DNA from: Gilliamella sp. wkB171 | GTDB lineage: Bacteria > Pseudomonadota > Gammaproteobacteria > Enterobacterales > Orbaceae | Reading direction: 5' to 3' | Length of the DNA stretch: 64,000 bases | NCBI RefSeq assembly: GCF_001693755.1 | Contig: NZ_LYST01000044.1 | Span: forward strand, 1-64,000 | In this document: piece after piece, positions 1-64,000 of the stretch | How the letters are laid out: every line of letters begins with the position of its first letter | Position numbering within the stretch: the stretch's first letter is position 1 | The notes under the pieces: model-generated | Databases searched by the model: none | What the model was told of the DNA's origin: nothing | Seen by the model: only the letters and a program-made list of their open reading frames with translations | Position numbers and translations under genes: made by a program

Positions 1-1006
1 TAATAAAAATCACTCTTACTATCGATTGCAATAAAGAACTCGAAACAGAATTTGGAACTGACCACCCAATAAGTTGATTGACCATCATTCCTATAGGCAA
101 GTGTAATAAATACATTGAAAAACTACACATACCAAGATAGGACAATATATTATTTAATTTTTTGAATGAAGGCAATTTTAGATAAATATAAGATAATGTA
201 ACTATCCCCCATAAAAACGCTTCAATAGTAAAAGATAAAGAAACGAAAAAAACACTATTTTTTTGAAAAGTGAAAAGATATAAAAATGAAAATGATATTA
301 TGATTAATAAAAAAATTTGATATTTGAGTTTTTCAAGAAATTTAAAAAAACCTTTTTGATAATAATATCCTAAAATAATACCTATCACAAATTGGTCTAA
401 TCTACCAATTATTGTATGATAAGTATTGTAATAAATATCGCTTCCTTTTAAAATAGCGAGGTTAAATCTTGTCGCAATCATCAACACAACAAGCCCTATT
501 AAATATTTAATACCATAACGTTTTAGAAATAATGTAATAAAAGGAAAAAGAAGATAAAACTGGAATTCAACCGCTATAGTCCAAATAGGGCCACTTGGGT
601 AAAAATCATGCCCCCAACCTGTAATAGGATTTCCAGTATTTAGCTGTAAAGTAAAAATTCTTAATATATCCAGAGGCGTTGACACAGGCCTACTACAACA
701 AATAACTATAAAAGCTAAAAAAACCATTAAAGGAAAGATTCTCAAAACACGGTTATAAATAAACCCCCAATATTTTAACTCTTTCTCCCCTCCTTTGGTT
801 ATTTGACAAAATAAGAACCCAGTCAAAACGAGGAAAAAAGACACGCCGGTTGAGCCATTTTGTAACCATAATGGTATGATAGATTTAAATTGCAAATGTC
901 CATTCCACGCAATATTTCCACGAAAATGATGAAATATTAATAAAATTGCTGCAAAGAAACGTAAATGATCTAATCTATCTATATATTTTGTATTAAGTGA
1001 ATACAT
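1..1006 (-). CDS. Acyltransferase 3 family membrane protein (partial, 3' end outside window)
   Basis: The reading frame starts at the ATG at 1004-1006 and stays open to the left edge, giving about 335 residues without a stop. It begins MYSLNTKYIDRLDHLRFFAA, which is the typical start of acyltransferase-3 (OafA/YrhL) proteins: a first helix followed by the catalytic His in a FHHF context. Further on there is the family's G-G/S-F-P-IWTIAVEFQFYLLFP block and many hydrophobic segments, about ten helices. Members O-acetylate (or otherwise acylate) surface polysaccharide at the inner membrane. It lies about 100 bases downstream of a GT2 glycosyltransferase and dTDP-glucose dehydratase, which fits a polysaccharide-modifying role; the exact acceptor is unknown. 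Family length is about 340-380, so only the last residues are missing. Confidence 0.85.
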   Translation of the reverse strand, partial: MYSLNTKYIDRLDHLRFFAAILLIFHHFRGNIAWNGHLQFKSIIPLWLQNGSTGVSFFLVLTGFLFCQITKGGEKELKYWGFIYNRVLRIFPLMVFLAFIVICCSRPVSTPLDILRIFTLQLNTGNPITGWGHDFYPSGPIWTIAVEFQFYLLFPFITLFLKRYGIKYLIGLVVLMIATRFNLAILKGSDIYYNTYHTIIGRLDQFVIGIILGYYYQKGFFKFLEKLKYQIFLLIIISFSFLYLFTFQKNSVFFVSLSFTIEAFLWGIVTLSYIYLKLPSFKKLNNILSYLGMCSFSMYLLHLPIGMMVNQLIGWSVPNSVSSSLLQSIVRVIFI

Positions 1007-1107
1007 ATAAATCCTTTTATCTCAACTCCGAAAAAAGTCCATTTAAACATTTAAATAATATATTAGCATATTGGTTTTGTTAATTTACCACTTATCCACA
1101 ATTTTTT

Positions 1108-2076
1108 TTACAAATTTTTCCGGTATTTATATATAAAAGGAATAAATTTGATAATTAGAATTTTTTTTATATCTTTTAAAGTAAAATATGGATTTTTTTT
1201 AGAATAAATCTCCCGATATTTTCGTATTTCTTTCGAAAAATATAATAAAAATGAATATCTATAAGGCATTTCCAATCGATTATAATTCCATTTATAGCTT
1301 TTATATTGTAAGCTGCAAATTAAATATTTGAGCTTTTCATATAGCATTTTATCTTTGCAAAAATTAATTATTTCTTCAAATTCATCACAAATACAAAAGA
1401 CTTTATCTTTACTTTTTATTGAAGATTGTTCATGGATTCGGTAATAAATTAAAGCAGATTCAATAAGCATTAAGCGGTTTGCGTAAGCATACACTTTGAA
1501 ACTAAAAGATGTATCTTGATAAGATGCTCCAGGTGTTTCTAAAAATCTTATATTATTTTTTTGAATAAATGTTCTTCTATAAATATTAGCCCACACTGAA
1601 GGCCACTGTAAAAATGGCGATACGTCTTCTTGAGGGTTAATTAAAACGTTACTTTCCATTTTACAAGCGTCTATTTTTTTTATTGCGCCATTTTTTTGTT
1701 TGTAAGTATAGAAATGACATCTTGCTACATCCAAATCATTTTTTATTGCCACGTTATACAATGATTCAAACATCTCAGGCTTGGCAAAATCATCTGATTC
1801 AACAATACCAATATATTCTCCGGAACATCCCTGAATACCAATATTCATAGAATCTCCATAACCACTATTCGGTTTATTTATAATCTTAATTCTTTGATCT
1901 TTAGCAGCATATTCCTTTAAAATTGTAAGAGAATTATCGGTTGAACCATCATTAACACAAATAATTTCGATATTTAACAATGTCTGCTTAACTATACTAT
2001 CTAGACATTGTCGCAAATACGATTCAACATTATATACAGGCACAACAATTGAGACTTTAGGGAACATAAAATTCAT
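1108..2076 (-). CDS. GT2 family glycosyltransferase
   Basis: 322 residues. The N-terminal half is a GT-A fold: it opens with [20 protein letters not shown], has the NDGSTDNS nucleotide-sugar motif near residue 43 and an ESDDF (DxD-type) metal site near residue 94. The second half is Lys/Tyr-rich and poorly conserved, as in cytoplasmic glycosyltransferases building O-antigen or capsule repeats. Its ATG overlaps the stop of rfbB as ATGA (2073-2076), so the two are translationally coupled. Donor and acceptor sugars cannot be told from sequence. The very low GC of the gene compared with rfbB is typical of variable polysaccharide loci. Confidence 0.88.
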
Positions 2077-3101
2077 CCTATTATTTGTTTGCTATTTAAA
2101 TATGCTATAACCGTCTTTTTCAACCCACTGTCGAACTCCTCTTGTGGTTGCCAACCTAATTCTTTCTTTATTTTGGATGAATCGATAGCATATCGATAAT
2201 CATGTCCCGGTCTGTCAGATACAAATTGAATTAAATCTCGATATTTTATTATTCCATTTTTATATTGGGGAGCAAGTTCATCAAGTATTTTACAAAGTTT
2301 TTCAACTAATACTATATTGGTTGATTCGTTATTAGCACCAATATTATATGTTTCGCCTATTTTACCATTGATTAAAACTGAATATAAAGCTTTAGCATGA
2401 TCTTCTACATATATCCAGTCACGTATTTGTCGTCCATTACCATAAATAAGGATCGGTTTACCGGCAAGTGCATTTGAAATGACTGATGGAATTAGTTTTT
2501 CAGTGTGTTGGAAAGGACCATAATTATTTGTGCTATGAGTGATAATTGTTGGTAGGTCATAAGTTTTATACCAAGATCTAACTAGATGATCGCTCGATGC
2601 CTTTGATGCTGAATACGGGCTGTTTGGTGCATAAGAAGTCGATTCAGTGAAAAGATGGTTTGAATTTTGCAGTTCCCCATACACCTCATCGGTAGAAACA
2701 TGAAGAAAGCAAAAATTATTCTTTGCTGATGTAGTTAAAGTATCAAAATAACAGCGATATGCTTCAAGTAAAGTATAAGTACCCACTATATTTGTTTCGA
2801 TAAATACATGAGGATGATTGATAGAGCAATCGACATGACTTTCAGCTGCAAGATGCATTACTGCATCAGGACGATATTGTTGAAAAATCCGATCTAGCTC
2901 TGGTCTATTACAAATATCGATTTTTTCAAAAAAATAACGTTTATTGTCAGATACCTCTGCAAGTGCTTGCAAATTTGCAGCATAAGTCAGTTTATCAATA
3001 TTAATAACTTGATGCACTGTTTGTTCAATAATATAGCGAATAACAGCCGAACCAATAAAACCCGCACCACCAGTTATTAAAATTTTTTTGCTATTAGACA
3101 A
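2073..3101 (-). CDS. rfbB: dTDP-glucose 4,6-dehydratase
   Basis: 342 residues, the normal length for RmlB/RfbB. An extended short-chain dehydrogenase: NAD-binding GGAGFIGS at residues 10-17, the STDEVYG block near 136 and the catalytic YSASK near 162. It converts dTDP-glucose to dTDP-4-keto-6-deoxyglucose, the precursor of rhamnose, fucosamine and related sugars. It is followed by a glycosyltransferase and an acyltransferase, but rmlA/C/D are not in this window. It starts only 2 bases after the stop of the tyrR-like gene, so it is probably read from the same transcript, an unusual partner for a TyrR homologue. Confidence 0.95.
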
Positions 3102-3103
3102 AA

Positions 3104-4345
3104 CTACCGCCCTATCCCATAATCCCTAAGCTTATTAGCAATCGCAGTATGTGATACGCCTAATCGTTTGGCCAATTTTCTTGAGCTTGGATATTGGTCA
3201 TACAATTTTAATAAAATCTCTTTTTCGAATTGCTTGGTCATTTCATCAAGTGTCTTATTTTCGATATTATCAAAATTAGACAATTTTGATGAAGTTTGCG
3301 CTGGTAGCTCAATATCTTTTATTGTTAATTTAGAGCACGTTAATTGTGACAATGCAGAATATAAGATATTTTTGAGTTGCCGAACATTTCCTGGCCATGA
3401 GTAATTTGATAAATAATCAAAAACTTCATTATCAATCTCAGGAGGATTGATTCCTTGCTTGTCTGCAAATTCATTGACAAAAATCTTGGTTAAAGGAGCG
3501 ATATCTTCTTTACGCTCTTGCAATGAAGGTAGGTGCAATGAAAGAACATTGAGCCGGTAATACAAATCTTTTCTAAATTTACCTTGCTCAACTAAATCGG
3601 CTAAATCTACTTTTGTTGCACAGATAATACGGACATCAACATAAACTTCATTATCATCACCCACACGACGAAAATAACCATCATTGATAAAACGTAGTAA
3701 TTTGGTTTGCATTTGGAATGACATTTCATCTATGCCATCAAGCAAAACTGAGCCACCATTCGCTTGCTCAAAAAAACCTTTTTTACTTTCAATTGCGCCA
3801 GGATAAGCACCGGCTGCATGACCATACAATTCACTTTCAACTACTTCATCGGGCATCGCCGCACAGTTTAATGCAAGAAAAGTTTGATCACCTCGTGCAC
3901 TATACTGGTGACAAGCGTTGGCAAGCAAGTCCTTTCCGGTACCCGTTTCACCAGAAATGAGAAGCGGTTCTCTTTGCATTGAAAAAGCTTTTGCTTGTTT
4001 AATAAGTTTTTGCATTACAACACTTTGTATGGCAAAAATAGCAAAAGCATGATGATTAACAACTTTAATTTTTGACAAGTGCTTTTTTAAATATTCAATA
4101 GACTGAACAATAAAGACGATTTTTGATGATTCCACGACTTTTTGCAATAAAAAGTACTGAGAATTTAAAACAATAATTAGGTCGTCTTGTTGTTCTAGTT
4201 CATCTAGATTTTTAAGATTAAAAATAATCTGATAATCAAATGGTTGATTTAATATTAACGACGTTGAATCAAATAACTCTATTGCCTTGTCATTATATGC
4301 AATGAGTTGCTGGTTATGATTAATTTCAATGATGGCGGCTTGCAT
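3104..4345 (-). CDS. tyrR: TyrR-like transcriptional regulator without ACT domain
   Basis: 413 residues against about 513 in E. coli TyrR. A PAS-like region (about 1-90) is followed by an AAA+ domain with Walker [10 protein letters not shown] (near 131), a Walker B variant LLDGIDEM and sensor R-finger region [12 protein letters not shown]. The C terminus carries the TyrR DNA-binding helix-turn-helix, [20 protein letters not shown], nearly identical to E. coli. TyrR represses or activates aromatic amino acid synthesis and transport genes. The N-terminal ACT domain is absent: the frame starts inside the 3' end of nagZ (20-base overlap). E. coli TyrR has lost the GAFTGA sigma54 loop, but here GAYPGA is present at that place. 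Aromatic ligand sensing is therefore uncertain. Confidence 0.85.
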
Positions 4346-5369
4346 AATCTGCCCACTTCTCGTTTAATCTCATTAAATTTTCATGACGACGTTGCCAATC
4401 ATAGCTTGTCCTCAAATCTTTATCGGTAATTTTGGTGTCAGCCAGTAACTGTTTGGCTTTACTTGTAGTTAAAGGCTGTGTTTTATTTAAAGCTTCTAAT
4501 TGCTCTAAAATAGACAATGTTCCTTGACGATTATTACAGGCTAAAAGTAAATCACAGCCGGCCAATAATGCTGCTTGAGCACGCTGAGCATGGTCACCCA
4601 AGATGGAAGCACCTTCCATCGATAAATCATCAGAAAAAATCACACCATTAAAATGCAGTTGCTGGCGAAGGACTGTTTTGAGCCAATAAGGAGAACCACT
4701 GGCTGGTTTATCATCAAAAGCTGGATAAATTACATGTGCTGGCATAATTGCATCAAGTTTATTATCGGCAATAAGTTTGGCAAAAATCTGCATATCATGC
4801 TCTATTGATGATTTGTCACGGTGATCAATTGGTGTTTCTTTGTGTGAATCAGCAATTACATGACCATGCCCCGGAAAGTGCTTGCCAGTTGTTTTCATAC
4901 CAGCACTGTGCATTCCATCAATCATTGCAGAAGCAATTTGATAAGCGATATTGACATCTTCATGAAAAGAGCGTGTTCCAATTGCTAAACAATCATGACC
5001 TAAATCTAATACTGGTGCATAACTAAGATCGATATCAAAAGCCATAAGCTCTGTAGCAAGCATCCAACCTGCATCAAATGCCAAGGATTTAGCTTGAGGT
5101 AACGCATTTAAAGCAGCAAAAGATTGCGCAGGAGGAATAATAGTAAAGCCCTGTTTAAAACGTTGAACTCGCCCACCTTCATGATCAACAGATATTAATA
5201 AACGCTCTGATGAGACAGCTCGAATCTGATTAATTAAATCACTCAATTGTGCTGGATCTTGATAATTACGGCCAAATAAGATCACTCCAGCAACTAATGG
5301 ATTTTGCAGAAGTTTTTTATCATCTTCACTTAATGATATGCCTTCAACATCAATCAACAACGGTCCCAT
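4326..5369 (-). CDS. nagZ: Beta-N-acetylhexosaminidase NagZ
   Basis: 347 residues (E. coli 341), GH3 family. Shows KHFPGHGHVIADSHKETP, the NagZ loop with the His acid/base, and FSDDLSMEGA, where the first Asp of DDLSMEG is the nucleophile. Cytoplasmic: no signal peptide. It removes N-acetylglucosamine from 1,6-anhydro-muropeptides during peptidoglycan recycling; the importer AmpG is encoded at 61.1 kb. The gene sits between lpoB (stop/start share one base, TAATG) and the tyrR-like gene. In E. coli the order is hinT-ycfL-lpoB-thiK-nagZ; ycfL and thiK are missing here. Confidence 0.96.
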   Translation of the reverse strand: MGPLLIDVEGISLSEDDKKLLQNPLVAGVILFGRNYQDPAQLSDLINQIRAVSSERLLISVDHEGGRVQRFKQGFTIIPPAQSFAALNALPQAKSLAFDAGWMLATELMAFDIDLSYAPVLDLGHDCLAIGTRSFHEDVNIAYQIASAMIDGMHSAGMKTTGKHFPGHGHVIADSHKETPIDHRDKSSIEHDMQIFAKLIADNKLDAIMPAHVIYPAFDDKPASGSPYWLKTVLRQQLHFNGVIFSDDLSMEGASILGDHAQRAQAALLAGCDLLLACNNRQGTLSILEQLEALNKTQPLTTSKAKQLLADTKITDKDLRTSYDWQRRHENLMRLNEKWADYASRHH

Positions 5370-6004
5370 TATTTAGTTTCCTCTTGGGTTGAAGAAACTG
5401 ATGATGACGAATTTTGTTGTTGAGGGAAATCTTTTGATGTTACACGAGTTAAAATTTCACCAGTTTGCGTTGACAGTAACTCCATAGAAAGGTTAGCATC
5501 ATTGTTGTCTGTCGGCAGTTTATTAATCGTAGTAAATAACACAAAACCAGCATTGATAGATTTCGCTAAACCAATCATTTTACTACGGGAAACCAATTTA
5601 TCATCAGCAGAAATACCCAACGCTTGTTTTGCTTGGATGATAGATTGCTTATCAGCAATAACAAAAAGATTTTGTTTATTCATTAAACTATGCAATGTTT
5701 CATCGATCTGATTTTTTGCTAAATAATCACCACTACGATTCTGAATATCACTAATTAACAAAACTTTATTGCCATCAATTGACGATGAGGATTTCAATAT
5801 TTTTTGCACAAATGGCGACAATATAATATTCCAATCAGTTGATTTCACAATTGATGGCGGCGTCTCAATCACATCAGTATTATTTATTTGCGAGTCTTCA
5901 ACCGGTGGTTTTACTTCAATAGGTTTAGTTTGATTAAAAAGCTGACAACCAGCTAAAATAAAACTTAATGTACCAATAATGACAACATGCTTGATCTGTT
6001 TCAT
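5369..6004 (-). CDS. lpoB: Penicillin-binding protein activator LpoB
   Basis: 211 residues (E. coli LpoB 213). N-terminal lipoprotein signal with lipobox ILAGC (Cys about residue 20), then a Pro/Ser-rich linker and a globular domain with LLISDIQNRSGDYL and VIADKQSIIQAKQALGIS, both typical of LpoB. LpoB is an outer-membrane lipoprotein that reaches through the peptidoglycan and stimulates PBP1B. The linker is short, as in other small-genome gammaproteobacteria. Synteny with hinT (8 bases upstream) and nagZ supports the assignment. A Ser/Gln-rich C-terminal tail ends the protein. Confidence 0.92.
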   Translation of the reverse strand: MKQIKHVVIIGTLSFILAGCQLFNQTKPIEVKPPVEDSQINNTDVIETPPSIVKSTDWNIILSPFVQKILKSSSSIDGNKVLLISDIQNRSGDYLAKNQIDETLHSLMNKQNLFVIADKQSIIQAKQALGISADDKLVSRSKMIGLAKSINAGFVLFTTINKLPTDNNDANLSMELLSTQTGEILTRVTSKDFPQQQNSSSSVSSTQEETK

Positions 6005-6011
6005 ATAAAAA

Positions 6012-6359
6012 TCAACCTATTAAATGACCTAAATTCTTACCACCAAGTAAATGCATATGAATATGAAACACTTCTTGACCGCCGTCTTTATTGCAATTCA
6101 TAATTAAGCGGTAACCACTTTCATCTATGCCTTCTTGTTTTGCTATTTTAGCAGCGACAGTCATCATATGACCTAATACTAATTCGTCTTGTTCGGTAAT
6201 ATCGTTAATAGTTGGAATTAATTTATTAGGTATAATCAAAATATGGGTAGGTGCTTGAGGAGAAATGTCTCGAAATGCAGTGACTTTTTCATCTTGAAAA
6301 ACAATATCAGCTGGAATTTCATGCCGAATAATTTTACTAAAAATGGTTTCCTCAGCCAT
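6012..6359 (-). CDS. hinT: Purine nucleoside phosphoramidase HinT
   Basis: HIT-family protein of 115 residues from the chosen start. The histidine triad reads HIHMHLLGG near the C terminus. The start [20 protein letters not shown] matches E. coli HinT exactly in register; the ATG at 6357-6359 is preceded by AGGAG at 7-8 bases, whereas an upstream in-frame ATG at 6375 would lie on top of the ribosome-binding site. It hydrolyses adenosine 5'-phosphoramidates in the cytoplasm. First gene of a minus-strand series hinT-lpoB-nagZ-tyrR-rfbB, divergent from rpsF. Confidence 0.95.
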
Positions 6360-6537
6360 CGTGTTTCTCCTTTTCATTTATCAATATTTATTATTTCATA
6401 ATTTCATTATTGCAAGCATAGCATATTTTGAAGAGAAAAATGTATACAAATCGTTACATTTTACAGATGTAGTATCAAATTTGCCATGACACTTAAAATT
6501 ATCCTCACTTTGCAAGTAAAAAATCTAATGCAACTAT

Positions 6538-6566
6538 TTGTCAATTATATTGTGTTGATATATAAT
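6538..6566 (+). promoter_or_regulatory. Sigma70 promoter of the rpsF operon
   Basis: TTGTCA at 6538-6543 and a perfect TATAAT at 6561-6566 with a 17-base spacer. It lies about 95 bases before rpsF and just ahead of the leader hairpin at 6605. The rest of the hinT-rpsF gap (6360-6537) shows only AT-rich sequence. Confidence 0.75.
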
Positions 6567-6604
6567 GCCCCGTCGATTTCAACCGCCTATTTTTCATGTT
6601 CCTT

Positions 6605-6639
6605 GCTTTCAATGGGTTGCGGTTGCCCCGACAGAAAGC
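6605..6639 (+). promoter_or_regulatory. S6:S18-binding leader motif of rpsF mRNA
   Basis: A two-part hairpin: outer stem GCTTTC (6605-6610) with GAAAGC (6634-6639), inner stem GGG (6614-6616) with CCC (6626-6628), and an unpaired CCGACA stretch on the 3' side. A conserved CCG in an asymmetric bulge just before rpsF is the known recognition element by which the S6:S18 complex represses its own operon. Position, 24 bases before the rpsF start, fits. The assignment is by eye. Confidence 0.65.
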
Positions 6640-6662
6640 TGATTAATCCGTAGGGAGCGATA

Positions 6663-7046
6663 ATGCGTCATTACGAAATTGTATTTATGGTTCACCCAGA
6701 TCAAAGTGAACAAGTACCTGGTATGATTGAACGTTATACTGGTACATTAACCACTGATGGTGGAAAAATCCATCGTTTAGAAGATTGGGGTCGTCGCCAA
6801 TTAGCCTATCCTATCGAAAAACTGCATAAAGCACACTATGTGTTAATGAATGTAGAAGCTACTCAAGAAGCAGTAAATGAACTTGAAGATAACTTCCGTT
6901 TTAATGATGCAGTAATTCGCAGTTTAATTATGCGTACAAAACACGCTGTAACTGAAACTTCACCTATGTTAAAAGCTAAAGACGAGCGTCGTAACGCTGA
7001 AGAAGATTTTAGCGATGTAAACATGGATGATGATTCCGAAGAATAA
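6663..7046 (+). CDS. rpsF: 30S ribosomal protein S6
   Basis: 127 residues, beginning [20 protein letters not shown] and containing [20 protein letters not shown], both diagnostic for S6. It has an acidic C-terminal tail (DDDSEE), like E. coli S6, which receives added glutamates from RimK. S6 pairs with S18 on the platform of the small subunit. First gene of rpsF-priB-rpsR-rplI; its 3' end overlaps priB by 20 bases. The start has the ribosome-binding site TAGGGAGCG just upstream. Confidence 0.98.
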
Positions 7047-7341
7047 TCGTTTAGAGTTATCGGGTATTGTTACTAAAACACCGATACGAAGAATGAGTCC
7101 GAGTGGGATTTCGCACTGTCAGTTTTATTTAGAACACGTTTCTGAACAAATCGAAGCAGAACTTCCAAGACAAGCATGGTGCACAATACCAGTTATCGTC
7201 AGCGGACAACAAGAGTTAAGTTACAGTATTAAAAAAGGCAGCAAAGTATTAGTAAGTGGCTTTATCAGCACACATACTAAACGAGATAAAACCAGTCAAA
7301 TAGTTTTACATGCTGACCAAATTAAACTATTAGGAGAATAG
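7027..7341 (+). CDS. priB: Primosomal replication protein N (PriB)
   Basis: 104 residues, a single OB-fold domain related to [17 protein letters not shown] (about 25-38) and [14 protein letters not shown] match E. coli PriB. It binds single-stranded DNA and PriA-DNA complexes in replication restart. Usual position between rpsF and rpsR. The start lies inside rpsF; two adjacent ATG codons (7027, 7030) are possible, and a shorter start near residue 7 is not excluded because E. coli PriB begins MTNRLVLSG. Confidence 0.93.
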
Positions 7342-7345
7342 CCAA

Positions 7346-7573
7346 ATGGCACGTTATTTCCGTCGTCGCAAATTCTGCCGTTTTACTGCAGAAGGCGTTA
7401 AAGAAATTGATTATAAAGATGTTTCTTTATTAAAAAGCTATATCACAGAAAGTGGTAAAATTGTACCAAGCCGTATCACTGGTACTAGCGCAAAATATCA
7501 ACGTCAATTAGCTCGCGCTATCAAACGCGCTCGTTACTTGGCATTATTACCATATACTGACAACCATCAGTAA
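7346..7573 (+). CDS. rpsR: 30S ribosomal protein S18
   Basis: 75 residues, standard length. Begins [20 protein letters not shown] and has [20 protein letters not shown] and the basic [20 protein letters not shown] end. Partner of S6 in the ribosome. Four bases after the priB stop, with GGAG before the ATG. Confidence 0.98.
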
Positions 7574-7594
7574 TTAGCAACAGAGGAACATATA

Positions 7595-8044
7595 ATGCAA
7601 ATTATTCTACTCGATAAAGTTGCTAATTTAGGCAGCTTAGGTGATCAAGTTAATGTTAAAGCAGGTTATGCACGTAACTTTTTGATTCCACAAGGTAAAG
7701 CCGTACCTGCAACTAAAAAGAATATTGAATTCTTTGAAGCACGTCGTGCTGAATTAGAAGCTAAACTTGCTGAAACATTAAAAGCCGCAGAACAACGCGT
7801 TGCTGAAATCAATGCTCTAGGTAAAGTTACTATCCAATCTAAAGCAGGTGATGAAGGTAGATTGTTCGGTTCAATTGGTACTCGTGATATCGCTGATGCA
7901 GTTAAAGCTCGTGGTATTAATGTATCAAAAAGCGAAGTTCGCTTACCAAATGGTGTATTGCGTACCACTGGTGAACACGAAGTATTCTTCCAAGTTCATA
8001 GTGAAGCTTTTGCTAAACTTATTGTTGATATTATTCCTGAATAA
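7595..8044 (+). CDS. rplI: 50S ribosomal protein L9
   Basis: 149 residues, full length. N-terminal RNA-binding domain [20 protein letters not shown] and [15 protein letters not shown], a long connecting helix (about 40-75) and the C-terminal domain with [15 protein letters not shown]. Last gene of the operon, followed by a strong terminator. Confidence 0.98.
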
Positions 8045-8060
8045 TCATTCTACAATGATA

Positions 8061-8090
8061 AAAACCCGTCAATTATGTACGGGTTTTTTT
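8061..8090. terminator. Bidirectional Rho-independent terminator, rplI/ggt
   Basis: AAAACCCGT (8061-8069) pairs with ACGGGTTTT (8079-8087) around a short loop and runs into a T tract on the plus strand; on the minus strand the same stem is followed by TTTTTAT. It ends rplI (17 bases upstream) and is well placed to end ggt, whose stop is at 8153. Confidence 0.85.
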
Positions 8091-8152
8091 ATTTTCTCGA
8101 TTACCATTACAAAGCAAATTTAACTAAATAGTAATTTATTATATTAACTATT

Positions 8153-9856
8153 TTATTTAATGACGAAGGATGTTCCTCTTCCACGACTATCTGAAACAGC
8201 CTCTGGTTGTTTATTAGTTACCTTAATCGCTTGAATATCACCATTAAAATCCTGTTGCTCAAAACGATAACCCATTTGTTCTAGTTTGTGTTTAAAATCC
8301 TCAGGGACTTTCTTTTGATAAGGTTCGGTAAAAATCACATTTTTAGGTAATAATTGATGATGATAACGTGGTGCATCCATTGCAGCTTTCAATGACATAT
8401 GATTATCAAATACGTTTGTTATCACTTGGAAAATTGAAGTAAAAATCCTTGAACCACCAGGCGTACCAATGACCATAACCACATCATTATTTTTAATCAA
8501 TATACTTGGAGTCATCGACGATAAGGGGCGTTTGTTAGGTTCAATAGCGTTAGCATCTTTACCCACTACACCAAATTGATTGGCAACACCGGGCTTACTG
8601 CTAAAATCATCCATTTCATTATTTAAAATAATGCCAGTGCCTTCAATCACAACCGCTGATCCAAACCAGCCATTAAGTGTATAAGTATTAGAAGCCGCAT
8701 TACCCCATTTATCTACCACTGAAAAATGCGTTGTTTGCAGTTTTTCAGGTTCATTAGTTAAACCTGGTTTAACTTGTTCGGTGATAGAAATAGCTGTTGG
8801 ATTGACTTGTTTAGCTCTTTCTGCCACATATTTAGCATCAATCAATTTCGCAACGGGCACAGTAACAAAATCGGGATCACCCATATATTCAGCGCGATCG
8901 GCAAATACTCGCTTTTCTATTTCAGCTAATAAATGAATATATTGTGGAGAATTAACGGAAACATTTTTAAAATCATTCGCTAAATCTTGTTTCATTAAAA
9001 GTAATTGAATTAAGCCAACACCACCTGAACTTGGCGGAGGCGCTGTCACAATCTGCATATCATGCCAGTTTGCAACGAGCGGGTCTCGCCATTTAGCTTG
9101 ATAATTAGCCAAATCACTTTCACTAATTAAGCCATCATTTTGTATCATTTGCTGTGCAATTAATTTTGCTGTTTTCCCTTTATAAAAGCCATCACTTCCC
9201 TGCTCAGCAATACTTTCAAGTACTTTGCCAAGTTCAGGTTGTTTGAACACTTTACCTTCTTGCATTGAACCAAAGTATTGTTTAAAGTGACCATTAGTAG
9301 GGGCTGATGCTTCAACTTCTTGATAACGTTCAACTAACTGTTTATTGACTGTAAATCCATCATTGGCAAAACGGATTGCTGGTGCTAATACCTCTTTCCA
9401 GGTTAATTTACCAAATCGCTGATGGATTGCCCACATGCCCGCAACCGTTCCAGGTACTCCCGAAGCTTTATGAGAATACAAACTTAAGTCAGTAATAACA
9501 TTCTTATTTTCATCAAGGAACATATCTTTATCGGCTTTTTGTGGGGCAGTTTCTCGATAATCAATGAAATAGGGCTTTCCTTCCATCCAAAGCGTCATAA
9601 AACCACCACCACCAATATTACCTGCTTCAGGATAAGTCACTGCCAATGCAAAGGCGGTAGCAACAGCAGCATCAGCAGCATTACCACCTTTGGTTAACAT
9701 TTCCTCTCCAGCAATCGCACCATAATAATCGGGTGAAGCTATTGCGCCTGATTCAAGTTTTTGTTTACCATTTTCAACCGCATATATGGGCTGACAAAAC
9801 ATAAAAAACAGGATAAGGTAGCAATACTTTATCAACTGGCCTTTGCAATTTAACAT
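8153..9856 (-). CDS. ggt: Gamma-glutamyltransferase
   Basis: 567 residues. A signal peptide (about 1-25, ending near QPIYA) exports it to the periplasm. Contains the GGT hallmarks: GNAADAAVATAFALAVTYPE near the N terminus, GGGGFMTLW, and the autoprocessing site TTHFSVVDKWGNAAS, in which the second Thr becomes the N-terminal nucleophile of the small subunit; PLSSMTPSILI and GTPGGSRI follow. The enzyme cleaves or transfers the gamma-glutamyl group of glutathione. The ATG at 9854-9856 has a perfect AGGAGG six bases upstream; an earlier ATG at 9874 would make that site part of the coding sequence. Monocistronic. Functional link: a 5-oxoproline cluster at 25-31 kb. Confidence 0.96.
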   Translation of the reverse strand: MLNCKGQLIKYCYLILFFMFCQPIYAVENGKQKLESGAIASPDYYGAIAGEEMLTKGGNAADAAVATAFALAVTYPEAGNIGGGGFMTLWMEGKPYFIDYRETAPQKADKDMFLDENKNVITDLSLYSHKASGVPGTVAGMWAIHQRFGKLTWKEVLAPAIRFANDGFTVNKQLVERYQEVEASAPTNGHFKQYFGSMQEGKVFKQPELGKVLESIAEQGSDGFYKGKTAKLIAQQMIQNDGLISESDLANYQAKWRDPLVANWHDMQIVTAPPPSSGGVGLIQLLLMKQDLANDFKNVSVNSPQYIHLLAEIEKRVFADRAEYMGDPDFVTVPVAKLIDAKYVAERAKQVNPTAISITEQVKPGLTNEPEKLQTTHFSVVDKWGNAASNTYTLNGWFGSAVVIEGTGIILNNEMDDFSSKPGVANQFGVVGKDANAIEPNKRPLSSMTPSILIKNNDVVMVIGTPGGSRIFTSIFQVITNVFDNHMSLKAAMDAPRYHHQLLPKNVIFTEPYQKKVPEDFKHKLEQMGYRFEQQDFNGDIQAIKVTNKQPEAVSDSRGRGTSFVIK

Positions 9857-10065
9857 TTTGTACCTCCTCATCAATATTGTATTTTCGTCCTTCCCTTTTA
9901 CTCAAAGTACCAACAAAACATGATTAAATCATAATACTGTTGAATAAAGGGGAATTATCAATATAGCATATAATTTTAAAAAATTGAGTAAATATTAAAC
10001 AATATCAAATTAAGGTGAACCAAAATATTTGAGGCATATATCAAATATAAGAATTTGAGAGAGAA

Positions 10066-10107
10066 ATAAAAAGAGCGTCATCATTTTAATAAAAATTTAA
10101 ACGCTCT
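10066..10107 (-). terminator. Terminator of the beta-glucoside PTS operon
   Basis: AGAGCGT (10072-10078) and ACGCTCT (10101-10107) form a 7-base-pair stem; read on the minus strand it is followed by TTTTTATTTC. It lies 35 bases after the IIC stop. Confidence 0.7.
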
Positions 10108-10141
10108 AATAAGAATCAAAGGCAGACTATAGGTTCTGTAT

Positions 10142-11476
10142 TTAACTATTTGCCTTTTGTTGTTCTCCTTTAAAAAGTTTGTTGTCGTATAACTTTACAA
10201 AAGGTAAATAAATCAATAATGCTAAAATAGCCGAAAGTATAGCAACAATCGCGGCTTTATAATCTCCACCTGTGCCAATAAAAGCGCCTAATCCTGCTGG
10301 GGATGGCCAAGGCACTAAAGCAATAATAGGATTCATAAAATCACTATTTATAGCAAAATAACCCAACGTACCACAAGCCATTGGCGCTAATAAGAATGGT
10401 ATGGCAAGATATGGATTATAAACGATTGGCATACCAAAGATAACAGGTTCATTAATATTGAAAATGGCAGGCACAACCGAAGCTCGACCTAATATTTTTA
10501 ATTGACTAGATTTAGCAAAAAAAGCAATAAAAAAGGTCATTAATAGCGTTGAGCCAGATCCGCCTAAAATGACTAATGAATTATTAAATTCACCAGCAAA
10601 AGGAATATGTGAACCAGAAGCATTTTCAGCCATATTGGCTAACATTATTGGCGTTATAAACGCACCGATAATACTAGCACCATGAATACCAACAACCCAA
10701 AGTGCATGAATTAAAAATAGAATTACCATGATACCAAGCCAACTTTTGGTTAGATTGGTCACAAAAGTAAATGGCACACCAATAATATCAAAAATATCGG
10801 TACCAAAGTAAATTAAAATGCCATTAAGAATGATGACAGTAAATGCGATGACAAATGTTGGAATTAAAGCTGTGAACGATCGAGAAACACCTAATGGAAC
10901 AGTTTCGGGCATTTTGACAACCCAATTGCGTCTAACACAAACAAAATAAAGTTGAGTTGCAACTATCGCCATGACAATAGCAATAAAAATACCCGAAGTA
11001 CCTAACCGAAAAATAAAAGGTTTTAAGCGTAAACCATTAAAAACCAATTCTGTTGTATCATTAAGTAAAACTACAGAGCCATTTTTCAAAACAAGCTCAG
11101 GTAAAGTCATAATAAAAGCAAATATGGAAAGCATGGCTCCATTGAGTGGACTAACTTTTAAACCCGTCTCTTCTTGTTCAATTTTAGTTAGTTCATAGCC
11201 AACAACAATATTAAAATAGATCGCTAAAATCCCCATGGTTGCTGTATTAGCAATCATATAAAGATCACTTATTCGAAAAATCGTATTCTCAAATAGACTT
11301 TCTAAACCAGTAAAAGTCATCGGTAATGTATTAAAAACTAAAAACATCGATCCTACGATACAAAAAGGAATTGATGCCATACCTGCCGCCATCACTGCTC
11401 GTACAATTTTAAATTGTGATATTTTTGCCATAGGCGACATCAAATACTTTTGTAAAAACATAAATCCAGTATTCAT
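10142..11476 (-). CDS. celB: PTS lactose/cellobiose-family transporter, subunit IIC
   Basis: 444 residues, about ten membrane helices. Belongs to the EIIC lactose/cellobiose/chitobiose family: GIHGASIIGAFITPIM, LGGSGSTLLMTFF, the FNINEPVIFGMPIVYNP substrate-site block and PWPSPAGLGAFIGTGGD near the end. It imports and phosphorylates beta-glucosides with the IIA and IIB subunits of the same operon; the product would be cut by the 6-phospho-beta-glucosidase at 14.8 kb. Last gene of the operon, followed by a terminator. Cellobiose, gentiobiose or aryl-beta-glucosides are all possible; the exact sugar is not shown. Confidence 0.9.
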   Translation of the reverse strand: MNTGFMFLQKYLMSPMAKISQFKIVRAVMAAGMASIPFCIVGSMFLVFNTLPMTFTGLESLFENTIFRISDLYMIANTATMGILAIYFNIVVGYELTKIEQEETGLKVSPLNGAMLSIFAFIMTLPELVLKNGSVVLLNDTTELVFNGLRLKPFIFRLGTSGIFIAIVMAIVATQLYFVCVRRNWVVKMPETVPLGVSRSFTALIPTFVIAFTVIILNGILIYFGTDIFDIIGVPFTFVTNLTKSWLGIMVILFLIHALWVVGIHGASIIGAFITPIMLANMAENASGSHIPFAGEFNNSLVILGGSGSTLLMTFFIAFFAKSSQLKILGRASVVPAIFNINEPVIFGMPIVYNPYLAIPFLLAPMACGTLGYFAINSDFMNPIIALVPWPSPAGLGAFIGTGGDYKAAIVAILSAILALLIYLPFVKLYDNKLFKGEQQKANS

Positions 11477-11490
11477 CTTGTTTTCCTCAT

Positions 11491-11976
11491 CTAATTAATG
11501 ATCGCTTGGTAAGCTAGAATTCTTTGATAGTGTTTATCTTTGTTACACTCAATCTTTTTCAATTTATAGAGCATTAACAGCGAAATAGTAAGACACCCTA
11601 ATAAGAGTGCAAAAATGGTACTTAATGTTGTTGGTGCTACTTTTAAAAATGGAAAAAATAAATGAAACAGAGGGCTATAAACAGTAATAGTTACCACGCA
11701 ATAACTGATAAAAATGGTTTGATAAAATAACTTGGCAAAAGGTAATCTATTTTGATGTTGCCGATATAATTTAATTTGTTCAAAGCTGGTTAATGTGCCT
11801 AGAATAAAAATCATAGCTGGTAAAATAGCCATAAATGACAGTGAACCAAGTAGAAATACCAACCAATAGAGATTTAAAAATAGGAACAACGCGGTGCTGT
11901 AACGAATGGCTAAAAAGCGATTGAAATAAAGGTTAGTTAAACTCGCTTTCTGATGTATTTTCAACTGTTTTTCCAT
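11491..11976 (-). CDS. Small membrane protein of the PTS operon, unknown function
   Basis: 161 residues from the ATG at 11974-11976, which has GAGG 12 bases upstream, 8 bases after the IIA stop. Four hydrophobic segments are visible (about 25-45, 46-66, 90-110, 118-138) between short basic loops, with a Lys-rich C terminus. I do not recognise the family. Its place between the IIA and IIC genes suggests a role tied to the transporter, such as assembly or regulation; that is inference only. Confidence 0.7.
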   Translation of the reverse strand: MEKQLKIHQKASLTNLYFNRFLAIRYSTALFLFLNLYWLVFLLGSLSFMAILPAMIFILGTLTSFEQIKLYRQHQNRLPFAKLFYQTIFISYCVVTITVYSPLFHLFFPFLKVAPTTLSTIFALLLGCLTISLLMLYKLKKIECNKDKHYQRILAYQAIIN

Positions 11977-11984
11977 GATTAGAT

Positions 11985-12335
11985 TCAACCTCGTAATTTT
12001 TCGGTAAGCTGATGATTAAGCTCGTACAGATGGACCATTTCAATGGCAATTTCTCGCATAGTCATGGTTGTCATTAAATGATCTTGTGCGTGCACCATAA
12101 TAATTTCCATGTTGATTTTGATGCCATTAGCATAACTTTGCAGTAAACCAGTTTGCGATTTGTGTGCTTGAAGAATCTCATCATTGGCTTGTTCAAGGAG
12201 TTGTTTTGCCAAGTTAAAATCAGCTTGCCGCATAGCGTTAAATGCATCATGAATTTTGGTTTTGGCATTACCACTATGTAAAATAATGTTAAAAGCAATC
12301 AATTGAATATCATCGGAACTCATTTCATCATTCAT
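11985..12335 (-). CDS. chbA: PTS lactose/cellobiose-family subunit IIA
   Basis: 116 residues from the ATG at 12333-12335, which is preceded by AGGAG at 8 bases; longer in-frame starts run back into the regulator gene. All-helical IIA of the lactose/cellobiose type: IQLIAFNIILHSGNAKTKIH, LLEQANDEILQAHKSQTGLL with the phosphorylated His in the QAHK motif, and HAQDHLMTTMTMREIAIEM. It receives phosphate from HPr and passes it to IIB. The start overlaps the end of the regulator gene by 8 bases. Confidence 0.93.
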   Translation of the reverse strand: MNDEMSSDDIQLIAFNIILHSGNAKTKIHDAFNAMRQADFNLAKQLLEQANDEILQAHKSQTGLLQSYANGIKINMEIIMVHAQDHLMTTMTMREIAIEMVHLYELNHQLTEKLRG

Positions 12336-14349
12336 TGCTATGCTCCTTTTCAATAAGTTGAATAAAAAGTTGTCTAAATTGGTTAAAATTTTGCGTTTTG
12401 AGTAATTTTGCTTGCATATCAAGGCTATCTATTAAATTGACAATTGCTTTAGTCATCATCGCTAAGTTGGGATTTTGATAAATAGACGGTGAAATCAAAA
12501 AAACAAAATGTATTTTCGGGTGATTTTGCTGCCAAAATAGCCCTTCAGGAATAAGAGCGATGCCTATTTTTGACAACTTGCCTACAGGCTCAGCCGGATG
12601 AGGGACGGCAATGGTGTCACTAAAAAAAATATCGCCTAGTAACGAACGCTTATCTATCTGTTTTAGCATTTTATTTGTATAACAACAGGATTCATTTATC
12701 GATAATCGATCCAGTAATCGAACTAACAATTCATCTTTTGATATAGGATGTTGGCAGATACAAAAATAGTCGGCACTTAAATCATCAATAACTTGCTCAA
12801 TATGCGTTAATTCACCTGAAACATTAGGTATTACTTTGTTGATTTGGGTACGATTAACAAAATTAAAGTGTTTTTTTGAAGCAAGATAACAACGGATTTT
12901 TTGCACATCGTCTTCAGTAAAAAATACAGAGACTTGAAAAACGGGAATTTTAAACACTTTTGATGAAAGATCGACGGAAGAGATGATAAAATCGACCTCA
13001 TCTAACATTTCGGGATCAATTTCATAATATCCTCGTGTGTCGACAATTTTAATTCGTTCTTGAAATTCACGTTCAACTCGATTTTTTAATAGTTGTGCAC
13101 TACCTAAGCCTGTAGCACAAATAATTAAAACTTTCGCTTTTTGTTCATTTTTAAGTTTTTCAATTGATGCTAGAAAATGGAGAGCCAAATAACCCCACTC
13201 ATCATCTTGAATTGAATACTTGTTTAAATTGGGAAGCTGGCTAAAATAATGTTTTACCAATTCAAACAGTTCCGCCGAACAGGTTTTGATTTCTTTAAGT
13301 AAGGGATTTTCTAATTTTATATTTTGTTCTAAGCGTACTAACATCGGTTTTAGATGCTGTACTAACCCATTTTTTAACTGCTCATCGTTCAAAAATGGAT
13401 AACCTGTTTCATGTTGAATTTTGACTAGCAAATTGCTCAACATTGTGCTTAATTGGCTATCTAAATTCTGCTCAATAACATTGGATTTACTCATCAAATG
13501 TAAAGTTAAATACATCTGCTCTTCTTTAGGGAACGAAAATCCAATTACTACTTCAATTCGATTAATAATTTTTTGAGCTACTTGGTATTCTAAGGTGTGA
13601 TTAGCTGAACTTGGCAAATCAAGATTTTGAATAAATAATCCTGATTGTAAACGTTTTATACTCAACGCCAAATGCAACACAATATTTTGCATCATTACAT
13701 CTGATAGTTTAATTTTTGCTTCACGACATTCATCTAAAATAATAATGGTTAAAGTATCAAAACTTATTACATCACTAAATTTATTGAGATAACTTAAGCG
13801 GTGTAAAAAATTGAGTGTTTCTTCATGAAAAAAATAGCTCATAATGAAATGTCGCTTTGCTTTTTCTGCACCATCTACATAAAACAAGCTGCGATTTTTT
13901 TTTAAAGTAAGTTCAAAAGGTTGAAGTTGAAGCTTGATATCTTGCATATCTTTGCATAATTGCGATGTACTAATAAATAACTGTTCTGATAATGTTTCAA
14001 TATCTATTGTTTGGCTTTCAAGTAATAAAAGATTAAGGATATGGTGTTTTCTTTGGCAAAGTTCTCGACAATTAACTTGTTCTTGATTGGGATCCAATAA
14101 GTGATGTTTAATTAAAAATTGATTAAATACTGTTCTATCTTTTACTTGTAGTTGGTATCCGTAGCCTTGCTTACTCACAACAATGGCACCATTTTCTTCA
14201 ATGAGTGATTTGAGATCATGAAGATAAGTACGTACCGTTCTATCTGATAACGACAACTCTTTTGCGAGCAAGGCACTACTTTTGAATATATTTTTAGAAC
14301 AGACCATTAAAGCAATAAGGTCACGTTGTTTGTTTTTTATCATTATCAT
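12328..14349 (-). CDS. PRD and PTS-domain transcriptional regulator (LicR/MtlR type)
   Basis: 673 residues from the ATG at 14347-14349 (AGG five bases upstream). Domains in order: N-terminal HTH (about 10-60, SLSDRTVRTYLHDLKSLIEE), a second HTH-like region (about 110-150), two PTS regulation domains (about 175-390) with conserved His (VLHLALSIKRLQS; YLTLHLMS; YLALHFLAS), a IIB-like domain with ICATGLGSAQLLKNR (about 400-480), and a C-terminal type-2 IIA-like domain with DTIAVPHPAEPV carrying a candidate phospho-His. This is an activator family controlled by sugar- and HPr-dependent phosphorylation. It sits inside the operon it probably controls, between IIB and IIA. Confidence 0.88.
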   Translation of the reverse strand: MIMIKNKQRDLIALMVCSKNIFKSSALLAKELSLSDRTVRTYLHDLKSLIEENGAIVVSKQGYGYQLQVKDRTVFNQFLIKHHLLDPNQEQVNCRELCQRKHHILNLLLLESQTIDIETLSEQLFISTSQLCKDMQDIKLQLQPFELTLKKNRSLFYVDGAEKAKRHFIMSYFFHEETLNFLHRLSYLNKFSDVISFDTLTIIILDECREAKIKLSDVMMQNIVLHLALSIKRLQSGLFIQNLDLPSSANHTLEYQVAQKIINRIEVVIGFSFPKEEQMYLTLHLMSKSNVIEQNLDSQLSTMLSNLLVKIQHETGYPFLNDEQLKNGLVQHLKPMLVRLEQNIKLENPLLKEIKTCSAELFELVKHYFSQLPNLNKYSIQDDEWGYLALHFLASIEKLKNEQKAKVLIICATGLGSAQLLKNRVEREFQERIKIVDTRGYYEIDPEMLDEVDFIISSVDLSSKVFKIPVFQVSVFFTEDDVQKIRCYLASKKHFNFVNRTQINKVIPNVSGELTHIEQVIDDLSADYFCICQHPISKDELLVRLLDRLSINESCCYTNKMLKQIDKRSLLGDIFFSDTIAVPHPAEPVGKLSKIGIALIPEGLFWQQNHPKIHFVFLISPSIYQNPNLAMMTKAIVNLIDSLDMQAKLLKTQNFNQFRQLFIQLIEKEHSNE

Positions 14350-14433
14350 TTTTACCTGTGGCAACTAAAACCGCTATACAAAATATCGTGGTTAATTTTA
14401 TCTACGCGAAAAACTCACCGACCAAGGTAATAA

Positions 14434-14468
14434 GGCGCTGTTATTTAAGGCATAGCAAATACAGCGCC
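14434..14468 (-). other. Intercistronic hairpin between IIB and regulator genes
   Basis: GGCGCTGT (14434-14441) pairs with ACAGCGCC (14461-14468) around a 19-base loop. There is no good T run after it, so it is more likely an mRNA-processing or partial read-through element than a full terminator. It would reduce regulator-IIA-IIC expression relative to bglA-IIB. Confidence 0.5.
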
Positions 14469-14490
14469 AACCAATATATACAAATTTAAC

Positions 14491-14808
14491 TTAGTTAATA
14501 TTATCCTCAATCAACTTCGCTAATTGTTCAATCCCTGATTGGATAGGGATATAGGCTTGAAAAGGGATACTGACCACAGGCTTACCTACTTCATCACCTA
14601 ATTTTTTAAATTTATCAAACATCATCATGGTTTGCGGACTAATTAAAAAAAGTGCAAAGTCACTGTTTTTGATCATGTTAGTGCCTTCAGTGGCTGAAAC
14701 TGCATCAACGGTAAAAGCTTTATCTTCTTTTGCAAAAAATTCCGTGACTTTTTTTGCCATTAACGATGATGACATACCAGCAGCACAAATAATTAACGCT
14801 TTTTTCAT
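14491..14808 (-). CDS. chbB: PTS lactose/cellobiose-family subunit IIB
   Basis: 105 residues (E. coli ChbB 106). Starts MKKALIICAAGMSSSLMAKK: the phosphorylated Cys is residue 8 in the ICAAGMSSS loop. SDFALFLISPQTMMMFDKFK and the IPFQAYIPIQSGIEQLAKLI end are typical. The ATG at 14806-14808 has AGGAG 7 bases upstream; a longer frame would overlap bglA. It passes phosphate from IIA to the sugar on IIC. Confidence 0.93.
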   Translation of the reverse strand: MKKALIICAAGMSSSLMAKKVTEFFAKEDKAFTVDAVSATEGTNMIKNSDFALFLISPQTMMMFDKFKKLGDEVGKPVVSIPFQAYIPIQSGIEQLAKLIEDNIN

Positions 14809-14833
14809 AACTTCTCCTAATGAATTTGAATCG

Positions 14834-16279
<1,446 letters not shown>

Positions 16280-16385
16280 TTAAATGAGAGATTAAATTCA
16301 GTATAAAAGGAAAAAATTTGAATTACTAACCAACTTTTTCCGTATTGATCAGGAAAAATAGAAAATGAGGACATGATAAGGAAAA

Positions 16386-16406
16386 TTTATCTAACCTTTA
16401 GATAAA
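16386..16406. promoter_or_regulatory. Perfect inverted repeat upstream of the PTS operon (candidate operator)
   Basis: TTTATCTAA (16386-16394), spacer CCT, TTAGATAAA (16398-16406): nine-base arms, no mismatch, 122 bases before the bglA start. It is the only strong dyad I see in front of the operon and could bind the PRD/PTS regulator encoded within it. Inference only. Confidence 0.5.
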
Positions 16407-16903
16407 GCGATGAGATTGAGGAACTACTATAAAAATTTTATCTAATAAAAAAGGTGGTTGTACAAATTTGTTAAATAATTTTTTACTAAATAACTCGCAT
16501 TTTTTTAAAACGATTAAGCTTATGATAAGTTAATGATTAGGTTGTATAACGACTAATTTAATCCCCGTTCGACAAATCGATTCTAATTTATTAAGTGGTT
16601 ATTGATCGCCCTGACATACTGATTTGATTAGTTATTCTCTATTTTTACTTATATTTTTTCATTGATAATTAATCAATTCATAATAAATAGACTTAAATAA
16701 ATTTAAATTAATTTTATTTAGCAAATAACATACTTATATAGAACTTGAAAAAGCCAAAAAAGCTCAACATTTTTATCAATTTTTTGAAACAGTGATATTA
16801 AAGGATGAATGGATTGATAATCGGTTCATTTTATAATGATACTTAGACTAACTATTTTTTAATAAAATTTTATTGATATTCATTAAAATTTTTTTGAGTA
16901 TAA
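16407..16903. other. Intergenic region, no gene seen
   Basis: About 500 bases of AT-rich sequence between the PTS operon promoter region and the YciI-like gene. No reading frame with a ribosome-binding site, no RNA gene and no convincing repeat was seen. It must hold the distal part of the PTS operon control region. Confidence 0.5.
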
Positions 16904-17188
16904 TTAGATAAACACTTCAAACTGCTTCGCAAACTTTGTAGGTATAAATTCTATAAGTTCATATTGTGCAATTTGCTGAATACAAAATGGATCTTTTTGC
17001 ATTATTGCTATTGCCTGTTCACGACTCTCCGCACGACAAAGAATAATACCACCAATACGCGGGACTTTGCGGCCAGAAGCAATAAAATGTCCTGATTGAT
17101 AATGACGTTCTAAATAATCGATATGTTGTGGTAAGTATTTTTCTACTTCACTAACCGGCTTGAGGTAGGTAATTGAAAAAATGAACAT
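16904..17188 (-). CDS. YciI-like (YCII) family protein
   Basis: 94 residues, a ferredoxin-like dimeric alpha-beta barrel domain. YLERHYQSGHFIASGRKVPR and GGIILCRAESREQAIAIMQK followed by DPFCIQQIAQYELIEF match the YCII pattern, with the conserved His near residue 30 and the DPF motif. AAGAGA lies before the ATG. Biochemical role in this family is mostly unknown; some members are dehalogenase-like or act with small organic acids. Standalone gene. Confidence 0.8.
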   Translation of the reverse strand: MFIFSITYLKPVSEVEKYLPQHIDYLERHYQSGHFIASGRKVPRIGGIILCRAESREQAIAIMQKDPFCIQQIAQYELIEFIPTKFAKQFEVFI

Positions 17189-17311
17189 TTTAATCTCTTA
17201 ATTTAAATATAAATAAGCCAACCATACATGTTGGCTTGGATTATACTATTTTTTATTAATTATCAATTAAATAGCATTATGGTTTGTTAAAACAAGTATA
17301 CAACATTAAAG

Positions 17312-17542
17312 TTACGATTTAGCGACCCATTTGCCGTTTTCATCTTTATGATAAAGCTTTTCAACCGCCGACCAAGCAACACGGAAAGCAACTTGCTCAG
17401 GTGTACTATTATCTCGTCGCTTTTTAGGATCTTGATACTCTTTTATGGCACTATTAAATGCTTCTTTAAAAATATCTTGAGCATGAACGGGTAAAACATG
17501 TCGAACGGATTCTGGTAGGTCATCTCGTGTTTGATAAGGCAT
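17312..17542 (-). CDS. chaB: ChaB family protein
   Basis: 76 residues from the ATG at 17540-17542. Sequence MPYQTRDDLPESVRHVLPVH followed by AQDIFKEAFNSAIKEYQDPK is near-identical in pattern to E. coli ChaB (76 residues), described as a regulator of the ChaA cation antiporter, although no chaA is visible here. A GGGGGA stretch lies about 8 bases before this ATG; a start five codons earlier would include it. Monocistronic. Confidence 0.93.
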   Translation of the reverse strand: MPYQTRDDLPESVRHVLPVHAQDIFKEAFNSAIKEYQDPKKRRDNSTPEQVAFRVAWSAVEKLYHKDENGKWVAKS

Positions 17543-17751
17543 ATCACATTCCCCCATAAATTAATTATACATTATGGATAATTCTAAACGGTTATTGCGA
17601 ACTCAACTTTCAAAACAGCTAAGATTGAATTTAGTCTTATTTTATAGGAAATACAAGAATTATTAATCAATGAATTGTATTAATTTTTATCTAAATCAAT
17701 TTCGGGGTTAATAAAGCGGTGTAAAATTACACCACTTTATTGAATATCGAT

Positions 17752-18747
17752 TTAGTTATTTACATCAACTACAAAGCGACCTTTAATTTTATTTGCGATC
17801 ATCTTATTTGCCACTTCAGCACATTCATTTAATGTAATAGTCTGAGCTATATGAGAATACAGTTTTTCATCCATGTTTTCTGCTATCAATTGCCAAGCAG
17901 CAATTCGTTTATCATAGCTTGCCATCACACTATCCACACCTGCTAATGTGACGCCTCTTAAAATAAACGGAGCAACCGTTGCGGGTAAATCCATGCCTTG
18001 AGCAAGACCACAACAAGCGACAATGCCGCCATATTTAGTTTGCGCACAAATATTGGCTAATGTATAAGAACCAACTACGTCGATCGCCGCTGACCATAGC
18101 TCCTTTTGTAATGGTCGATTTGGCTCTTTCAAAGATTGGCTATCAATAATTTCCACTGCACCGAGTTTATGCAAATAATCTTTATCTGCCACTTTACTCG
18201 TAGAGGCAGTCACCTGATAACCTAATTTACTCAATATCACGATAGCAACTGAACCAACACCGCCTGTTGCACCAGTAACTAAAACTTTTCCATCTTCAGG
18301 TTTAACACCAAAATCAACAATACGTTTTACACACAATGCCGCTGTATATCCTGCGGTGCCAATAATCATCGATTGATAGGGTGTGATATTTTGGGGTAAA
18401 GGAATTAACCATTCCGATTTTAAATAAGCATATTGAGCAAAACATCCCCAATGGGTTTCACCACAACCCCAACCATTTAAAATAACCAAATCGCCGGATT
18501 GATAACGACCACTCTGACATTCAATTACCTCCCCTACTCCATCGATACCAGGAACCATTGGCCATTGTCTAACAATAGGACCGTTATTAGTTAATGCTAG
18601 TGCATCTTTATAATTGATACTTGAATAGTGAATTTGAACTAGAGTATCACCTTGTTGTTGCAGCAACTGTTGTTTTGTTATGGTTTTTAATGAATGTGAA
18701 AACCCATTTATCTCATCTTTTTCTAAAATAATGGCGCTCAATGACAT
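17752..18747 (-). CDS. acuI: Acrylyl-CoA reductase family protein (AcuI/YhdH)
   Basis: 331 residues (E. coli AcuI 324). Medium-chain reductase without zinc ligands: SSINYKDALALTNNGPIVRQ near residue 45, PMVPGIDGVGEV, the NADPH-binding VLVTGATGGVGSVAI near 155 and the CCGLAQGMDLPATVAPFILR end block, all diagnostic for the YhdH/AcuI group. It reduces acryloyl-CoA to propionyl-CoA and can detoxify acrylate-like electrophiles. Two TAGAC-N5-GTCTA palindromes lie 92-128 bases upstream and a TetR gene is directly behind them, so it is very probably a repressor-controlled, inducible gene. Confidence 0.9.
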   Translation of the reverse strand: MSLSAIILEKDEINGFSHSLKTITKQQLLQQQGDTLVQIHYSSINYKDALALTNNGPIVRQWPMVPGIDGVGEVIECQSGRYQSGDLVILNGWGCGETHWGCFAQYAYLKSEWLIPLPQNITPYQSMIIGTAGYTAALCVKRIVDFGVKPEDGKVLVTGATGGVGSVAIVILSKLGYQVTASTSKVADKDYLHKLGAVEIIDSQSLKEPNRPLQKELWSAAIDVVGSYTLANICAQTKYGGIVACCGLAQGMDLPATVAPFILRGVTLAGVDSVMASYDKRIAAWQLIAENMDEKLYSHIAQTITLNECAEVANKMIANKIKGRFVVDVNN

Positions 18748-18838
18748 ACATATTCCTTATTAAATTTTTGTAAATCGGATTGGGTAATTCACTACAAAAA
18801 AGCTTAGTAATAAAGTTAACTTATTGAATTACTGTTTA

Positions 18839-18875
18839 TAGACAAATAGTCTAAAGATTATAGACCGATCGTCTA
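18839..18875. promoter_or_regulatory. Two tandem TAGAC-N5-GTCTA operators before acuI
   Basis: TAGAC AAATA GTCTA (18839-18853) and TAGAC CGATC GTCTA (18861-18875), centres 22 bases apart, i.e. about two helical turns on the same face. The half-site is that of the NemR-type TetR box (TAGACC..GGTCTA). Best explained as binding sites of the TetR protein at 19003-19608. Confidence 0.75.
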
Positions 18876-19002
18876 GTTAATTGCAACAGATTACAATCAG
18901 ATATTTTGGTCCTAAATATGGCTTTTGTTTTAACGGATTAATTATGTTCGATAATTCAAAAAATGCGTAATATTTGTCTTACTATCAATAATCTTGTAGG
19001 GA

Positions 19003-19608
19003 TTAGTGGACAATTTTATCGAGAAACAGTTGAATAAAACGATCTAACGGATCAGATCGTTTTATTAACTTACTACGTGTCACCGCTCCTTCCCAACCAA
19101 TCCAAAAAAATTCAGCTAATGCCTTGCAGTCACTATTTGATTTTAGTTCACCACATTGCTGAGCAAGAAGTAGACATTCTTCAAGTTTAGCTTGCCAATT
19201 TAGCAAAATTTGTTCAAGAACTTTTGCGTATCCCTTTGGCAGTAAGGATTCTTCTTGAATTAATTCCCCAATTAAACAGCCTCGATTGTAATCATATTTT
19301 GCCATACCTTGCTTCGCATCTTCATAAAACGCTTGGATTCTAGCTAAAGGTGATGAAATTGCATTATTAGTTAGATGTTTATCTAATTTATGTATAAAAA
19401 AATTGTTGTATGAGGTAATAATGGCATGACCAAAATCCGCTTTACTTTTAAAGTAGTAATAAAAAGAACCTTTTGGTACCCCGACTTGTTTTAATATACT
19501 TTCAATATTTGATGATAAATAACCATATGTTGTCATTAACTCCATACCACTACGAATTAATGCTGTTTTAGTATCATTTCCTTTTTTCAAGAGTGTTTGA
19601 GATGACAT
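19003..19608 (-). CDS. TetR/AcrR family regulator (NemR/AcuR-like)
   Basis: 201 residues. N-terminal HTH with ESILKQVGVPKGSFYYYFKS (about 37-56), the classic TetR recognition helix, then an all-helical ligand-binding half containing NRGCLIGELIQEESLLPKGY and LAEFFWIGWEGAVTRSKL, similar to the NemR/AcuR C-terminal domain. A single Cys in RGCL (near 108) may sense electrophiles, as NemR does. Same strand as acuI with a 255-base gap holding the paired operators, so it probably represses acuI and not only itself. No strong ribosome-binding site is visible before the ATG. Confidence 0.85.
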   Translation of the reverse strand: MSSQTLLKKGNDTKTALIRSGMELMTTYGYLSSNIESILKQVGVPKGSFYYYFKSKADFGHAIITSYNNFFIHKLDKHLTNNAISSPLARIQAFYEDAKQGMAKYDYNRGCLIGELIQEESLLPKGYAKVLEQILLNWQAKLEECLLLAQQCGELKSNSDCKALAEFFWIGWEGAVTRSKLIKRSDPLDRFIQLFLDKIVH

Positions 19609-19688
19609 ATAAATAACGATTATTGAATTTTTACAAAATTATAGTTCTTTAATAATAAGCAGTCAGTGAAACAAAAGCAACTCGATTA

Positions 19689-19706
19689 TATAGTTAGTAA
19701 ACTATA
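19689..19706. promoter_or_regulatory. Inverted repeat upstream of the TetR gene
   Basis: TATAGTT (19689-19695), spacer AGTA, AACTATA (19700-19706), about 80 bases before the tetR start. It differs from the acuI operators. The rest of the 19609-19900 gap is AT-rich and shows nothing else. Confidence 0.35.
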
Positions 19707-19900
19707 CGACTATAATAGTTTAATAATGCTTGGAATAGTTAATGACAACTAAAAGTAGAAAAAATCACAATATTGATGCCTTATTTATTAACAATAAGAT
19801 AAATAAATCCTACTTATTAAAACTAAGTTTGATAAATAATTATGGTTTCAATCATTTTGATATCATTAGTGTTAATTACATTTTTTGAATAATCTCAATG

Positions 19901-19936
19901 AAAAACCGATACCCTACTTAAATAAGATATCGGTTT
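19901..19936 (-). terminator. Terminator of the autotransporter gene
   Basis: AAACCGATA (19903-19911) and TATCGGTTT (19928-19936) form a nine-base-pair stem; on the minus strand a TTTTT tail follows. It lies 31 bases after the autotransporter stop codon. Confidence 0.8.
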
Positions 19937-19966
19937 GTATAAAATAAAATTAGGATCTAACTTAAA

Positions 19967-22900
19967 CTACCAATTAGCTCTAAGACCTAAAGATCCCGTA
20001 ATAGGTGCTTTGACATTGGCATCACCGCTGTTAGACCAAGTATGACCAATTTCAGTATATGCACTTATTTGACTATTGATCTCGTAACTTCCACCAATAG
20101 CAAGCTCTGTGCTTGTATAGCCCGCACCACTTTTAATTTTTGTTGAAGCACTTGGACTTGCAAAAATAGTGTGATCATCACCATCTGGCGAATAGAACAA
20201 ATTGACACGGGTATAAGGTCGTAATGTACCTAAATCAGTCTGAAAATTATTCTCTAATCGTGCACCAACTCGGAATAACCAAGAATCATTATCGTCCTGT
20301 TTAACCGTTGTTTGTCCACTTATATGGCTGTTATTGATATTTAACCATTGATGAATAATTTGTGCTTGAGGTTCTAATTTCCAATCATAATAATTTAAAT
20401 TAAATGGTTTTCCCGCTTCGATTGAAGCGCTAATACCATAACCTTTTTGACTACTATTTTTATTTTCGTCAGGTTTAATATCCACCTCATGACGCCCACC
20501 TTGTAGAACCAAATCTAAATAAGTGCCATCATTTTGCATGTAATTACCATAAGCGCCAATAAAGTAAGAGTTGAGATTATTTTTACCAACTTGGTTATAG
20601 TCACCACTAGCAAAGCCATTCATATGTAACCGTCCATATAAATAACCAAAGTAGCCCCCTGCTCTCCAATTAGTATCTTCACTCAACCAAACATCACTTC
20701 CAACTTGCAAACCTGTATAATTCCCTTTACTACGTGCATCAACGTCGCCATCTTGTTTAATATCTGAACGTGCCGCAATTAATCTTCCCCAACTGGTGTA
20801 ATCATCAGGTAATAATGTATTACCTATACGTTGGTGCATATTACCTTGCATTATAAGGTCTGCTTGGCGTAATTGAGCGGCAACTGCGGCAAACATTGGT
20901 ACTTCTTTACGATAAGTTAGTTTATGATTAACCGGTTTATCCGGATTAGTCGGATTAACGGGCTTATCGGGATTTGTTGGGTTAACCGGTTTATCCGGGT
21001 TTGTTGGGTTTACCGGCTTATCTGGGTTAGTCGGATTAACCGGTTTATCCGGGTCTGTTGGGTTTACCGGCTTATCTGGGTTAGTCGGATTAACCGGTTT
21101 ATCCGGGTTTGTTGGGTTTACCGGCTTATCTGGGTCTGTTGGGCTCGTTGGTTTATAAGAGCGCAAATACCAGTTTTCGTTTTCTTGATTAAGGCCGCCT
21201 TTATATAAATAATATTCAAAAGCACCGACATCTAAATGATTGCCTTCTAAGTTAAACGCATCATTTGAACTTATACCCTTGACATTAACAATCTCAATAC
21301 CATTAGTCATACCGGTGTTAGCACCTAATCCACCAACATTATTTATGTTTACTGATGTATGCCCTGAAGCATTGCCACCAATGAACAATTTATCGGTCGG
21401 ACTATTACTATCTTGAACGACTGTATCAAGTAACAATCTGCCATTTTCACCATGGTAATCGCCTGTAATAGTTAAATTATCCCCAGCAAAACCATTATTT
21501 AGTGTAATAGTACCAGCATTATACACACTTCCTCGCACTGTAGCTTGATGCAAGGATGGCACTAAATCTAATACAGATCCGGAACTTAGGGTTAATTTAT
21601 CAGTATTAAGATCACCTGTCAGTGATAAAATACCTGTTTGACCAACATTAATATTTTCCCAATCTAAAATAGCTACATTGTTGATACTGCCTGTTGAGTC
21701 AGAAGAACCAGTAAGATGCGTACTAAAATTAAGGACGTCTTTCTCTGACAAGTCCCCATCTCGGGTAGCTTTATGCCCACCATCAAGTACAGTTATATCA
21801 GAAATATCAGCACCTTGGTTAATATTCAACGTGTCATTACCTGTTCCAAGCAAAATTTTACCACTAACCTTAGAACCATCATTAAGATTGATAGTTGAAT
21901 TCGTTACTTCGTTTCTGATAGCCGTACCAAGTGTAGAATAAACATTAGCACCATTATTAAGGTTAATATACGTTGCCGTACCTGATTGACCTGTAGTGTA
22001 AATACCGGCATCTTTGTTATTATTTTGATCGTTACCATCAGCGTAAACTTTATTAGCTATATCAATAACTGTATTATCGGTGCCGTTATTATTTACATAA
22101 ATACCATTATCTCGTCCATGAATGGCTCCTTGGTTTTGTTTGATACTTACACCTGAGCTTGTTGTCCCATTATCAACCTCAATACCCGCTTTTGCTTTAC
22201 CTACTACAATCCCCGATGTAACGATTACAACATTGCCTTTACCTGAATTATTTAACTTAATACCATTATTAGCACCTTGGATAATACTATCTGTTGATTG
22301 TGTCAGATCTATGCCTGTCGTATTATTTTGATTAGAGACATCTATCGCATCATCTAACGTCGAGTTAATTTTACCATTTAAAACTAAAGTAGATGATCCC
22401 TCGCCATTATTTATCAAATTCACGCCTTTACTATGACCTTTTATATCACCAGATTGTGTTACTGTAAATTTTAACAATCTGGTTTTAAGACCATTATTAA
22501 TCAAAATCGCTTCAGCATTATAGCCATTTACTTCACCAGCAATTTCGATATCTGTTAACCCTTGACCATTATTGAGTGCATTAATACCATTATAAAAACC
22601 CGTAATACTGCCATCAGACTGTTTAATGTTTAAATCATTAGTTGTATCGTTATTAACGACCAATAAAGCATGTTGAGAATCACCCACAATGACACTAGAT
22701 GTCTCAATATAGGTCGAAGCCAATCCATTATTAATTAAATAAACACCATTTGTCTTGCCATTTATGCTCCCACCAGACTGTATAAAATTTAATTCATCTG
22801 TCTGATTACCATTTTCTGCAAATACCGCTTCATTAGTATTAGCTGACACAGTACCGGATAAACCGATATTGGTTGTTCCTTTACCATTATTCTTGAGATT

Positions 22901-24598
22901 AATACCCTTTCCATTACCAGTAATAGTACCATTATATTGATTTATCGTAAGAGAATTGGCTGTATTACCATTAGTGATTGAAACACCATCATTTTGATAA
23001 CTCAAAATATAACTGCTCAAATCTATCTGAGTAGAACCTCGACCATTATTTATGACATTTATACCGTTATTGTGACCACGGATATATCCTATAGACTGTG
23101 TAAGATTGATATTTGTAGCACTTTCTTCTTGATTGATAGCCTTAATGCCATCTTCTTGTTGACCAGTAACATCACCTGATATATTCATAATAATAGAGCT
23201 GTTACCTTTGTTGACAAAATTTAGCCCATTATTATGCCCCTTAATTGAACCTGATGTTTGATCTAATTTTAAAAGATCCGAACCCGTTTCATTTATCGCA
23301 ATAATGCCATCTTTCTGTTGTCCTTCCACACCATTTCTGGTTGTAATGGTTGTCGCTCCTTTACCTTTATTTAATAAATTTAAACCATTAACATTTCCCC
23401 AAATACTTCCTCCACCCTGTGTTATGGATAATTTAGTTGAGTCTGGGTTTAAATTTTGAACCACAATCCCATCTTGTTGTTCACCAATTATTTTACCAGA
23501 AAGGTTAAAAGTACTTTCTCCTCTACCCTTATTAATAACGGTAATCCCATTATTGTGACCGGTAATTTCACTTTGTTCGAACTGAGTGATAAATACATCT
23601 GATCCTGTTTCAGCTGTTTCAGAGTAAATTGCATCACTATTACTTCCTATTACTTTTCCCTTTGACAAAATACTGGTTTTCTCTGAACCAGAATTATAAA
23701 CAGAAATACCATAAGTATTACCAGAAATTATACTTTTTTCTTCTAATTGGTTTATGGTAATTATTTTGCTTTGATTACTATTTTTAACAAAAATACCTTC
23801 GCCATTGACCCCTTTTACCGAACCTGAAACCAGAATTTCGGTATTACCTATACCTTGATTATCGACATTTATACCACGATTACCACCCGTAATAACCCCT
23901 TCAGGTTTAGCATTATTTATTGAAATGTCGGTTGCCTGATTACCATTAATCACCGATATCCCATCTTCTTGGTTACCATTAACGGCACCTGAAGTATTAA
24001 CATTCGTTGTACTTTTACCATTATTAACAACTAAAATCCCAGTTTTTCCACCTGTAATACTGCCATTGGTTAATTGTGTGATAATAATATCTGTCGAGTT
24101 TTCAGCATTTTCAGCCACAATACCATAATCTGTACTGCCCAGTATGGTTCCAGCAGTATTTATTGATAAAGTATTTGTACCTTGATGTACCAAGTTTAGA
24201 CCACTAGTGCTGCCTGTAATTTTACCTGCTGTTTGTCCAAAGATTAAACTGTCTGTATCAGTCGCAGAAGTATATTCATATCCATTGCCACTATTATTTG
24301 TAACATCGCTATTTTGGCTCAAATGGATTGAACGCCCACGCGTGCTAATGCTTGAAAAGCTCTGAATATAATTAGCAGTATCAGTGTTAAATAAAGTTGA
24401 AGAATGAGTGGTAGAACAAGACTGATTAATTTGATCATTCTTACTACAGTTCGCATAAATAGGCGAAATCATAGCCGCAGTTATACCCGTTGTAATGATA
24501 TTAATCAAAAATGTTTTACGTTTAGATTGTGCCTTCCTTAAGCTGTCAATATCATGTTGACGCGATGTGTTCCAAATTAACTTAGATACTTTGTTCAT
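19967..24598 (-). CDS. Autotransporter with repeat passenger and Pro-rich linker
   Basis: 1543 residues from the ATG at 24596-24598 (GAGGAAAT upstream). The start MNKVSKLIWNTSRQ is an extended signal peptide region, followed by a hydrophobic core ending near SPIYA. The passenger (about 90-860) is built of 14 copies of a ~53-residue unit with the pattern Q..G.I.G..NGI...N.G.G...I, a beta-helix repeat. Then come a pertactin-like stretch, a linker with eight PDKPVN units (about 1150-1230), and a ~290-residue autotransporter barrel ending in RANW. It should be surface exposed and probably adhesive; no protease motif seen. Followed by its own terminator, so monocistronic. Confidence 0.92.
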   Translation of the reverse strand: MNKVSKLIWNTSRQHDIDSLRKAQSKRKTFLINIITTGITAAMISPIYANCSKNDQINQSCSTTHSSTLFNTDTANYIQSFSSISTRGRSIHLSQNSDVTNNSGNGYEYTSATDTDSLIFGQTAGKITGSTSGLNLVHQGTNTLSINTAGTILGSTDYGIVAENAENSTDIIITQLTNGSITGGKTGILVVNNGKSTTNVNTSGAVNGNQEDGISVINGNQATDISINNAKPEGVITGGNRGINVDNQGIGNTEILVSGSVKGVNGEGIFVKNSNQSKIITINQLEEKSIISGNTYGISVYNSGSEKTSILSKGKVIGSNSDAIYSETAETGSDVFITQFEQSEITGHNNGITVINKGRGESTFNLSGKIIGEQQDGIVVQNLNPDSTKLSITQGGGSIWGNVNGLNLLNKGKGATTITTRNGVEGQQKDGIIAINETGSDLLKLDQTSGSIKGHNNGLNFVNKGNSSIIMNISGDVTGQQEDGIKAINQEESATNINLTQSIGYIRGHNNGINVINNGRGSTQIDLSSYILSYQNDGVSITNGNTANSLTINQYNGTITGNGKGINLKNNGKGTTNIGLSGTVSANTNEAVFAENGNQTDELNFIQSGGSINGKTNGVYLINNGLASTYIETSSVIVGDSQHALLVVNNDTTNDLNIKQSDGSITGFYNGINALNNGQGLTDIEIAGEVNGYNAEAILINNGLKTRLLKFTVTQSGDIKGHSKGVNLINNGEGSSTLVLNGKINSTLDDAIDVSNQNNTTGIDLTQSTDSIIQGANNGIKLNNSGKGNVVIVTSGIVVGKAKAGIEVDNGTTSSGVSIKQNQGAIHGRDNGIYVNNNGTDNTVIDIANKVYADGNDQNNNKDAGIYTTGQSGTATYINLNNGANVYSTLGTAIRNEVTNSTINLNDGSKVSGKILLGTGNDTLNINQGADISDITVLDGGHKATRDGDLSEKDVLNFSTHLTGSSDSTGSINNVAILDWENINVGQTGILSLTGDLNTDKLTLSSGSVLDLVPSLHQATVRGSVYNAGTITLNNGFAGDNLTITGDYHGENGRLLLDTVVQDSNSPTDKLFIGGNASGHTSVNINNVGGLGANTGMTNGIEIVNVKGISSNDAFNLEGNHLDVGAFEYYLYKGGLNQENENWYLRSYKPTSPTDPDKPVNPTNPDKPVNPTNPDKPVNPTDPDKPVNPTNPDKPVNPTNPDKPVNPTNPDKPVNPTNPDKPVNHKLTYRKEVPMFAAVAAQLRQADLIMQGNMHQRIGNTLLPDDYTSWGRLIAARSDIKQDGDVDARSKGNYTGLQVGSDVWLSEDTNWRAGGYFGYLYGRLHMNGFASGDYNQVGKNNLNSYFIGAYGNYMQNDGTYLDLVLQGGRHEVDIKPDENKNSSQKGYGISASIEAGKPFNLNYYDWKLEPQAQIIHQWLNINNSHISGQTTVKQDDNDSWLFRVGARLENNFQTDLGTLRPYTRVNLFYSPDGDDHTIFASPSASTKIKSGAGYTSTELAIGGSYEINSQISAYTEIGHTWSNSGDANVKAPITGSLGLRANW
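20928..21147 (-). repeat. 27-base tandem repeat coding the PDKPVNPTN linker
   Basis: Eight head-to-tail units of about 27 bases inside the autotransporter gene, each coding nine residues (PDKPVNPT plus N or D). Units differ by a few synonymous bases (gggttt/gggtct, ccggttta/ccggctta) and alternate in pairs, so the array has grown by slippage of larger blocks. Copy number is likely to vary between strains; units are a multiple of three, so changes keep the frame. Confidence 0.9.
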
Positions 24599-25196
24599 AT
24601 TTCCTCTCACAAAAGCAATTATTGGCTTTCATCCAATTTTTTTATAGAAAAACATGAAAAACTTAATTAATTGGTTATTTTTATAGTGTTGCACTTAAAT
24701 TTTAAAAACTAGTTTATTTATTGACTAAGTAATTTGAATAACACAATAATTCTCTAAAACCAGAATGACTTGTTGAATAAATAACGCTAAAAATTATTTT
24801 TAAAAATTTAAGATGGAAAAAAGAAAAGCTTTTGGTAACTCGATACCTTTTTACATTCAATTGTATACATACCGAATTATCAATTTATATTTCACCACAT
24901 GGAGAATAAAACAGCAATCAAATTATAAAAATTTACATAATATTGAGTAAAATCAATTTTAAGACAAAATAACTAAAATAACGTATATTAATGATTAATA
25001 TTGGCTTTTAATATGTTGATATATTTGATTCAAATTTACCTATTACAGTAATCATCAAATCAAAACAGCTTGAAATGATTTTGAAATTATATATAAACAA
25101 ATTGGCAAGTATTTCACATTAATATACTCACCAATATATGTTATGTGTTGATAAAATAATTGATCTGTAGAAGCTTATTAATAACTTCACCTTGGT
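24599..25196. other. AT-rich intergenic region
   Basis: About 600 bases between the autotransporter start and the biotin carboxylase stop. It must contain the autotransporter promoter; several AT-rich -10-like sequences are present but none has a convincing -35. No gene or RNA was recognised. Confidence 0.4.
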
Positions 25197-26945
25197 TTAA
25201 CTTATTTCAGCAATTTTATTCCCTGCATTAATGTATTCACCTTCTTTAAGTTTATGTGTTAAAACACCCGACCGATGTGCTGTGATAGGAACCTCCATTT
25301 TCATAGCTTCCATAACTGCTATCACTTCACCTTGATTGACATTTTGATGATCATCGATTAACCATTTAAATAAACTTCCTGATACAGGTGACTCAACACT
25401 TAAAGTGGAATTTGGTTCTAGTGTCGAAGAGGGTTCTGCCAAAGAAAGTTTAGTTGATGTTGATAATCCAGCAAAAAGATTTGTAGGCAAACCAAGTTTG
25501 CAGCGTTTACCATCTATTTCAATAAAAGTATGAGTGATACTTGGCTCTAAATGTGGTATTTGTCTTTTAGCAGGTTGTAAAGTTGCAGAGAATTCGGTTT
25601 CAATCCAACGAGTATGTACTTTGAAATCAGTTGTAAAATCAGGACTTTCAAGCATTTCTCGATGAAATGGTAGAACGGATGCAACGCCATCAATGACAAA
25701 CTCAGCTAATGCTCTTTTAGCCCTAGCAATTGCTTGTTCTCGATTTTCACCGACAATAATTAATTTAGCCATCAAGGAATCAAATGTTGCAGGGATAGTC
25801 GATCCTGTTTTTACTCCACTATCTAAGCGTACACCAGGTCCAGACGGGGCATCAAATCGAGTAATCGTCCCTGCAGCAGGTAAAAAACCATTTGCCACAT
25901 CCTCTGCATTGATACGAAATTCAATAGCATGGGCACGAGGAATCGGCATTTGCTCAATGCTAAGTGGTAAACCTTGTGCAATGCGTAGTTGTTCAATGAC
26001 CAGATCAATGCCGGTTGTTTCTTCGGTAACAGGATGCTCAACCTGTAGGCGAGTATTAACCTCAAGAAAAGATAATTTGCCATCTTGGCTTAATAAAAAC
26101 TCAACTGTACCCACACCAACATAGTTTGCCTTAGCACAAATATCAATTGAAGCTTTTATTATTTGTTGCTCTAACTGTTTACTAATAAAAGGCGCTGGCG
26201 ATTCTTCAATTAACTTTTGGTTGCGGCGTTGTAATGAACAATCTCGAGTCCCTACCACCACAATATTACCCAAGCTATCAGCAATAATTTGCGCTTCAAC
26301 ATGACGTGGATTATGTAAAAATTGTTCTAAAAAACACTCGCCCCGCCCAAATGCGGCTTCTGCTTCACGCACAGCAGAATGATAAAGTTCTTCAACTTCA
26401 TCCATTTGCCACGCAACTTTTAAACCTCGACCACCGCCACCAAAAGCCGCTTTTATTGCAATCGGTAGGCCATGAGCATGTGCAAACTCAACCACTTCTT
26501 TAGCGTTTTTAACGGGCTCTTTAGTACCCATCACCAAAGGTGCCCCAACTTCAATAGCAAGTTTTCTGGCTTTGACTTTATCACCTAATATTTCGATAGT
26601 TTCTGGATTCGGCCCAATCCAAATTAAACCCGCATCTTGTACTGCTTTAGCAAATTCAACGCGTTCAGACAAAAAACCATAACCAGGATGAACCATAGTT
26701 GCACCAGATTTTTTGGCGATAGCAATAATTTTATCAATGTCCAGATAAGTTTCACTTGGTTTATTACCGAATAGACCATATGCCTCATCAGCCATTTGGG
26801 TATGAAGCGACTCAAGATCGGCATCGGCATATATCGCAACCGACAAAAATCCGATATCACGACAAGCACGTATTATACGCACAGCAATTTCGCCACGATT
26901 AGCGATCAATACTTTATGCACTATTTTTTTATTATGTTCAGACAT
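25197..26945 (-). CDS. Biotin carboxylase fused to biotin carboxyl carrier domain
   Basis: 582 residues. Residues about 10-460 are a biotin carboxylase: KVLIANRGEIAVRIIRACRD, the ATP-grasp Gly-rich loop KAAFGGGGRGLKVAW, EQFLHNPRHVEAQ and EVNTRLQVEHPVTE. The C-terminal ~70 residues are a biotinyl domain with VMEAMKMEVP, the Lys being biotinylated. The ATG at 26943 overlaps the pxpBC stop and has GGGAG 11 bases upstream. Next to PxpBC, PxpA and an NRAMP transporter. The normal fatty-acid AccC has no fused BCCP, so this is a dedicated subunit, most like those in urea carboxylase-type or pxp clusters. The acceptor is unknown. Confidence 0.9.
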   Translation of the reverse strand: MSEHNKKIVHKVLIANRGEIAVRIIRACRDIGFLSVAIYADADLESLHTQMADEAYGLFGNKPSETYLDIDKIIAIAKKSGATMVHPGYGFLSERVEFAKAVQDAGLIWIGPNPETIEILGDKVKARKLAIEVGAPLVMGTKEPVKNAKEVVEFAHAHGLPIAIKAAFGGGGRGLKVAWQMDEVEELYHSAVREAEAAFGRGECFLEQFLHNPRHVEAQIIADSLGNIVVVGTRDCSLQRRNQKLIEESPAPFISKQLEQQIIKASIDICAKANYVGVGTVEFLLSQDGKLSFLEVNTRLQVEHPVTEETTGIDLVIEQLRIAQGLPLSIEQMPIPRAHAIEFRINAEDVANGFLPAAGTITRFDAPSGPGVRLDSGVKTGSTIPATFDSLMAKLIIVGENREQAIARAKRALAEFVIDGVASVLPFHREMLESPDFTTDFKVHTRWIETEFSATLQPAKRQIPHLEPSITHTFIEIDGKRCKLGLPTNLFAGLSTSTKLSLAEPSSTLEPNSTLSVESPVSGSLFKWLIDDHQNVNQGEVIAVMEAMKMEVPITAHRSGVLTHKLKEGEYINAGNKIAEIS

Positions 26946-28536
26946 GATCAACATGACTCCCTTCGAATTCTTTAAATATCCCAATAGGATTAAATTTTAT
27001 TTTAGCATTGACAGGAATTTGACCTGCCAAATCTAAATGATAGTTACAAACAGCACCAATGACTGGATAACCTCCCGTTAAAGGGTGATCATTTAAAAAC
27101 AGCACGGGTTGTCCATTTGCCGGAATCTGTATAGCGCCAATACAGGTTCCTTCACTCGGTAATTCTTGATGTTTTTCACGTGCTAATGGTGTATCACCTA
27201 ATAAACGCAGTCCTATCCGATTAGAAGCTGGTGTCACTTGCCATAATTGTGAAGTAAGTAGTGATATTGCTTGCTTTGTAAACCAATCCGTACGTGGCCC
27301 TAGTACAATATCTAACTCAACCACATCATTAGAAGAAGGATAATGTAAAGCAGGTGTTTGAGTTAAAGAAACAGGATTTAATTTTTGCTGATGTTTAATT
27401 GCTAACGTATCACCAACTTTAAGCGGTGCAGGTCCGACTTGTGCAAGAGTATCAAAAGAACAACTAGTTAAAATGGGTGATACTTCAAACCCACCTCTCA
27501 CCGCAAAATAACTTCGTACACCGCTTTTAACATGACCCAAACAAATCGTATCACCATGCTCTAACTGAATAGGTTGATACATTGAGGCTTGATATTTTTC
27601 ACCTGTTGAGGTTGATATTGTGATCTCACAAACCGCACCTGTTACCGCAACTAGCATTGGGCTATTTATTTGAGCACTAAATCCACCTTGAGTAATTTCT
27701 AACGCAGCCTCATTAATTGGATTGCCTAAAACACGATTAGCACTATGTAGAGCCGTTTTATCCATTGCTCCTGATTCTGAAATACCTAAAGCTGCTTGCC
27801 CCATTCGACCATTGTCTTGCAAAAGCGTTTGTAAACCGGTCGATAATATTTTGATATCAGATGTTGGGTCAATAACACTATTTGGTCTTTTAGCCGCAGG
27901 CAAATGATATTGTACTGCGGTTTTACTCGCATCTACAAAATTAACACGAGTGCCCGGCTTAAAAAGAGCTGGTTGCTCACGATAAATATCCCATACAGCA
28001 ACATCGGTGATGCCAATTAATTGCCAACCACCTGGACTTGCTTGTGGATAAATACTACTAAACTCGCCAGCTAAAGCAACAGAACCTGCTGGAATACGAA
28101 CTCGAGGGGACTGTCGACGTGGTACATCCAGTTGGGCTGTTTTCGATACCATATAAGCAAAGCCTGGAGCAAATCCACAAAACGCAACTTGATATTCATT
28201 ACTGGTATGACGTGTAATAACTTCATCAACCGTTATACCCAAATATTGAGCAACTTGATCTAAATCTTCACCATTATAACGAACAGGAATGGTTATTTGT
28301 TCACCGGATGTTATTACATCCGATGTTATATCGAGTTTTACAATGTGGCTAGCAATAGTGTTCGCATCAATTGTTATTGGATTATAACGAATCAAAATGG
28401 TGCGCGCTGCGGGAATAATCTCTTCTATATTGCCTTGAGCTAACAAACTTTGCAGCGAATTAGTCAGAGCCATTGTTTGCTCAAGAGAAGCAAGTTCAAC
28501 AATTAGTGCATCAATATTAACAGGTAAAAAACGCAT
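26938..28536 (-). CDS. PxpB-PxpC fusion (5-oxoprolinase subunits; KipI-KipA)
   Basis: 532 residues joining two proteins that are separate in E. coli and Bacillus. Residues about 1-220 are PxpB/KipI (AHS1): VAFCGFAPGFAYM, PRRQSPRVRIPAGSVALAGE and SPGGWQLIG. Residues about 225-532 are PxpC/KipA (AHS2): GLQTLLQDNGRMGQAALGIS, LEITQGGFSAQ and a FLNDHPLTGGYPVIG end motif. PxpA with PxpB and PxpC forms the ATP-dependent 5-oxoprolinase that opens 5-oxoproline to glutamate. The two domains are also homologous to the carboxyltransferase part of urea carboxylase, notable beside the biotin carboxylase-BCCP gene. The stop overlaps that gene's start. Confidence 0.9.
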   Translation of the reverse strand: MRFLPVNIDALIVELASLEQTMALTNSLQSLLAQGNIEEIIPAARTILIRYNPITIDANTIASHIVKLDITSDVITSGEQITIPVRYNGEDLDQVAQYLGITVDEVITRHTSNEYQVAFCGFAPGFAYMVSKTAQLDVPRRQSPRVRIPAGSVALAGEFSSIYPQASPGGWQLIGITDVAVWDIYREQPALFKPGTRVNFVDASKTAVQYHLPAAKRPNSVIDPTSDIKILSTGLQTLLQDNGRMGQAALGISESGAMDKTALHSANRVLGNPINEAALEITQGGFSAQINSPMLVAVTGAVCEITISTSTGEKYQASMYQPIQLEHGDTICLGHVKSGVRSYFAVRGGFEVSPILTSCSFDTLAQVGPAPLKVGDTLAIKHQQKLNPVSLTQTPALHYPSSNDVVELDIVLGPRTDWFTKQAISLLTSQLWQVTPASNRIGLRLLGDTPLAREKHQELPSEGTCIGAIQIPANGQPVLFLNDHPLTGGYPVIGAVCNYHLDLAGQIPVNAKIKFNPIGIFKEFEGSHVDHV

Positions 28537-28614
28537 TAAACACCTCGGTAAATGGCAAATACTTCAAGACTAAATAGAGATATTTTGTCTGAATGTAAAA
28601 CGTTGTAAACAAAT

Positions 28615-29397
28615 TTACACATCTTTCACCTTTGCAAATGAGGTTATTGTAATGCCATTTTGTTGTAATCTTTCTTTAACTTTTTGCGCCATAGCTAAAG
28701 CTCCAGAACTGTCACCATGCACACAAATTGAGCCAGCATCAATACGAACAAATTGACCATCAATCGAGGTAACTCCGCCTTCATTGACCAATTGTAACAT
28801 TCGTTCAGCAATTAAATCAGGATCATGTAATACTGCACCTTCTTGTTTTCGAGAAACTAATGTTCCATCAGCATGATAAGCACGATCAGCAAAAGCTTCA
28901 GCTACTACATTTAAGCCTTTATCTTTTGCCCAATTAATTAGCTGTGAACCGGCAAGTGCTACCAATGTCAATGTTGGGTCAATAAGACAAATTGCTTCAA
29001 TAACTGCCATTGCTTGACGTTTATCATGTGCAATAGTGTTATATAACGCACCGTGAGGTTTAACATAACTCACTTTACTACCAATTGACGTCGCTAACCC
29101 TTTTAAAGCCCCAATCTGGTAAATGACATCGGCAATTAATTCTTCGGTCGCAACGTCCATATTTCGACGACCAAAACCAACTAAATCTGGGTAACCAACG
29201 TGCGCACCAATGGCCACATTATTTAATTTAGCAGCTTTTAATGTTTTTAAGATTCCCTCAGGTGAACCAGCATGAAAACCACAGGCAATATTTGCACTAC
29301 TTACGATTTTTAAAATTGCTTCGTCATTACCCATTTTCCATTGACCAAAACTTTCGCCAAGGTCACTATTTAAATCAATTAACTTGTCGATGATCAT
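28615..29397 (-). CDS. pxpA: 5-oxoprolinase subunit A (LamB/YcsF family)
   Basis: 260 residues. Starts with [20 protein letters not shown] and has [61 protein letters not shown] and CVHGDSSGA, the full set of LamB/YcsF metal-site motifs. Catalytic partner of PxpBC in splitting 5-oxoproline. 78 bases upstream of pxpBC and 9 bases after the NRAMP gene stop; all four genes form one minus-strand operon. Confidence 0.95.
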
Positions 29398-29406
29398 ATT
29401 GCCCTT

Positions 29407-30648
29407 CTATTTTAAATAATTGAAGATAGTTGCTACTGACATTGCCCCCATATACCACGTAATAGCACAGACTACTATACCAGACCATAATAACCATCGA
29501 GGAAAATGATAACCAGACATCAGATCAGATCGTCGCCATCCAATATAAACAAAAATAGTTAAGCCCAGTGGTAATACTAAGCCATTAAATCCTCCTGCAA
29601 AGACTAACAATGACACCGGAGCTGTTCCCATAATTAAATAAACAGCAAGCGAAGTGACAATAAATATAATGGTGGCAATTTTACGTTGTCTTTCCGTTAT
29701 ATTACGTTTGAAGGGGGTAATAAATGTCATCGAAGTATAAGCAGCACCGATAATACTTGTTATTGCAGCCGCCCATAAAATTAAACCAAAAATGCGTAAC
29801 CCTAATTCCCCTAACGCCGCTTGAAACGCCTGTGATGCAGGGTTAGCCGCATAACTTGAAATATCAATAGTCACACCACTTGCAACAACACCTAAAATAG
29901 CTAAAAACAAAATGTAACGCATTAAGCCAACAACCATTATGCCTTTGGTTGCAGCACCAGAAACATAGTCAATATGTTCAACGCCCACCATTCTTTTGTC
30001 TAGTAATCGATGAGCACCAGCATAAGAAATATAACCACCAACCGTGCCCCCTACGATAGTGGTAATCGAGGCAAAATCAATACTACTAGGAAAAACCGTT
30101 TCTTTTAACGCTTCGCCTACGGGTGGATGTGAAGCAAACACCACAAATAATGTCAAAATAATCATTAATAAACCAAAACCAATCATTAAACGATCAATAA
30201 AGTGACTGGCTTGTCGGGATGAAAATATATAAACTGACATTAACGCACTGATTGCCCCTCCCCATTTAGGATCGAGTCCAACCAATGCGTTTAAACCTAA
30301 TCCTGCTCCAGCAATATTACCAATATTAAAAACTAATCCACCAAATATAATAAGTACTGCTAACACATAGCCACTAAATGGAATAGTTGCATTAGCAATA
30401 TCTGACGAATTCATTTTAGTTAATGCAACGACGCGCCAAATATTTTGTTGCACCACAAAATCGATAATAATAGAAGCTAAAATACCAAAAGCAAAAGCGG
30501 TACCTAAAGTAACGGTAAAGGTGGCTGTTTGAGTAATAAATCCAGGACCTATTGCCGAAGTAGCCATTAGAAAAATGGCACTTATTAACGAAGATCGCCG
30601 ATTTTTTACAAAAGCAACTGTACTACTGCTATGATTTTCCATATGCAT
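29407..30648 (-). CDS. NRAMP family transporter of the 5-oxoproline operon
   Basis: 413 residues, about eleven helices. ATSAIGPGFITQTATFTVTL corresponds to the NRAMP TM1 region, but the canonical metal-binding DPGN motif reads AIGPGF here; TM6 carries VGGTVGGYISYAGAHRL instead of the metal-binding A/M-x-x-H/M pattern. This matches the YcsG-type branch that accompanies pxp genes and may move an organic substrate instead of a metal ion. ATG at 30646-30648 with GAGGAAAT upstream. First gene of the pxp operon. Confidence 0.8.
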   Translation of the reverse strand: MHMENHSSSTVAFVKNRRSSLISAIFLMATSAIGPGFITQTATFTVTLGTAFAFGILASIIIDFVVQQNIWRVVALTKMNSSDIANATIPFSGYVLAVLIIFGGLVFNIGNIAGAGLGLNALVGLDPKWGGAISALMSVYIFSSRQASHFIDRLMIGFGLLMIILTLFVVFASHPPVGEALKETVFPSSIDFASITTIVGGTVGGYISYAGAHRLLDKRMVGVEHIDYVSGAATKGIMVVGLMRYILFLAILGVVASGVTIDISSYAANPASQAFQAALGELGLRIFGLILWAAAITSIIGAAYTSMTFITPFKRNITERQRKIATIIFIVTSLAVYLIMGTAPVSLLVFAGGFNGLVLPLGLTIFVYIGWRRSDLMSGYHFPRWLLWSGIVVCAITWYMGAMSVATIFNYLK

Positions 30649-31344
30649 ATTTCCTCTAAACTTATTTCTATAATTATTGATTTAATTATATTCAATATTA
30701 TTACAAGCAATTACTATGCCAGTAGTTCTTAACATCTTTATAAAATTGGATAAATATAATTACTGTTTTTAAAGTAAAAAACTAATAAAAAATAATTATA
30801 ATGTTTTATTAACAGACAATAATTGATTTATAGTGTTCAAAAAGATGACTAGTTTTGCACCAAAATGAGAAAAAATCATGCCATCAAATAGTGCAAACAA
30901 ATTAAAGCAACCTTACTAAAAATAACATTTTATGTAAAGATGTTTAAGGTAATATAGACATTTAAGTATAAAAAGTAACATAAATTTGTCTATTTTATAT
31001 CAATATAGAAACACAAACACTATGCTATTTGTCGATATTTACTCGCTCATACGATATAAAAAATGCCTATTTTTACCACATTCTATTGATTAAAGTGTTT
31101 TAAAAAGTCGATTTGCGCGAACATTGATATAATTTAGCATTAAGCAATCAATGATCTAGTGAGCATTGATCATGTTTAAATGTAAAGATTTTCTCAACAC
31201 GTTCAAATATTTTTACTGTCGAAAGATACATTCAATGCCGTTTACTTACTTAATTTATTATCATCATAAAATAACGACGAAATAAGCAATAAATCTTGGT
31301 AAATAAGGTACGCAAAAGGCATTGCTTACAATACCAGCTGATTT
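30649..31344. other. Left boundary region of the accessory island, no gene seen
   Basis: About 700 bases of AT-rich sequence between the divergent pxp operon and the RadC-like gene. No frame with a plausible start, no tRNA and no copy of the tRNA-Gly 3' end was found. It presumably holds both promoters and one border of the type VI island. Confidence 0.4.
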
Positions 31345-32061
31345 ATGTTATATTTCGTACATTTTTTATCTAAATACGAATCGCGAATGGATATTAAGCT
31401 GGGCAAAAATGATAAACGTTATATTGAAGGAACTGATGATGTTTATAACATCATGAAAAACGTATTACTACGTGATAACAAAATAGATCAAGAAAAAGAA
31501 CATTTCTGGATTATCGGTTTAAATGCTGCTGGCTATATTGTACATATTGAGCTTATCGCTTTAGGCGCATACAAATCAGTCAATATCGAAACAATGAATG
31601 TCTTTCGAGTGGCTGTAATGAAAAATGCATCACGTGTAATTGCGGTACACAATCACCCTTCAGGACGCTTAGCCCCATCTGTGTGTAATAAAGATATGAC
31701 CGATCGCCTTATTCAAGTTGGACGAATTCTTAACATCGAACTGGTTGATCATCTAATTATTTCAACCAAAACTTATGTTAGTTTCAAAGCGATTGGATTA
31801 ATGGACGAACTGGAAAAAAGCTTGAAATATGTCCCTGCTTATCAAATTATGGAACAAATCCGCAAAGAAGAAAAAGCCATAGCAAAAGAGAAGTTAGCAT
31901 GTGAAAAACATAAAGCAAAATCAGAAAAAGATAGACGGGAAAAATTAGAAATCATCATGGTTACCACCTTATTAGAAAAAGGCATGGATAAGCAAGCTAT
32001 CGCCAAAATAATGGGAATTACACTTAAACAAATAGAAAAATTATTAAATAAAAAACAATGA
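31345..32061 (+). CDS. RadC-like JAB domain protein with C-terminal helix-turn-helix
   Basis: 238 residues. The N-terminal two thirds is a RadC/JAB (MPN) domain: IAVHNHPSGRLAPS gives the His-x-His-Pro-Ser zinc motif, followed by LIQVGRILNIELVDHLIIS. In RadC the motif continues PSxxD; here the aligned Asp is Asn (PSVCN), so the metal site may be altered. Residues about 165-200 are a charged, coiled-coil-like Lys/Glu stretch and the last ~35 residues look like a helix-turn-helix (MDKQAIAKIMGITLKQIEKL). RadC-like proteins are common on mobile islands; function is unknown. Start uncertain: no clear ribosome-binding site, ATG at 31387 is an alternative. Confidence 0.75.
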   Translation: MLYFVHFLSKYESRMDIKLGKNDKRYIEGTDDVYNIMKNVLLRDNKIDQEKEHFWIIGLNAAGYIVHIELIALGAYKSVNIETMNVFRVAVMKNASRVIAVHNHPSGRLAPSVCNKDMTDRLIQVGRILNIELVDHLIISTKTYVSFKAIGLMDELEKSLKYVPAYQIMEQIRKEEKAIAKEKLACEKHKAKSEKDRREKLEIIMVTTLLEKGMDKQAIAKIMGITLKQIEKLLNKKQ

Positions 32062-32085
32062 ACTTCATTAACAATCTAATTTTTA

Positions 32086-32379
32086 ATGCTAACACACCGA
32101 TTAAATATCATAACTGAAAAATTAAAAACAATTTATCTAAGTCAGGTAAATAAGCTAGCTAAGTTATTACAGCAACAATCAATAAACGAGGTAGTACAAT
32201 TAACGTTGCAAAGCAATAGTTTAGAAGATGATAAACTAATACAACAAATTCCGATTTTAGATAGAAAAATACAACAAGTAGAGCAAAGTTTACCCACAAT
32301 AAAACACACTGTTGAAGCACTAGAATATACTTATCATCTAAAAAAAATTTTGAAAAACTCAAATACCACAAACGATTAG
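32086..32379 (+). CDS. Hypothetical helical protein, possibly frameshifted
   Basis: 97 residues, almost entirely predicted helix with coiled-coil heptads (VNKLAKLLQQQSINEVVQLT; DRKIQQVEQSLPTIKHTVEA). No signal peptide and no recognised domain; a weak resemblance to PriC-like helical proteins is not enough to name it. Its end lies just after an A8 tract (32340-32347); in the next frame an open stretch continues to 32492 with coding-like content (KYHKRLEYGYSIWTYAVE), so the gene may have lost its C terminus by a one-base slip. No clear ribosome-binding site. Confidence 0.4.
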   Translation: MLTHRLNIITEKLKTIYLSQVNKLAKLLQQQSINEVVQLTLQSNSLEDDKLIQQIPILDRKIQQVEQSLPTIKHTVEALEYTYHLKKILKNSNTTND

Positions 32380-32665
32380 AATATGGTTATAGTATCTGGA
32401 CGTATGCGGTTGAAAGCCCGAAAAGTACCAAAAGTGCATGGCTATTTGTACAATGCTTATTACTGATATTGTTTACAAAAAATGTGATTTAAAGATTATT
32501 ACCAACATTAACTACAGGCTAATATTACAATAATATAAAAATAATTGATATAAATTAATAAATAACCTATCATTCTGAGAATGAATTCGCTTATCGTTAT
32601 TACGTATAAAACTATTTAATAAGTGAACAATAATAAAAATTGATTGCAAATAATAAGGAATTCCT

Positions 32666-35364
32666 ATGTTGATCTCACAGCGAGAAACAGGGTATCTTGG
32701 TTCTATCATTTCTGATTCTTTGAACAACCGTTATACATTAAAACTTAGTGATCTCTCATCACTTTCGATAGTCTCGGTTGTCGGACGTGAATCACTCAAT
32801 ACCCCTTGGCGGTATGAAATCATCTTTACCAGCCCCAATAAACAGCTGCGAATCAATCATTTATTGAGTCAGCCTGCCTCGTTAACCTTTGAAGCCCCCA
32901 GCCTTGCGAAGCAATTAGCATACATCAGCTCCCTAGATATGCCGATACTTCCGCGCACCTTATACGGCGTGATTACGGAATTTAGTTTGTTACTGTTAGC
33001 AAAGACGAAGCGCGTTACCGAGTGGTATTATCGCCACGACTAGGGTTACTTGCCAATGACCATTACAGTGCAATTTACCAAAACCAGAGCGTGGTGAGTG
33101 TGGTTGAGGAGGTGCTACGCCGTCATGGTTTTTCTGGTGTTGACTACCGCCTTGAATTAAACAATAGTTACCCAGCGCGTGAGATGATTACGCAGTGGCA
33201 AGAGAGCGACTTAGCGTTTATTCAACGATTGCTTAGTGACGTAGGAATTTGGTTTCGATTTGAAAGCCATGCTGAACATCATTGTGATGTGTTGGTATTG
33301 AGTGATAATGAACAAGGCTTTAAGGATGCCGGACATATCGTCTTTAAGGCGCCTAGTGGCATGGTTGACGCAAAACAAAACAGTGTGTGGGATGTGCAGT
33401 TTACCAGTACGACGCAGCCTAAGGATGTTATTACCCAAGATTACAATTACTGCACCGCAAATGCCGACCAACATTCACAGGTTAATACTGATGCTAAAGA
33501 TGATACCACTGTGGGTACGGACTACCGTTATGGTGAGCACTACAAAAACAAAGGTGATGATAATGAGGTTGAAAGCGGTCAGTGGTATGCAAGCATTCGT
33601 CATGAGGCACACCTCAGTCAAAAACTGATTATTCAGGGGGAATGTAACGACTATAACTTAATACCGGGTCAGCGTATTATTATTGATGGTAGTGCCATTG
33701 ATGTTATTAACGAAGGGATTATTATCTTGTCAACTGAGAGCTACGGTGACCGTAGTGATGCTTATCAATGCCATTTTACCGCAATTCCTTATGACGTATT
33801 AAAACCGTATCGACCACAACCGTTACCGTGGCCACAAGTGGCCGGTACGTTGCCTGCGAGAGTGACCAGTCCGGATAACGATACCTATGGGTATATTGAT
33901 ACCATGGGGCGTTACCGCGTTAAGTTTGATTTTGACCTAAAAACATGGAAAAACGGCGAAGAGAGCTTATGGGTACGGCTGGCCAAACCGTATGCGGGTG
34001 ATACCTATGGTTTTCACTTCCCGTTAATTGATGGTACGGGCGTTGCCATCGCATTCACTGAGGGAAATCCAGATAGGCCGTATATTGCTCATGCCTTGCA
34101 TGACTCAACTCATCCTGACCACGTGACAACGGTCAACAAACACCGCAATGTTATTCGCACACCGGCCAATAACAAACTACGGATGGATGATAAACGCGGT
34201 CAAGAGCACATTAAATTGGCCACCGAATATGGCAAAACTCAACTCAATATCGGTCACTTAGTTAATCAGAATAAAGAACAACGCGGTGAAGGGTTTGAGC
34301 TACGAACCGACGAGTGGGGAGCGATAGCGGCCAATAAAGGACTCTATCTTACTGCCCAAACGGAACCGAAAGCGCAAGGTAAGCAGCTTGATATGCAAGG
34401 TGCTATCACGCAACTGGAAAATGCATTGTCAATTGCTAAAGCGCTACATAACGCGGCGCAAACCGCGCAAGCGCACCCTTCTGACATTGATAATCAGCAA
34501 CAACTGCAAGCTGCATTAACTCAGTTCAAACAAGCCGGTATTTTAGCGTATGCACCGGAAGGCATTGCCTTAACCAGTGATAAAAACATCCAGTTATCCT
34601 CAGCGAGTAGTATAACAACGACCTCAGAGAACAGTACCGATATTAGTGCATTAAAAAACATTACCTTAGCGGCAGAAGAGGCAATCAGTTTATTTGCCCA
34701 TAAAACAGGGATGAAACTGTTTGCCAATCAAGGCAAGCTAGAAGTTCAGGCACAAAATGATGCAATGGAGATTGCCGCTAAGCAAGATATTAAGGTTGAT
34801 AGTGTGGATGGTTCGTTATTAATTTCAGCATCAAAGGATATTACCCTTGTATGCGGGGGGTCCTATATCAAAATTAGTGGAAGTGGCATAGAGCTAGGAA
34901 CGTCAGGTAATGTCAGTGTGAAATCCGCGGCGCTTGAAAAAATGGGACCATCACAACTCAATCTATCACCGACACTTTTACCTGTTCCGTTTGTTGATAG
35001 CTCTGGGCAGCTTAAACTCTTTTACCATGACAGTGATTTAAATCCAATTCCTCGAGCGAGTTATCGGGTTGAATTTGAAGATGGTTCTGTGCGCGAAGGC
35101 ATTTTGGATGACAATGGTGAAGCTTTGCTTGAAGATACTCCACTTGGTCAAGCAAATGTCTATTTTGGTTACAGTACCGATGATGCAATTTTACCAACCA
35201 TTAAAGAATATGAGGCAGATGATTACTCTAAAATGAGTGTCACGGAACAACTCAATGAACATATCAACATAACTTCAGACGAGCTAAAGGCTTATATCGA
35301 CAGTCAGCTCGCTTACACAGAAGAGTATCTTGAAATCGGTAAACAAAAACTAGGGAAAGGATAA
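32666..35364 (+). pseudogene. vgrG: Type VI secretion tip protein VgrG, -1 frameshifted
   Basis: Two overlapping frames make one VgrG of about 900 residues. Frame one (32666-33043) gives the gp27-like start, IISDSLNNRYTLKLSDLSSL and GVITEFS; frame two (open from 32986 to 35364) continues SKDEARYRVVLSPRLGLLAN, then LSDVGIWFRFE, the OB-fold LWVRLAKPYAGDTYGFHFPL and the DUF2345 beta-helix. The join needs a -1 shift between 32986 and 33043. The C-terminal ~110 residues form a beta-rich transthyretin-like extension (YRVEFEDGSVREGILDDNGE), the likely dock for the downstream effector. Good ribosome-binding site AAGGAAT before 32666. Without the first frame the protein lacks its N-terminal 100 residues. 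Confidence 0.85.
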
Positions 35365-36872
35365 TGGCTAGCGAATACGATAATAATGAAATTGAGTTAG
35401 AAGATGATGAAGAACTTGAACAAGAATTTGAAAATGATGAGCAAAATGATGCCATTAGTGACGAGGCTTCTCAAGATGAAAAAAATGCTTATGCTGAAAT
35501 TATGGGCGATATGGCCTATGCAGTAGCTTCAAGTATTCCACCATTGTCATTAGCAGTAGCTGTATCTGAAGTGGCAAAAGCAGCTTGGGATTTGTTGAAT
35601 TCGACATCACGCGCTGAATCTTCACAAGCAAAATTTCAATTATTAATGGGTATTATTTGTGTTGTTCCTGGTATCGGTGGCGGATTTAGATTAGCATTTA
35701 AATCATTGATTAGAAAACCGCAGTTTTATGGTCCAGTGATGTTTGATGTGGTTGTGGCGATTTTAGAAGAAGCTAATCGGCTTTTTAAAATGGACTTGCC
35801 ACTAAATCCGGAAAAATATCTAACACAGATGATAGATGTTCCTGTGTTGCAAGGATATCTTGATGATATTCGAGTTAAAAGCGTTGCTGAACTTAGTCAA
35901 TATACAGCGGCTCGTTGGCTTGGATTACCTGAAAAGCTAGATGAGTTTTTACGTGGTGTTAGCGGCCAATTAACCACCATTATTGAAGATATACTCGCTC
36001 CTGCTGTGCGAATTGCTATTGAGCGTTGTATCATGCGCCGCAAAAATTCAGCAACTAACAGTAACGTCACCGCTAAAAACAAAAACGCTGGGGCATCCAC
36101 AACAAATAAGGGTAGCACACCGACAGTAACAAAAAGTCGAGGTAACTTGACAGCTCGAATCAAAAGTCAGTTTAACAATATCAATATGAACTTTGTTATT
36201 GGTGGTGTGGGCGAACATATTGCTGATTATTATTGCCTCGAAGAGTTGGGTTGGGGTAAAGGGCAATGGGAGGGGCATGATAAAGCTAAGCAAGGGACAT
36301 GGAAACAATCACCAAGTTCATTACATTTAGGTAAACTCAATGATGCTAAAAAACTAAACCATAACAGTGCAATAGGCAATGATACAGGGATAGACGGCTT
36401 ATGGCGAGCAGATCCGCTTACTAACCAAGGTAAAAAATATGCAGTAATTGAAGCAAAAGCCACTGCGGGTGTAGCGAGGCCAACGACTAAATATGTTGCG
36501 AGTAGATTAGGTGTATTGAAAGAAACGGATAAAGGAAAACCTATCGTACAGATGAGTTATAAATGGATTAACGATCGTATTAAAATTGAATCATCAAAAT
36601 TACGAGGGGATTCTTTAACCGATATTAATAATGCTATTATTCGGAAAAATTTACAGAGTTTATATTGTAGGCATATTATAGTTGTATCTTTATTATTTGA
36701 ACCTGGACTATCACATATCGAAGCTTTACTTGATGACACTAAAACGGATCTTGATCACGTTGTCCATCATGGTGTGGTAATACATAAATATGGTGAGCCT
36801 ACTATTGAAAATATTATCCAAGAAAAACATCGACGTATTAAAAACAAAGACAGTAGTAATAAGCCTAAGTAA
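35364..36872 (+). CDS. Type VI effector with PD-(D/E)XK nuclease domain (PoNe-like)
   Basis: 502 residues; its ATG shares one base with the vgrG stop (TAATG). Acidic start (Glu/Asp-rich, 5-40), then a helical, partly hydrophobic region (about 45-230) with a Gly-rich IICVVPGIGGGFRLAF segment, a Ser/Thr/Asn/Lys linker (240-270), and a C-terminal toxin domain. That domain shows GGVGEHIADYYC (Glu near 284), GIDGLWRADP (Asp near 343) and VIEAKATAG (Glu-x-Lys near 363), the E-D-ExK catalytic order of PD-(D/E)XK DNases. Three DUF1910/DUF1911 proteins follow, the immunity type (PoNi) known for PoNe DNase effectors. It should degrade DNA in target cells after VgrG-mediated delivery. Confidence 0.8.
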   Translation: MASEYDNNEIELEDDEELEQEFENDEQNDAISDEASQDEKNAYAEIMGDMAYAVASSIPPLSLAVAVSEVAKAAWDLLNSTSRAESSQAKFQLLMGIICVVPGIGGGFRLAFKSLIRKPQFYGPVMFDVVVAILEEANRLFKMDLPLNPEKYLTQMIDVPVLQGYLDDIRVKSVAELSQYTAARWLGLPEKLDEFLRGVSGQLTTIIEDILAPAVRIAIERCIMRRKNSATNSNVTAKNKNAGASTTNKGSTPTVTKSRGNLTARIKSQFNNINMNFVIGGVGEHIADYYCLEELGWGKGQWEGHDKAKQGTWKQSPSSLHLGKLNDAKKLNHNSAIGNDTGIDGLWRADPLTNQGKKYAVIEAKATAGVARPTTKYVASRLGVLKETDKGKPIVQMSYKWINDRIKIESSKLRGDSLTDINNAIIRKNLQSLYCRHIIVVSLLFEPGLSHIEALLDDTKTDLDHVVHHGVVIHKYGEPTIENIIQEKHRRIKNKDSSNKPK

Positions 36873-36898
36873 AGAATAAATTGAGGAGACAAACAAAT

Positions 36899-37702
36899 AT
36901 GTCAGAATTTGAACAACAAAGCCGCCAAAAACTATTAGATGAAGATTTTTATCCTTATGTACAAAATAACTTAAATGTGCAGATAAATGAATTATTGAAA
37001 GAGATAAAAAAAATAGATGATCCTTTTTTAGAACCAATGATAACTTTATATTACCAACAATTATGTCTTGATTATACAATAGGTAAACCTGTCGTAGATT
37101 TATTTACAACTATGGAAAAAGTAATAAACTATACTCAGAACACAATTGATCATGTTGAGCGCTATAATCATGCTAACCCAGATGATTACATAAATATTAC
37201 TGTCTTAACCGAGTATTTTGAAACAGATATGTTATCGAATTTACTGGGTTTAGCTATTTTATTTGAACATCAAGACTGGTTTGAAACCATTGTTAAAGCT
37301 GTCGACCTTGATCAAGAAAATCGAGAGAAAGCTATGGATAGTCTCATTGCCATGAAAATTCCTAACTATCCTATTACCGAAGCAAAAACGCCACGAGAAC
37401 TAAGCTTTCGCAACCCCCTTTATAAAGCGATTCATGCCGAGTCCCCTAAAGATACCTTAAAGTTCTTAGATGAATACTTACGCCGTTGGTACGATGGATT
37501 ACGTAAAGCAGGCAATGTTTATATTGATAGCCACTTAATACAACAGGGCGATTCTAGGGATTGTTGCTGGTTTGTTGGCTACTGGTGTTTTGAAGCTGCT
37601 GCTGTTGCGTATTTAAAAAATATTGATGACAGTACGTTACACCGCTTTATGTACTACCCAAAAGACATGGTTCAATATGCACGGGCAAATCATGGAGCTT
37701 AA
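36899..37702 (+). CDS. DUF1910/DUF1911 immunity protein (PoNi-like), copy 1
   Basis: 267 residues from the ATG at 36899 (GAGGAG ten bases upstream), 26 bases after the effector stop. Helical N-terminal half with PFLEPMITLYYQQLCLDYTI (DUF1910), then FFETD..SNLLGLAILF-type segments and the DUF1911 end: HAESPKDTLKFLDEYLRRWY, RDCCWFVGYWCFEAAAVAYL and RFMYYPKDMVQYAR. Such proteins neutralise PoNe nucleases. No signal peptide, as expected for protection against a cytoplasmic DNase. Copy 1 differs from copies 2 and 3 mainly in scattered positions (DLDQENREKAMDS versus DFDKENREKALDS). Confidence 0.85.
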   Translation: MSEFEQQSRQKLLDEDFYPYVQNNLNVQINELLKEIKKIDDPFLEPMITLYYQQLCLDYTIGKPVVDLFTTMEKVINYTQNTIDHVERYNHANPDDYINITVLTEYFETDMLSNLLGLAILFEHQDWFETIVKAVDLDQENREKAMDSLIAMKIPNYPITEAKTPRELSFRNPLYKAIHAESPKDTLKFLDEYLRRWYDGLRKAGNVYIDSHLIQQGDSRDCCWFVGYWCFEAAAVAYLKNIDDSTLHRFMYYPKDMVQYARANHGA

Positions 37703-37708
37703 TTGAAA

Positions 37709-38527
37709 ATGACTGATTCTGAGTTATCCAAATTTGAACAACAACGCCGCCAGAAACTATTAAATGAAGATTTTTATCCATATGTTCAAGAAAGGTTTGA
37801 ATGGGAGATAAAAGAGTTTAAAAAAAAGGTACAATCTATTAAAGATCCTTTTATGGAGCCAATGATAGATCTTTATTATCAACAGTTATGCCTTGATTAT
37901 ACAGTAGGTAAACCTATTGCTGATTTATTGCCGACGATGGACACAGTAATAAATTATACCGAAAATACAATTGATCACGTTAAACGATATAATCATGCTC
38001 ACCCAGATGACAAGGCAGAAATTACAATTTTAACTGAGTATTTTGAAACGGAAACATTATCAAATTTATTAGGTTTAGCTATTTTATTTGACCGCCAAGA
38101 TTGGTTTGAAATCATTGTTAAAGCTGTTGATTTTGACAAGGAAAATCGAGAAAAAGCGTTAGATAGTCTGATTGCTATGAAAATTCCTAACTATCCTATT
38201 ACCGAAGAAAAAACGCCGAAAGTACTGAGCTTTCGTAACCCTCTTTATAAAGCGATTCATGCAGAAACACCTAAAGCTACCTTAAAGTTCTTAGATGAAT
38301 ACTTGCGTCGTTGGTACGATGGATTACGTAAAGCAGGCTATGTCTATATTGATAGTCATTTATTGCAACAAGGCGACTCGCGAGATTGTTGTTCATTTTA
38401 TGGCTACTGGTGTTTTGAAGCTGCTGCTGTTGCGTATTTAAAAAATATTGATGACAGTACGTTACACCGTTTTATGTACTACCCAAAAGATATGGTGGAG
38501 TATGCACGGGAAAATCATGGAGCTTAA
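37709..38527 (+). CDS. DUF1910/DUF1911 immunity protein (PoNi-like), copy 2
   Basis: 272 residues from the ATG at 37709; GGAG in the end of copy 1 lies 11 bases upstream (a TTG at 37703 is an alternative). N-terminal part (30-100) is close to copy 1 (IKDPFMEPMIDLYYQQLCLD), whereas the central and C-terminal parts are closer to copy 3 (FDRQDWFE, DFDKENREKALDS). It is therefore a mosaic. The DUF1911 core FYGYWCFEAAAVAYLKNIDD is intact. It starts 6 bases after the copy 1 stop. Confidence 0.85.
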   Translation: MTDSELSKFEQQRRQKLLNEDFYPYVQERFEWEIKEFKKKVQSIKDPFMEPMIDLYYQQLCLDYTVGKPIADLLPTMDTVINYTENTIDHVKRYNHAHPDDKAEITILTEYFETETLSNLLGLAILFDRQDWFEIIVKAVDFDKENREKALDSLIAMKIPNYPITEEKTPKVLSFRNPLYKAIHAETPKATLKFLDEYLRRWYDGLRKAGYVYIDSHLLQQGDSRDCCSFYGYWCFEAAAVAYLKNIDDSTLHRFMYYPKDMVEYARENHGA

Positions 38528-38533
38528 TTGAAA

Positions 38534-39352
38534 ATGACTGATTCTGAGTTATCCGAATTTGAACAACAACGTCGTCAGAAACTATTAGATGAGGATTTTT
38601 ACCATTATTTCCAAGAAAGATTAACCAAACTAATTAGTATGGTTGATAGTGATATGAAAAGGGAAAAAGATGGTTATGCTGAATTTATGATAGGACTACA
38701 GTATCAACAACTCTGTTTAGATTATACCGTAGGTAAAAAAATCATTGGATTATCATCCAGAATAGAGTGTATTTTAAAATACATACAAAGTTCTATTGAT
38801 TATGTAGATAAATATAATATTGCCAATCCTAATAATAGAATGGATATTACTATCCTGACGGAATATTTTGAAACGGAAACATTATCAAATTTATTAGGTT
38901 TAGCTATTTTATTTGACCGCCAAGATTGGTTTGAAACCATTGTTAAAGCAGTTGATTTTGACAAAGAAAATCGAGAAAAAGCGTTAGATAGTCTGATTGC
39001 TATGAAAATTCCTAACTATCCGATTACCGAAGCAAAAACGCCACGAGAACTAAGCTTTCGCAACCCCCTTTATAAAGCGATTCATGCAGAAACACCTAAA
39101 GCTACCTTAAAGTTCTTAGATGAATACTTACGCCGTTGGTACGATGGATTACGTAAAGCAGGTAATGTCTATATTGATATTCATCTATTACAGCAAGGTG
39201 ATTCACGAGACTGTTGCACATTCCATGGTTATTGGTGTTTTGAAGCCGCTGCTGTTGCGTATTTAAAAAATATTGATGACAGTACGTTACACCATTTTAT
39301 GTACTACCCAAAAGATATGGTGGAGTATGCACGTAGTCAATCAATAGCCTAA
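38534..39352 (+). CDS. DUF1910/DUF1911 immunity protein (PoNi-like), copy 3
   Basis: 272 residues. The first 25 residues (MTDSELSEFEQQRRQKLLDE) and the second half match copy 2 almost base for base, but residues about 30-100 are strongly diverged (LTKLISMVDSDMKREKDGYA; YIQSSIDYVDKYNIANPNNR). DUF1911 motifs GYWCFEAAAVAYLKNIDDST and FMYYPKDMVEYAR are intact. The diverged N-terminal window between near-identical flanks suggests either recombination with a foreign allele or selection for a different toxin. The gene junction sequence is repeated exactly between copies 1/2 and 2/3. Confidence 0.85.
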   Translation: MTDSELSEFEQQRRQKLLDEDFYHYFQERLTKLISMVDSDMKREKDGYAEFMIGLQYQQLCLDYTVGKKIIGLSSRIECILKYIQSSIDYVDKYNIANPNNRMDITILTEYFETETLSNLLGLAILFDRQDWFETIVKAVDFDKENREKALDSLIAMKIPNYPITEAKTPRELSFRNPLYKAIHAETPKATLKFLDEYLRRWYDGLRKAGNVYIDIHLLQQGDSRDCCTFHGYWCFEAAAVAYLKNIDDSTLHHFMYYPKDMVEYARSQSIA

Positions 39353-39374
39353 AGGAAAAGATAGGAATTAAAAC

Positions 39375-40541
39375 GTGTGGACTAAAACAGATATTGCAAA
39401 ACTACCAACACCTAAGCCAATTAGACTGTGGAACTGGATCAGTATCATGCTACTGGTATTTGTGTGTGTATTATTTTTTATGCTGTTTGTTACTTCTGTG
39501 AGTGTAAGCAATAATACACTTTTTATTGTGATTCTTAGTGGTATTACACTATTTGTAACGGGATTGCTATTTAGTGTACGCATTTTTTTGTATGGTTTAG
39601 AAGAGGAAAAAGTCAAAATTTGGGATGAACAAATCAAAAACCGTAATAAGCAATGGCAAGAATGGTCAATGCAATCGTTGGCAGTGCTTGGTAGTGTTTT
39701 CATTACGCCTCAAGATTTATCAGTTGATGACCTATTAAAAAATCAAGGTCAATTGCATTTTTCTGCCCATGAACTTTTTAGTTTTCGTAAAACTAATCAC
39801 AGATTTTATCTTGAATCCTATGAATGGATATTCGCTAATTTTTATGACTATTTAAATCAAATAGGCAATAACTATACACTTAAGGTGTTATTACTAGGTT
39901 CGCCTGAATACCACATTGAACAAACAAAATTGATTCGACAGGCATATAAGCAATTAGGCGGAAGTCTTCCTCTTGAGTTTGATTATCAGTCAATATTTGG
40001 TTCACAGCAGGATGATATTAATCAGCTCATCGATAATGAAGAGCCTATGCTCTATTTGATTATTGCAGATAATGCACAGTCAACCGATAGTTCTGCATTT
40101 ATGAGTGCTTTATTACTGGCTAATGAGTCTTTATACACAAACATCCCAAATTTACGTGCGCAAAGTTACGTTTTACGATCAATGCAAACAAATCGGGATG
40201 AATTTCCTATGGCAATTGCACAAATGCATGAAATTCAACCCGCATTTAGTCATATTGAACAACTTTGGTATAGTCAATTCGATGAAAAAGCTGTAGCGGA
40301 TTTGAGAATATTATTTTTTGAATATGACATCATACTTAGCGAAATGGAGTACCCTGCAATCTATCCGTTAGATACCTATTTCGGTCATCCCAGTAAAGCA
40401 TTAAGTTATTGGTTACTCCTTGCTTTAACAACACAAGCTGTAACAAAAACACAACAAACACAACTTGTAGTAGCGAGTATTCTGGATAATCTATGGTTTA
40501 CCGTAGTATCGCCCCCCATAGATGATAATGTAACGGAGTGA
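39375..40541 (+). CDS. Two-helix membrane protein of the type VI island, unknown function
   Basis: 388 residues from a GTG start at 39375 (AGGAATTAAAAC upstream), 22 bases after the third immunity gene. A short cytoplasmic start (MWTKTDIAKLPTPKPIRLWN) is followed by two membrane helices (about 22-43 and 48-70), then a large soluble domain with GSVFITPQDLSVDDLL, KVLLLGSPEYHIEQTKLIRQ, and PMLYLIIADNAQSTDSS. I do not recognise a named family. Co-directional position behind effector and immunity genes suggests a role in the type VI island, e.g. an accessory or additional membrane immunity factor; inference. Confidence 0.7.
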   Translation: MWTKTDIAKLPTPKPIRLWNWISIMLLVFVCVLFFMLFVTSVSVSNNTLFIVILSGITLFVTGLLFSVRIFLYGLEEEKVKIWDEQIKNRNKQWQEWSMQSLAVLGSVFITPQDLSVDDLLKNQGQLHFSAHELFSFRKTNHRFYLESYEWIFANFYDYLNQIGNNYTLKVLLLGSPEYHIEQTKLIRQAYKQLGGSLPLEFDYQSIFGSQQDDINQLIDNEEPMLYLIIADNAQSTDSSAFMSALLLANESLYTNIPNLRAQSYVLRSMQTNRDEFPMAIAQMHEIQPAFSHIEQLWYSQFDEKAVADLRILFFEYDIILSEMEYPAIYPLDTYFGHPSKALSYWLLLALTTQAVTKTQQTQLVVASILDNLWFTVVSPPIDDNVTE

Positions 40542-40560
40542 ATTAGTTGAGTGGTTTATT

Positions 40561-40928
40561 ATGACTTTAACACTTCGCCCCGATTGCGACAGTGCCCTCA
40601 AACATGCACTAACCGCCTTACAACAAAAAATCCTACACTCACTTGCCAAGTGGCCGAGTATTAAAGGACAAAGCACCCCCGAATATTCCAAAGCACTGTG
40701 TAGTGCGATTAATGGCAAAAAACGCCATAGACAAGCAGATTTACAGGCTTTAGCGGCTGCTCGAGGTGGATTATGTTTAGCAAAGCATACACCACCATGA
40801 ATGATAAAGTCACATGGCAATGTGCTAAGGGACATCGGTGGCAACGCGCAGCGAGTTTCATTCAACTTGGGCGCTGGTGTCCCTACTGTGCCCATAAAAC
40901 CTATACCATTGAAGATAGCTTCCTGTAA
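40561..40928 (+). pseudogene. Zinc-ribbon protein remnant, frameshifted
   Basis: The first frame (40561-40800) codes 79 residues ending ALAAARGGLCLAKHTPP; shifting by -1 near 40777 continues SKAYTTMNDKVTWQCAKGHR, then WQRAASFIQLGRWCPYC and stops at 40928. The joined product has a C..GH.W....G.WCPYC treble-clef/zinc-ribbon pattern, typical of repeated zinc-ribbon domains in mobile-island proteins. The protein is also cut short: its end runs into a umuC remnant in the opposite orientation. Function of the original is unknown. Confidence 0.6.
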
Positions 40929-41042
40929 ATCAAATAACTCACCGGTTAACTGACCAAAGCTACGCGAAGTCATTATATTTTGTTTTGGCGTGGACATATC
41001 ATCTAACTCGATACAAGAAGTTCCTTGTAGCTCCAGTAATGT
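40911..41042 (-). pseudogene. umuC: umuC fragment
   Basis: On the minus strand 40911-41042 codes TLLELQGTSCIELDD, then STPKQNIMTSRSFGQLTGEL and FDLQEAIF. This is the little-finger region of UmuC (DNA polymerase V subunit), where E. coli reads EELxGEPCLELEE...PTKQEIICSRSFGE. Only about 44 residues remain, with no catalytic palm and no downstream part; the frame then reads through the zinc-ribbon remnant in antisense. A trace of an earlier umuDC or of a mobile element that carried it. Confidence 0.65.
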
Positions 41043-41193
41043 ACTGCTGCCTAGATAGCTAGTCAATATTTAGACGAACTGTTCAGAAAATACACTACTA
41101 CAATAACACATTTTTTGGGCTAAATTCTCTTGGATGACTCCATTCTATACTGAAAAGTAAAACCGTTAAATCACTTGCGAATTCTAAGCTTTG

Positions 41194-41229
41194 TGGACTT
41201 TAATGGACTATACTGGATGTTATATTGGA
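41194..41229. repeat. Ten-base-phased TGGA repeats beside tRNA-Gly
   Basis: TGGACTTTAA (41194), TGGACTATAC (41204) and TGGATGTTAT (41214) are spaced exactly ten bases apart; a fourth TGGA at 41226 is the CCA end of tRNA-Gly on the other strand. One-turn phasing next to a tRNA 3' end resembles binding sites of a tyrosine recombinase at an attachment site. No integrase gene is present. Confidence 0.35.
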
Positions 41230-41301
41230 GCGGGAAACGAGGTTCGAACTCGCGACCTCAACCTTGGCAAGGTTGCGCTCTACCAACTGAGCTATTCCCG
41301 C
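41226..41301 (-). tRNA. glyT: tRNA-Gly (GCC)
   Basis: 76 bases with encoded CCA. Acceptor GCGGGAA pairs with TTCCCGC, D-arm AGCTCAGTTGGTAGAGC, anticodon stem CAACC with GGTTG enclosing TTGCCAA (anticodon GCC), T-arm with GTTCGAA. Its 3' end faces the accessory island (31-41 kb), the usual orientation of an integration site. Gene number within the tRNA-Gly set cannot be assigned. Confidence 0.96.
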
Positions 41302-41372
41302 ATATTTGAAGACTTCTAAAGAAGTGGTGAGCATTATACAAAAATTTTTGTATCTGACAACCACTTTTTTCT

Positions 41373-41630
41373 TTATTTTTTTTGTTTCCAGCTAAGTGAT
41401 TCAAAAACACCAAAAATAAAAAGACGAAGTGCTTTATATTTGTCCTGCTCTTTTTCTTGGTTTGTCATCGTTGATTGTAACATCCACGCTTGTAAACCAT
41501 GGGTTATAGCAAAAGCGATTAATCCAACATAGGCTACAATGTTTGCCGGTCTTGGATAAGGGTGGATAAGATTAAATAAAAAAAACAACCAAATTAAGGA
41601 ATATAAAACTTTACCAATAAATATAAACAT
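41373..41630 (-). CDS. yhhL: YhhL family (DUF1145) membrane protein
   Basis: 85 residues with two to three hydrophobic helices (about 3-22, 30-50) and a basic C terminus. NLIHPYPRPANIVAYVGLIA and THGLQAWML fit the DUF1145 family; in E. coli the gene follows rsmD as here. The ATG shares one base with the rsmD stop (TAATG). Function unknown. Confidence 0.85.
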   Translation of the reverse strand: MFIFIGKVLYSLIWLFFLFNLIHPYPRPANIVAYVGLIAFAITHGLQAWMLQSTMTNQEKEQDKYKALRLFIFGVFESLSWKQKK

Positions 41631-42193
41631 TAAACATCTTCTCGTATAAAAAGGTAGCTATGTACCTGCCCTGCGGTTTTTTCGCGATGTAAATACCAAT
41701 TGCATGGAATATCATTCATGACATTATAATTTATTTCAGTCTCAATGTAGATATAAGCAGAAGGTTTAAGCCAACCATTCTCTTCAAGCTGGCTAATGGT
41801 TTTTGCCACCAATGCTTGATGAAAAGGCGGATCAATAAATACTATATCAAATTGTTTATAAGCTGAACGATTAAGCCACTGTAAGGTATCAGTAGGATAA
41901 ACATCAATAGCTGTGCTTGCTAACAGTTGTGTGTTTTTGATTAAGAGTTGAGCTGTTTGTTTATCTTTCTCAAGTAAAGTAACACTCTGCGCACCGCGCG
42001 ATGCAGCTTCAAAGCCTAATGATCCGCTTCCCGAAAAACAATCTAAACACTCACTACTATGTATAACTGGCATTAACCAGTTATACAATGTTTCTTTTAC
42101 TCTATCAGTGGTTGGGCGCAAACCTTGTTTATTTAGAACTGGCAATTTACGCCCACGCCATTTGCCGCCAATAATTCTTATCGAACCATTCAT
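41630..42193 (-). CDS. rsmD: 16S rRNA (guanine966-N2)-methyltransferase RsmD
   Basis: 187 residues. MNGSIRIIGGKWRGRKLPVL start, RPTTDRVKETLYNWL, SAM-binding LDCFSGSGSLGFEAASRGA (about 60-78) and the catalytic FIDPPF near residue 122. It methylates G966 of 16S rRNA in assembled 30S subunits. Follows mrcA by 14 bases and precedes yhhL. Confidence 0.96.
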   Translation of the reverse strand: MNGSIRIIGGKWRGRKLPVLNKQGLRPTTDRVKETLYNWLMPVIHSSECLDCFSGSGSLGFEAASRGAQSVTLLEKDKQTAQLLIKNTQLLASTAIDVYPTDTLQWLNRSAYKQFDIVFIDPPFHQALVAKTISQLEENGWLKPSAYIYIETEINYNVMNDIPCNWYLHREKTAGQVHSYLFIREDV

Positions 42194-42207
42194 TTAAAAT
42201 CCTTAAG

Positions 42208-44748
42208 TTAGAATAGCTCTGAAGTATTACCTTGTGAATCAGTCACACTGGTACCGACTTCTTGTGTCGCATATGTTGTGGGTTCAGTTCCTTTAATAAA
42301 ATACTCTGACATGGTTTTCGCACCAGGGTTAGGGAGTAATCCTGTTTTCTGATCGATCGTGACAGAGATAACATTTTCAGGTTGTACATCTTCTTTTACT
42401 GGCACATCTTTTAATGCTACTTTCATATAATCAACCCACACCGGATTTGCTGTCACAGCGCCCGCTTCGGCTCGGAAAGTGCGTCCTAATTCCCTGCGAT
42501 GATCATCAAATCCCATCCAAACAGTTGTAACAATATTCCCACCAAATCCTGAAAACCAAACATCTTTGGACTGATTGGTCGTACCTGTTTTTCCTCCCAC
42601 ATCTTTTCGACCTAAAGCTTTAACACGCCAAGCCGTGCCTTGCCAATCAGAGCCGCCAAAGACGATAGAGCGTAGACCATCTTTCATAATAAATGCAATA
42701 CCACTATTTATAGTATGAGGCGCATATTTAGGTGTATTATCATTTGTTTTATTAGCATCATTAATGTCTGGTAATATCAATTTATCATCAGATTTAAGAT
42801 TGGCTTGTTCAGGCTCTTCATTACCTGACTCATTAGCGACATCTTCAACATTATTAAGGGATAGATGTTTTGAGTCATTAGAGACTTCATCATCCTGACA
42901 ATTGTGACAAGCAATTAAAGGTTGATGCTGATATATCACCCGATCACCATTATTTTCTTCGATTTTTTCAATTAAATAAGGCGAAATCAAATAACCACCA
43001 TTAACAATAACCGAATAAGCTCTTGCCACTTGTAACGGCGTAAATGATGCTGATCCAAGTGCTAAAGATTCATTATGTGAAATGTTTTCCTTTGGAAAAC
43101 CAAAACGCTCCAAATAACTTGCTGCGTAATCAATACCAATGGCCCTTAATGCTCTAACCATCATCACGTTTTTAGACATCCCTAAACCAATTCTTAAACG
43201 AAGTGGTCCTGCGTAATTTGGAGGGGAATTCTTAGGTTGCCATATTTGGCTACCGCTGGTACGAACAATAGGCGCATCATTGAGCAAGGTAGCCATAGTC
43301 AATCCCTGTTCTAATGTAGCTGTATAAATAAAGGGTTTGATGTTTGAACCTAATTGACGTAGCGCTTGTGTTGCCCGATTAAATTTACTTAAATTATAAT
43401 CATAACCACCTACAATTGCTTTTATAGCACCATTATCAGAATCTAATGAGACTAGTGCCGCATTTACCGCAGGAATTTGTGCTAAATCCCAATTGTCACC
43501 TGATTTTTTCACCCAAATTAATTGACCTGGTTTTAGTGTATCAGATACTTTTTTGGGAAACGCACCTTGTTGGTTATCACTAATAAATGGACGAGCCCAC
43601 TTCATACCAGCAAATAATATTTTAATATCACTTTTATCGGATAAAACAACTTTGGCTTCGGTATCGGAAGATTGCATAACAACCCCTGGACACATTTGGT
43701 TGTAACAAATATATTTATCTAACGCTTGCTGAATTTGTTCTGCATTCAACGGTGGTTCGTTACTTTTCCACAATATTTTTTCAGCACCACGATAACCATG
43801 TCTTATATCGTAATCAATAATATTTTTTTGGACGGCCTCAGTTGCTGCTATTTGGTCTGTTTTGGAAATAGTTGTATAGACTTTATAACCATCAGTATAA
43901 GCATTTTCACCAAATTTATCATACATAAATTGTCGTGCCATTTCAGCAACATAAGGGGCTGAAAATTCTATCTGTGGTGAATGATAACTCACGCTTAATG
44001 GTTTTTTTATCGCTTCATCAAATTGAGCTTGGGTAATATAGGATTGATCAAGCATACGACCTAAAACCCAATTACGCCTTGTCAAAGCGCGATCAGGATG
44101 AGATATTGGATTAAAAGCCGAAGGTGCATTAGGTAAACCGGCTAATAATGCAGCTTCATCGATAGTTAACTGATCAGGGGTTTTACCAAAAAAGGTATAA
44201 GCAGCAGCAGCAACGCCATAAGCTCGCGAGCCAAAGTTAATCATATTAAGATAGAGCGCCATGATCTCTTCTTTGGATAACTCTTTTTCCATACGAATCG
44301 CTAAAATCATCTCTTTTACTTTACGTGAGATACTTTTTTCTGGCGTTAAAAAAAAGTTTTTTGCCACTTGTTGAGTGATAGTACTACCACCTTGTGAAAA
44401 GCCTTTCTGTTTCACGCCAATATACATTGCTCTGACAATACCAATAGGATCGATACCAAAATGTTCATTAAAACGAGCATCTTCGGTGGCAATCACAGCA
44501 TTAACCACAATTGGCGGAATTTCATCATACTTCAATGGAGTGCGTCGACGTTCACCAAAAATAGCAATCAATTCACCATCTTTACTTAATACTTGCATTG
44601 GTGTTTGTAAGCGCACATCTTTCAATGTCGCAACATCGGGTAAATCCTTTGAATAATAGGCATATCCAGCGATCCCAATAATTAAACCACAAAGAAAGCA
44701 GCCGATTAAAAGTTTTAGAATAAATTTCAACACTCTAATTAATATCAC
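42208..44748 (-). CDS. mrcA: Penicillin-binding protein 1A
   Basis: 846 residues from a GTG start (AGGA seven bases upstream). One N-terminal membrane helix (about 8-30), a GT51 transglycosylase domain with VIATEDARFNEHFGID (catalytic Glu), GGSTITQQVAKNFFLTPEKS and EILALYLN-type motif (EEIMALYLNMINFG), then a PBP1A-specific OB-like insert and the transpeptidase with SNIK (SxxK), SKN and KTGTTN motifs. A Asp/Asn-rich insertion (about 610-670) between motifs is long and low in complexity. Main bifunctional cell-wall synthase with LpoA as activator. Unlike in E. coli it is not directly divergent from hofM. Confidence 0.96.
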   Translation of the reverse strand: MILIRVLKFILKLLIGCFLCGLIIGIAGYAYYSKDLPDVATLKDVRLQTPMQVLSKDGELIAIFGERRRTPLKYDEIPPIVVNAVIATEDARFNEHFGIDPIGIVRAMYIGVKQKGFSQGGSTITQQVAKNFFLTPEKSISRKVKEMILAIRMEKELSKEEIMALYLNMINFGSRAYGVAAAAYTFFGKTPDQLTIDEAALLAGLPNAPSAFNPISHPDRALTRRNWVLGRMLDQSYITQAQFDEAIKKPLSVSYHSPQIEFSAPYVAEMARQFMYDKFGENAYTDGYKVYTTISKTDQIAATEAVQKNIIDYDIRHGYRGAEKILWKSNEPPLNAEQIQQALDKYICYNQMCPGVVMQSSDTEAKVVLSDKSDIKILFAGMKWARPFISDNQQGAFPKKVSDTLKPGQLIWVKKSGDNWDLAQIPAVNAALVSLDSDNGAIKAIVGGYDYNLSKFNRATQALRQLGSNIKPFIYTATLEQGLTMATLLNDAPIVRTSGSQIWQPKNSPPNYAGPLRLRIGLGMSKNVMMVRALRAIGIDYAASYLERFGFPKENISHNESLALGSASFTPLQVARAYSVIVNGGYLISPYLIEKIEENNGDRVIYQHQPLIACHNCQDDEVSNDSKHLSLNNVEDVANESGNEEPEQANLKSDDKLILPDINDANKTNDNTPKYAPHTINSGIAFIMKDGLRSIVFGGSDWQGTAWRVKALGRKDVGGKTGTTNQSKDVWFSGFGGNIVTTVWMGFDDHRRELGRTFRAEAGAVTANPVWVDYMKVALKDVPVKEDVQPENVISVTIDQKTGLLPNPGAKTMSEYFIKGTEPTTYATQEVGTSVTDSQGNTSELF

Positions 44749-45001
44749 AAATTATTCCTAATTTAATTTTTAAATAAAATATGGGCAACAAATGCTATAT
44801 TTGTTACCCAAAAATGTTTTAATTCATATAGTTGTGAATAAATATATCATTAATTTAGTAATCCAGCGCTTATGGTAATTACACGCTTATATGATAAAAA
44901 TAACATAATTATGGATATTATCTCCCATATTAAGCTTAATTTTAAGCAATTTTTAACAACACCATGTAATAATTCTGTTTTATCAAGATCGAGGCATTAA
45001 T

Positions 45002-45409
45002 ATGTGGAGCACAAAACTCACTAATTCTTATCAACAAATTGCTATTTTTTCAATTTTTTATTTGATTTTAGTCATATTGTGTTTATTACAACTTGCTCAT
45101 ACCACATTAAATAGTTATACCTTTATTGTGGCATTAATCTTGGTTATCGAATGGTTTCGAGCGCTACACTATTGCAAAACAATAAAAGGAGAATTTGCTT
45201 TATTTCACCATATCAACCAGATATATTGGCATAAACAACGTTGGTATTTATTACGCAAACCTTTATTGCTTCGCTATATGATAATTCTTAATTTACAATC
45301 ACGTCATAATGGTAAACGTTGCACACTTTTATTGATGACAGATCATACAATACCTAACGATTGGCGAACGCTACGTTATTATTTGTTTCAAATTGAATTG
45401 ATTGATTAA
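45002..45409 (+). CDS. YgfX (CptA)-like membrane protein
   Basis: 135 residues, the same length as E. coli YgfX/CptA. Two membrane helices at about 13-33 and 38-55, then a soluble half with IYWHKQRWYLLRKPLLLRYM, ending in TIPNDWRTLRYYLFQ; E. coli reads LRWQGQEWSIVKAPWM and EAEWRDLRRILLQ at the same places. YgfX has been linked to division and cytoskeleton proteins and normally pairs with sdhE; sdhE is not next to it here. GAGG lies before the ATG. Sits alone between mrcA and tusA. Confidence 0.65.
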   Translation: MWSTKLTNSYQQIAIFSIFYLILVILCLLQLAHTTLNSYTFIVALILVIEWFRALHYCKTIKGEFALFHHINQIYWHKQRWYLLRKPLLLRYMIILNLQSRHNGKRCTLLLMTDHTIPNDWRTLRYYLFQIELID

Positions 45410-45442
45410 TATGAATCGTTTTCATTAAATTGTTAACAGATA

Positions 45443-45679
45443 TTAATGCGATTTTCTTATCCAATAGTGATAAGGTTCCGATTCTATTTGAGATGCTATT
45501 AGCTCATGATCCATATGCCTACAAAAACTTGGCACATCACGCGTTGTGGCAAAATCATCTGCTACAATATGAAGAACTTGACCTATCTCAAGTTCTCTAA
45601 TCGTTTTTCGAATTAACATAATAGGCTCAGGACATCGTAACCCTAACGTATTAAGTTCTTTATCAAAATTAAGATTCAT
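45443..45679 (-). CDS. tusA: Sulfur carrier protein TusA
   Basis: 78 residues. [20 protein letters not shown] carries the sulfur-accepting Cys in the CPEP motif (near residue 18), followed by [20 protein letters not shown]. It takes persulfide sulfur from IscS and hands it to TusBCD for 2-thiouridine formation in tRNA. Seventeen bases downstream of yigL on the same strand. Confidence 0.95.
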
Positions 45680-45696
45680 AAAATTATTCAGATTTG

Positions 45697-46503
45697 TTAA
45701 AGAAATAAATGACTCAGATAATGAGGAACAGCGTCATCAACATTTGATCCAATGACTTCTAAGTTAGGTAATCGCTGCTTTAAATCTGCGCTAGCATTTT
45801 CCATGATACAACCTTTACCCGCCAAAGATAACATCTCAACATCATTCATGCCATCACCAAATGCGATACTATCTTTTAATTCGAGTCCCAATTTTTCAAC
45901 AACTTTTTTAAGTGCACTACCTTTTGACACATTTTCCGCCATAACTTCAAGACAGTTTAATGACGAAAATGTGATACTTACTTTATCGCCATATTTTGCA
46001 TCAAGTCTTTCTTTGATTTTTACTAAATGTGGGTGAAATTCATCGCCACTTGTTGTGTAGTAGATCTTAGCGATATCATCAGTTGCAAAATCAAGCGGAT
46101 TAAAAAACTGATAAGTAAAATCAGTATCACGAAAAAAGCTTAGAGAATAAGTATCTTCTTTATTGATAAGCCAATTATCGCCACGATACACATGGGTATA
46201 AACTAGTGGATCATCAATACATTCTTTAGCAAGTTCACTGGCTAAGTGTGGTTTAATACTTTGACTAAAAACTAAATTACCCGCACTGTCATGTACCCGA
46301 GCACCATTAGATGTAATCATAAAAGCATCAATTTCCATATTTTCACGCATTTGCGCGACATCAATATGATGGCGCCCAGTCGCAAACACAAAATGAATAT
46401 CTTTTTGGCGTAAAGCTTGAAGCACTTGTTTTGTATAAGGTGATAAGCTATGCTCAGGCGTTAATAAAGTACCATCTAGATCAGAAGCAACAACACGAAA
46501 CAT
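45697..46503 (-). CDS. yigL: HAD-family sugar phosphatase YigL
   Basis: 268 residues from the ATG at 46501-46503. Cof-type [23 protein letters not shown] with nucleophile Asp (DLDGT), [20 protein letters not shown] and [19 protein letters not shown]. The match to E. coli YigL is specific (TSNGARVHD, VEVMAxxVSKG, DDAVPHYL end), better than to YidA or YbhA. YigL dephosphorylates sugar phosphates and pyridoxal phosphate. A longer frame from 46596 has no support. Confidence 0.93.
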
Positions 46504-46631
46504 AATATTCTCTATAGTGATAATAAGTTGTAATGATGATAAATAGAAAGCTTTATAATTTGAAAATGATAAATTATAAGCTAAGTAAACCATCAAAAAT
46601 AAGACCTTGTATAATACAACGCTGTTCTCAT

Positions 46632-47960
46632 TTACTCAACTAATTGTGGGGTTATAAAAATAACTAATTCTCTTTTCTGTTGTTTTTTACCTTTATATTT
46701 AAATAAGTTACCGACCAAAGGAATATCACTAACACCGGGCACATCACGTTTGGTTTTATCATTTAACTGTTGAAAAATCCCCCCTAGTACAACAGTCTCA
46801 CCACTTTTAACCATAACTTGTGTTTTAATTTCTTGCGTATCAATCGCTAATGCTTCCCCACCATCACGGCGTTTAATAGAACGACCGGTAGTGTTTTGTG
46901 TAATATACAAGTCTAAAATCATTTTTTTATCATCAAGTATTTTAGGTGTGACTTCTAAGCCTAAAACCGCCTGTTTAAATTCAATTGTCGTTGCGCCATT
47001 GTTACCACTTGATACTTCGTAAGGCACATCTGTTCCTTGTTTAATCGACGCCGTATTTTGATTGGCAGTTAATAAATTAGGGCTAGCAATAATTTCAAGT
47101 TGATTTTCCGATTCTAATGCTGATAGTTCTAAATTAAGTAAACTACCAGAACGTTTTGCTAAGTTGAATCCTAAAGTTGAAGTTGAATTAACCACACCAA
47201 GCCCAACATCAAACTTGTCTAGTAATTGTGAGGATCCTCCCGCATATCCCCATTTAATACCAAGCTCATCCATACTTTCATCACTCATTGTGACAATATG
47301 TGCTGATATGTGTACTTGTGGCATTGGTTTATCAATAACTTCAACCAGTTTTTTAATCAGATAAAATTGCTTTGAAATGTCGGTGATGACTAATGAGTTT
47401 GTCCGTTTATCCATCACAACACTACCTCGTTCCGATAATAAGCCTTGCTGCTTAATGGCATCGATTAACGTAGTCAAATCGGCATGGTTAACAGCAATAG
47501 AAAGTGTCTTTAATGCTTGTGTTTGCTCTTGTTGTTTCATCTCAGCTTGCTGTTTTTGTAATAACAGTTCAGGATCGTCAGCTTTGGAAATGAATAAAAT
47601 ATTATCCTCTATTTTTGCCTGTAAATTTGCTGATCGAAGAGCGATATCTAAAGCTTTTTGCCAATCCACATCACGTAATTTAATAGTTTGCTTCACAGAC
47701 AGATCATCAGCCATAACTAAATTTAATCCTTTACTGTCAGCCAAAGCCTGTAAAATGATAGCAATATCGGTTTGATAAAAATTGATTGAAACCTTGTTTG
47801 AGATACTCAAATCAGGTGTTCGATAAGCCGTGATTTGGTTGGCATCAATCTTGGTAGTCACTACTATCATTATCAACAGACCCAGACTAACAACCTTCAA
47901 TTTTAATTTCAATTCATTTAGGAGTTGATAAAAAAAACACATCATTTGTTTACTGTTCAT
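46632..47960 (-). CDS. hofQ: Competence/type IV pilus secretin HofQ (PilQ family)
   Basis: 442 residues. Hydrophobic N terminus (about 20-38), secretin N-domains with VSINFYQTDIAIILQALADS and VDWQKALDIALRSANL, LTTLIDAIKQQGLLSERGSV, then the secretin core: GTDVPYEVSSG, FKQAVLGLEVTPKI, ETVVLGGIFQQ and the final VPLVGNLFKYK-type block (DIPLVGNLFKYKGKKQQKRE) ending LVIFITPQLVE. It forms the outer-membrane channel for DNA uptake. The start overlaps hofP by 11 bases; last gene of the operon. Confidence 0.92.
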   Translation of the reverse strand: MNSKQMMCFFYQLLNELKLKLKVVSLGLLIMIVVTTKIDANQITAYRTPDLSISNKVSINFYQTDIAIILQALADSKGLNLVMADDLSVKQTIKLRDVDWQKALDIALRSANLQAKIEDNILFISKADDPELLLQKQQAEMKQQEQTQALKTLSIAVNHADLTTLIDAIKQQGLLSERGSVVMDKRTNSLVITDISKQFYLIKKLVEVIDKPMPQVHISAHIVTMSDESMDELGIKWGYAGGSSQLLDKFDVGLGVVNSTSTLGFNLAKRSGSLLNLELSALESENQLEIIASPNLLTANQNTASIKQGTDVPYEVSSGNNGATTIEFKQAVLGLEVTPKILDDKKMILDLYITQNTTGRSIKRRDGGEALAIDTQEIKTQVMVKSGETVVLGGIFQQLNDKTKRDVPGVSDIPLVGNLFKYKGKKQQKRELVIFITPQLVE

Positions 47961-48321
47961 TTAATTGCATCATCCATTGCACTGTGTCATGACAATAGTT
48001 CGTAAGATTTGCTTGCCAGATAATTTGATCATTTTGCAAAGATTGTATAAACCAAGGAAATAACACATGTGGCACAATATCATCGGTAATTGATAACCAC
48101 TGATTTTCAGAATAAAGCCAAATTTGATGATACGAATTATTCGCCTGAGCTATTATCCCTTTAAATTGCCAGACTTTGATCTGCTTAAGTAAACTCTCTT
48201 GTTGTTCACTACACGCCATTTGTTGAGATGGTAAAAAAGGATCACGATTTACTCCATCATCGCCGCGAGAAAAGGAACTTATTAATAACAAAAATTGTGC
48301 TATGAAAAAGTTAATTTTCAC
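47950..48321 (-). CDS. hofP: HofP-like pilus assembly protein
   Basis: 123 residues from a GTG start that overlaps the hofO stop as GTGA. A short signal-like N terminus (FFIAQFLLLISSFSRG) is followed by VNRDPFLPS, the PilP-like DPF motif, and WQFKGIIAQANNSYHQIWLY with two Cys. Assigned from the motif and from its place between hofO and hofQ; sequence similarity to PilP/HofP is weak. Confidence 0.75.
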   Translation of the reverse strand: MKINFFIAQFLLLISSFSRGDDGVNRDPFLPSQQMACSEQQESLLKQIKVWQFKGIIAQANNSYHQIWLYSENQWLSITDDIVPHVLFPWFIQSLQNDQIIWQANLTNYCHDTVQWMMQLNEQ

Positions 48322-48791
48322 TCAATCCCCTTTTTGAATAATAATGTAAAAATAATTTGAAGATACGTTTCTTGATTGGTTATAGTTAAACTTTCAAAAT
48401 CCAAATAAAAATAATCATTATTGAGTTCGGATAGAAAGTGAATAAAATTACTAAAATTACCTTTAAGTCCAACTTCCCACCTATAACCCGTATCAGTTTG
48501 ATGATATTTAAACATGTTTAATACTAATTGATTTTTCTCGATAAAATATGCAAGTTGATTTTGATTAATCACGCGCAATGCATGTTGTTTTCCTGCTTGA
48601 TAACGCGCAATTTTTAATTTTGATAACTCGATTTGTTGCAACTGTTCTTGGTATAACGTTCGCTGTTGTATTAACTCATTTCTAATATCCTCAATTAAAA
48701 CTAAATAACCTATTAAAAACGCAATAATGGGAAATAAAATGCAAATTAAATACTGTTGCCAAAGTGGTCTATAAAAAAAATCATTATTCAT
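48318..48791 (-). CDS. hofO: HofO-like pilus assembly protein (PilO type)
   Basis: 157 residues. One membrane helix (about 15-33, YLICILFPIIAFLIGYLVLI), a coiled coil with many Gln/Glu/Leu (40-75), and a small C-terminal fold with YRWEVGLKGNFSNFIHFLSE and YFYLDFESLTITNQ, which is the PilO core. Inner-membrane alignment-complex partner of the PilN part of the upstream protein. Overlaps the hofMN gene end by 8 bases. Confidence 0.8.
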   Translation of the reverse strand: MNNDFFYRPLWQQYLICILFPIIAFLIGYLVLIEDIRNELIQQRTLYQEQLQQIELSKLKIARYQAGKQHALRVINQNQLAYFIEKNQLVLNMFKYHQTDTGYRWEVGLKGNFSNFIHFLSELNNDYFYLDFESLTITNQETYLQIIFTLLFKKGIE

Positions 48792-49731
48792 GTAGCGTTA
48801 AATCCATATCAAACAATAAACTTTGATTATCACTACTGATCGTTTTAATGTGTCCTTGCTCAATAAGGTCTTGCTGTAATAAATTTAAATTAAAGTCTGT
48901 AATATCTTTATAGTTGAAGCTATGTCCTAATAAACTCACTTTATTGGTGGTATAAGTAAACGAAGTCAACCAAATATTTTGTGGTAAAAGTTGTGAAACC
49001 AATAATAATGACCATTTGATTTGCTGTTGACTTGGTGAAGAATCGGGCTTATAAGTTGAAAGTTGATAAGCTAAGTTTTGTTTAATTATTTGTTGCTTAG
49101 AACTTTGTGTTAAATAATAATCTAATTCATTGCGAACTTGTAGCCACCAATAACAAAATAGGCAGCTTAAAATTCCAATTAAACTTAATGTAGTCATTGT
49201 TAAATAGAGTTTATGCGATTTATGTTTTGCTTGTCTCCAAGGTAAAAAATTGAATTTATACTGTTTGAAAACATAACCGATAAAACTCAACCGACAATGA
49301 TATTTTTTAAATAGCTCAATCCATTGATTCACATATTTACGATCACAAATCGCAACCATTAATTGTTTTTGTGATTTAGCCAAATAAACAAAATCAAAAA
49401 ACGAGTGACTTGCTGGTAATTCAAATAGTTTATAGATAGAAGCTTCAATATATAAAAGTATTTCATTTGAATTTAACTTAACTTGGGGAATCTCAAGTTT
49501 AGTTGATTGAATATAATCTTCATGCAAATTTAATTCAAAAGACGTAAGTGTAGGTAACTTTTCTTGTAATGCACTGAGCAATATGTCAATATCAACAAAG
49601 TTCTGATAAGGATATTCCATTAAATCTTCAGGCAATGAAGCTGTTAATCGATCCCGGTTGTTTACTACTTTATACCGTATGATTGATGGCTCAATAAACA
49701 TAACCACTCGATATTTATTTATGATCTTCAT
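48784..49731 (-). CDS. HofM-HofN fusion (PilM/PilN-like)
   Basis: 315 residues from the ATG at 49729-49731. The N-terminal ~165 residues are a reduced PilM/HofM-like part (MFIEPSIIRYKVVN; LNSNEILLYIEASIYKLFEL; LMVAICDRKYVNQW), much shorter than HofM (259). It leads without a break into a PilN/HofN domain: FNFLPWRQAKHKSHKLYLTM, a membrane helix (about 178-198), a coiled coil, and LLPQNIWLTSFTYTTNKVSL. In E. coli hofM and hofN are separate genes. First gene of hofMN-O-P-Q; no strong ribosome-binding site. Confidence 0.8.
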   Translation of the reverse strand: MKIINKYRVVMFIEPSIIRYKVVNNRDRLTASLPEDLMEYPYQNFVDIDILLSALQEKLPTLTSFELNLHEDYIQSTKLEIPQVKLNSNEILLYIEASIYKLFELPASHSFFDFVYLAKSQKQLMVAICDRKYVNQWIELFKKYHCRLSFIGYVFKQYKFNFLPWRQAKHKSHKLYLTMTTLSLIGILSCLFCYWWLQVRNELDYYLTQSSKQQIIKQNLAYQLSTYKPDSSPSQQQIKWSLLLVSQLLPQNIWLTSFTYTTNKVSLLGHSFNYKDITDFNLNLLQQDLIEQGHIKTISSDNQSLLFDMDLTLHE

Positions 49732-49887
49732 CAATTAGCAATTCATGTAATTTAATTTTCATGGCTCAATCATAAGCATCGTCGCCAAAATAAAAATCGC
49801 AAAAACGTGTTTTTGTGAAGTATCATCCAAAAAATGTTTAAATTTAAACCGAACAAGGTTATTTTTGCAGAAATATAAAAAAAAAGG

Positions 49888-49915
49888 TTGACTGAAATAA
49901 GACGTGCCTTATAAT
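49888..49915 (+). promoter_or_regulatory. Promoter of the tRNA-Val/Lys operon
   Basis: TTGACT at 49888-49893 and a perfect TATAAT at 49910-49915 with a 16-base spacer, 18 bases before the first tRNA. A strong consensus promoter, fitting a stable RNA operon; the following bases are GCACA, without a clear GC-rich discriminator. Confidence 0.85.
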
Positions 49916-49932
49916 GCACATCCACACGGTAA

Positions 49933-50008
49933 GGGTGATTAGCTCAGTTGGGAGAGCACCTCCCTTACAAGGAGGGGGTCACTGGTTCGAACCCGGTATC
50001 ACCCACCA
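49933..50008 (+). tRNA. valT: tRNA-Val (TAC), copy 1
   Basis: 76 bases including CCA. Acceptor GGGTGAT/ATCACCC, D-arm AGCTCAGTTGGGAGAGC, anticodon loop CTTACAA with anticodon TAC, T-arm GGTTCGAA. Differs from E. coli tRNA-Val mainly in the T-stem. Confidence 0.97.
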
Positions 50009-50043
50009 ATCTTTACCGTGACGTTTTAGAAATAAAACCTTTG

Positions 50044-50119
50044 GGGTGATTAGCTCAGTTGGGAGAGCACCTCCCTTACAAGGAGGGGGTCACTGGTTCG
50101 AACCCGGTATCACCCACCA
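50044..50119 (+). tRNA. valU: tRNA-Val (TAC), copy 2
   Basis: 76 bases, identical to copy 1. The 35-base spacers on either side are unrelated, so only the tRNA itself is duplicated. Confidence 0.97.
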
Positions 50120-50139
50120 CTTTTAGCAGTTTTCTACAT

Positions 50140-50215
50140 GGGTTGTTAGCTCAGTCGGTAGAGCAGCGGACTTTTAATCCGTTTGTCGAGCGTTCGAATC
50201 GCTCACGACCCACCA
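50140..50215 (+). tRNA. lysT: tRNA-Lys (TTT)
   Basis: 76 bases with CCA. Acceptor GGGTTGT/ACGACCC, D-arm AGCTCAGTCGGTAGAGC, anticodon loop CTTTTAA (TTT), T-arm GTTCGAA. The val-val-lys cluster resembles the mixed Val/Lys operons of E. coli. Its last 15 bases plus ATTTT occur again 168 bases downstream. Confidence 0.97.
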
Positions 50216-50417
50216 TTTTATCCAACTAAATCAAATCAAAAAAAACAAACCTCATAAAAAAGTAACGCGATGAGAACGCCAGCGTTCGACAAATTTGTCT
50301 GGAACAAATTTGAACAACACGCAGTGTTGGCCCGAAGGGGTGAGGCACACGATGTGCCGAATAATCATGCTCACGACCCACCATTTTCGTTACACTCAGT
50401 TAAATCAAAAAAACAAT
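50201..50417 (+). repeat. Hairpin-rich repeat carrying a copy of the tRNA-Lys 3' end
   Basis: GCTCACGACCCACCATTTT at 50201-50219 (end of tRNA-Lys) is repeated exactly at 50369-50387, 168 bases away; the AT-rich stretch after it (TAAATCAAA..AACAA) is also partly repeated. Between lie four hairpins: GAACGC/GCGTTC (50274-50287), GACAAA/TTTGTC (50288-50299), CAACAC/GTGTTG (50315-50329) and GGCACA/TGTGCC (50344-50358). The arrangement is like the rtT repeats of E. coli tyrT, where a ~178-base unit carries a 19-base copy of the tRNA-Tyr end. No protein gene is likely in 50216-50532. Confidence 0.75.
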
Positions 50418-50532
50418 TTCATTTTCCTCCTCTTTATCTTCACCTCTAATTATTCTTTAAAATTATTAACCATTTCAAAAACTCTGCTGTAGAATATTTA
50501 CCCATATTATCCAAAAAATATAAGGTAATATT

Positions 50533-51234
50533 ATGAAAAGAATTCTTGTAGCAGGATTAATAACATTGGCATTACTAACCGGTTGCGAGTCATCAACACG
50601 AACTAGTTTTTATAATGATCCGGACATTCTTTATAAAAAGGCAACAACATTAAATGATGCTGATGCACAATTTGCTTTAGGTTGTAAATATTTTTGGGCA
50701 GATGATCCTAATTATAAACAGGATTATGTTGAGGCTAGAAAATGGTATGAAGAAGCAGCCAAGCAAGGTAATGTACCTGCACTAAATAATTTAGGGATAA
50801 TATATGCTCAAGGAAAAGGTGTAAAGCCTGATTACAAAAAGGCGATTAAGTATTTTGAACAAGCTGCACAAAGTAATTTCCCTAATTCACAAAGATATTT
50901 AGGATACATTTATTGGCAAGGGCTAGGTGGTATTCCTAAGGACATAGATAAAGCTAAAATGTGGTTTGAAAAAGGAGCAAATCAAGGAGATGGTAAATCT
51001 ATAGCCGGATTAGCTACAATTTATATACTCAATGATAAAAACTACCCTGCCGGATTAAAACTGCTCAAGGACGCGTTAAAAGACAATAAGCCAGAAGTAC
51101 AGACATTAATGGGAGCATTATATTATAATGGCACAGCCGTTCCCAAAAATATAAACGAAGCTAGAAAGTATTTCGACTTAGCCTGTAAAAATGGATTTCA
51201 GAAAGGCTGTGAACTATTAAAAGATATAAAATAA
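50533..51234 (+). CDS. Sel1-repeat lipoprotein
   Basis: 233 residues. Lipoprotein signal with LLTGC (Cys near 18). About five Sel1 repeats follow (36-residue helix pairs): ALGCKYFWADD.., EARKWYEEAAKQGNVPALNN, KAIKYFEQAAQSNFPNSQRY, KAKMWFEKGANQGDGKSIAG and ARKYFDLACKNGFQKGCELL. Sel1 proteins are scaffolds for protein contacts; the partner is unknown. AAGG before the ATG. Some Cys residues (near 51, 220, 227) could form disulfides if periplasmic. Confidence 0.88.
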   Translation: MKRILVAGLITLALLTGCESSTRTSFYNDPDILYKKATTLNDADAQFALGCKYFWADDPNYKQDYVEARKWYEEAAKQGNVPALNNLGIIYAQGKGVKPDYKKAIKYFEQAAQSNFPNSQRYLGYIYWQGLGGIPKDIDKAKMWFEKGANQGDGKSIAGLATIYILNDKNYPAGLKLLKDALKDNKPEVQTLMGALYYNGTAVPKNINEARKYFDLACKNGFQKGCELLKDIK

Positions 51235-51253
51235 CGGCTGATAATTATATCAA

Positions 51254-51284
51254 AACAGCTAATGATTTTTCATCATTAGCTGTT
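51254..51284. other. Strong hairpin after the first Sel1 gene
   Basis: AACAGCTAATGAT (51254-51266) and ATCATTAGCTGTT (51272-51284), 13 perfect pairs with a TTTTC loop, 20 bases after the stop codon. No T run follows, so it may act in 3'-end protection or as a weak terminator. Confidence 0.55.
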
Positions 51285-51417
51285 GTATGCTAATTAACAC
51301 TCAAAATATCTGATTACTTTACAATCAAATTGTTAAAGTAAATTCAATCAATTACGCTATAATAAAAAATTAAATACGATAAAATAAACAAATTATTTAT
51401 CTATTGTAGGAAGTTGT

Positions 51418-52032
51418 ATGCTAAGGTTAGGTGCTAAATTATTTTTGCTTTTATGTTTTAGTATGGTTGTCGATGCCGAGCAACAAACTTTTTTCGATTT
51501 TAATCATGAATATCAAAAAGCAACAGAACAAAATGATGCCAATGTCCAATATCATTTGGGCGTTATGTATGCCAATGGCACGCAGACCAATAAACGCCAA
51601 TTCAAAGGCATTGAACAAGGAATTGATGAACAAGCCGAAACACAATCGCAACCAGATTATATTAAAGCTAAGGAGTGGTTTGAAAAGGCAGCCAATCAAG
51701 GCCATGCTAATGCACAACACCAATTAGCCGTTCTTTATTATAATGGACAAGGAACCAAACAAAATTATCAAGAAGGAATAAAGTGGGACACAAAAGCTGC
51801 TAACCAAGGCGATCCTATTGCTCAATATACTTTGGCAACACTTTATTATCAGGGAAAGGGTGTAAAACAAAATTATTTTAAAGCAAAACAGTGGTTTGCT
51901 AAAGCTGCAGAACAAAACTACGCTGATGCTAAAGATCATTTAGCAATCGCATCAAAAAAAGTCGCTGCAATAATAGCTTCACAACAAGCTAACAAAAAAC
52001 AAAAAAGTACTGTTGATTGTGGTTGCGACTAA
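51418..52032 (+). CDS. Secreted Sel1-repeat protein
   Basis: 204 residues. Signal peptide (about 1-20, LFLLLCFSMVVDA). Sel1 repeats: VQYHLGVMYANGTQT, a 25-residue insertion rich in Gln/Glu, AKEWFEKAANQGHANAQHQL, LYYNGQGTKQNYQEGIKWDT, QYTLATLYYQGKGVKQNYFK and AKQWFAKAAEQNYADAKDHL. It ends in an unusual CGCD tail. AGGA before the ATG. Related to its upstream neighbour but not a recent copy. Likely periplasmic. Confidence 0.85.
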   Translation: MLRLGAKLFLLLCFSMVVDAEQQTFFDFNHEYQKATEQNDANVQYHLGVMYANGTQTNKRQFKGIEQGIDEQAETQSQPDYIKAKEWFEKAANQGHANAQHQLAVLYYNGQGTKQNYQEGIKWDTKAANQGDPIAQYTLATLYYQGKGVKQNYFKAKQWFAKAAEQNYADAKDHLAIASKKVAAIIASQQANKKQKSTVDCGCD

Positions 52033-52062
52033 TAAAGATGCATTACGATACATTTGTATATA

Positions 52063-52092
52063 CTATTACTGTTAACAAAGTAACAGTAATAG
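52063..52092. terminator. Hairpin between convergent Sel1 and GH3 genes
   Basis: CTATTACTGTTA (52063-52074) and TAACAGTAATAG (52081-52092), 12 perfect pairs with a six-base loop, between two converging genes (stops at 52032 and 52111). T tails are missing, so efficiency is doubtful. Confidence 0.5.
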
Positions 52093-52110
52093 CATTAAAC
52101 AGTCAACTTA

Positions 52111-54072
52111 TCAATTAGTTAACCCATAACCAAATGGATACATTGCTTGCATATCATTAGATAAATCTGACGCTTGTTTGGCTACACTTTCCATCGAGTC
52201 AGGCAGCGCAAATGGCATTTTAGCTATATAGGACTTATCCGAAAATAATCTTTCAAATAGTACATCATCTTTCACGCCAAAATTAGCCACTATCGCATTA
52301 GCATTATTTTTTAAAGGAGTGAGTACCGCAGGCCTATCTAAATACACCGTTACTACAACCGGATGCTTTTGGCTTGCTTGCGTAATAAAAGTAATATCTT
52401 TGTCATTGGCAGGAAAAGCTAACGAACCTTCATGATGTTTTATGCCAAAAAAGTAACTTTTATGATTTTGCTCATAAGGAGCATTGATGCGTGCAACAAC
52501 CACATCAGCTTGATCTAAATTATCAACTATATTGACCTTATCTTTCAGAAGATTTTTAGCTTCCGGTAAAAATCCATATAAATATACTTTACTGTTACTT
52601 TTTAGTGGAAGTATATTTTGTTTGTTTTCAAGCAGAACAAGTGAATTAAATTGCGCTAGATCCGCTATCTTTTGAAAGTCTGGGTTACCAACAAAATTAC
52701 TAGCCTTGGTTGAATCAATGTAAGGATTTTCAAACTGCCCTAGTGCAAATTTTTGAACCAAGATAGCTAAAACTGAATCATCTATAAGTTTTTCATTTAA
52801 CTTTTTATTTTTAACGGCTGAAACAATAACTGAACTATCACTAACGCCACCAAATTGTTGGACGCCTGCTTGAATTGCTTTAATAAAGCGCTCTTCAACT
52901 GTTAAGCTTTCAACGCCCCAAGGCATACCTTCAGCTTTTGGCGCTACACCTGCTGGAGTTCCATTCACACAAACCTCATTACAATCTTTTGTGATGTTCC
53001 AATCACTCATAATGATACCTTTAAATTTATAAGTACCTCGCAAAAGGTCCTTTAATAAATATTGATTAAATCCACCACCTACCTGCTCTATTTTATGATT
53101 ATTTAATTCTGCATTTTTTAAGATCGAATACGTTGGCATAATTGCAGCTACATTTACCTCAAAAGCACCTGTAAAGGGAATGATATGCTCTTTTAAACTG
53201 TCTTTTTTAGTGAATAATGCATATTTACCATAAGCACTGTGACTATCTAATCCATCTTCAGCTGCACCATAACCAACCCAATGCTTAACAACGGCTGCAA
53301 CACTTTGCGAATTTAAACCCTCTTTACCATTTTGCATACCTGAAATATAACCACGTACCATTTTTTTACTTAATTGAGGATTCTCACCAAATGTCCCTTC
53401 AAAGCGAGCCCAGCGTGGTTCTGTTCCTAAATCAGCCATAGGCGATAATGCTTGGGTTACACCTAATGAACGATATTCTTGACGAATAATATCACCATAT
53501 TGATTTATATCTTTCTCGCTACCAATTGCCGCCATACCTAATGTCCCAGGCCATTGGCTAAATCCGCTTTTACTTGTTGCTCCATTTGCATAATAAAAAG
53601 TATTTCTAGGATCGACACTAATGGTTAAGGGAATAGATAAGCGATCAGATTCGGCAATTTGTTGCAATTGATTATTTTGCTCAGCAAAATCTTTTGGATT
53701 TACTTCTAATCGTGTAATTAAGCTATTAACTTTATCTTTTAAGACTAATTCACTTATTTGATCTAAATTGTATTTATCGCCATGACCCAGTTCATCATTC
53801 AAACTTCGGGCATTACCATGCATCATCATACCGGCTTTCTCTTCTAATGACATTCTTGCAAGTAAATCTTTAGCCCGTTCAAGTGGCGTTAATCGCCAAT
53901 CCTCATAAGGTGTTAACTTACCATCCTTATCCATATCTTTGAATTTAAGATTATCGACACTAATTATCTTCAATCGATGACTATCAATTTTAACTTGATC
54001 AATAGCTAATAGTGGATTAACGACCAGTACACTACTTATCAGCAATGCTAATTTTAATGTTTTACATTTCAT
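52111..54072 (-). CDS. Secreted GH3 family beta-glucosidase
   Basis: 653 residues. Signal peptide (about 1-23, ending LLA). An EF-hand-like DMDKDGKLTPYEDWRL precedes the GH3 N-terminal barrel: ARMSLEEKAGMMMHG, DPRNTFYYANGATS, PMADLGTEPRWARFEGTFGE, VVKHWVGYGAAEDGLDSHSA and the nucleophile Asp in GIIMSDWNITKD. The C-terminal domain has LLENKQNILPL. Shorter than periplasmic BglX (765) because the fibronectin-like third domain is missing. Probably cuts beta-glucosides or xylosides in the periplasm, complementing the cytoplasmic PTS route. Confidence 0.88.
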   Translation of the reverse strand: MKCKTLKLALLISSVLVVNPLLAIDQVKIDSHRLKIISVDNLKFKDMDKDGKLTPYEDWRLTPLERAKDLLARMSLEEKAGMMMHGNARSLNDELGHGDKYNLDQISELVLKDKVNSLITRLEVNPKDFAEQNNQLQQIAESDRLSIPLTISVDPRNTFYYANGATSKSGFSQWPGTLGMAAIGSEKDINQYGDIIRQEYRSLGVTQALSPMADLGTEPRWARFEGTFGENPQLSKKMVRGYISGMQNGKEGLNSQSVAAVVKHWVGYGAAEDGLDSHSAYGKYALFTKKDSLKEHIIPFTGAFEVNVAAIMPTYSILKNAELNNHKIEQVGGGFNQYLLKDLLRGTYKFKGIIMSDWNITKDCNEVCVNGTPAGVAPKAEGMPWGVESLTVEERFIKAIQAGVQQFGGVSDSSVIVSAVKNKKLNEKLIDDSVLAILVQKFALGQFENPYIDSTKASNFVGNPDFQKIADLAQFNSLVLLENKQNILPLKSNSKVYLYGFLPEAKNLLKDKVNIVDNLDQADVVVARINAPYEQNHKSYFFGIKHHEGSLAFPANDKDITFITQASQKHPVVVTVYLDRPAVLTPLKNNANAIVANFGVKDDVLFERLFSDKSYIAKMPFALPDSMESVAKQASDLSNDMQAMYPFGYGLTN

Positions 54073-54127
54073 TTTCTACTCCTTAAATGATTTATTATCT
54101 ATGAGATAAATTTTTACTGGATTAAAA

Positions 54128-54172
54128 AACAAAAAAACCTAAACACTTTGTTATCCAAAATGTTTAGGTTTT
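54128..54172 (-). terminator. Rho-independent terminator downstream of decayed gene/argO region
   Basis: AAAACCTAAACA (54134-54145) and TGTTTAGGTTTT (54161-54172), 12 pairs with a 15-base loop; on the minus strand a TTTTTTT tail follows. It insulates the GH3 gene from upstream minus-strand transcription; the opposite orientation has a shorter T run. Confidence 0.7.
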
Positions 54173-54386
54173 GCCTGAAAAACCTGAAGATTTAACAGTT
54201 ACAATCCGAATGAGTTACGCCATAACCTAACACTAATATTGAAAAGTTGAAAACATAATTAACTATATTTAGTACAATTGTGATAATAATCACATTATTA
54301 ATCAATTTATAATCTATAAATTGAAAATGAGAACTTAATTTATACTTTTCAAGCAAACTTGAATCCAATTATAAATTGATTTATAA

Positions 54387-54764
54387 ACTCATCGCTTCGC
54401 TAAGCGACATATTGAAGCTATTATACAACTACAAAAAGTACTATCTTTTACCAATCAAAAAAACAGCAATAATGACTCAATAAATAGTTTATTAAGTGCC
54501 TATAACCCTAACATAAAAATAAGAAAAACCGATCAATCGATTATAATTGATACTGTATTTAGTATTAACGAAGATGATTTTGATGTTTTATTTAAAAAAT
54601 CAACTTGAAAAAATAGTGCTGAAGCAAATACTTAATTAAATTATATAAATCAATATGGTAATTCAGTTAAGAAAAATTATGTTATAGCTTGGGGATGCGT
54701 TAAGCTTGCTAGCGAATACGATCTTGTTAATGCCCAATATTATTTAGACATCATTTATCAATAA
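54387..54764 (+). pseudogene. Decayed gene with Sel1-like C terminus
   Basis: One frame on the plus strand reads THRFAKRHIEAIIQLQKVLS and IIIDTVFSINEDDFDVLFKK, is broken by TGA at 54606 and TAA at 54633, and continues in the same frame NQYGNSVKKNYVIAWGCVKL, ASEYDLVNAQYYLDIIYQ to TAA at 54762. The last part resembles a Sel1-type helix pair (AW..LA...G...AQ..L..IY). No start codon or ribosome-binding site remains. The rest of the 54173-54902 gap shows nothing. Confidence 0.45.
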
Positions 54765-54902
54765 ATGATTGAGTTTTGAACACGACATTTATATCACTAA
54801 ATCTTATTCACAACAAACTTATAAAATCACTCAAAACAAGTTTGAGAAAAAACAAAAATATTGTTTTGATAACAATTTTACTATCATAAATTTAAGTAGA
54901 AT

Positions 54903-55529
54903 TTAACTTGCAAAAAACACATACATAACTAGCCGATAAGCAATATAAAACATCACAGCACCGACAATGCAGTCCAAAATTACCCACATTCTTTTTTGTT
55001 TAAATAAAGGAGTAAGTAATCGTGCTCCATAGCCAATGCTAAAAAACCAGATAAATGAAACACAAACTGCACCAATCAAAAAAGCCAATTTTTGTTGACT
55101 ATTTAACGTGCCCGCAATACCGCCAACAATTACAACAGTATCCAAGTATACATGTGGATTAAGTAAAGTGACGGCCAAGGTTGCCATTACAACTTTTACC
55201 CGGCTAGTGTTATCAGTGCTTTGCGATTCTATTTGCATGCTGCTTGTACCATTAATCGCACTTTTAAATGCACCAAAACCATACCAAATTAGAAAAAGCG
55301 CGCCCAATATTGCCAATATATTGGTAATTAACGGATTACGACTAATAAATGTACCAAGACCTAAGATACCAATAGACATTAAGCCAAAATCACAGACAAA
55401 ACAAATTGCTGACACATAAAAGATATGGTTTTTTAATAATCCTTGTTTTAAAACAAATAAATTTTGGGCGCCAATAGCAATAATTAAGCTGGCTGAAATT
55501 AACGCACCGTTCACTATTTCTGAAAGCAT
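54903..55529 (-). CDS. argO: LysE/ArgO family amino acid exporter
   Basis: 208 residues, six hydrophobic segments. [20 protein letters not shown] near the N terminus, [15 protein letters not shown], and the [20 protein letters not shown] block, which closely matches ArgO ([20 protein letters not shown]). Exports arginine and/or lysine across the inner membrane. No argP regulator gene is next to it. Monocistronic. Confidence 0.88.
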   Translation of the reverse strand: [208 protein letters not shown]

Positions 55530-55616
55530 TGGTTATAACACCTAATTAAAAATGACAGGTATTATTATATAATCATGTGTTACAATCAAGTTGTTATATC
55601 TATTAAAGAAAATCGA

Positions 55617-56972
55617 CTAACTGTCTTGGTTGTTTTGTTCTAACCAAAGCGGTTGATTACGATTTTTATTCAAGTAGAGCATGACAATACCAATGGCTAA
55701 CCAAACTACGCCAACAATTTTCGCATCGTTATCAATATGCAGTAATACCGGTAATAATACTACAATACCAGCAACAGGTACTAAGATATCAAAAACCCAA
55801 GAGAGCCATCCTTTAGAAGCTTTTTTGAATTTAAAATAACCAATTACTGCAACATGTAACATTATAAAAGCAGTTAATGCACCGACATCAACAAATGAGA
55901 CTAAAGTAGACAGCCCCTTATCATTATTTGCCGCAATAACAACTAAAACTAAATTAAAGATCGCCGCAAATAAAATTGCGACAGTTGGCACACCACTTTT
56001 TTGACCGACTTTGGCTAAAAATGAAGGTAAACGTTTATCTCGTCCCATACTAAATAATAAACGGCTTGCTGCAGCCTGCCCAACCATTGCTGCAAATGAT
56101 GCACCGATCGCTTTCATTAAACTTAACGACCATCCTAACCATACATTAATTTCGTGATTAACAATGTCATAATAAGCTTTACCTTTTAGTTCAGGATGAC
56201 TATTTAAATAATCTGCACTATATGGATTAAGTAAAGCACCAACATAAATTTGTACTACAAATAAAGCACCCGCTAAAACTAAACAGCAGATAATCGCTCT
56301 ACTCACTATGTTACGTTGACCACTATTTTCTTCAGAAAAAGTAGCAATTGCATCAAAGCCTAAATAAGATAAAACTGCGATAGACACCGCATTAAATAAT
56401 TTGCCCCAAGTAAATAAATCACCACCAATAAAAGGATGTAACCAATTGCGGCTAATATCACTATTTGCGATAATCCAAATACCCACCAATAACACAGCAA
56501 ATAGTATAATAATTTCAAGAAGTAAGATAATTAATGTGATTTTTGCTGATTTTTTAACCCCAATTAAATTTAATGTTGTGGTAATAACGACGGCTAAACA
56601 AGTCCAGATCCATACAGGCACTTCCGGAATTAATGCATTTAGTGATATACCACTAAATAGATAAGCAACAGCAGGAATAAACATATAATCAAGTAGCAAT
56701 AACCAGCCGACTAAAAAACCAGCATTGGGATGAATACCAACAGAACAATAGGCATAAACTGCGCCGGCATGTGGTAAAGCACTAGCCATTCTAGCATAAG
56801 AATACGCGGTAAAAGCCATAACGAAAGTAGCAACAATATACACTAAAGCAATGGCACCATCACTGATCGCATATAACACACCAAATAATCCTACTGGTGC
56901 TGCTGGACCAATAAAAAGCAATCCCAAAATCACTAAATCTCGGAATCGCATATTTTTCTTTAACTGCTGCAT
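55617..56972 (-). CDS. APC family amino acid/polyamine permease
   Basis: 451 residues from the ATG at 56970-56972 (AAGAG seven bases upstream); a start eight codons earlier lacks a ribosome-binding site. Twelve hydrophobic segments. GLLFIGPAAPVGLFGVLYAI is TM1, ALPHAGAVYAYCSVGIHPNA and GFLVGWLLLLDYMFIPAVAY follow, and AVLSYLGFDAIATFSEE is the conserved TM6 block. Closest in layout to the PlaP/PuuP putrescine importers, but the substrate is not certain. Confidence 0.85.
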   Translation of the reverse strand: MQQLKKNMRFRDLVILGLLFIGPAAPVGLFGVLYAISDGAIALVYIVATFVMAFTAYSYARMASALPHAGAVYAYCSVGIHPNAGFLVGWLLLLDYMFIPAVAYLFSGISLNALIPEVPVWIWTCLAVVITTTLNLIGVKKSAKITLIILLLEIIILFAVLLVGIWIIANSDISRNWLHPFIGGDLFTWGKLFNAVSIAVLSYLGFDAIATFSEENSGQRNIVSRAIICCLVLAGALFVVQIYVGALLNPYSADYLNSHPELKGKAYYDIVNHEINVWLGWSLSLMKAIGASFAAMVGQAAASRLLFSMGRDKRLPSFLAKVGQKSGVPTVAILFAAIFNLVLVVIAANNDKGLSTLVSFVDVGALTAFIMLHVAVIGYFKFKKASKGWLSWVFDILVPVAGIVVLLPVLLHIDNDAKIVGVVWLAIGIVMLYLNKNRNQPLWLEQNNQDS

Positions 56973-57083
56973 AATCATACTCTTATTACATTTCATTCAA
57001 TAAAATAGAATGTTATACGATTAATGCAAAACAGACTAAGATCAGCTAGTTATTAGATTATAATTATAAGTTATATAAAATAG

Positions 57084-57503
57084 TTAACGTTGCTCTCTAA
57101 TCTCATAGGTATAAGACATTTTGGCTGTTTTACCTAACATAATTGAAGCACTGCAATATTTTTCTGAAGCAAGCTTTACCGCTTTTTCAACGCTTTCGTT
57201 GTCAATATTTACGCCGGTAATCACAATATGGAAATTAATTGAGGTGTAAACCTTGGGTGAAGATTCTGCCTGCGTTTTATCAATATCAATCCAAAGATCA
57301 CGCACATCTTTTTTATTATTTTTTAAGATAGCGATAATATCATAAGCCATACAGCCAGCAGCACCGTGCAGTAAAAGTTCCATTGGACGAGCGCCACGAT
57401 TACGACCTCCGTGCTCAATGCCTCCATCCATGACCAATGAGTGGCCACTTGCGGTTTCACCTAAAAAACCAAAATCATCAATCCACTTTAAACGATCTTT
57501 CAT
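57084..57503 (-). CDS. yhfA: OsmC family protein YhfA
   Basis: 139 residues. KWIDDFGFLGETASGHSLVM, ARPMELLLHGAAGCMAYDII and SEKYCSASIMLGKTAKMSYT match E. coli YhfA in register. The two Cys (in AAGC and KYCS) correspond to the OsmC peroxidatic pair. A small thiol-dependent redox or hydroperoxide-handling protein is expected; the YhfA branch has no proven substrate. AGGAG-like sequence precedes the ATG. Confidence 0.92.
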   Translation of the reverse strand: MKDRLKWIDDFGFLGETASGHSLVMDGGIEHGGRNRGARPMELLLHGAAGCMAYDIIAILKNNKKDVRDLWIDIDKTQAESSPKVYTSINFHIVITGVNIDNESVEKAVKLASEKYCSASIMLGKTAKMSYTYEIREQR

Positions 57504-57809
57504 TATTTCACTCCTTTCAATATAAAATTGTCATAATATTTTGTGACTTCTTTTGAATTACTCAATAACATAAGCTTTTTTGATCATTATGTCATCTTTT
57601 AGCGTATTAGTTTGTTATCAAACTGATTTCTAATATTTCATTATTTACTCTTTGATAGATTGCTACTATTCAAATATGTCAGGTAAAATAACCAGCCAAT
57701 GAGAAAAATAATCGACACTGTCGTTAAAATAATTAACCCAGTCATCAATTTATCTAATTAACAAATGGAAAAGTGATTAGTTTTACGTTAATCACTATAA
57801 GGACTTAAA
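57504..57809. other. Intergenic region with a hairpin before tauE
   Basis: 306 bases between divergent yhfA and tauE-like genes. AGTGATTA (57772-57779) pairs with TAATCACT (57789-57796) directly before the AAGGA ribosome-binding site of the tauE-like gene and could affect its translation. A 20-codon frame at about 57700 is too weak to call. Confidence 0.45.
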
Positions 57810-58622
57810 ATGCTTGTTGAATTTGTTATTTTCATCTGTATTGGCGCATTTGCCGGTTTGCTGGCTGGCATGTTTGGTATTGGTGGTGGTGCATTAATCG
57901 TTCCAGCTTTGATTTTTACGCTTGACCATTTCAATTTTGGTAACAACTGGATCAACCATATTGCAGTTGCTTCATCATTAGCAACAATCATTGGTACGAG
58001 TTTATCATCAAGTTGGTTGCAAAATAAAAACCATAATATTCAATGGTCTGTGTTAAAGAAAATGGTATTGGGTTGCATTGTCGGTACAATAATTGGATCG
58101 TATATGACCCCTTATATTCCCGGTATCTATCTTAGGTGGATCTTTATAGCTTTTCTGTTTTACATTGGCGGAAAATTTATTTTTAAGACCAGTAAAGTTA
58201 ATAACAGTCAAACCACTCAAAAAATAAGTACAGGGAATAGTATTTTTTTGCTTGTTGGTGCATTTATTGGTGTTTTTGCGGCATTGGTCGGCGTAGGTGG
58301 TGGTGTATTAGTGGTACCATTCTTGAAAAAATGTGGTATCGATATGCGTAAAGCAATTGGCACATCAGCGGCATTTACTCTGCCAGTTGCAATAGGTGGA
58401 ACAATTGGGTATATCATTGCTGGCTGGAACATTCCAGAACTTCCTCAATACAGCCTTGGATTTGTGTATCTACCCGCTGTATTTTCAATTATGCTAGCCA
58501 GTATACCTATGGCTAAAGTTGGTGTTCAAATAGCACAAAAATTATCAATTAATAAATTAATCAAGTATTTTGGTATTTTTTTATTACTGTTAGCACTAAA
58601 ATTATTGGTATCTTCTCTGTAA
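57810..58622 (+). CDS. TauE/SafE family sulfite/organic anion exporter
   Basis: 270 residues, about eight helices in two related halves. Each half has the family Gly-rich motif: GLLAGMFGIGGGALIVPALI near the start and GVFAALVGVGGGVLVVPFLK near residue 155, followed by AIGTSAAFTLPVA. Members move sulfite, sulfoacetate or related anions. Substrate not predictable. AAGGA before the ATG. Confidence 0.9.
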   Translation: MLVEFVIFICIGAFAGLLAGMFGIGGGALIVPALIFTLDHFNFGNNWINHIAVASSLATIIGTSLSSSWLQNKNHNIQWSVLKKMVLGCIVGTIIGSYMTPYIPGIYLRWIFIAFLFYIGGKFIFKTSKVNNSQTTQKISTGNSIFLLVGAFIGVFAALVGVGGGVLVVPFLKKCGIDMRKAIGTSAAFTLPVAIGGTIGYIIAGWNIPELPQYSLGFVYLPAVFSIMLASIPMAKVGVQIAQKLSINKLIKYFGIFLLLLALKLLVSSL

Positions 58623-58698
58623 TGAGAATATAGCATTTATTAATCGTAACAAATAACGAGGATGGATAAAGATAAGATTAAGTCATTTTTAAAAATAA

Positions 58699-58714
58699 GG
58701 TCGCTAAAGCGACC
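58699..58714. terminator. Terminator between tauE-like gene and mltB
   Basis: GGTCGC (58699-58704), loop TAAA, GCGACC (58709-58714). On the minus strand TTATTTTT follows; on the plus strand ATATTTT. It lies between two converging genes and probably serves both. Confidence 0.7.
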
Positions 58715-58741
58715 ATATTTTAGTAAATCATCTATTCAAGG

Positions 58742-59821
58742 CTATCTTGCCTCTTTAACAGCTAATCCTAATTGCCATACTGCCATCGCATAATGGGTAC
58801 TGTGATTATAACGTGTTATGGCATAAAAGTTAGGTAAACCATACCAAAATTGATAACGATCCCCCATATCCAAACGTAGTAAACTTGCTTCTTTGTAACC
58901 ATCTAAAGAACTTTGTGGTTTCAAACCGGCATTAGCTAAGGTTTCAATTGAATATTTAGTACTAAACCCAGTATCAAGTGATAAAGGCGCTTGACCATTC
59001 GCCATAACTGCTACTTTTTTGTCACGTTTCCAGCCATGAGCTTTAAAATAATTAGCAACACTACCAATCGCATCGACAGGATTCCAAAGATCGGTATGAC
59101 CGTCACGATCAAAATCTACAGCATAATTTCGGAAAGCTGATGGCATAAATTGACCATATCCCATCGCACCTGCAAACGATCCTTTCAAATCAAAGGGATC
59201 GACACCTTCATCACGACACATTAACAAGAAATCTTCCAACTCTTCAGAAAAGTATTGCGCGCGTCTAGGATAATAGAAGGCAAGTGTAGATAAAGCGTCA
59301 ATAATAGTTGTTTTACCCATTACTCGCCCCCAACCAGTCTCAACACCAATAATCCCGACAATAATTTCGGGTGGCACACCATATTCTTGGTAAGCGCGTT
59401 TCAAATCTGATTCATACTTATTCCAAAAATCAACACCTTTAGGTATATTGCTATCAGTGATGAATTTATTTTTATACCGAATCCATGCACCATTTGGTAT
59501 CGTTGATACACCAGTTTTTGGTGCTTGTTTATCCATCAAATTAATCACCCAATCAAGTTTATTTGTTTGAGCAAGTACATTTCGCAATTGTTGGCGATCA
59601 AAACGATATTTATTGACCATTCGATCGATAAATTTTTCTTTAGTAATCTCTAACGGACCGCTATTGGTTAGCGGTTGATTATGTTTTTGTTCTAGGTAAA
59701 CACCGCCTTTAACATTCGTATGTCCTCGATGTTCTTGCATCGGTGTAGGTGAAGATTGCTTGTTACTTGTACAAGCAGCAAGCAATAAAATCATAGAAGC
59801 TACGATAACAATACGTTGCAT
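58742..59821 (-). CDS. mltB: Membrane-bound lytic murein transglycosylase B
   Basis: 359 residues (E. coli MltB 361). Lipoprotein signal with LLAAC (Cys near 17). Catalytic Glu in IIGVETGWGRVMGKTTIIDA, then LAFYYPRRAQYFSEELEDFL, KGSFAGAMGYGQFMPSAFR and DFDRDGHTDLWNPVDAIGSV, which are the MltB signature blocks. It cuts peptidoglycan with formation of 1,6-anhydro-muropeptides, the substrate chain of AmpG and NagZ, both encoded in this window. Confidence 0.95.
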   Translation of the reverse strand: MQRIVIVASMILLLAACTSNKQSSPTPMQEHRGHTNVKGGVYLEQKHNQPLTNSGPLEITKEKFIDRMVNKYRFDRQQLRNVLAQTNKLDWVINLMDKQAPKTGVSTIPNGAWIRYKNKFITDSNIPKGVDFWNKYESDLKRAYQEYGVPPEIIVGIIGVETGWGRVMGKTTIIDALSTLAFYYPRRAQYFSEELEDFLLMCRDEGVDPFDLKGSFAGAMGYGQFMPSAFRNYAVDFDRDGHTDLWNPVDAIGSVANYFKAHGWKRDKKVAVMANGQAPLSLDTGFSTKYSIETLANAGLKPQSSLDGYKEASLLRLDMGDRYQFWYGLPNFYAITRYNHSTHYAMAVWQLGLAVKEAR

Positions 59822-59877
59822 AATTCATCCATATTTTGTTAATTAAAACAATAAGCAATGTCCTAAAATTATTGGCG

Positions 59878-60879
59878 TTACTCAACAATATTAGGACTTG
59901 CTTTTCCTTCTGATATCTGTTGTATATTATTTAAAGTTGTGTCAGATATATTTAATAATGCTTCTTGAGTTAAAAAAGCTTGATGCCCTGTAAAAATCAC
60001 ATTATGGCATGATGATAAACGTCGAAATACGTCATCTAAAATGACATCATTAGATTTATCTTCAAAAAATAGATCTCGTTCGTTTTCGTAAACATCCATA
60101 CCTAGCGCACCGATTTTGGTCTGCTTTAACGCTTCGATTGCAGCAGTTGCATCCAATAAGCCACCACGGCTGGTGTTGATAATCATTACGCCGTTTTTCA
60201 TTTTGTTAAATGAATCTTTATTTAATAAATGATAATTTTCTGGTGACATTGGACAATGCAGCGTGATGACATCTGATTTTGCATAAAGTTCATCTAATTG
60301 AACATACTGAGCACCTAATTCGACAACGATATCATTTGGATAAGGATCATAAGCAAGAATATTCATGCCAAACCCTTTTAAGATGCGAATAACTGCTTGA
60401 CCAATTTTACCCGTACCTATCACCCCTGCGGTGCGGTTGTGCATGTTAAAACCAGTTAAACCTTCCAGTGAAAAATTAGCATCACGGGTACGCTGATAAG
60501 CTTTATGAGTTCGACGATTAAGTGTCATCATTAACGCAACAGCATGCTCGGCAACCGCTTCAGGTGAATAAGCCGGTACTCGCACGACGGTAATACCCAA
60601 TTTTTTAGCTTCAGCTAAATCCACATTATCAAATCCAGCACAACGTAATGCTAATATTTTAATACCATAATGGGCTAATTTTTGTAGAACTTGCTTATCA
60701 ACTTCATCATTAACAAATACACAAACGGCATCAAATCCTTGCGCTGTAACCACTGTTTTATGACTAAGTTTATGTTCATAGTATTCAATCTCAAAGCCAT
60801 ATTTTTTATTAGCAATCTCTAAATGTTCTTTATCATAATGTTTACTGCTAAAAACCGCTATTTTGATTTTACCTTTCAT
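59878..60879 (-). CDS. ldhA: D-lactate dehydrogenase (fermentative)
   Basis: 333 residues. D-isomer 2-hydroxyacid dehydrogenase: LALRCAGFDNVDLAEAK, VPAYSPEAVAEHAVALMMTL, NAD-binding GVIGTGKIGQAVIRILKGFG, VNTSRGGLLD-type block (IINTSRGGLLDATAAIEALK) with catalytic Arg, MDVYENERDLFFEDKS with Glu, and FTGHQAFLTQEAL with the catalytic His. Near-identical in blocks to E. coli LdhA. Reduces pyruvate to D-lactate with NADH, fitting a fermentative gut life style. Monocistronic. Confidence 0.96.
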   Translation of the reverse strand: MKGKIKIAVFSSKHYDKEHLEIANKKYGFEIEYYEHKLSHKTVVTAQGFDAVCVFVNDEVDKQVLQKLAHYGIKILALRCAGFDNVDLAEAKKLGITVVRVPAYSPEAVAEHAVALMMTLNRRTHKAYQRTRDANFSLEGLTGFNMHNRTAGVIGTGKIGQAVIRILKGFGMNILAYDPYPNDIVVELGAQYVQLDELYAKSDVITLHCPMSPENYHLLNKDSFNKMKNGVMIINTSRGGLLDATAAIEALKQTKIGALGMDVYENERDLFFEDKSNDVILDDVFRRLSSCHNVIFTGHQAFLTQEALLNISDTTLNNIQQISEGKASPNIVE

Positions 60880-61133
60880 ACTAATTAACCTCTTTCAAAT
60901 TTATGCAATGAATATCGTGATTATTTGTTTTAAATGTTTTTACTTTAAGTCTGCCCTAAAAGAGTTTAACTCCCTAGATTAAGATTGTTATTAAAATAAG
61001 TCAAAACTGATTAAAATTTTTACTTTTAGTCAATCTAGTCAGAGTAAAACGCTTTTTATTGGCTTTAACAATTATTTGTTATTAATGTGCTATGATATCA
61101 CTTTGCAAAAAAACTAACCATTAATGTTAAATA

Positions 61134-62396
61134 ATGAATAACACGCAAAACACCCTCTTTAAAACCATCTTTACAACTAAAATGCTCATCTGTATTTTTA
61201 CAGGTTTTGCATCTGGTTTGCCATTTTATTTGTTACTACAACTTTTACCTGCGTGGTTAGAAAGCGAAGGAATAAATATTAAAACAATTGGTGCATTTTC
61301 TTTAACACAAATTCCTTATATTTTTAAATTTGTTTGGGCACCTTTTATGGATAATACCTCATTATTCCATTTAGGCAGGCGCCGAGGCTGGATGCTAATG
61401 TCGCAAATGATATTAGTATTATCCATTAGTTTATTAGGTTTTTTATCACCTTCACTCAATATTTGGCTCATTGCCACTCTTTGTTTTATTATCGCGCTGT
61501 TCTCGGCGACGCAAGACATTGCTTTAGATGCATTTAGAAGAGAGATCTTATTTGATAATGAACTGGGTCTAGGAAATAGTATTCACACCAATGCCTATCG
61601 AATTGCAGGACTCGTACCTGGATCATTATCGCTTATATTGTCTAGTTATCTAGCTTGGCACAGTGTTTTTATTATTACTGCGTTATTTATGATTCCAGCT
61701 ATCATCATGACGTTATGGGTCAAAGAACCACTTAACCAACCAGTTAAAAAACATAATCTTGAAGCGATCATCATAAAACCATTTAGTGAATTCATCACTC
61801 GTCAAGGTGTTAAAAATGCAATCATTATTTTAGCCTTCATATTTCTTTATAAATTGGGCGATAGTATGGCAACCTCTTTAGCTACACCTTTTTATTTACA
61901 AATGGGTTATAGTCGATTAGATATTGGTTGGATTGCTAAAAACGCGTCTTTATGGCCGAGTGTTTTCGGTGCATTAATTGGTGGAATATTGATGATCAAA
62001 ATTGGAATTAATCGAGCGCTTTGGGCTTTTGGTTTTGTACAAGTTATTTCCATTTTAGGCTTCGCTTGGTTATCGATTGAAGGACCATTTACAACCATTA
62101 CCGGTTATCAACAAATTATGTTAGCCATTGTTATAGGATTTGAAGCATTAGGGGTGGGTTTAGGATCTGCCGCATTTGTCGCGTTTATCGCTAAAACCAC
62201 TAATCCACTTTATACAGCAACGCAGTTTGCTTTATTTACAAGTATCGCATCAATTCCCAGAACATTGATAAATGCAACGACTGGCGTGATGGTCGAACAT
62301 CTAGGTTGGACAACCTTTTTTGCTTTATGTACGATTTTAGCCTTACCAGGTATGCTATTATTAATTAAAGTTGCACCATGGAATACACAACATTAG
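61134..62396 (+). CDS. ampG: AmpG family muropeptide permease
   Basis: 420 residues, twelve helices, MFS. FTGFASGLPFYLLLQLLPAW, GAFSLTQIPYIFKFVWAPFM, LGRRRGWMLMSQ and FSATQDIALDAFRREILFDN are AmpG signatures. It imports GlcNAc-1,6-anhydro-muropeptides for recycling. Shorter than E. coli AmpG (491) because the two C-terminal extra helices are absent, a common form. Followed 8 bases later by a nitroreductase gene. Confidence 0.93.
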   Translation: MNNTQNTLFKTIFTTKMLICIFTGFASGLPFYLLLQLLPAWLESEGINIKTIGAFSLTQIPYIFKFVWAPFMDNTSLFHLGRRRGWMLMSQMILVLSISLLGFLSPSLNIWLIATLCFIIALFSATQDIALDAFRREILFDNELGLGNSIHTNAYRIAGLVPGSLSLILSSYLAWHSVFIITALFMIPAIIMTLWVKEPLNQPVKKHNLEAIIIKPFSEFITRQGVKNAIIILAFIFLYKLGDSMATSLATPFYLQMGYSRLDIGWIAKNASLWPSVFGALIGGILMIKIGINRALWAFGFVQVISILGFAWLSIEGPFTTITGYQQIMLAIVIGFEALGVGLGSAAFVAFIAKTTNPLYTATQFALFTSIASIPRTLINATTGVMVEHLGWTTFFALCTILALPGMLLLIKVAPWNTQH

Positions 62397-62404
62397 GAGA
62401 GAAT

Positions 62405-63070
62405 ATGGATCAATTAAATCAGGCTTTTGAATTTAGACATGCATGTAAAAAATTCGACATCAATAAAAAAATCAATGATGTCGACATGGAATATATTTTA
62501 GAAGCAGCACGTCAATCTCCATCGTCATTTGGCATGGAGCCTTGGCATTTTGTTGTGGTGAGCAATGATAAAATTAAAATGCAATTACGTGCAATTTGTT
62601 ATGACCAAGAACAAGTAACTAGCTGCTCACATTACGTTGTTGCCCTTTATCGTAAGGCTAATAATTTTACATTACAAAGTGATTATTTGCGTCGAACCAT
62701 TGCTCGAACATTACCGAATCCAGAGGATAAAACCGCTATCGACATTGCTTGCCAATCCTTTATCAATTTTTGTAAACATGGACTCGCTGATGGTTTAACC
62801 CTCAATCACTGGTCAGAAATGCAAATCTATATAGCAAGCGCAAATATGATGACAGCAGCTGCTTTTAAAGGCATCGATTCTTGTGCAATAGGTGGGTTTG
62901 AGAGTGATAAAGTCATCAAAATTTTTGAAAATACGATTCCTCAATTCAGCGGCCAAGTATTTGGTGTTGGACTTTGTATCGCCTTTGGATATCGGGCTGA
63001 TGAACCTAGTTCACCACATATTCGCTGGCCACTTACCGATATGACAACTTATTTACCTAATGACAAATAA
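62405..63070 (+). CDS. Nitroreductase family NAD(P)H-dependent oxidoreductase
   Basis: 221 residues from the ATG at 62405; AGGAGA six bases upstream decides this start over one inside ampG. FEFRHACKKFDINKKINDVD gives the FMN phosphate-binding RH/RxxxKxF start, EAARQSPSSFGMEPWHFVVV is the second FMN block and CAIGGFESDKV the third. Related to NfsB-like and YfkO-like reductases of quinones, nitro compounds or electrophiles. Probably cotranscribed with ampG. Confidence 0.88.
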   Translation: MDQLNQAFEFRHACKKFDINKKINDVDMEYILEAARQSPSSFGMEPWHFVVVSNDKIKMQLRAICYDQEQVTSCSHYVVALYRKANNFTLQSDYLRRTIARTLPNPEDKTAIDIACQSFINFCKHGLADGLTLNHWSEMQIYIASANMMTAAAFKGIDSCAIGGFESDKVIKIFENTIPQFSGQVFGVGLCIAFGYRADEPSSPHIRWPLTDMTTYLPNDK

Positions 63071-63137
63071 GGCAGTAATTACCTTCACTCGTCACTAGGC
63101 GAGATGAAGGATAAGTCAACTAACATTTCACTACCTA

Positions 63138-63323
63138 TTATTTCACTAAATTATATAGCGCTTCTGCATCAGAAGAAGCGCAATCTATTATAAACTCAAT
63201 GCCTGATAAAATATTACCGAGTTGAGGATCATTAACCTGTTGTTGTACCGAATTTAACATTTGTTGTGCCCAACTAATTTTGGAAAGCACTGACTCGACT
63301 TTTTCTATAGTAGTATTATTCAT
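63138..63323 (-). CDS. Small helical protein, unknown function
   Basis: 61 residues. AAGGATATAAG lies directly before the ATG, which supports translation. Sequence is two amphipathic helices (KVESVLSKISWAQQMLNSVQ; LGNILSGIEFIIDCASSDAE) with one Trp and one Cys; no signal peptide. No family recognised. Convergent with the nitroreductase gene. Confidence 0.6.
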   Translation of the reverse strand: MNNTTIEKVESVLSKISWAQQMLNSVQQQVNDPQLGNILSGIEFIIDCASSDAEALYNLVK

Positions 63324-63558
63324 CTTATATCCTTTTAGTTTATACGGGTAATCTAAACAGATAACCGGAATAAAATTATAAAAAACTTAAAAAATTAATT
63401 TTAATCGTTTAAAAAAGCAAATTAAACAAAATATAGTTTTAAAAAAAGAAAATAATTTAAAAAAATTGAAAATATAAAGATAAACTTTGAAAATTACCAT
63501 AATAAAAATTATTGCGATAACCTATTACTGCAATAACCAATTTTTTTCACCACATGGA
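63324..63558. other. Very AT-rich intergenic region before trxB
   Basis: Long A and T runs, no gene. Near 63510-63540 an imperfect direct repeat ATTATTGCGATAACC / ATTACTGCAATAACC occurs about 15 bases apart, shortly before the trxB promoter, and might be a regulator site. Confidence 0.35.
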
Positions 63559-63587
63559 TTGATAATGTTAAACTTATCAGTTATAAA
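63559..63587 (+). promoter_or_regulatory. Putative trxB promoter
   Basis: TTGATA (63559-63564) and TATAAA (63582-63587) with a 17-base spacer, 54 bases before the trxB ATG. Confidence 0.6.
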
Positions 63588-63611
63588 TTGCACAGCTTTG
63601 GTTGCTAATAG

Positions 63612-64000
<389 letters not shown>

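Follow-up and report, generated by a model that had tools for sequence, protein, structure and literature searches.

An RtT-homologous repeat unit behind tRNA-Lys in Gilliamella, and tails that follow the local tRNA across Enterobacterales

The window analyzed here (the whole 64-kb stretch of DNA from Gilliamella sp. wkB171) holds a tRNA-Val-Val-Lys operon, the last gene of which is followed by a structured repeat unit (Table 1). The probable promoter of this operon matches 11 of 12 consensus positions; since promoter-like sites across the region are found at shuffle level (3 sites against 3.2 expected), the call rests on its position ahead of the tRNAs. Past the CCA end of tRNA-Lys, an AT-rich leader runs into a core of hairpins and then into a tail, such that GCTCACGACCCACCATTTT (50201-50219; 15 bases of the tRNA-Lys end, then four T's) is matched exactly at 50369-50387. 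The first-pass annotation had picked out this 19-base copy correctly, and had placed 168 bases between the two copies; that figure holds as the start-to-start period, the spacing itself being 149 nt. A second direct repeat (50225-50244 and 50394-50413) indicates that the leader restarts past the second tail, which suggests one complete unit followed by the start of a truncated second.

The minimum-energy fold of the unit (-41.6 kcal/mol, z -2.15; matched in energy by 5 of 200 shuffled sequences) consists of five local hairpins plus outer stems, and not the four hairpins that had been counted at first. Within H1, AGCGTTCGA at 50281-50289 copies part of the 5' half of the tRNA T-arm. Most RtT units form an outer stem with their tail, and this stem occurs in 91.7% of cells of an 18-row Lys-type alignment; in the window unit it is weak (-5.9 kcal/mol, equaled by 13 of 35 other tails).

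Table 1. Features of the tRNA-Lys locus (window positions) and RtT units behind tRNA-Pro elsewhere in the same genome (genome:contig:positions).
Feature	Position	Strand	Remarks
Probable promoter of tRNA-Val-Val-Lys operon	49888..49915	+	TTGACT, 16 nt, TATAAT
tRNA-Val(UAC)	49933..50008	+	
tRNA-Val(UAC), second copy	50044..50119	+	
tRNA-Lys(UUU), anchor gene	50140..50215	+	3' end = first tail copy
Leader of repeat unit	50216..50259	+	AT-rich trailer past CCA
Repeat unit, core and tail	50260..50383	+	Match to R1 (Lys-type model) of 137.3 bits, its own sequence being among R1's 18 members
Hairpin H1	50274..50287	+	From fold; overlaps T-arm copy
Hairpin H2	50290..50312	+	From fold; loop TCTGGAA, with GGA
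Hairpin H3	50315..50329	+	From fold
Hairpin H4	50331..50339	+	From fold; CCC GAA GGG
Hairpin H5	50344..50358	+	From fold; loop CGA (GGA in many relatives)
Tail	50369..50387	+	Exact copy of tRNA-Lys 3' end plus TTTT
Second leader start (putative truncated second unit)	50394..50413	+	85% like 50225-50244
tRNA-Pro RtT units, L057	G000:C43:579407-579697		Beyond a terminator
tRNA-Pro RtT unit, L059	G000:C55:93801-93925		Beyond a terminator

Two ORFs directly downstream (50533-51234 and 51418-52032) carry, by eye, Sel1-like repeats, and ORFs resembling them begin behind the arrays of two other loci (L007 and L014, also by eye). Elsewhere in the window, an RpsF leader (6582-6665) scores above its gathering score.

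The same unit lies in the same place in genus relatives (at up to 90% identity over tRNA plus unit, several in tandem), which excludes a chance origin of the repeat. The search with tRNA plus unit took in 60 genomes, 35 of them Gilliamella including the window's own; matches behind tRNA-Lys fall mostly in the Val-Lys operon, with some genomes (G006, G015, G028) also having them at another, solitary tRNA-Lys. In 9 of 30 Gilliamella genomes, tRNA-Lys is followed by one or more further exact copies of its 12 3'-terminal nucleotides (a count over fetched loci, 5 of the 35 having no fetched tRNA-Lys locus and both loci not being fetched in every genome). Array size ranges from one to at least nine units, the contig with nine ending inside the array, and several genomes appear by eye to hold decayed units or none. 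The check in close relatives proposed in the first-pass annotation thus bears out conservation in the genus, but a patchy one. Distinct Gilliamella units are closer to each other within arrays (identity 0.967) than between genomes (0.878). A 24-codon peptide frame (MRT..AFDKFV..) was also considered as the conserved element and rejected: it ends as such in 18 of 25 start-bearing units, and the other seven, the window's included, deviate through stops or frame shifts, with one that reads on for three further codons, so it is the hairpins, not the frame, that seem to be kept.

RtT repeats are familiar chiefly from a single tRNA operon of E. coli. The Rfam model of this family (RF00391) matches the window unit at 50253-50379, on the same strand and in the same register as the repeat, with 30.0 bits; this is below the curated cut-off of 45 bits, but the alignment spans positions 1-130 of the model and the unit carries the tRNA tail. 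Five of six loci scanned with RF00391 have units, scoring 21.7-37.1 bits among the matches listed (none above cut-off), with full-length matches in units of five loci; at L014, three of its five units are among those matches. In the reverse direction, R1, a covariance model built from 18 of 33 distinct Lys-type units (two members coming from a sister genus), recovers units at other loci from the RtT search. Two of these (L061; 24.9 and 29.0 bits) belong to the tyrT operon of E. coli, where one falls within rttR and the other in the interval from tyrT to tyrV. The wkB171 genome itself holds three RtT units above cut-off (80.2-86.5 bits) behind two tRNA-Pro(UGG) genes; the outermost tails of these units are degenerate (14/19 and 12/19). 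As judged by these alignments the unit is a divergent RtT homologue, a relative by descent, and by Rfam's rule not a member.

The parallel with E. coli rtT drawn at first is therefore correct and closer than was claimed, RF00391 matching at full length and R1 returning the tyrT units. The accompanying description of an unrelated sequence finds no support in an alignment over all 130 positions, sub-cut-off though it is; nor does the proposal of a separate class of repeat unrelated to rtT, which we rejected in view of that alignment, the reciprocal tyrT matches and the cut-off-level RtT units in the same genome. Whether such units follow other tRNA operons had been put forward as a check, and they do, behind tRNA-Pro in this genome and behind several tRNA types across the order. 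RtT repeats have likewise been said to derive from other tRNA operons too (PMC4986893).

RF00391 was searched against 247 genomes of Enterobacterales, giving matches in 56, above cut-off in 34. We analyzed 142 units among the matches listed (leaving out seven Lys-type hits from five Gilliamella genomes, which include the window's unit and had been studied apart). A tRNA or tmRNA lies upstream on the same strand within 1000 nt in 127 of the 142, and 94 of these 127 end in a tail that matches their own gene at 17 or more of its last 19 nucleotides; 33 do not, some of the tails being degenerate. Over the last 16 nucleotides, tails match their own tRNA at 14.52, against 9.49 for tRNAs of other amino acids, and the own tRNA alone ranks first in 104 of 126 cases. 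The units with at least 17/19 divide into Ser 28, Lys 19, Tyr 17, Arg 16, Pro 10, Glu 3 and Gln 1, and the tail of a tmRNA-following unit (L131, G210:C15:126756-126893) matches the tmRNA 3' end at 16/19. Four units with a 16/16 Lys tail, for which tRNA-Val is the nearest recognized gene, belong to an intervening tRNA-Lys (as read from the printed sequences of three). Some of the 15 units with no upstream gene sit at contig ends; several of the 15 have a Ser, Lys or Arg tail, and others no recognizable tail.

At the level of sequence, then, the tail follows the local tRNA, and homology, anatomy, conservation and array variation stand on the same footing. We found no description of this tail rule in the portion of the literature on RtT-type repeats within our search, most subscription papers lying outside it. 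Its occurrence behind Ser, Lys, Tyr, Arg, Pro, Glu and Gln tRNAs (and, at 16/19, tmRNA) makes such units a general feature of tRNA loci in the order, no longer a curiosity. Two other links to the tRNA were tried as general rules and rejected. An inverted T-arm copy at the unit 5' end is seen in Tyr, Lys and Pro units, but the own tRNA alone ranks first in no more than 41 of 126 cases and the majority of Arg units lack such a copy (when a sense copy of the T-arm 5' half is scored instead, the own tRNA takes first place alone in 37 of 126). Covariation of the outer stem with the tail fared similarly: of 85 distinct units, 79 form a stronger stem with their own tail than with other tails on average, yet in only 25 is the own tail strictly the strongest, with no advantage in Arg units and a weak stem in Gilliamella Lys units. 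Further R1 matches near tRNAs comprise L237 and L239 (sister genera, behind tRNA-Val-Val-Lys), L241 (tRNA-Glu), L242 (tRNA-Arg-CCT) and four with tRNA-Asp nearby (L229, L249, L257, L265).

The relationship between units is informative as to how they are maintained. Comparing unit bodies (the unit minus 5' arm and tail) from the 94 units with a good tail, identity is 0.942 for the same genome and tRNA type, 0.858 for the same genus and type, and 0.716 for the same family and type; between tRNA types it is 0.653 within one genome, about the level found between families (0.638-0.641; 0.638 for another family and another tRNA). This low cross-type identity within a genome implies that units seem not to pass between tRNA types, transfer of that kind being unsupported by the body identities, and are homogenized per type. 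Array size also varies outside Gilliamella: 4680 of 5426 E. coli genomes match the rttR unit, at 1 to 9 places each (median 2), the remaining 746 giving no match at the search sensitivity used, and the rtT RNA is described as a 175-bp variable-number tandem repeat differing between two Salmonella serovars (PMC2658671).

The simplest account of both homogenization and array variation would be recombination among identical tails, the tRNA gene included. We hold it on balance probable that the unit is a tRNA-anchored, RtT-homologous tandem repeat whose tail is kept by recombination with the tRNA gene, its hairpins being mainly DNA palindromes and any RNA role secondary. The tRNA gene would itself be one member of the tandem array, and units would be gained, lost and homogenized through unequal recombination and gene conversion of their tails with the tRNA end; the tail would stay identical because the tRNA gene belongs to the array.

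A tail of this sort invites a second explanation, namely that it is an att-site duplication, making the unit the remnant or landing pad of an element integrated at the T-loop of tRNA-Lys. The block of identity, which runs from the T-loop to the CCA end, is reminiscent of att duplications. Phage matches to the tRNA-Lys region include Haemophilus phages HP1, HP2 and S2; in S2 and HP1 the stretch with the attP annotation shares 88.8% identity with the window across tRNA-Lys and the next 12 nt (query positions 1-88), which marks this tRNA type as an integrase target. The same matches count against integration of the unit, in that no phage record in the collection searched covers 80% of the query and the best 20 of 216 matching records reach only the tRNA plus at most 12 nt; phage carriage of the unit was accordingly rejected, the matches listed being to the tRNA region only. 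The copies enclose 149 nt and not an integrase gene, no clean insertion or empty site was found at the solitary tRNA-Lys locus (where several loci hold decayed units, by eye), and homogenization per tRNA with no sharing between tRNA types is unlike an active mobile unit. We regard an integration origin as quite improbable.

Returning to recombination at tRNA ends as the favored reading, we asked of the hairpins whether they are kept as DNA or as RNA. In an alignment of 106 R1 matches (A2; 101 distinct), 35 of 36 pairs have double-sided changes, with 787 compensatory cells against 228.5 after shuffling, the fit to R1 raising these pairing counts. Of the non-Watson-Crick cells in H2-H5, 27 of 103 are G-U, compared with 44 of 57 when 93 tRNAs of these loci are scored over their acceptor and T stems (Fisher p 7e-10, although cells are not independent and misalignment inflates mismatches). 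Watson-Crick compensation with little G-U points to palindromes maintained in DNA, for which quasipalindrome correction may be one route.

The position of terminators bears on the same question. By our own scan, an intrinsic terminator lies between tRNA and core in 50 of 95 first units, which places the unit outside the main transcript unless there is read-through; with the scarcity of G-U pairs, this favors upkeep at the DNA level. The terminator precedes the core in Pro (10/10), Ser (25/30), Lys (9/16), Arg-ACG (3/14) and Val-GAC (2/2) units and in that behind tmRNA, and is absent in Tyr (0/12), Val-UAC (0/5, these being units of intervening tRNA-Lys), Glu (0/3), Gln (0/1) and Arg-UCU (0/1). 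The leaders of the window (50216-50259, two separate scans), of E. coli tyrV and of four further Gilliamella loci gave no terminator by scan. That 50 of the 95 loci carry a terminator here, and that two ORFs follow the window unit, would suit a tandem terminator or processing spacer, each unit repeating the tRNA trailer with a terminator or U-run so that the array insulates downstream genes; the terminator-free leaders of the window, the four Gilliamella loci and tyrV run counter to this, as does the conserved order of hairpins, which it leaves unexplained, and we consider it highly improbable.

An RNA role is favored, against a pure DNA reading, by published observations: Northern signals for RtT-family small RNAs in Actinobacillus (PMC4986893), reported cold induction of an RtT sRNA in Thioalkalivibrio (PMC8092127), and an RNA tandem-GA motif with covariation support reported for RtT (PMC7657543). 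At the window locus, where no terminator intervenes, the unit would be co-transcribed with tRNA-Val-Val-Lys and might then be cut off as a small structured RNA during tRNA 3' end formation. The hairpins would nonetheless be upheld as palindromes mainly at the DNA level, and any cellular role of the putative released RNA would be secondary.

Should such a role exist, the hairpin loops hint at one form of it, in which units released from the tRNA transcript titrate CsrA through GGA loops, so that tRNA transcription sets the level of the sponge and arrays raise the dose. GGA occurs in the loops of the 106 R1 matches 97 times in H2 and 79 times in H5, as against 0 in H3, 6 in H4 and 2 in H1. Because R1 itself contains the H2 loop, the units found with RF00391 provide the fairer test: their 125 distinct bodies hold 67 long perfect hairpins, with GGA in 22 and TCC in 0, a restriction to one strand that suggests a nucleic-acid-binding protein and possibly an RNA function. 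In Gilliamella Lys units, which are closely related sequences, GGA is present in 41 of 152 predicted loops, compared with 15.3 after shuffling of loop letters. Around the H5 loop, CA(N)GGATG agrees with the CsrA consensus RUACARGGAUGU (PMC4347634), in which GGA lies in the hairpin loop and is preceded by ACA. The wkB171 genome encodes CsrA (91.4 bits), with no match to CsrB or CsrC above cut-off; TwoAYGGAY, for which CsrA binding has been proposed (PMC4333381), gives a sub-cut-off match to one portion of a dispersed relative element.

Set against this, RF00391 units sorted by tRNA type have no clear excess of GGA loops (Tyr 6 against 4.8 shuffled, Lys 5 against 4.0, Ser 11 against 6.8), and an excess in the loops of all RtT units was not found. 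The window unit has a single GGA loop (H2), with CGA in H5; G-U pairs are scarce, and a terminator precedes half of the family's first units. Titration of CsrA is in our estimation possible, if rather doubtful.

Relatives of the hairpins also occur away from tRNAs. Among the best matches listed from an R1 search (E no higher than 0.001; at most 14 candidates scored per genome), 92 of the 247 genomes are represented, with tRNA-linked and unlinked copies alike. We fetched 60 seemingly unlinked loci: 42 lack a tRNA in the 0.5-3.1 kb stretch and 18 have one, so "dispersed" is not valid for every R1 match. The wkB171 genome has two weak matches with no tRNA in the stretch, L209 (G000:C53:24901-25014) and L210 (G000:C55:133858-133968), and a sub-cut-off TwoAYGGAY match adjoins the former (in L003). 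Several of L211-L214, L217-L220 and L231-L236, from Gilliamella relatives, belong to a larger dispersed palindromic element whose four-hairpin cassette occupies, as judged by eye, either of two internal positions. L215 (G009:C99) has two cassette copies inside what looks by eye like an Rhs-type gene, and in L222, L223, L224 and L225 (G233, G143) the cassette sits, again by eye, within a MITE-like repeat with terminal inverted repeats. These loci allow a broader proposal, that RtT units are the tRNA-anchored form of a widespread four-hairpin cassette, the GGA form of which binds CsrA and couples tRNA transcription to CsrA activity, with array length setting the dose and recombination keeping the tail; as a whole we judge this proposal unlikely.

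The strong parts of the picture are the homology, the tail rule and homogenization per tRNA. Two separable hypotheses follow, tRNA-anchored recombination of DNA or a CsrA-binding RNA with GGA loops, and since array length changes fast (from none found to 9 places among E. coli genomes), either can be tested in laboratory strains.

Among known systems, RNAs of the CsrB/TwoAYGGAY type share with the unit GGA in hairpin loops; they differ in that CsrB/CsrC-type RNAs have several such loops, whereas the unit has two conserved ones at most and only one in the window, and scans with these families gave no match in the window unit. The consensus of AaHKsRNA22 (RF02902) has by eye the same H2-H5 layout, and scores 19.1 bits against the window unit, below its cut-off of 39.8. 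Of Arrc20 and Arrc21 of Actinobacillus, which we group with AaHKsRNA22, Arrc21 is an expressed RNA of the RtT family beside a tRNA-Lys gene, and differs in that its start is described as lying upstream of such a gene (PMC4986893). BIME/REP-type repeats are likewise dispersed strings of hairpins, and published reports assign rtT-like sequences to BIMEs (PMC2965389) and list rttR among REP-containing sRNAs (PMC12306157); the unit differs from them in being bound to a tRNA tail. The tRNA-Pro units of the same genome (on C43 and C55) resemble the window unit in their T-arm-derived hairpin followed by a hairpin string, and in an exact tail copy between the two C43 units, but score above cut-off, have a terminator between tRNA and core and lack a GGA loop in H2. 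The RtT/rttR units of E. coli tyrT also follow a tRNA and end in a copy of its 3' end, have the same order of hairpins and are matched by models in both directions; the window unit departs from them in its Lys rather than Tyr anchor, its sub-cut-off score, its long H2 with a GGA loop and its weak outer stem.
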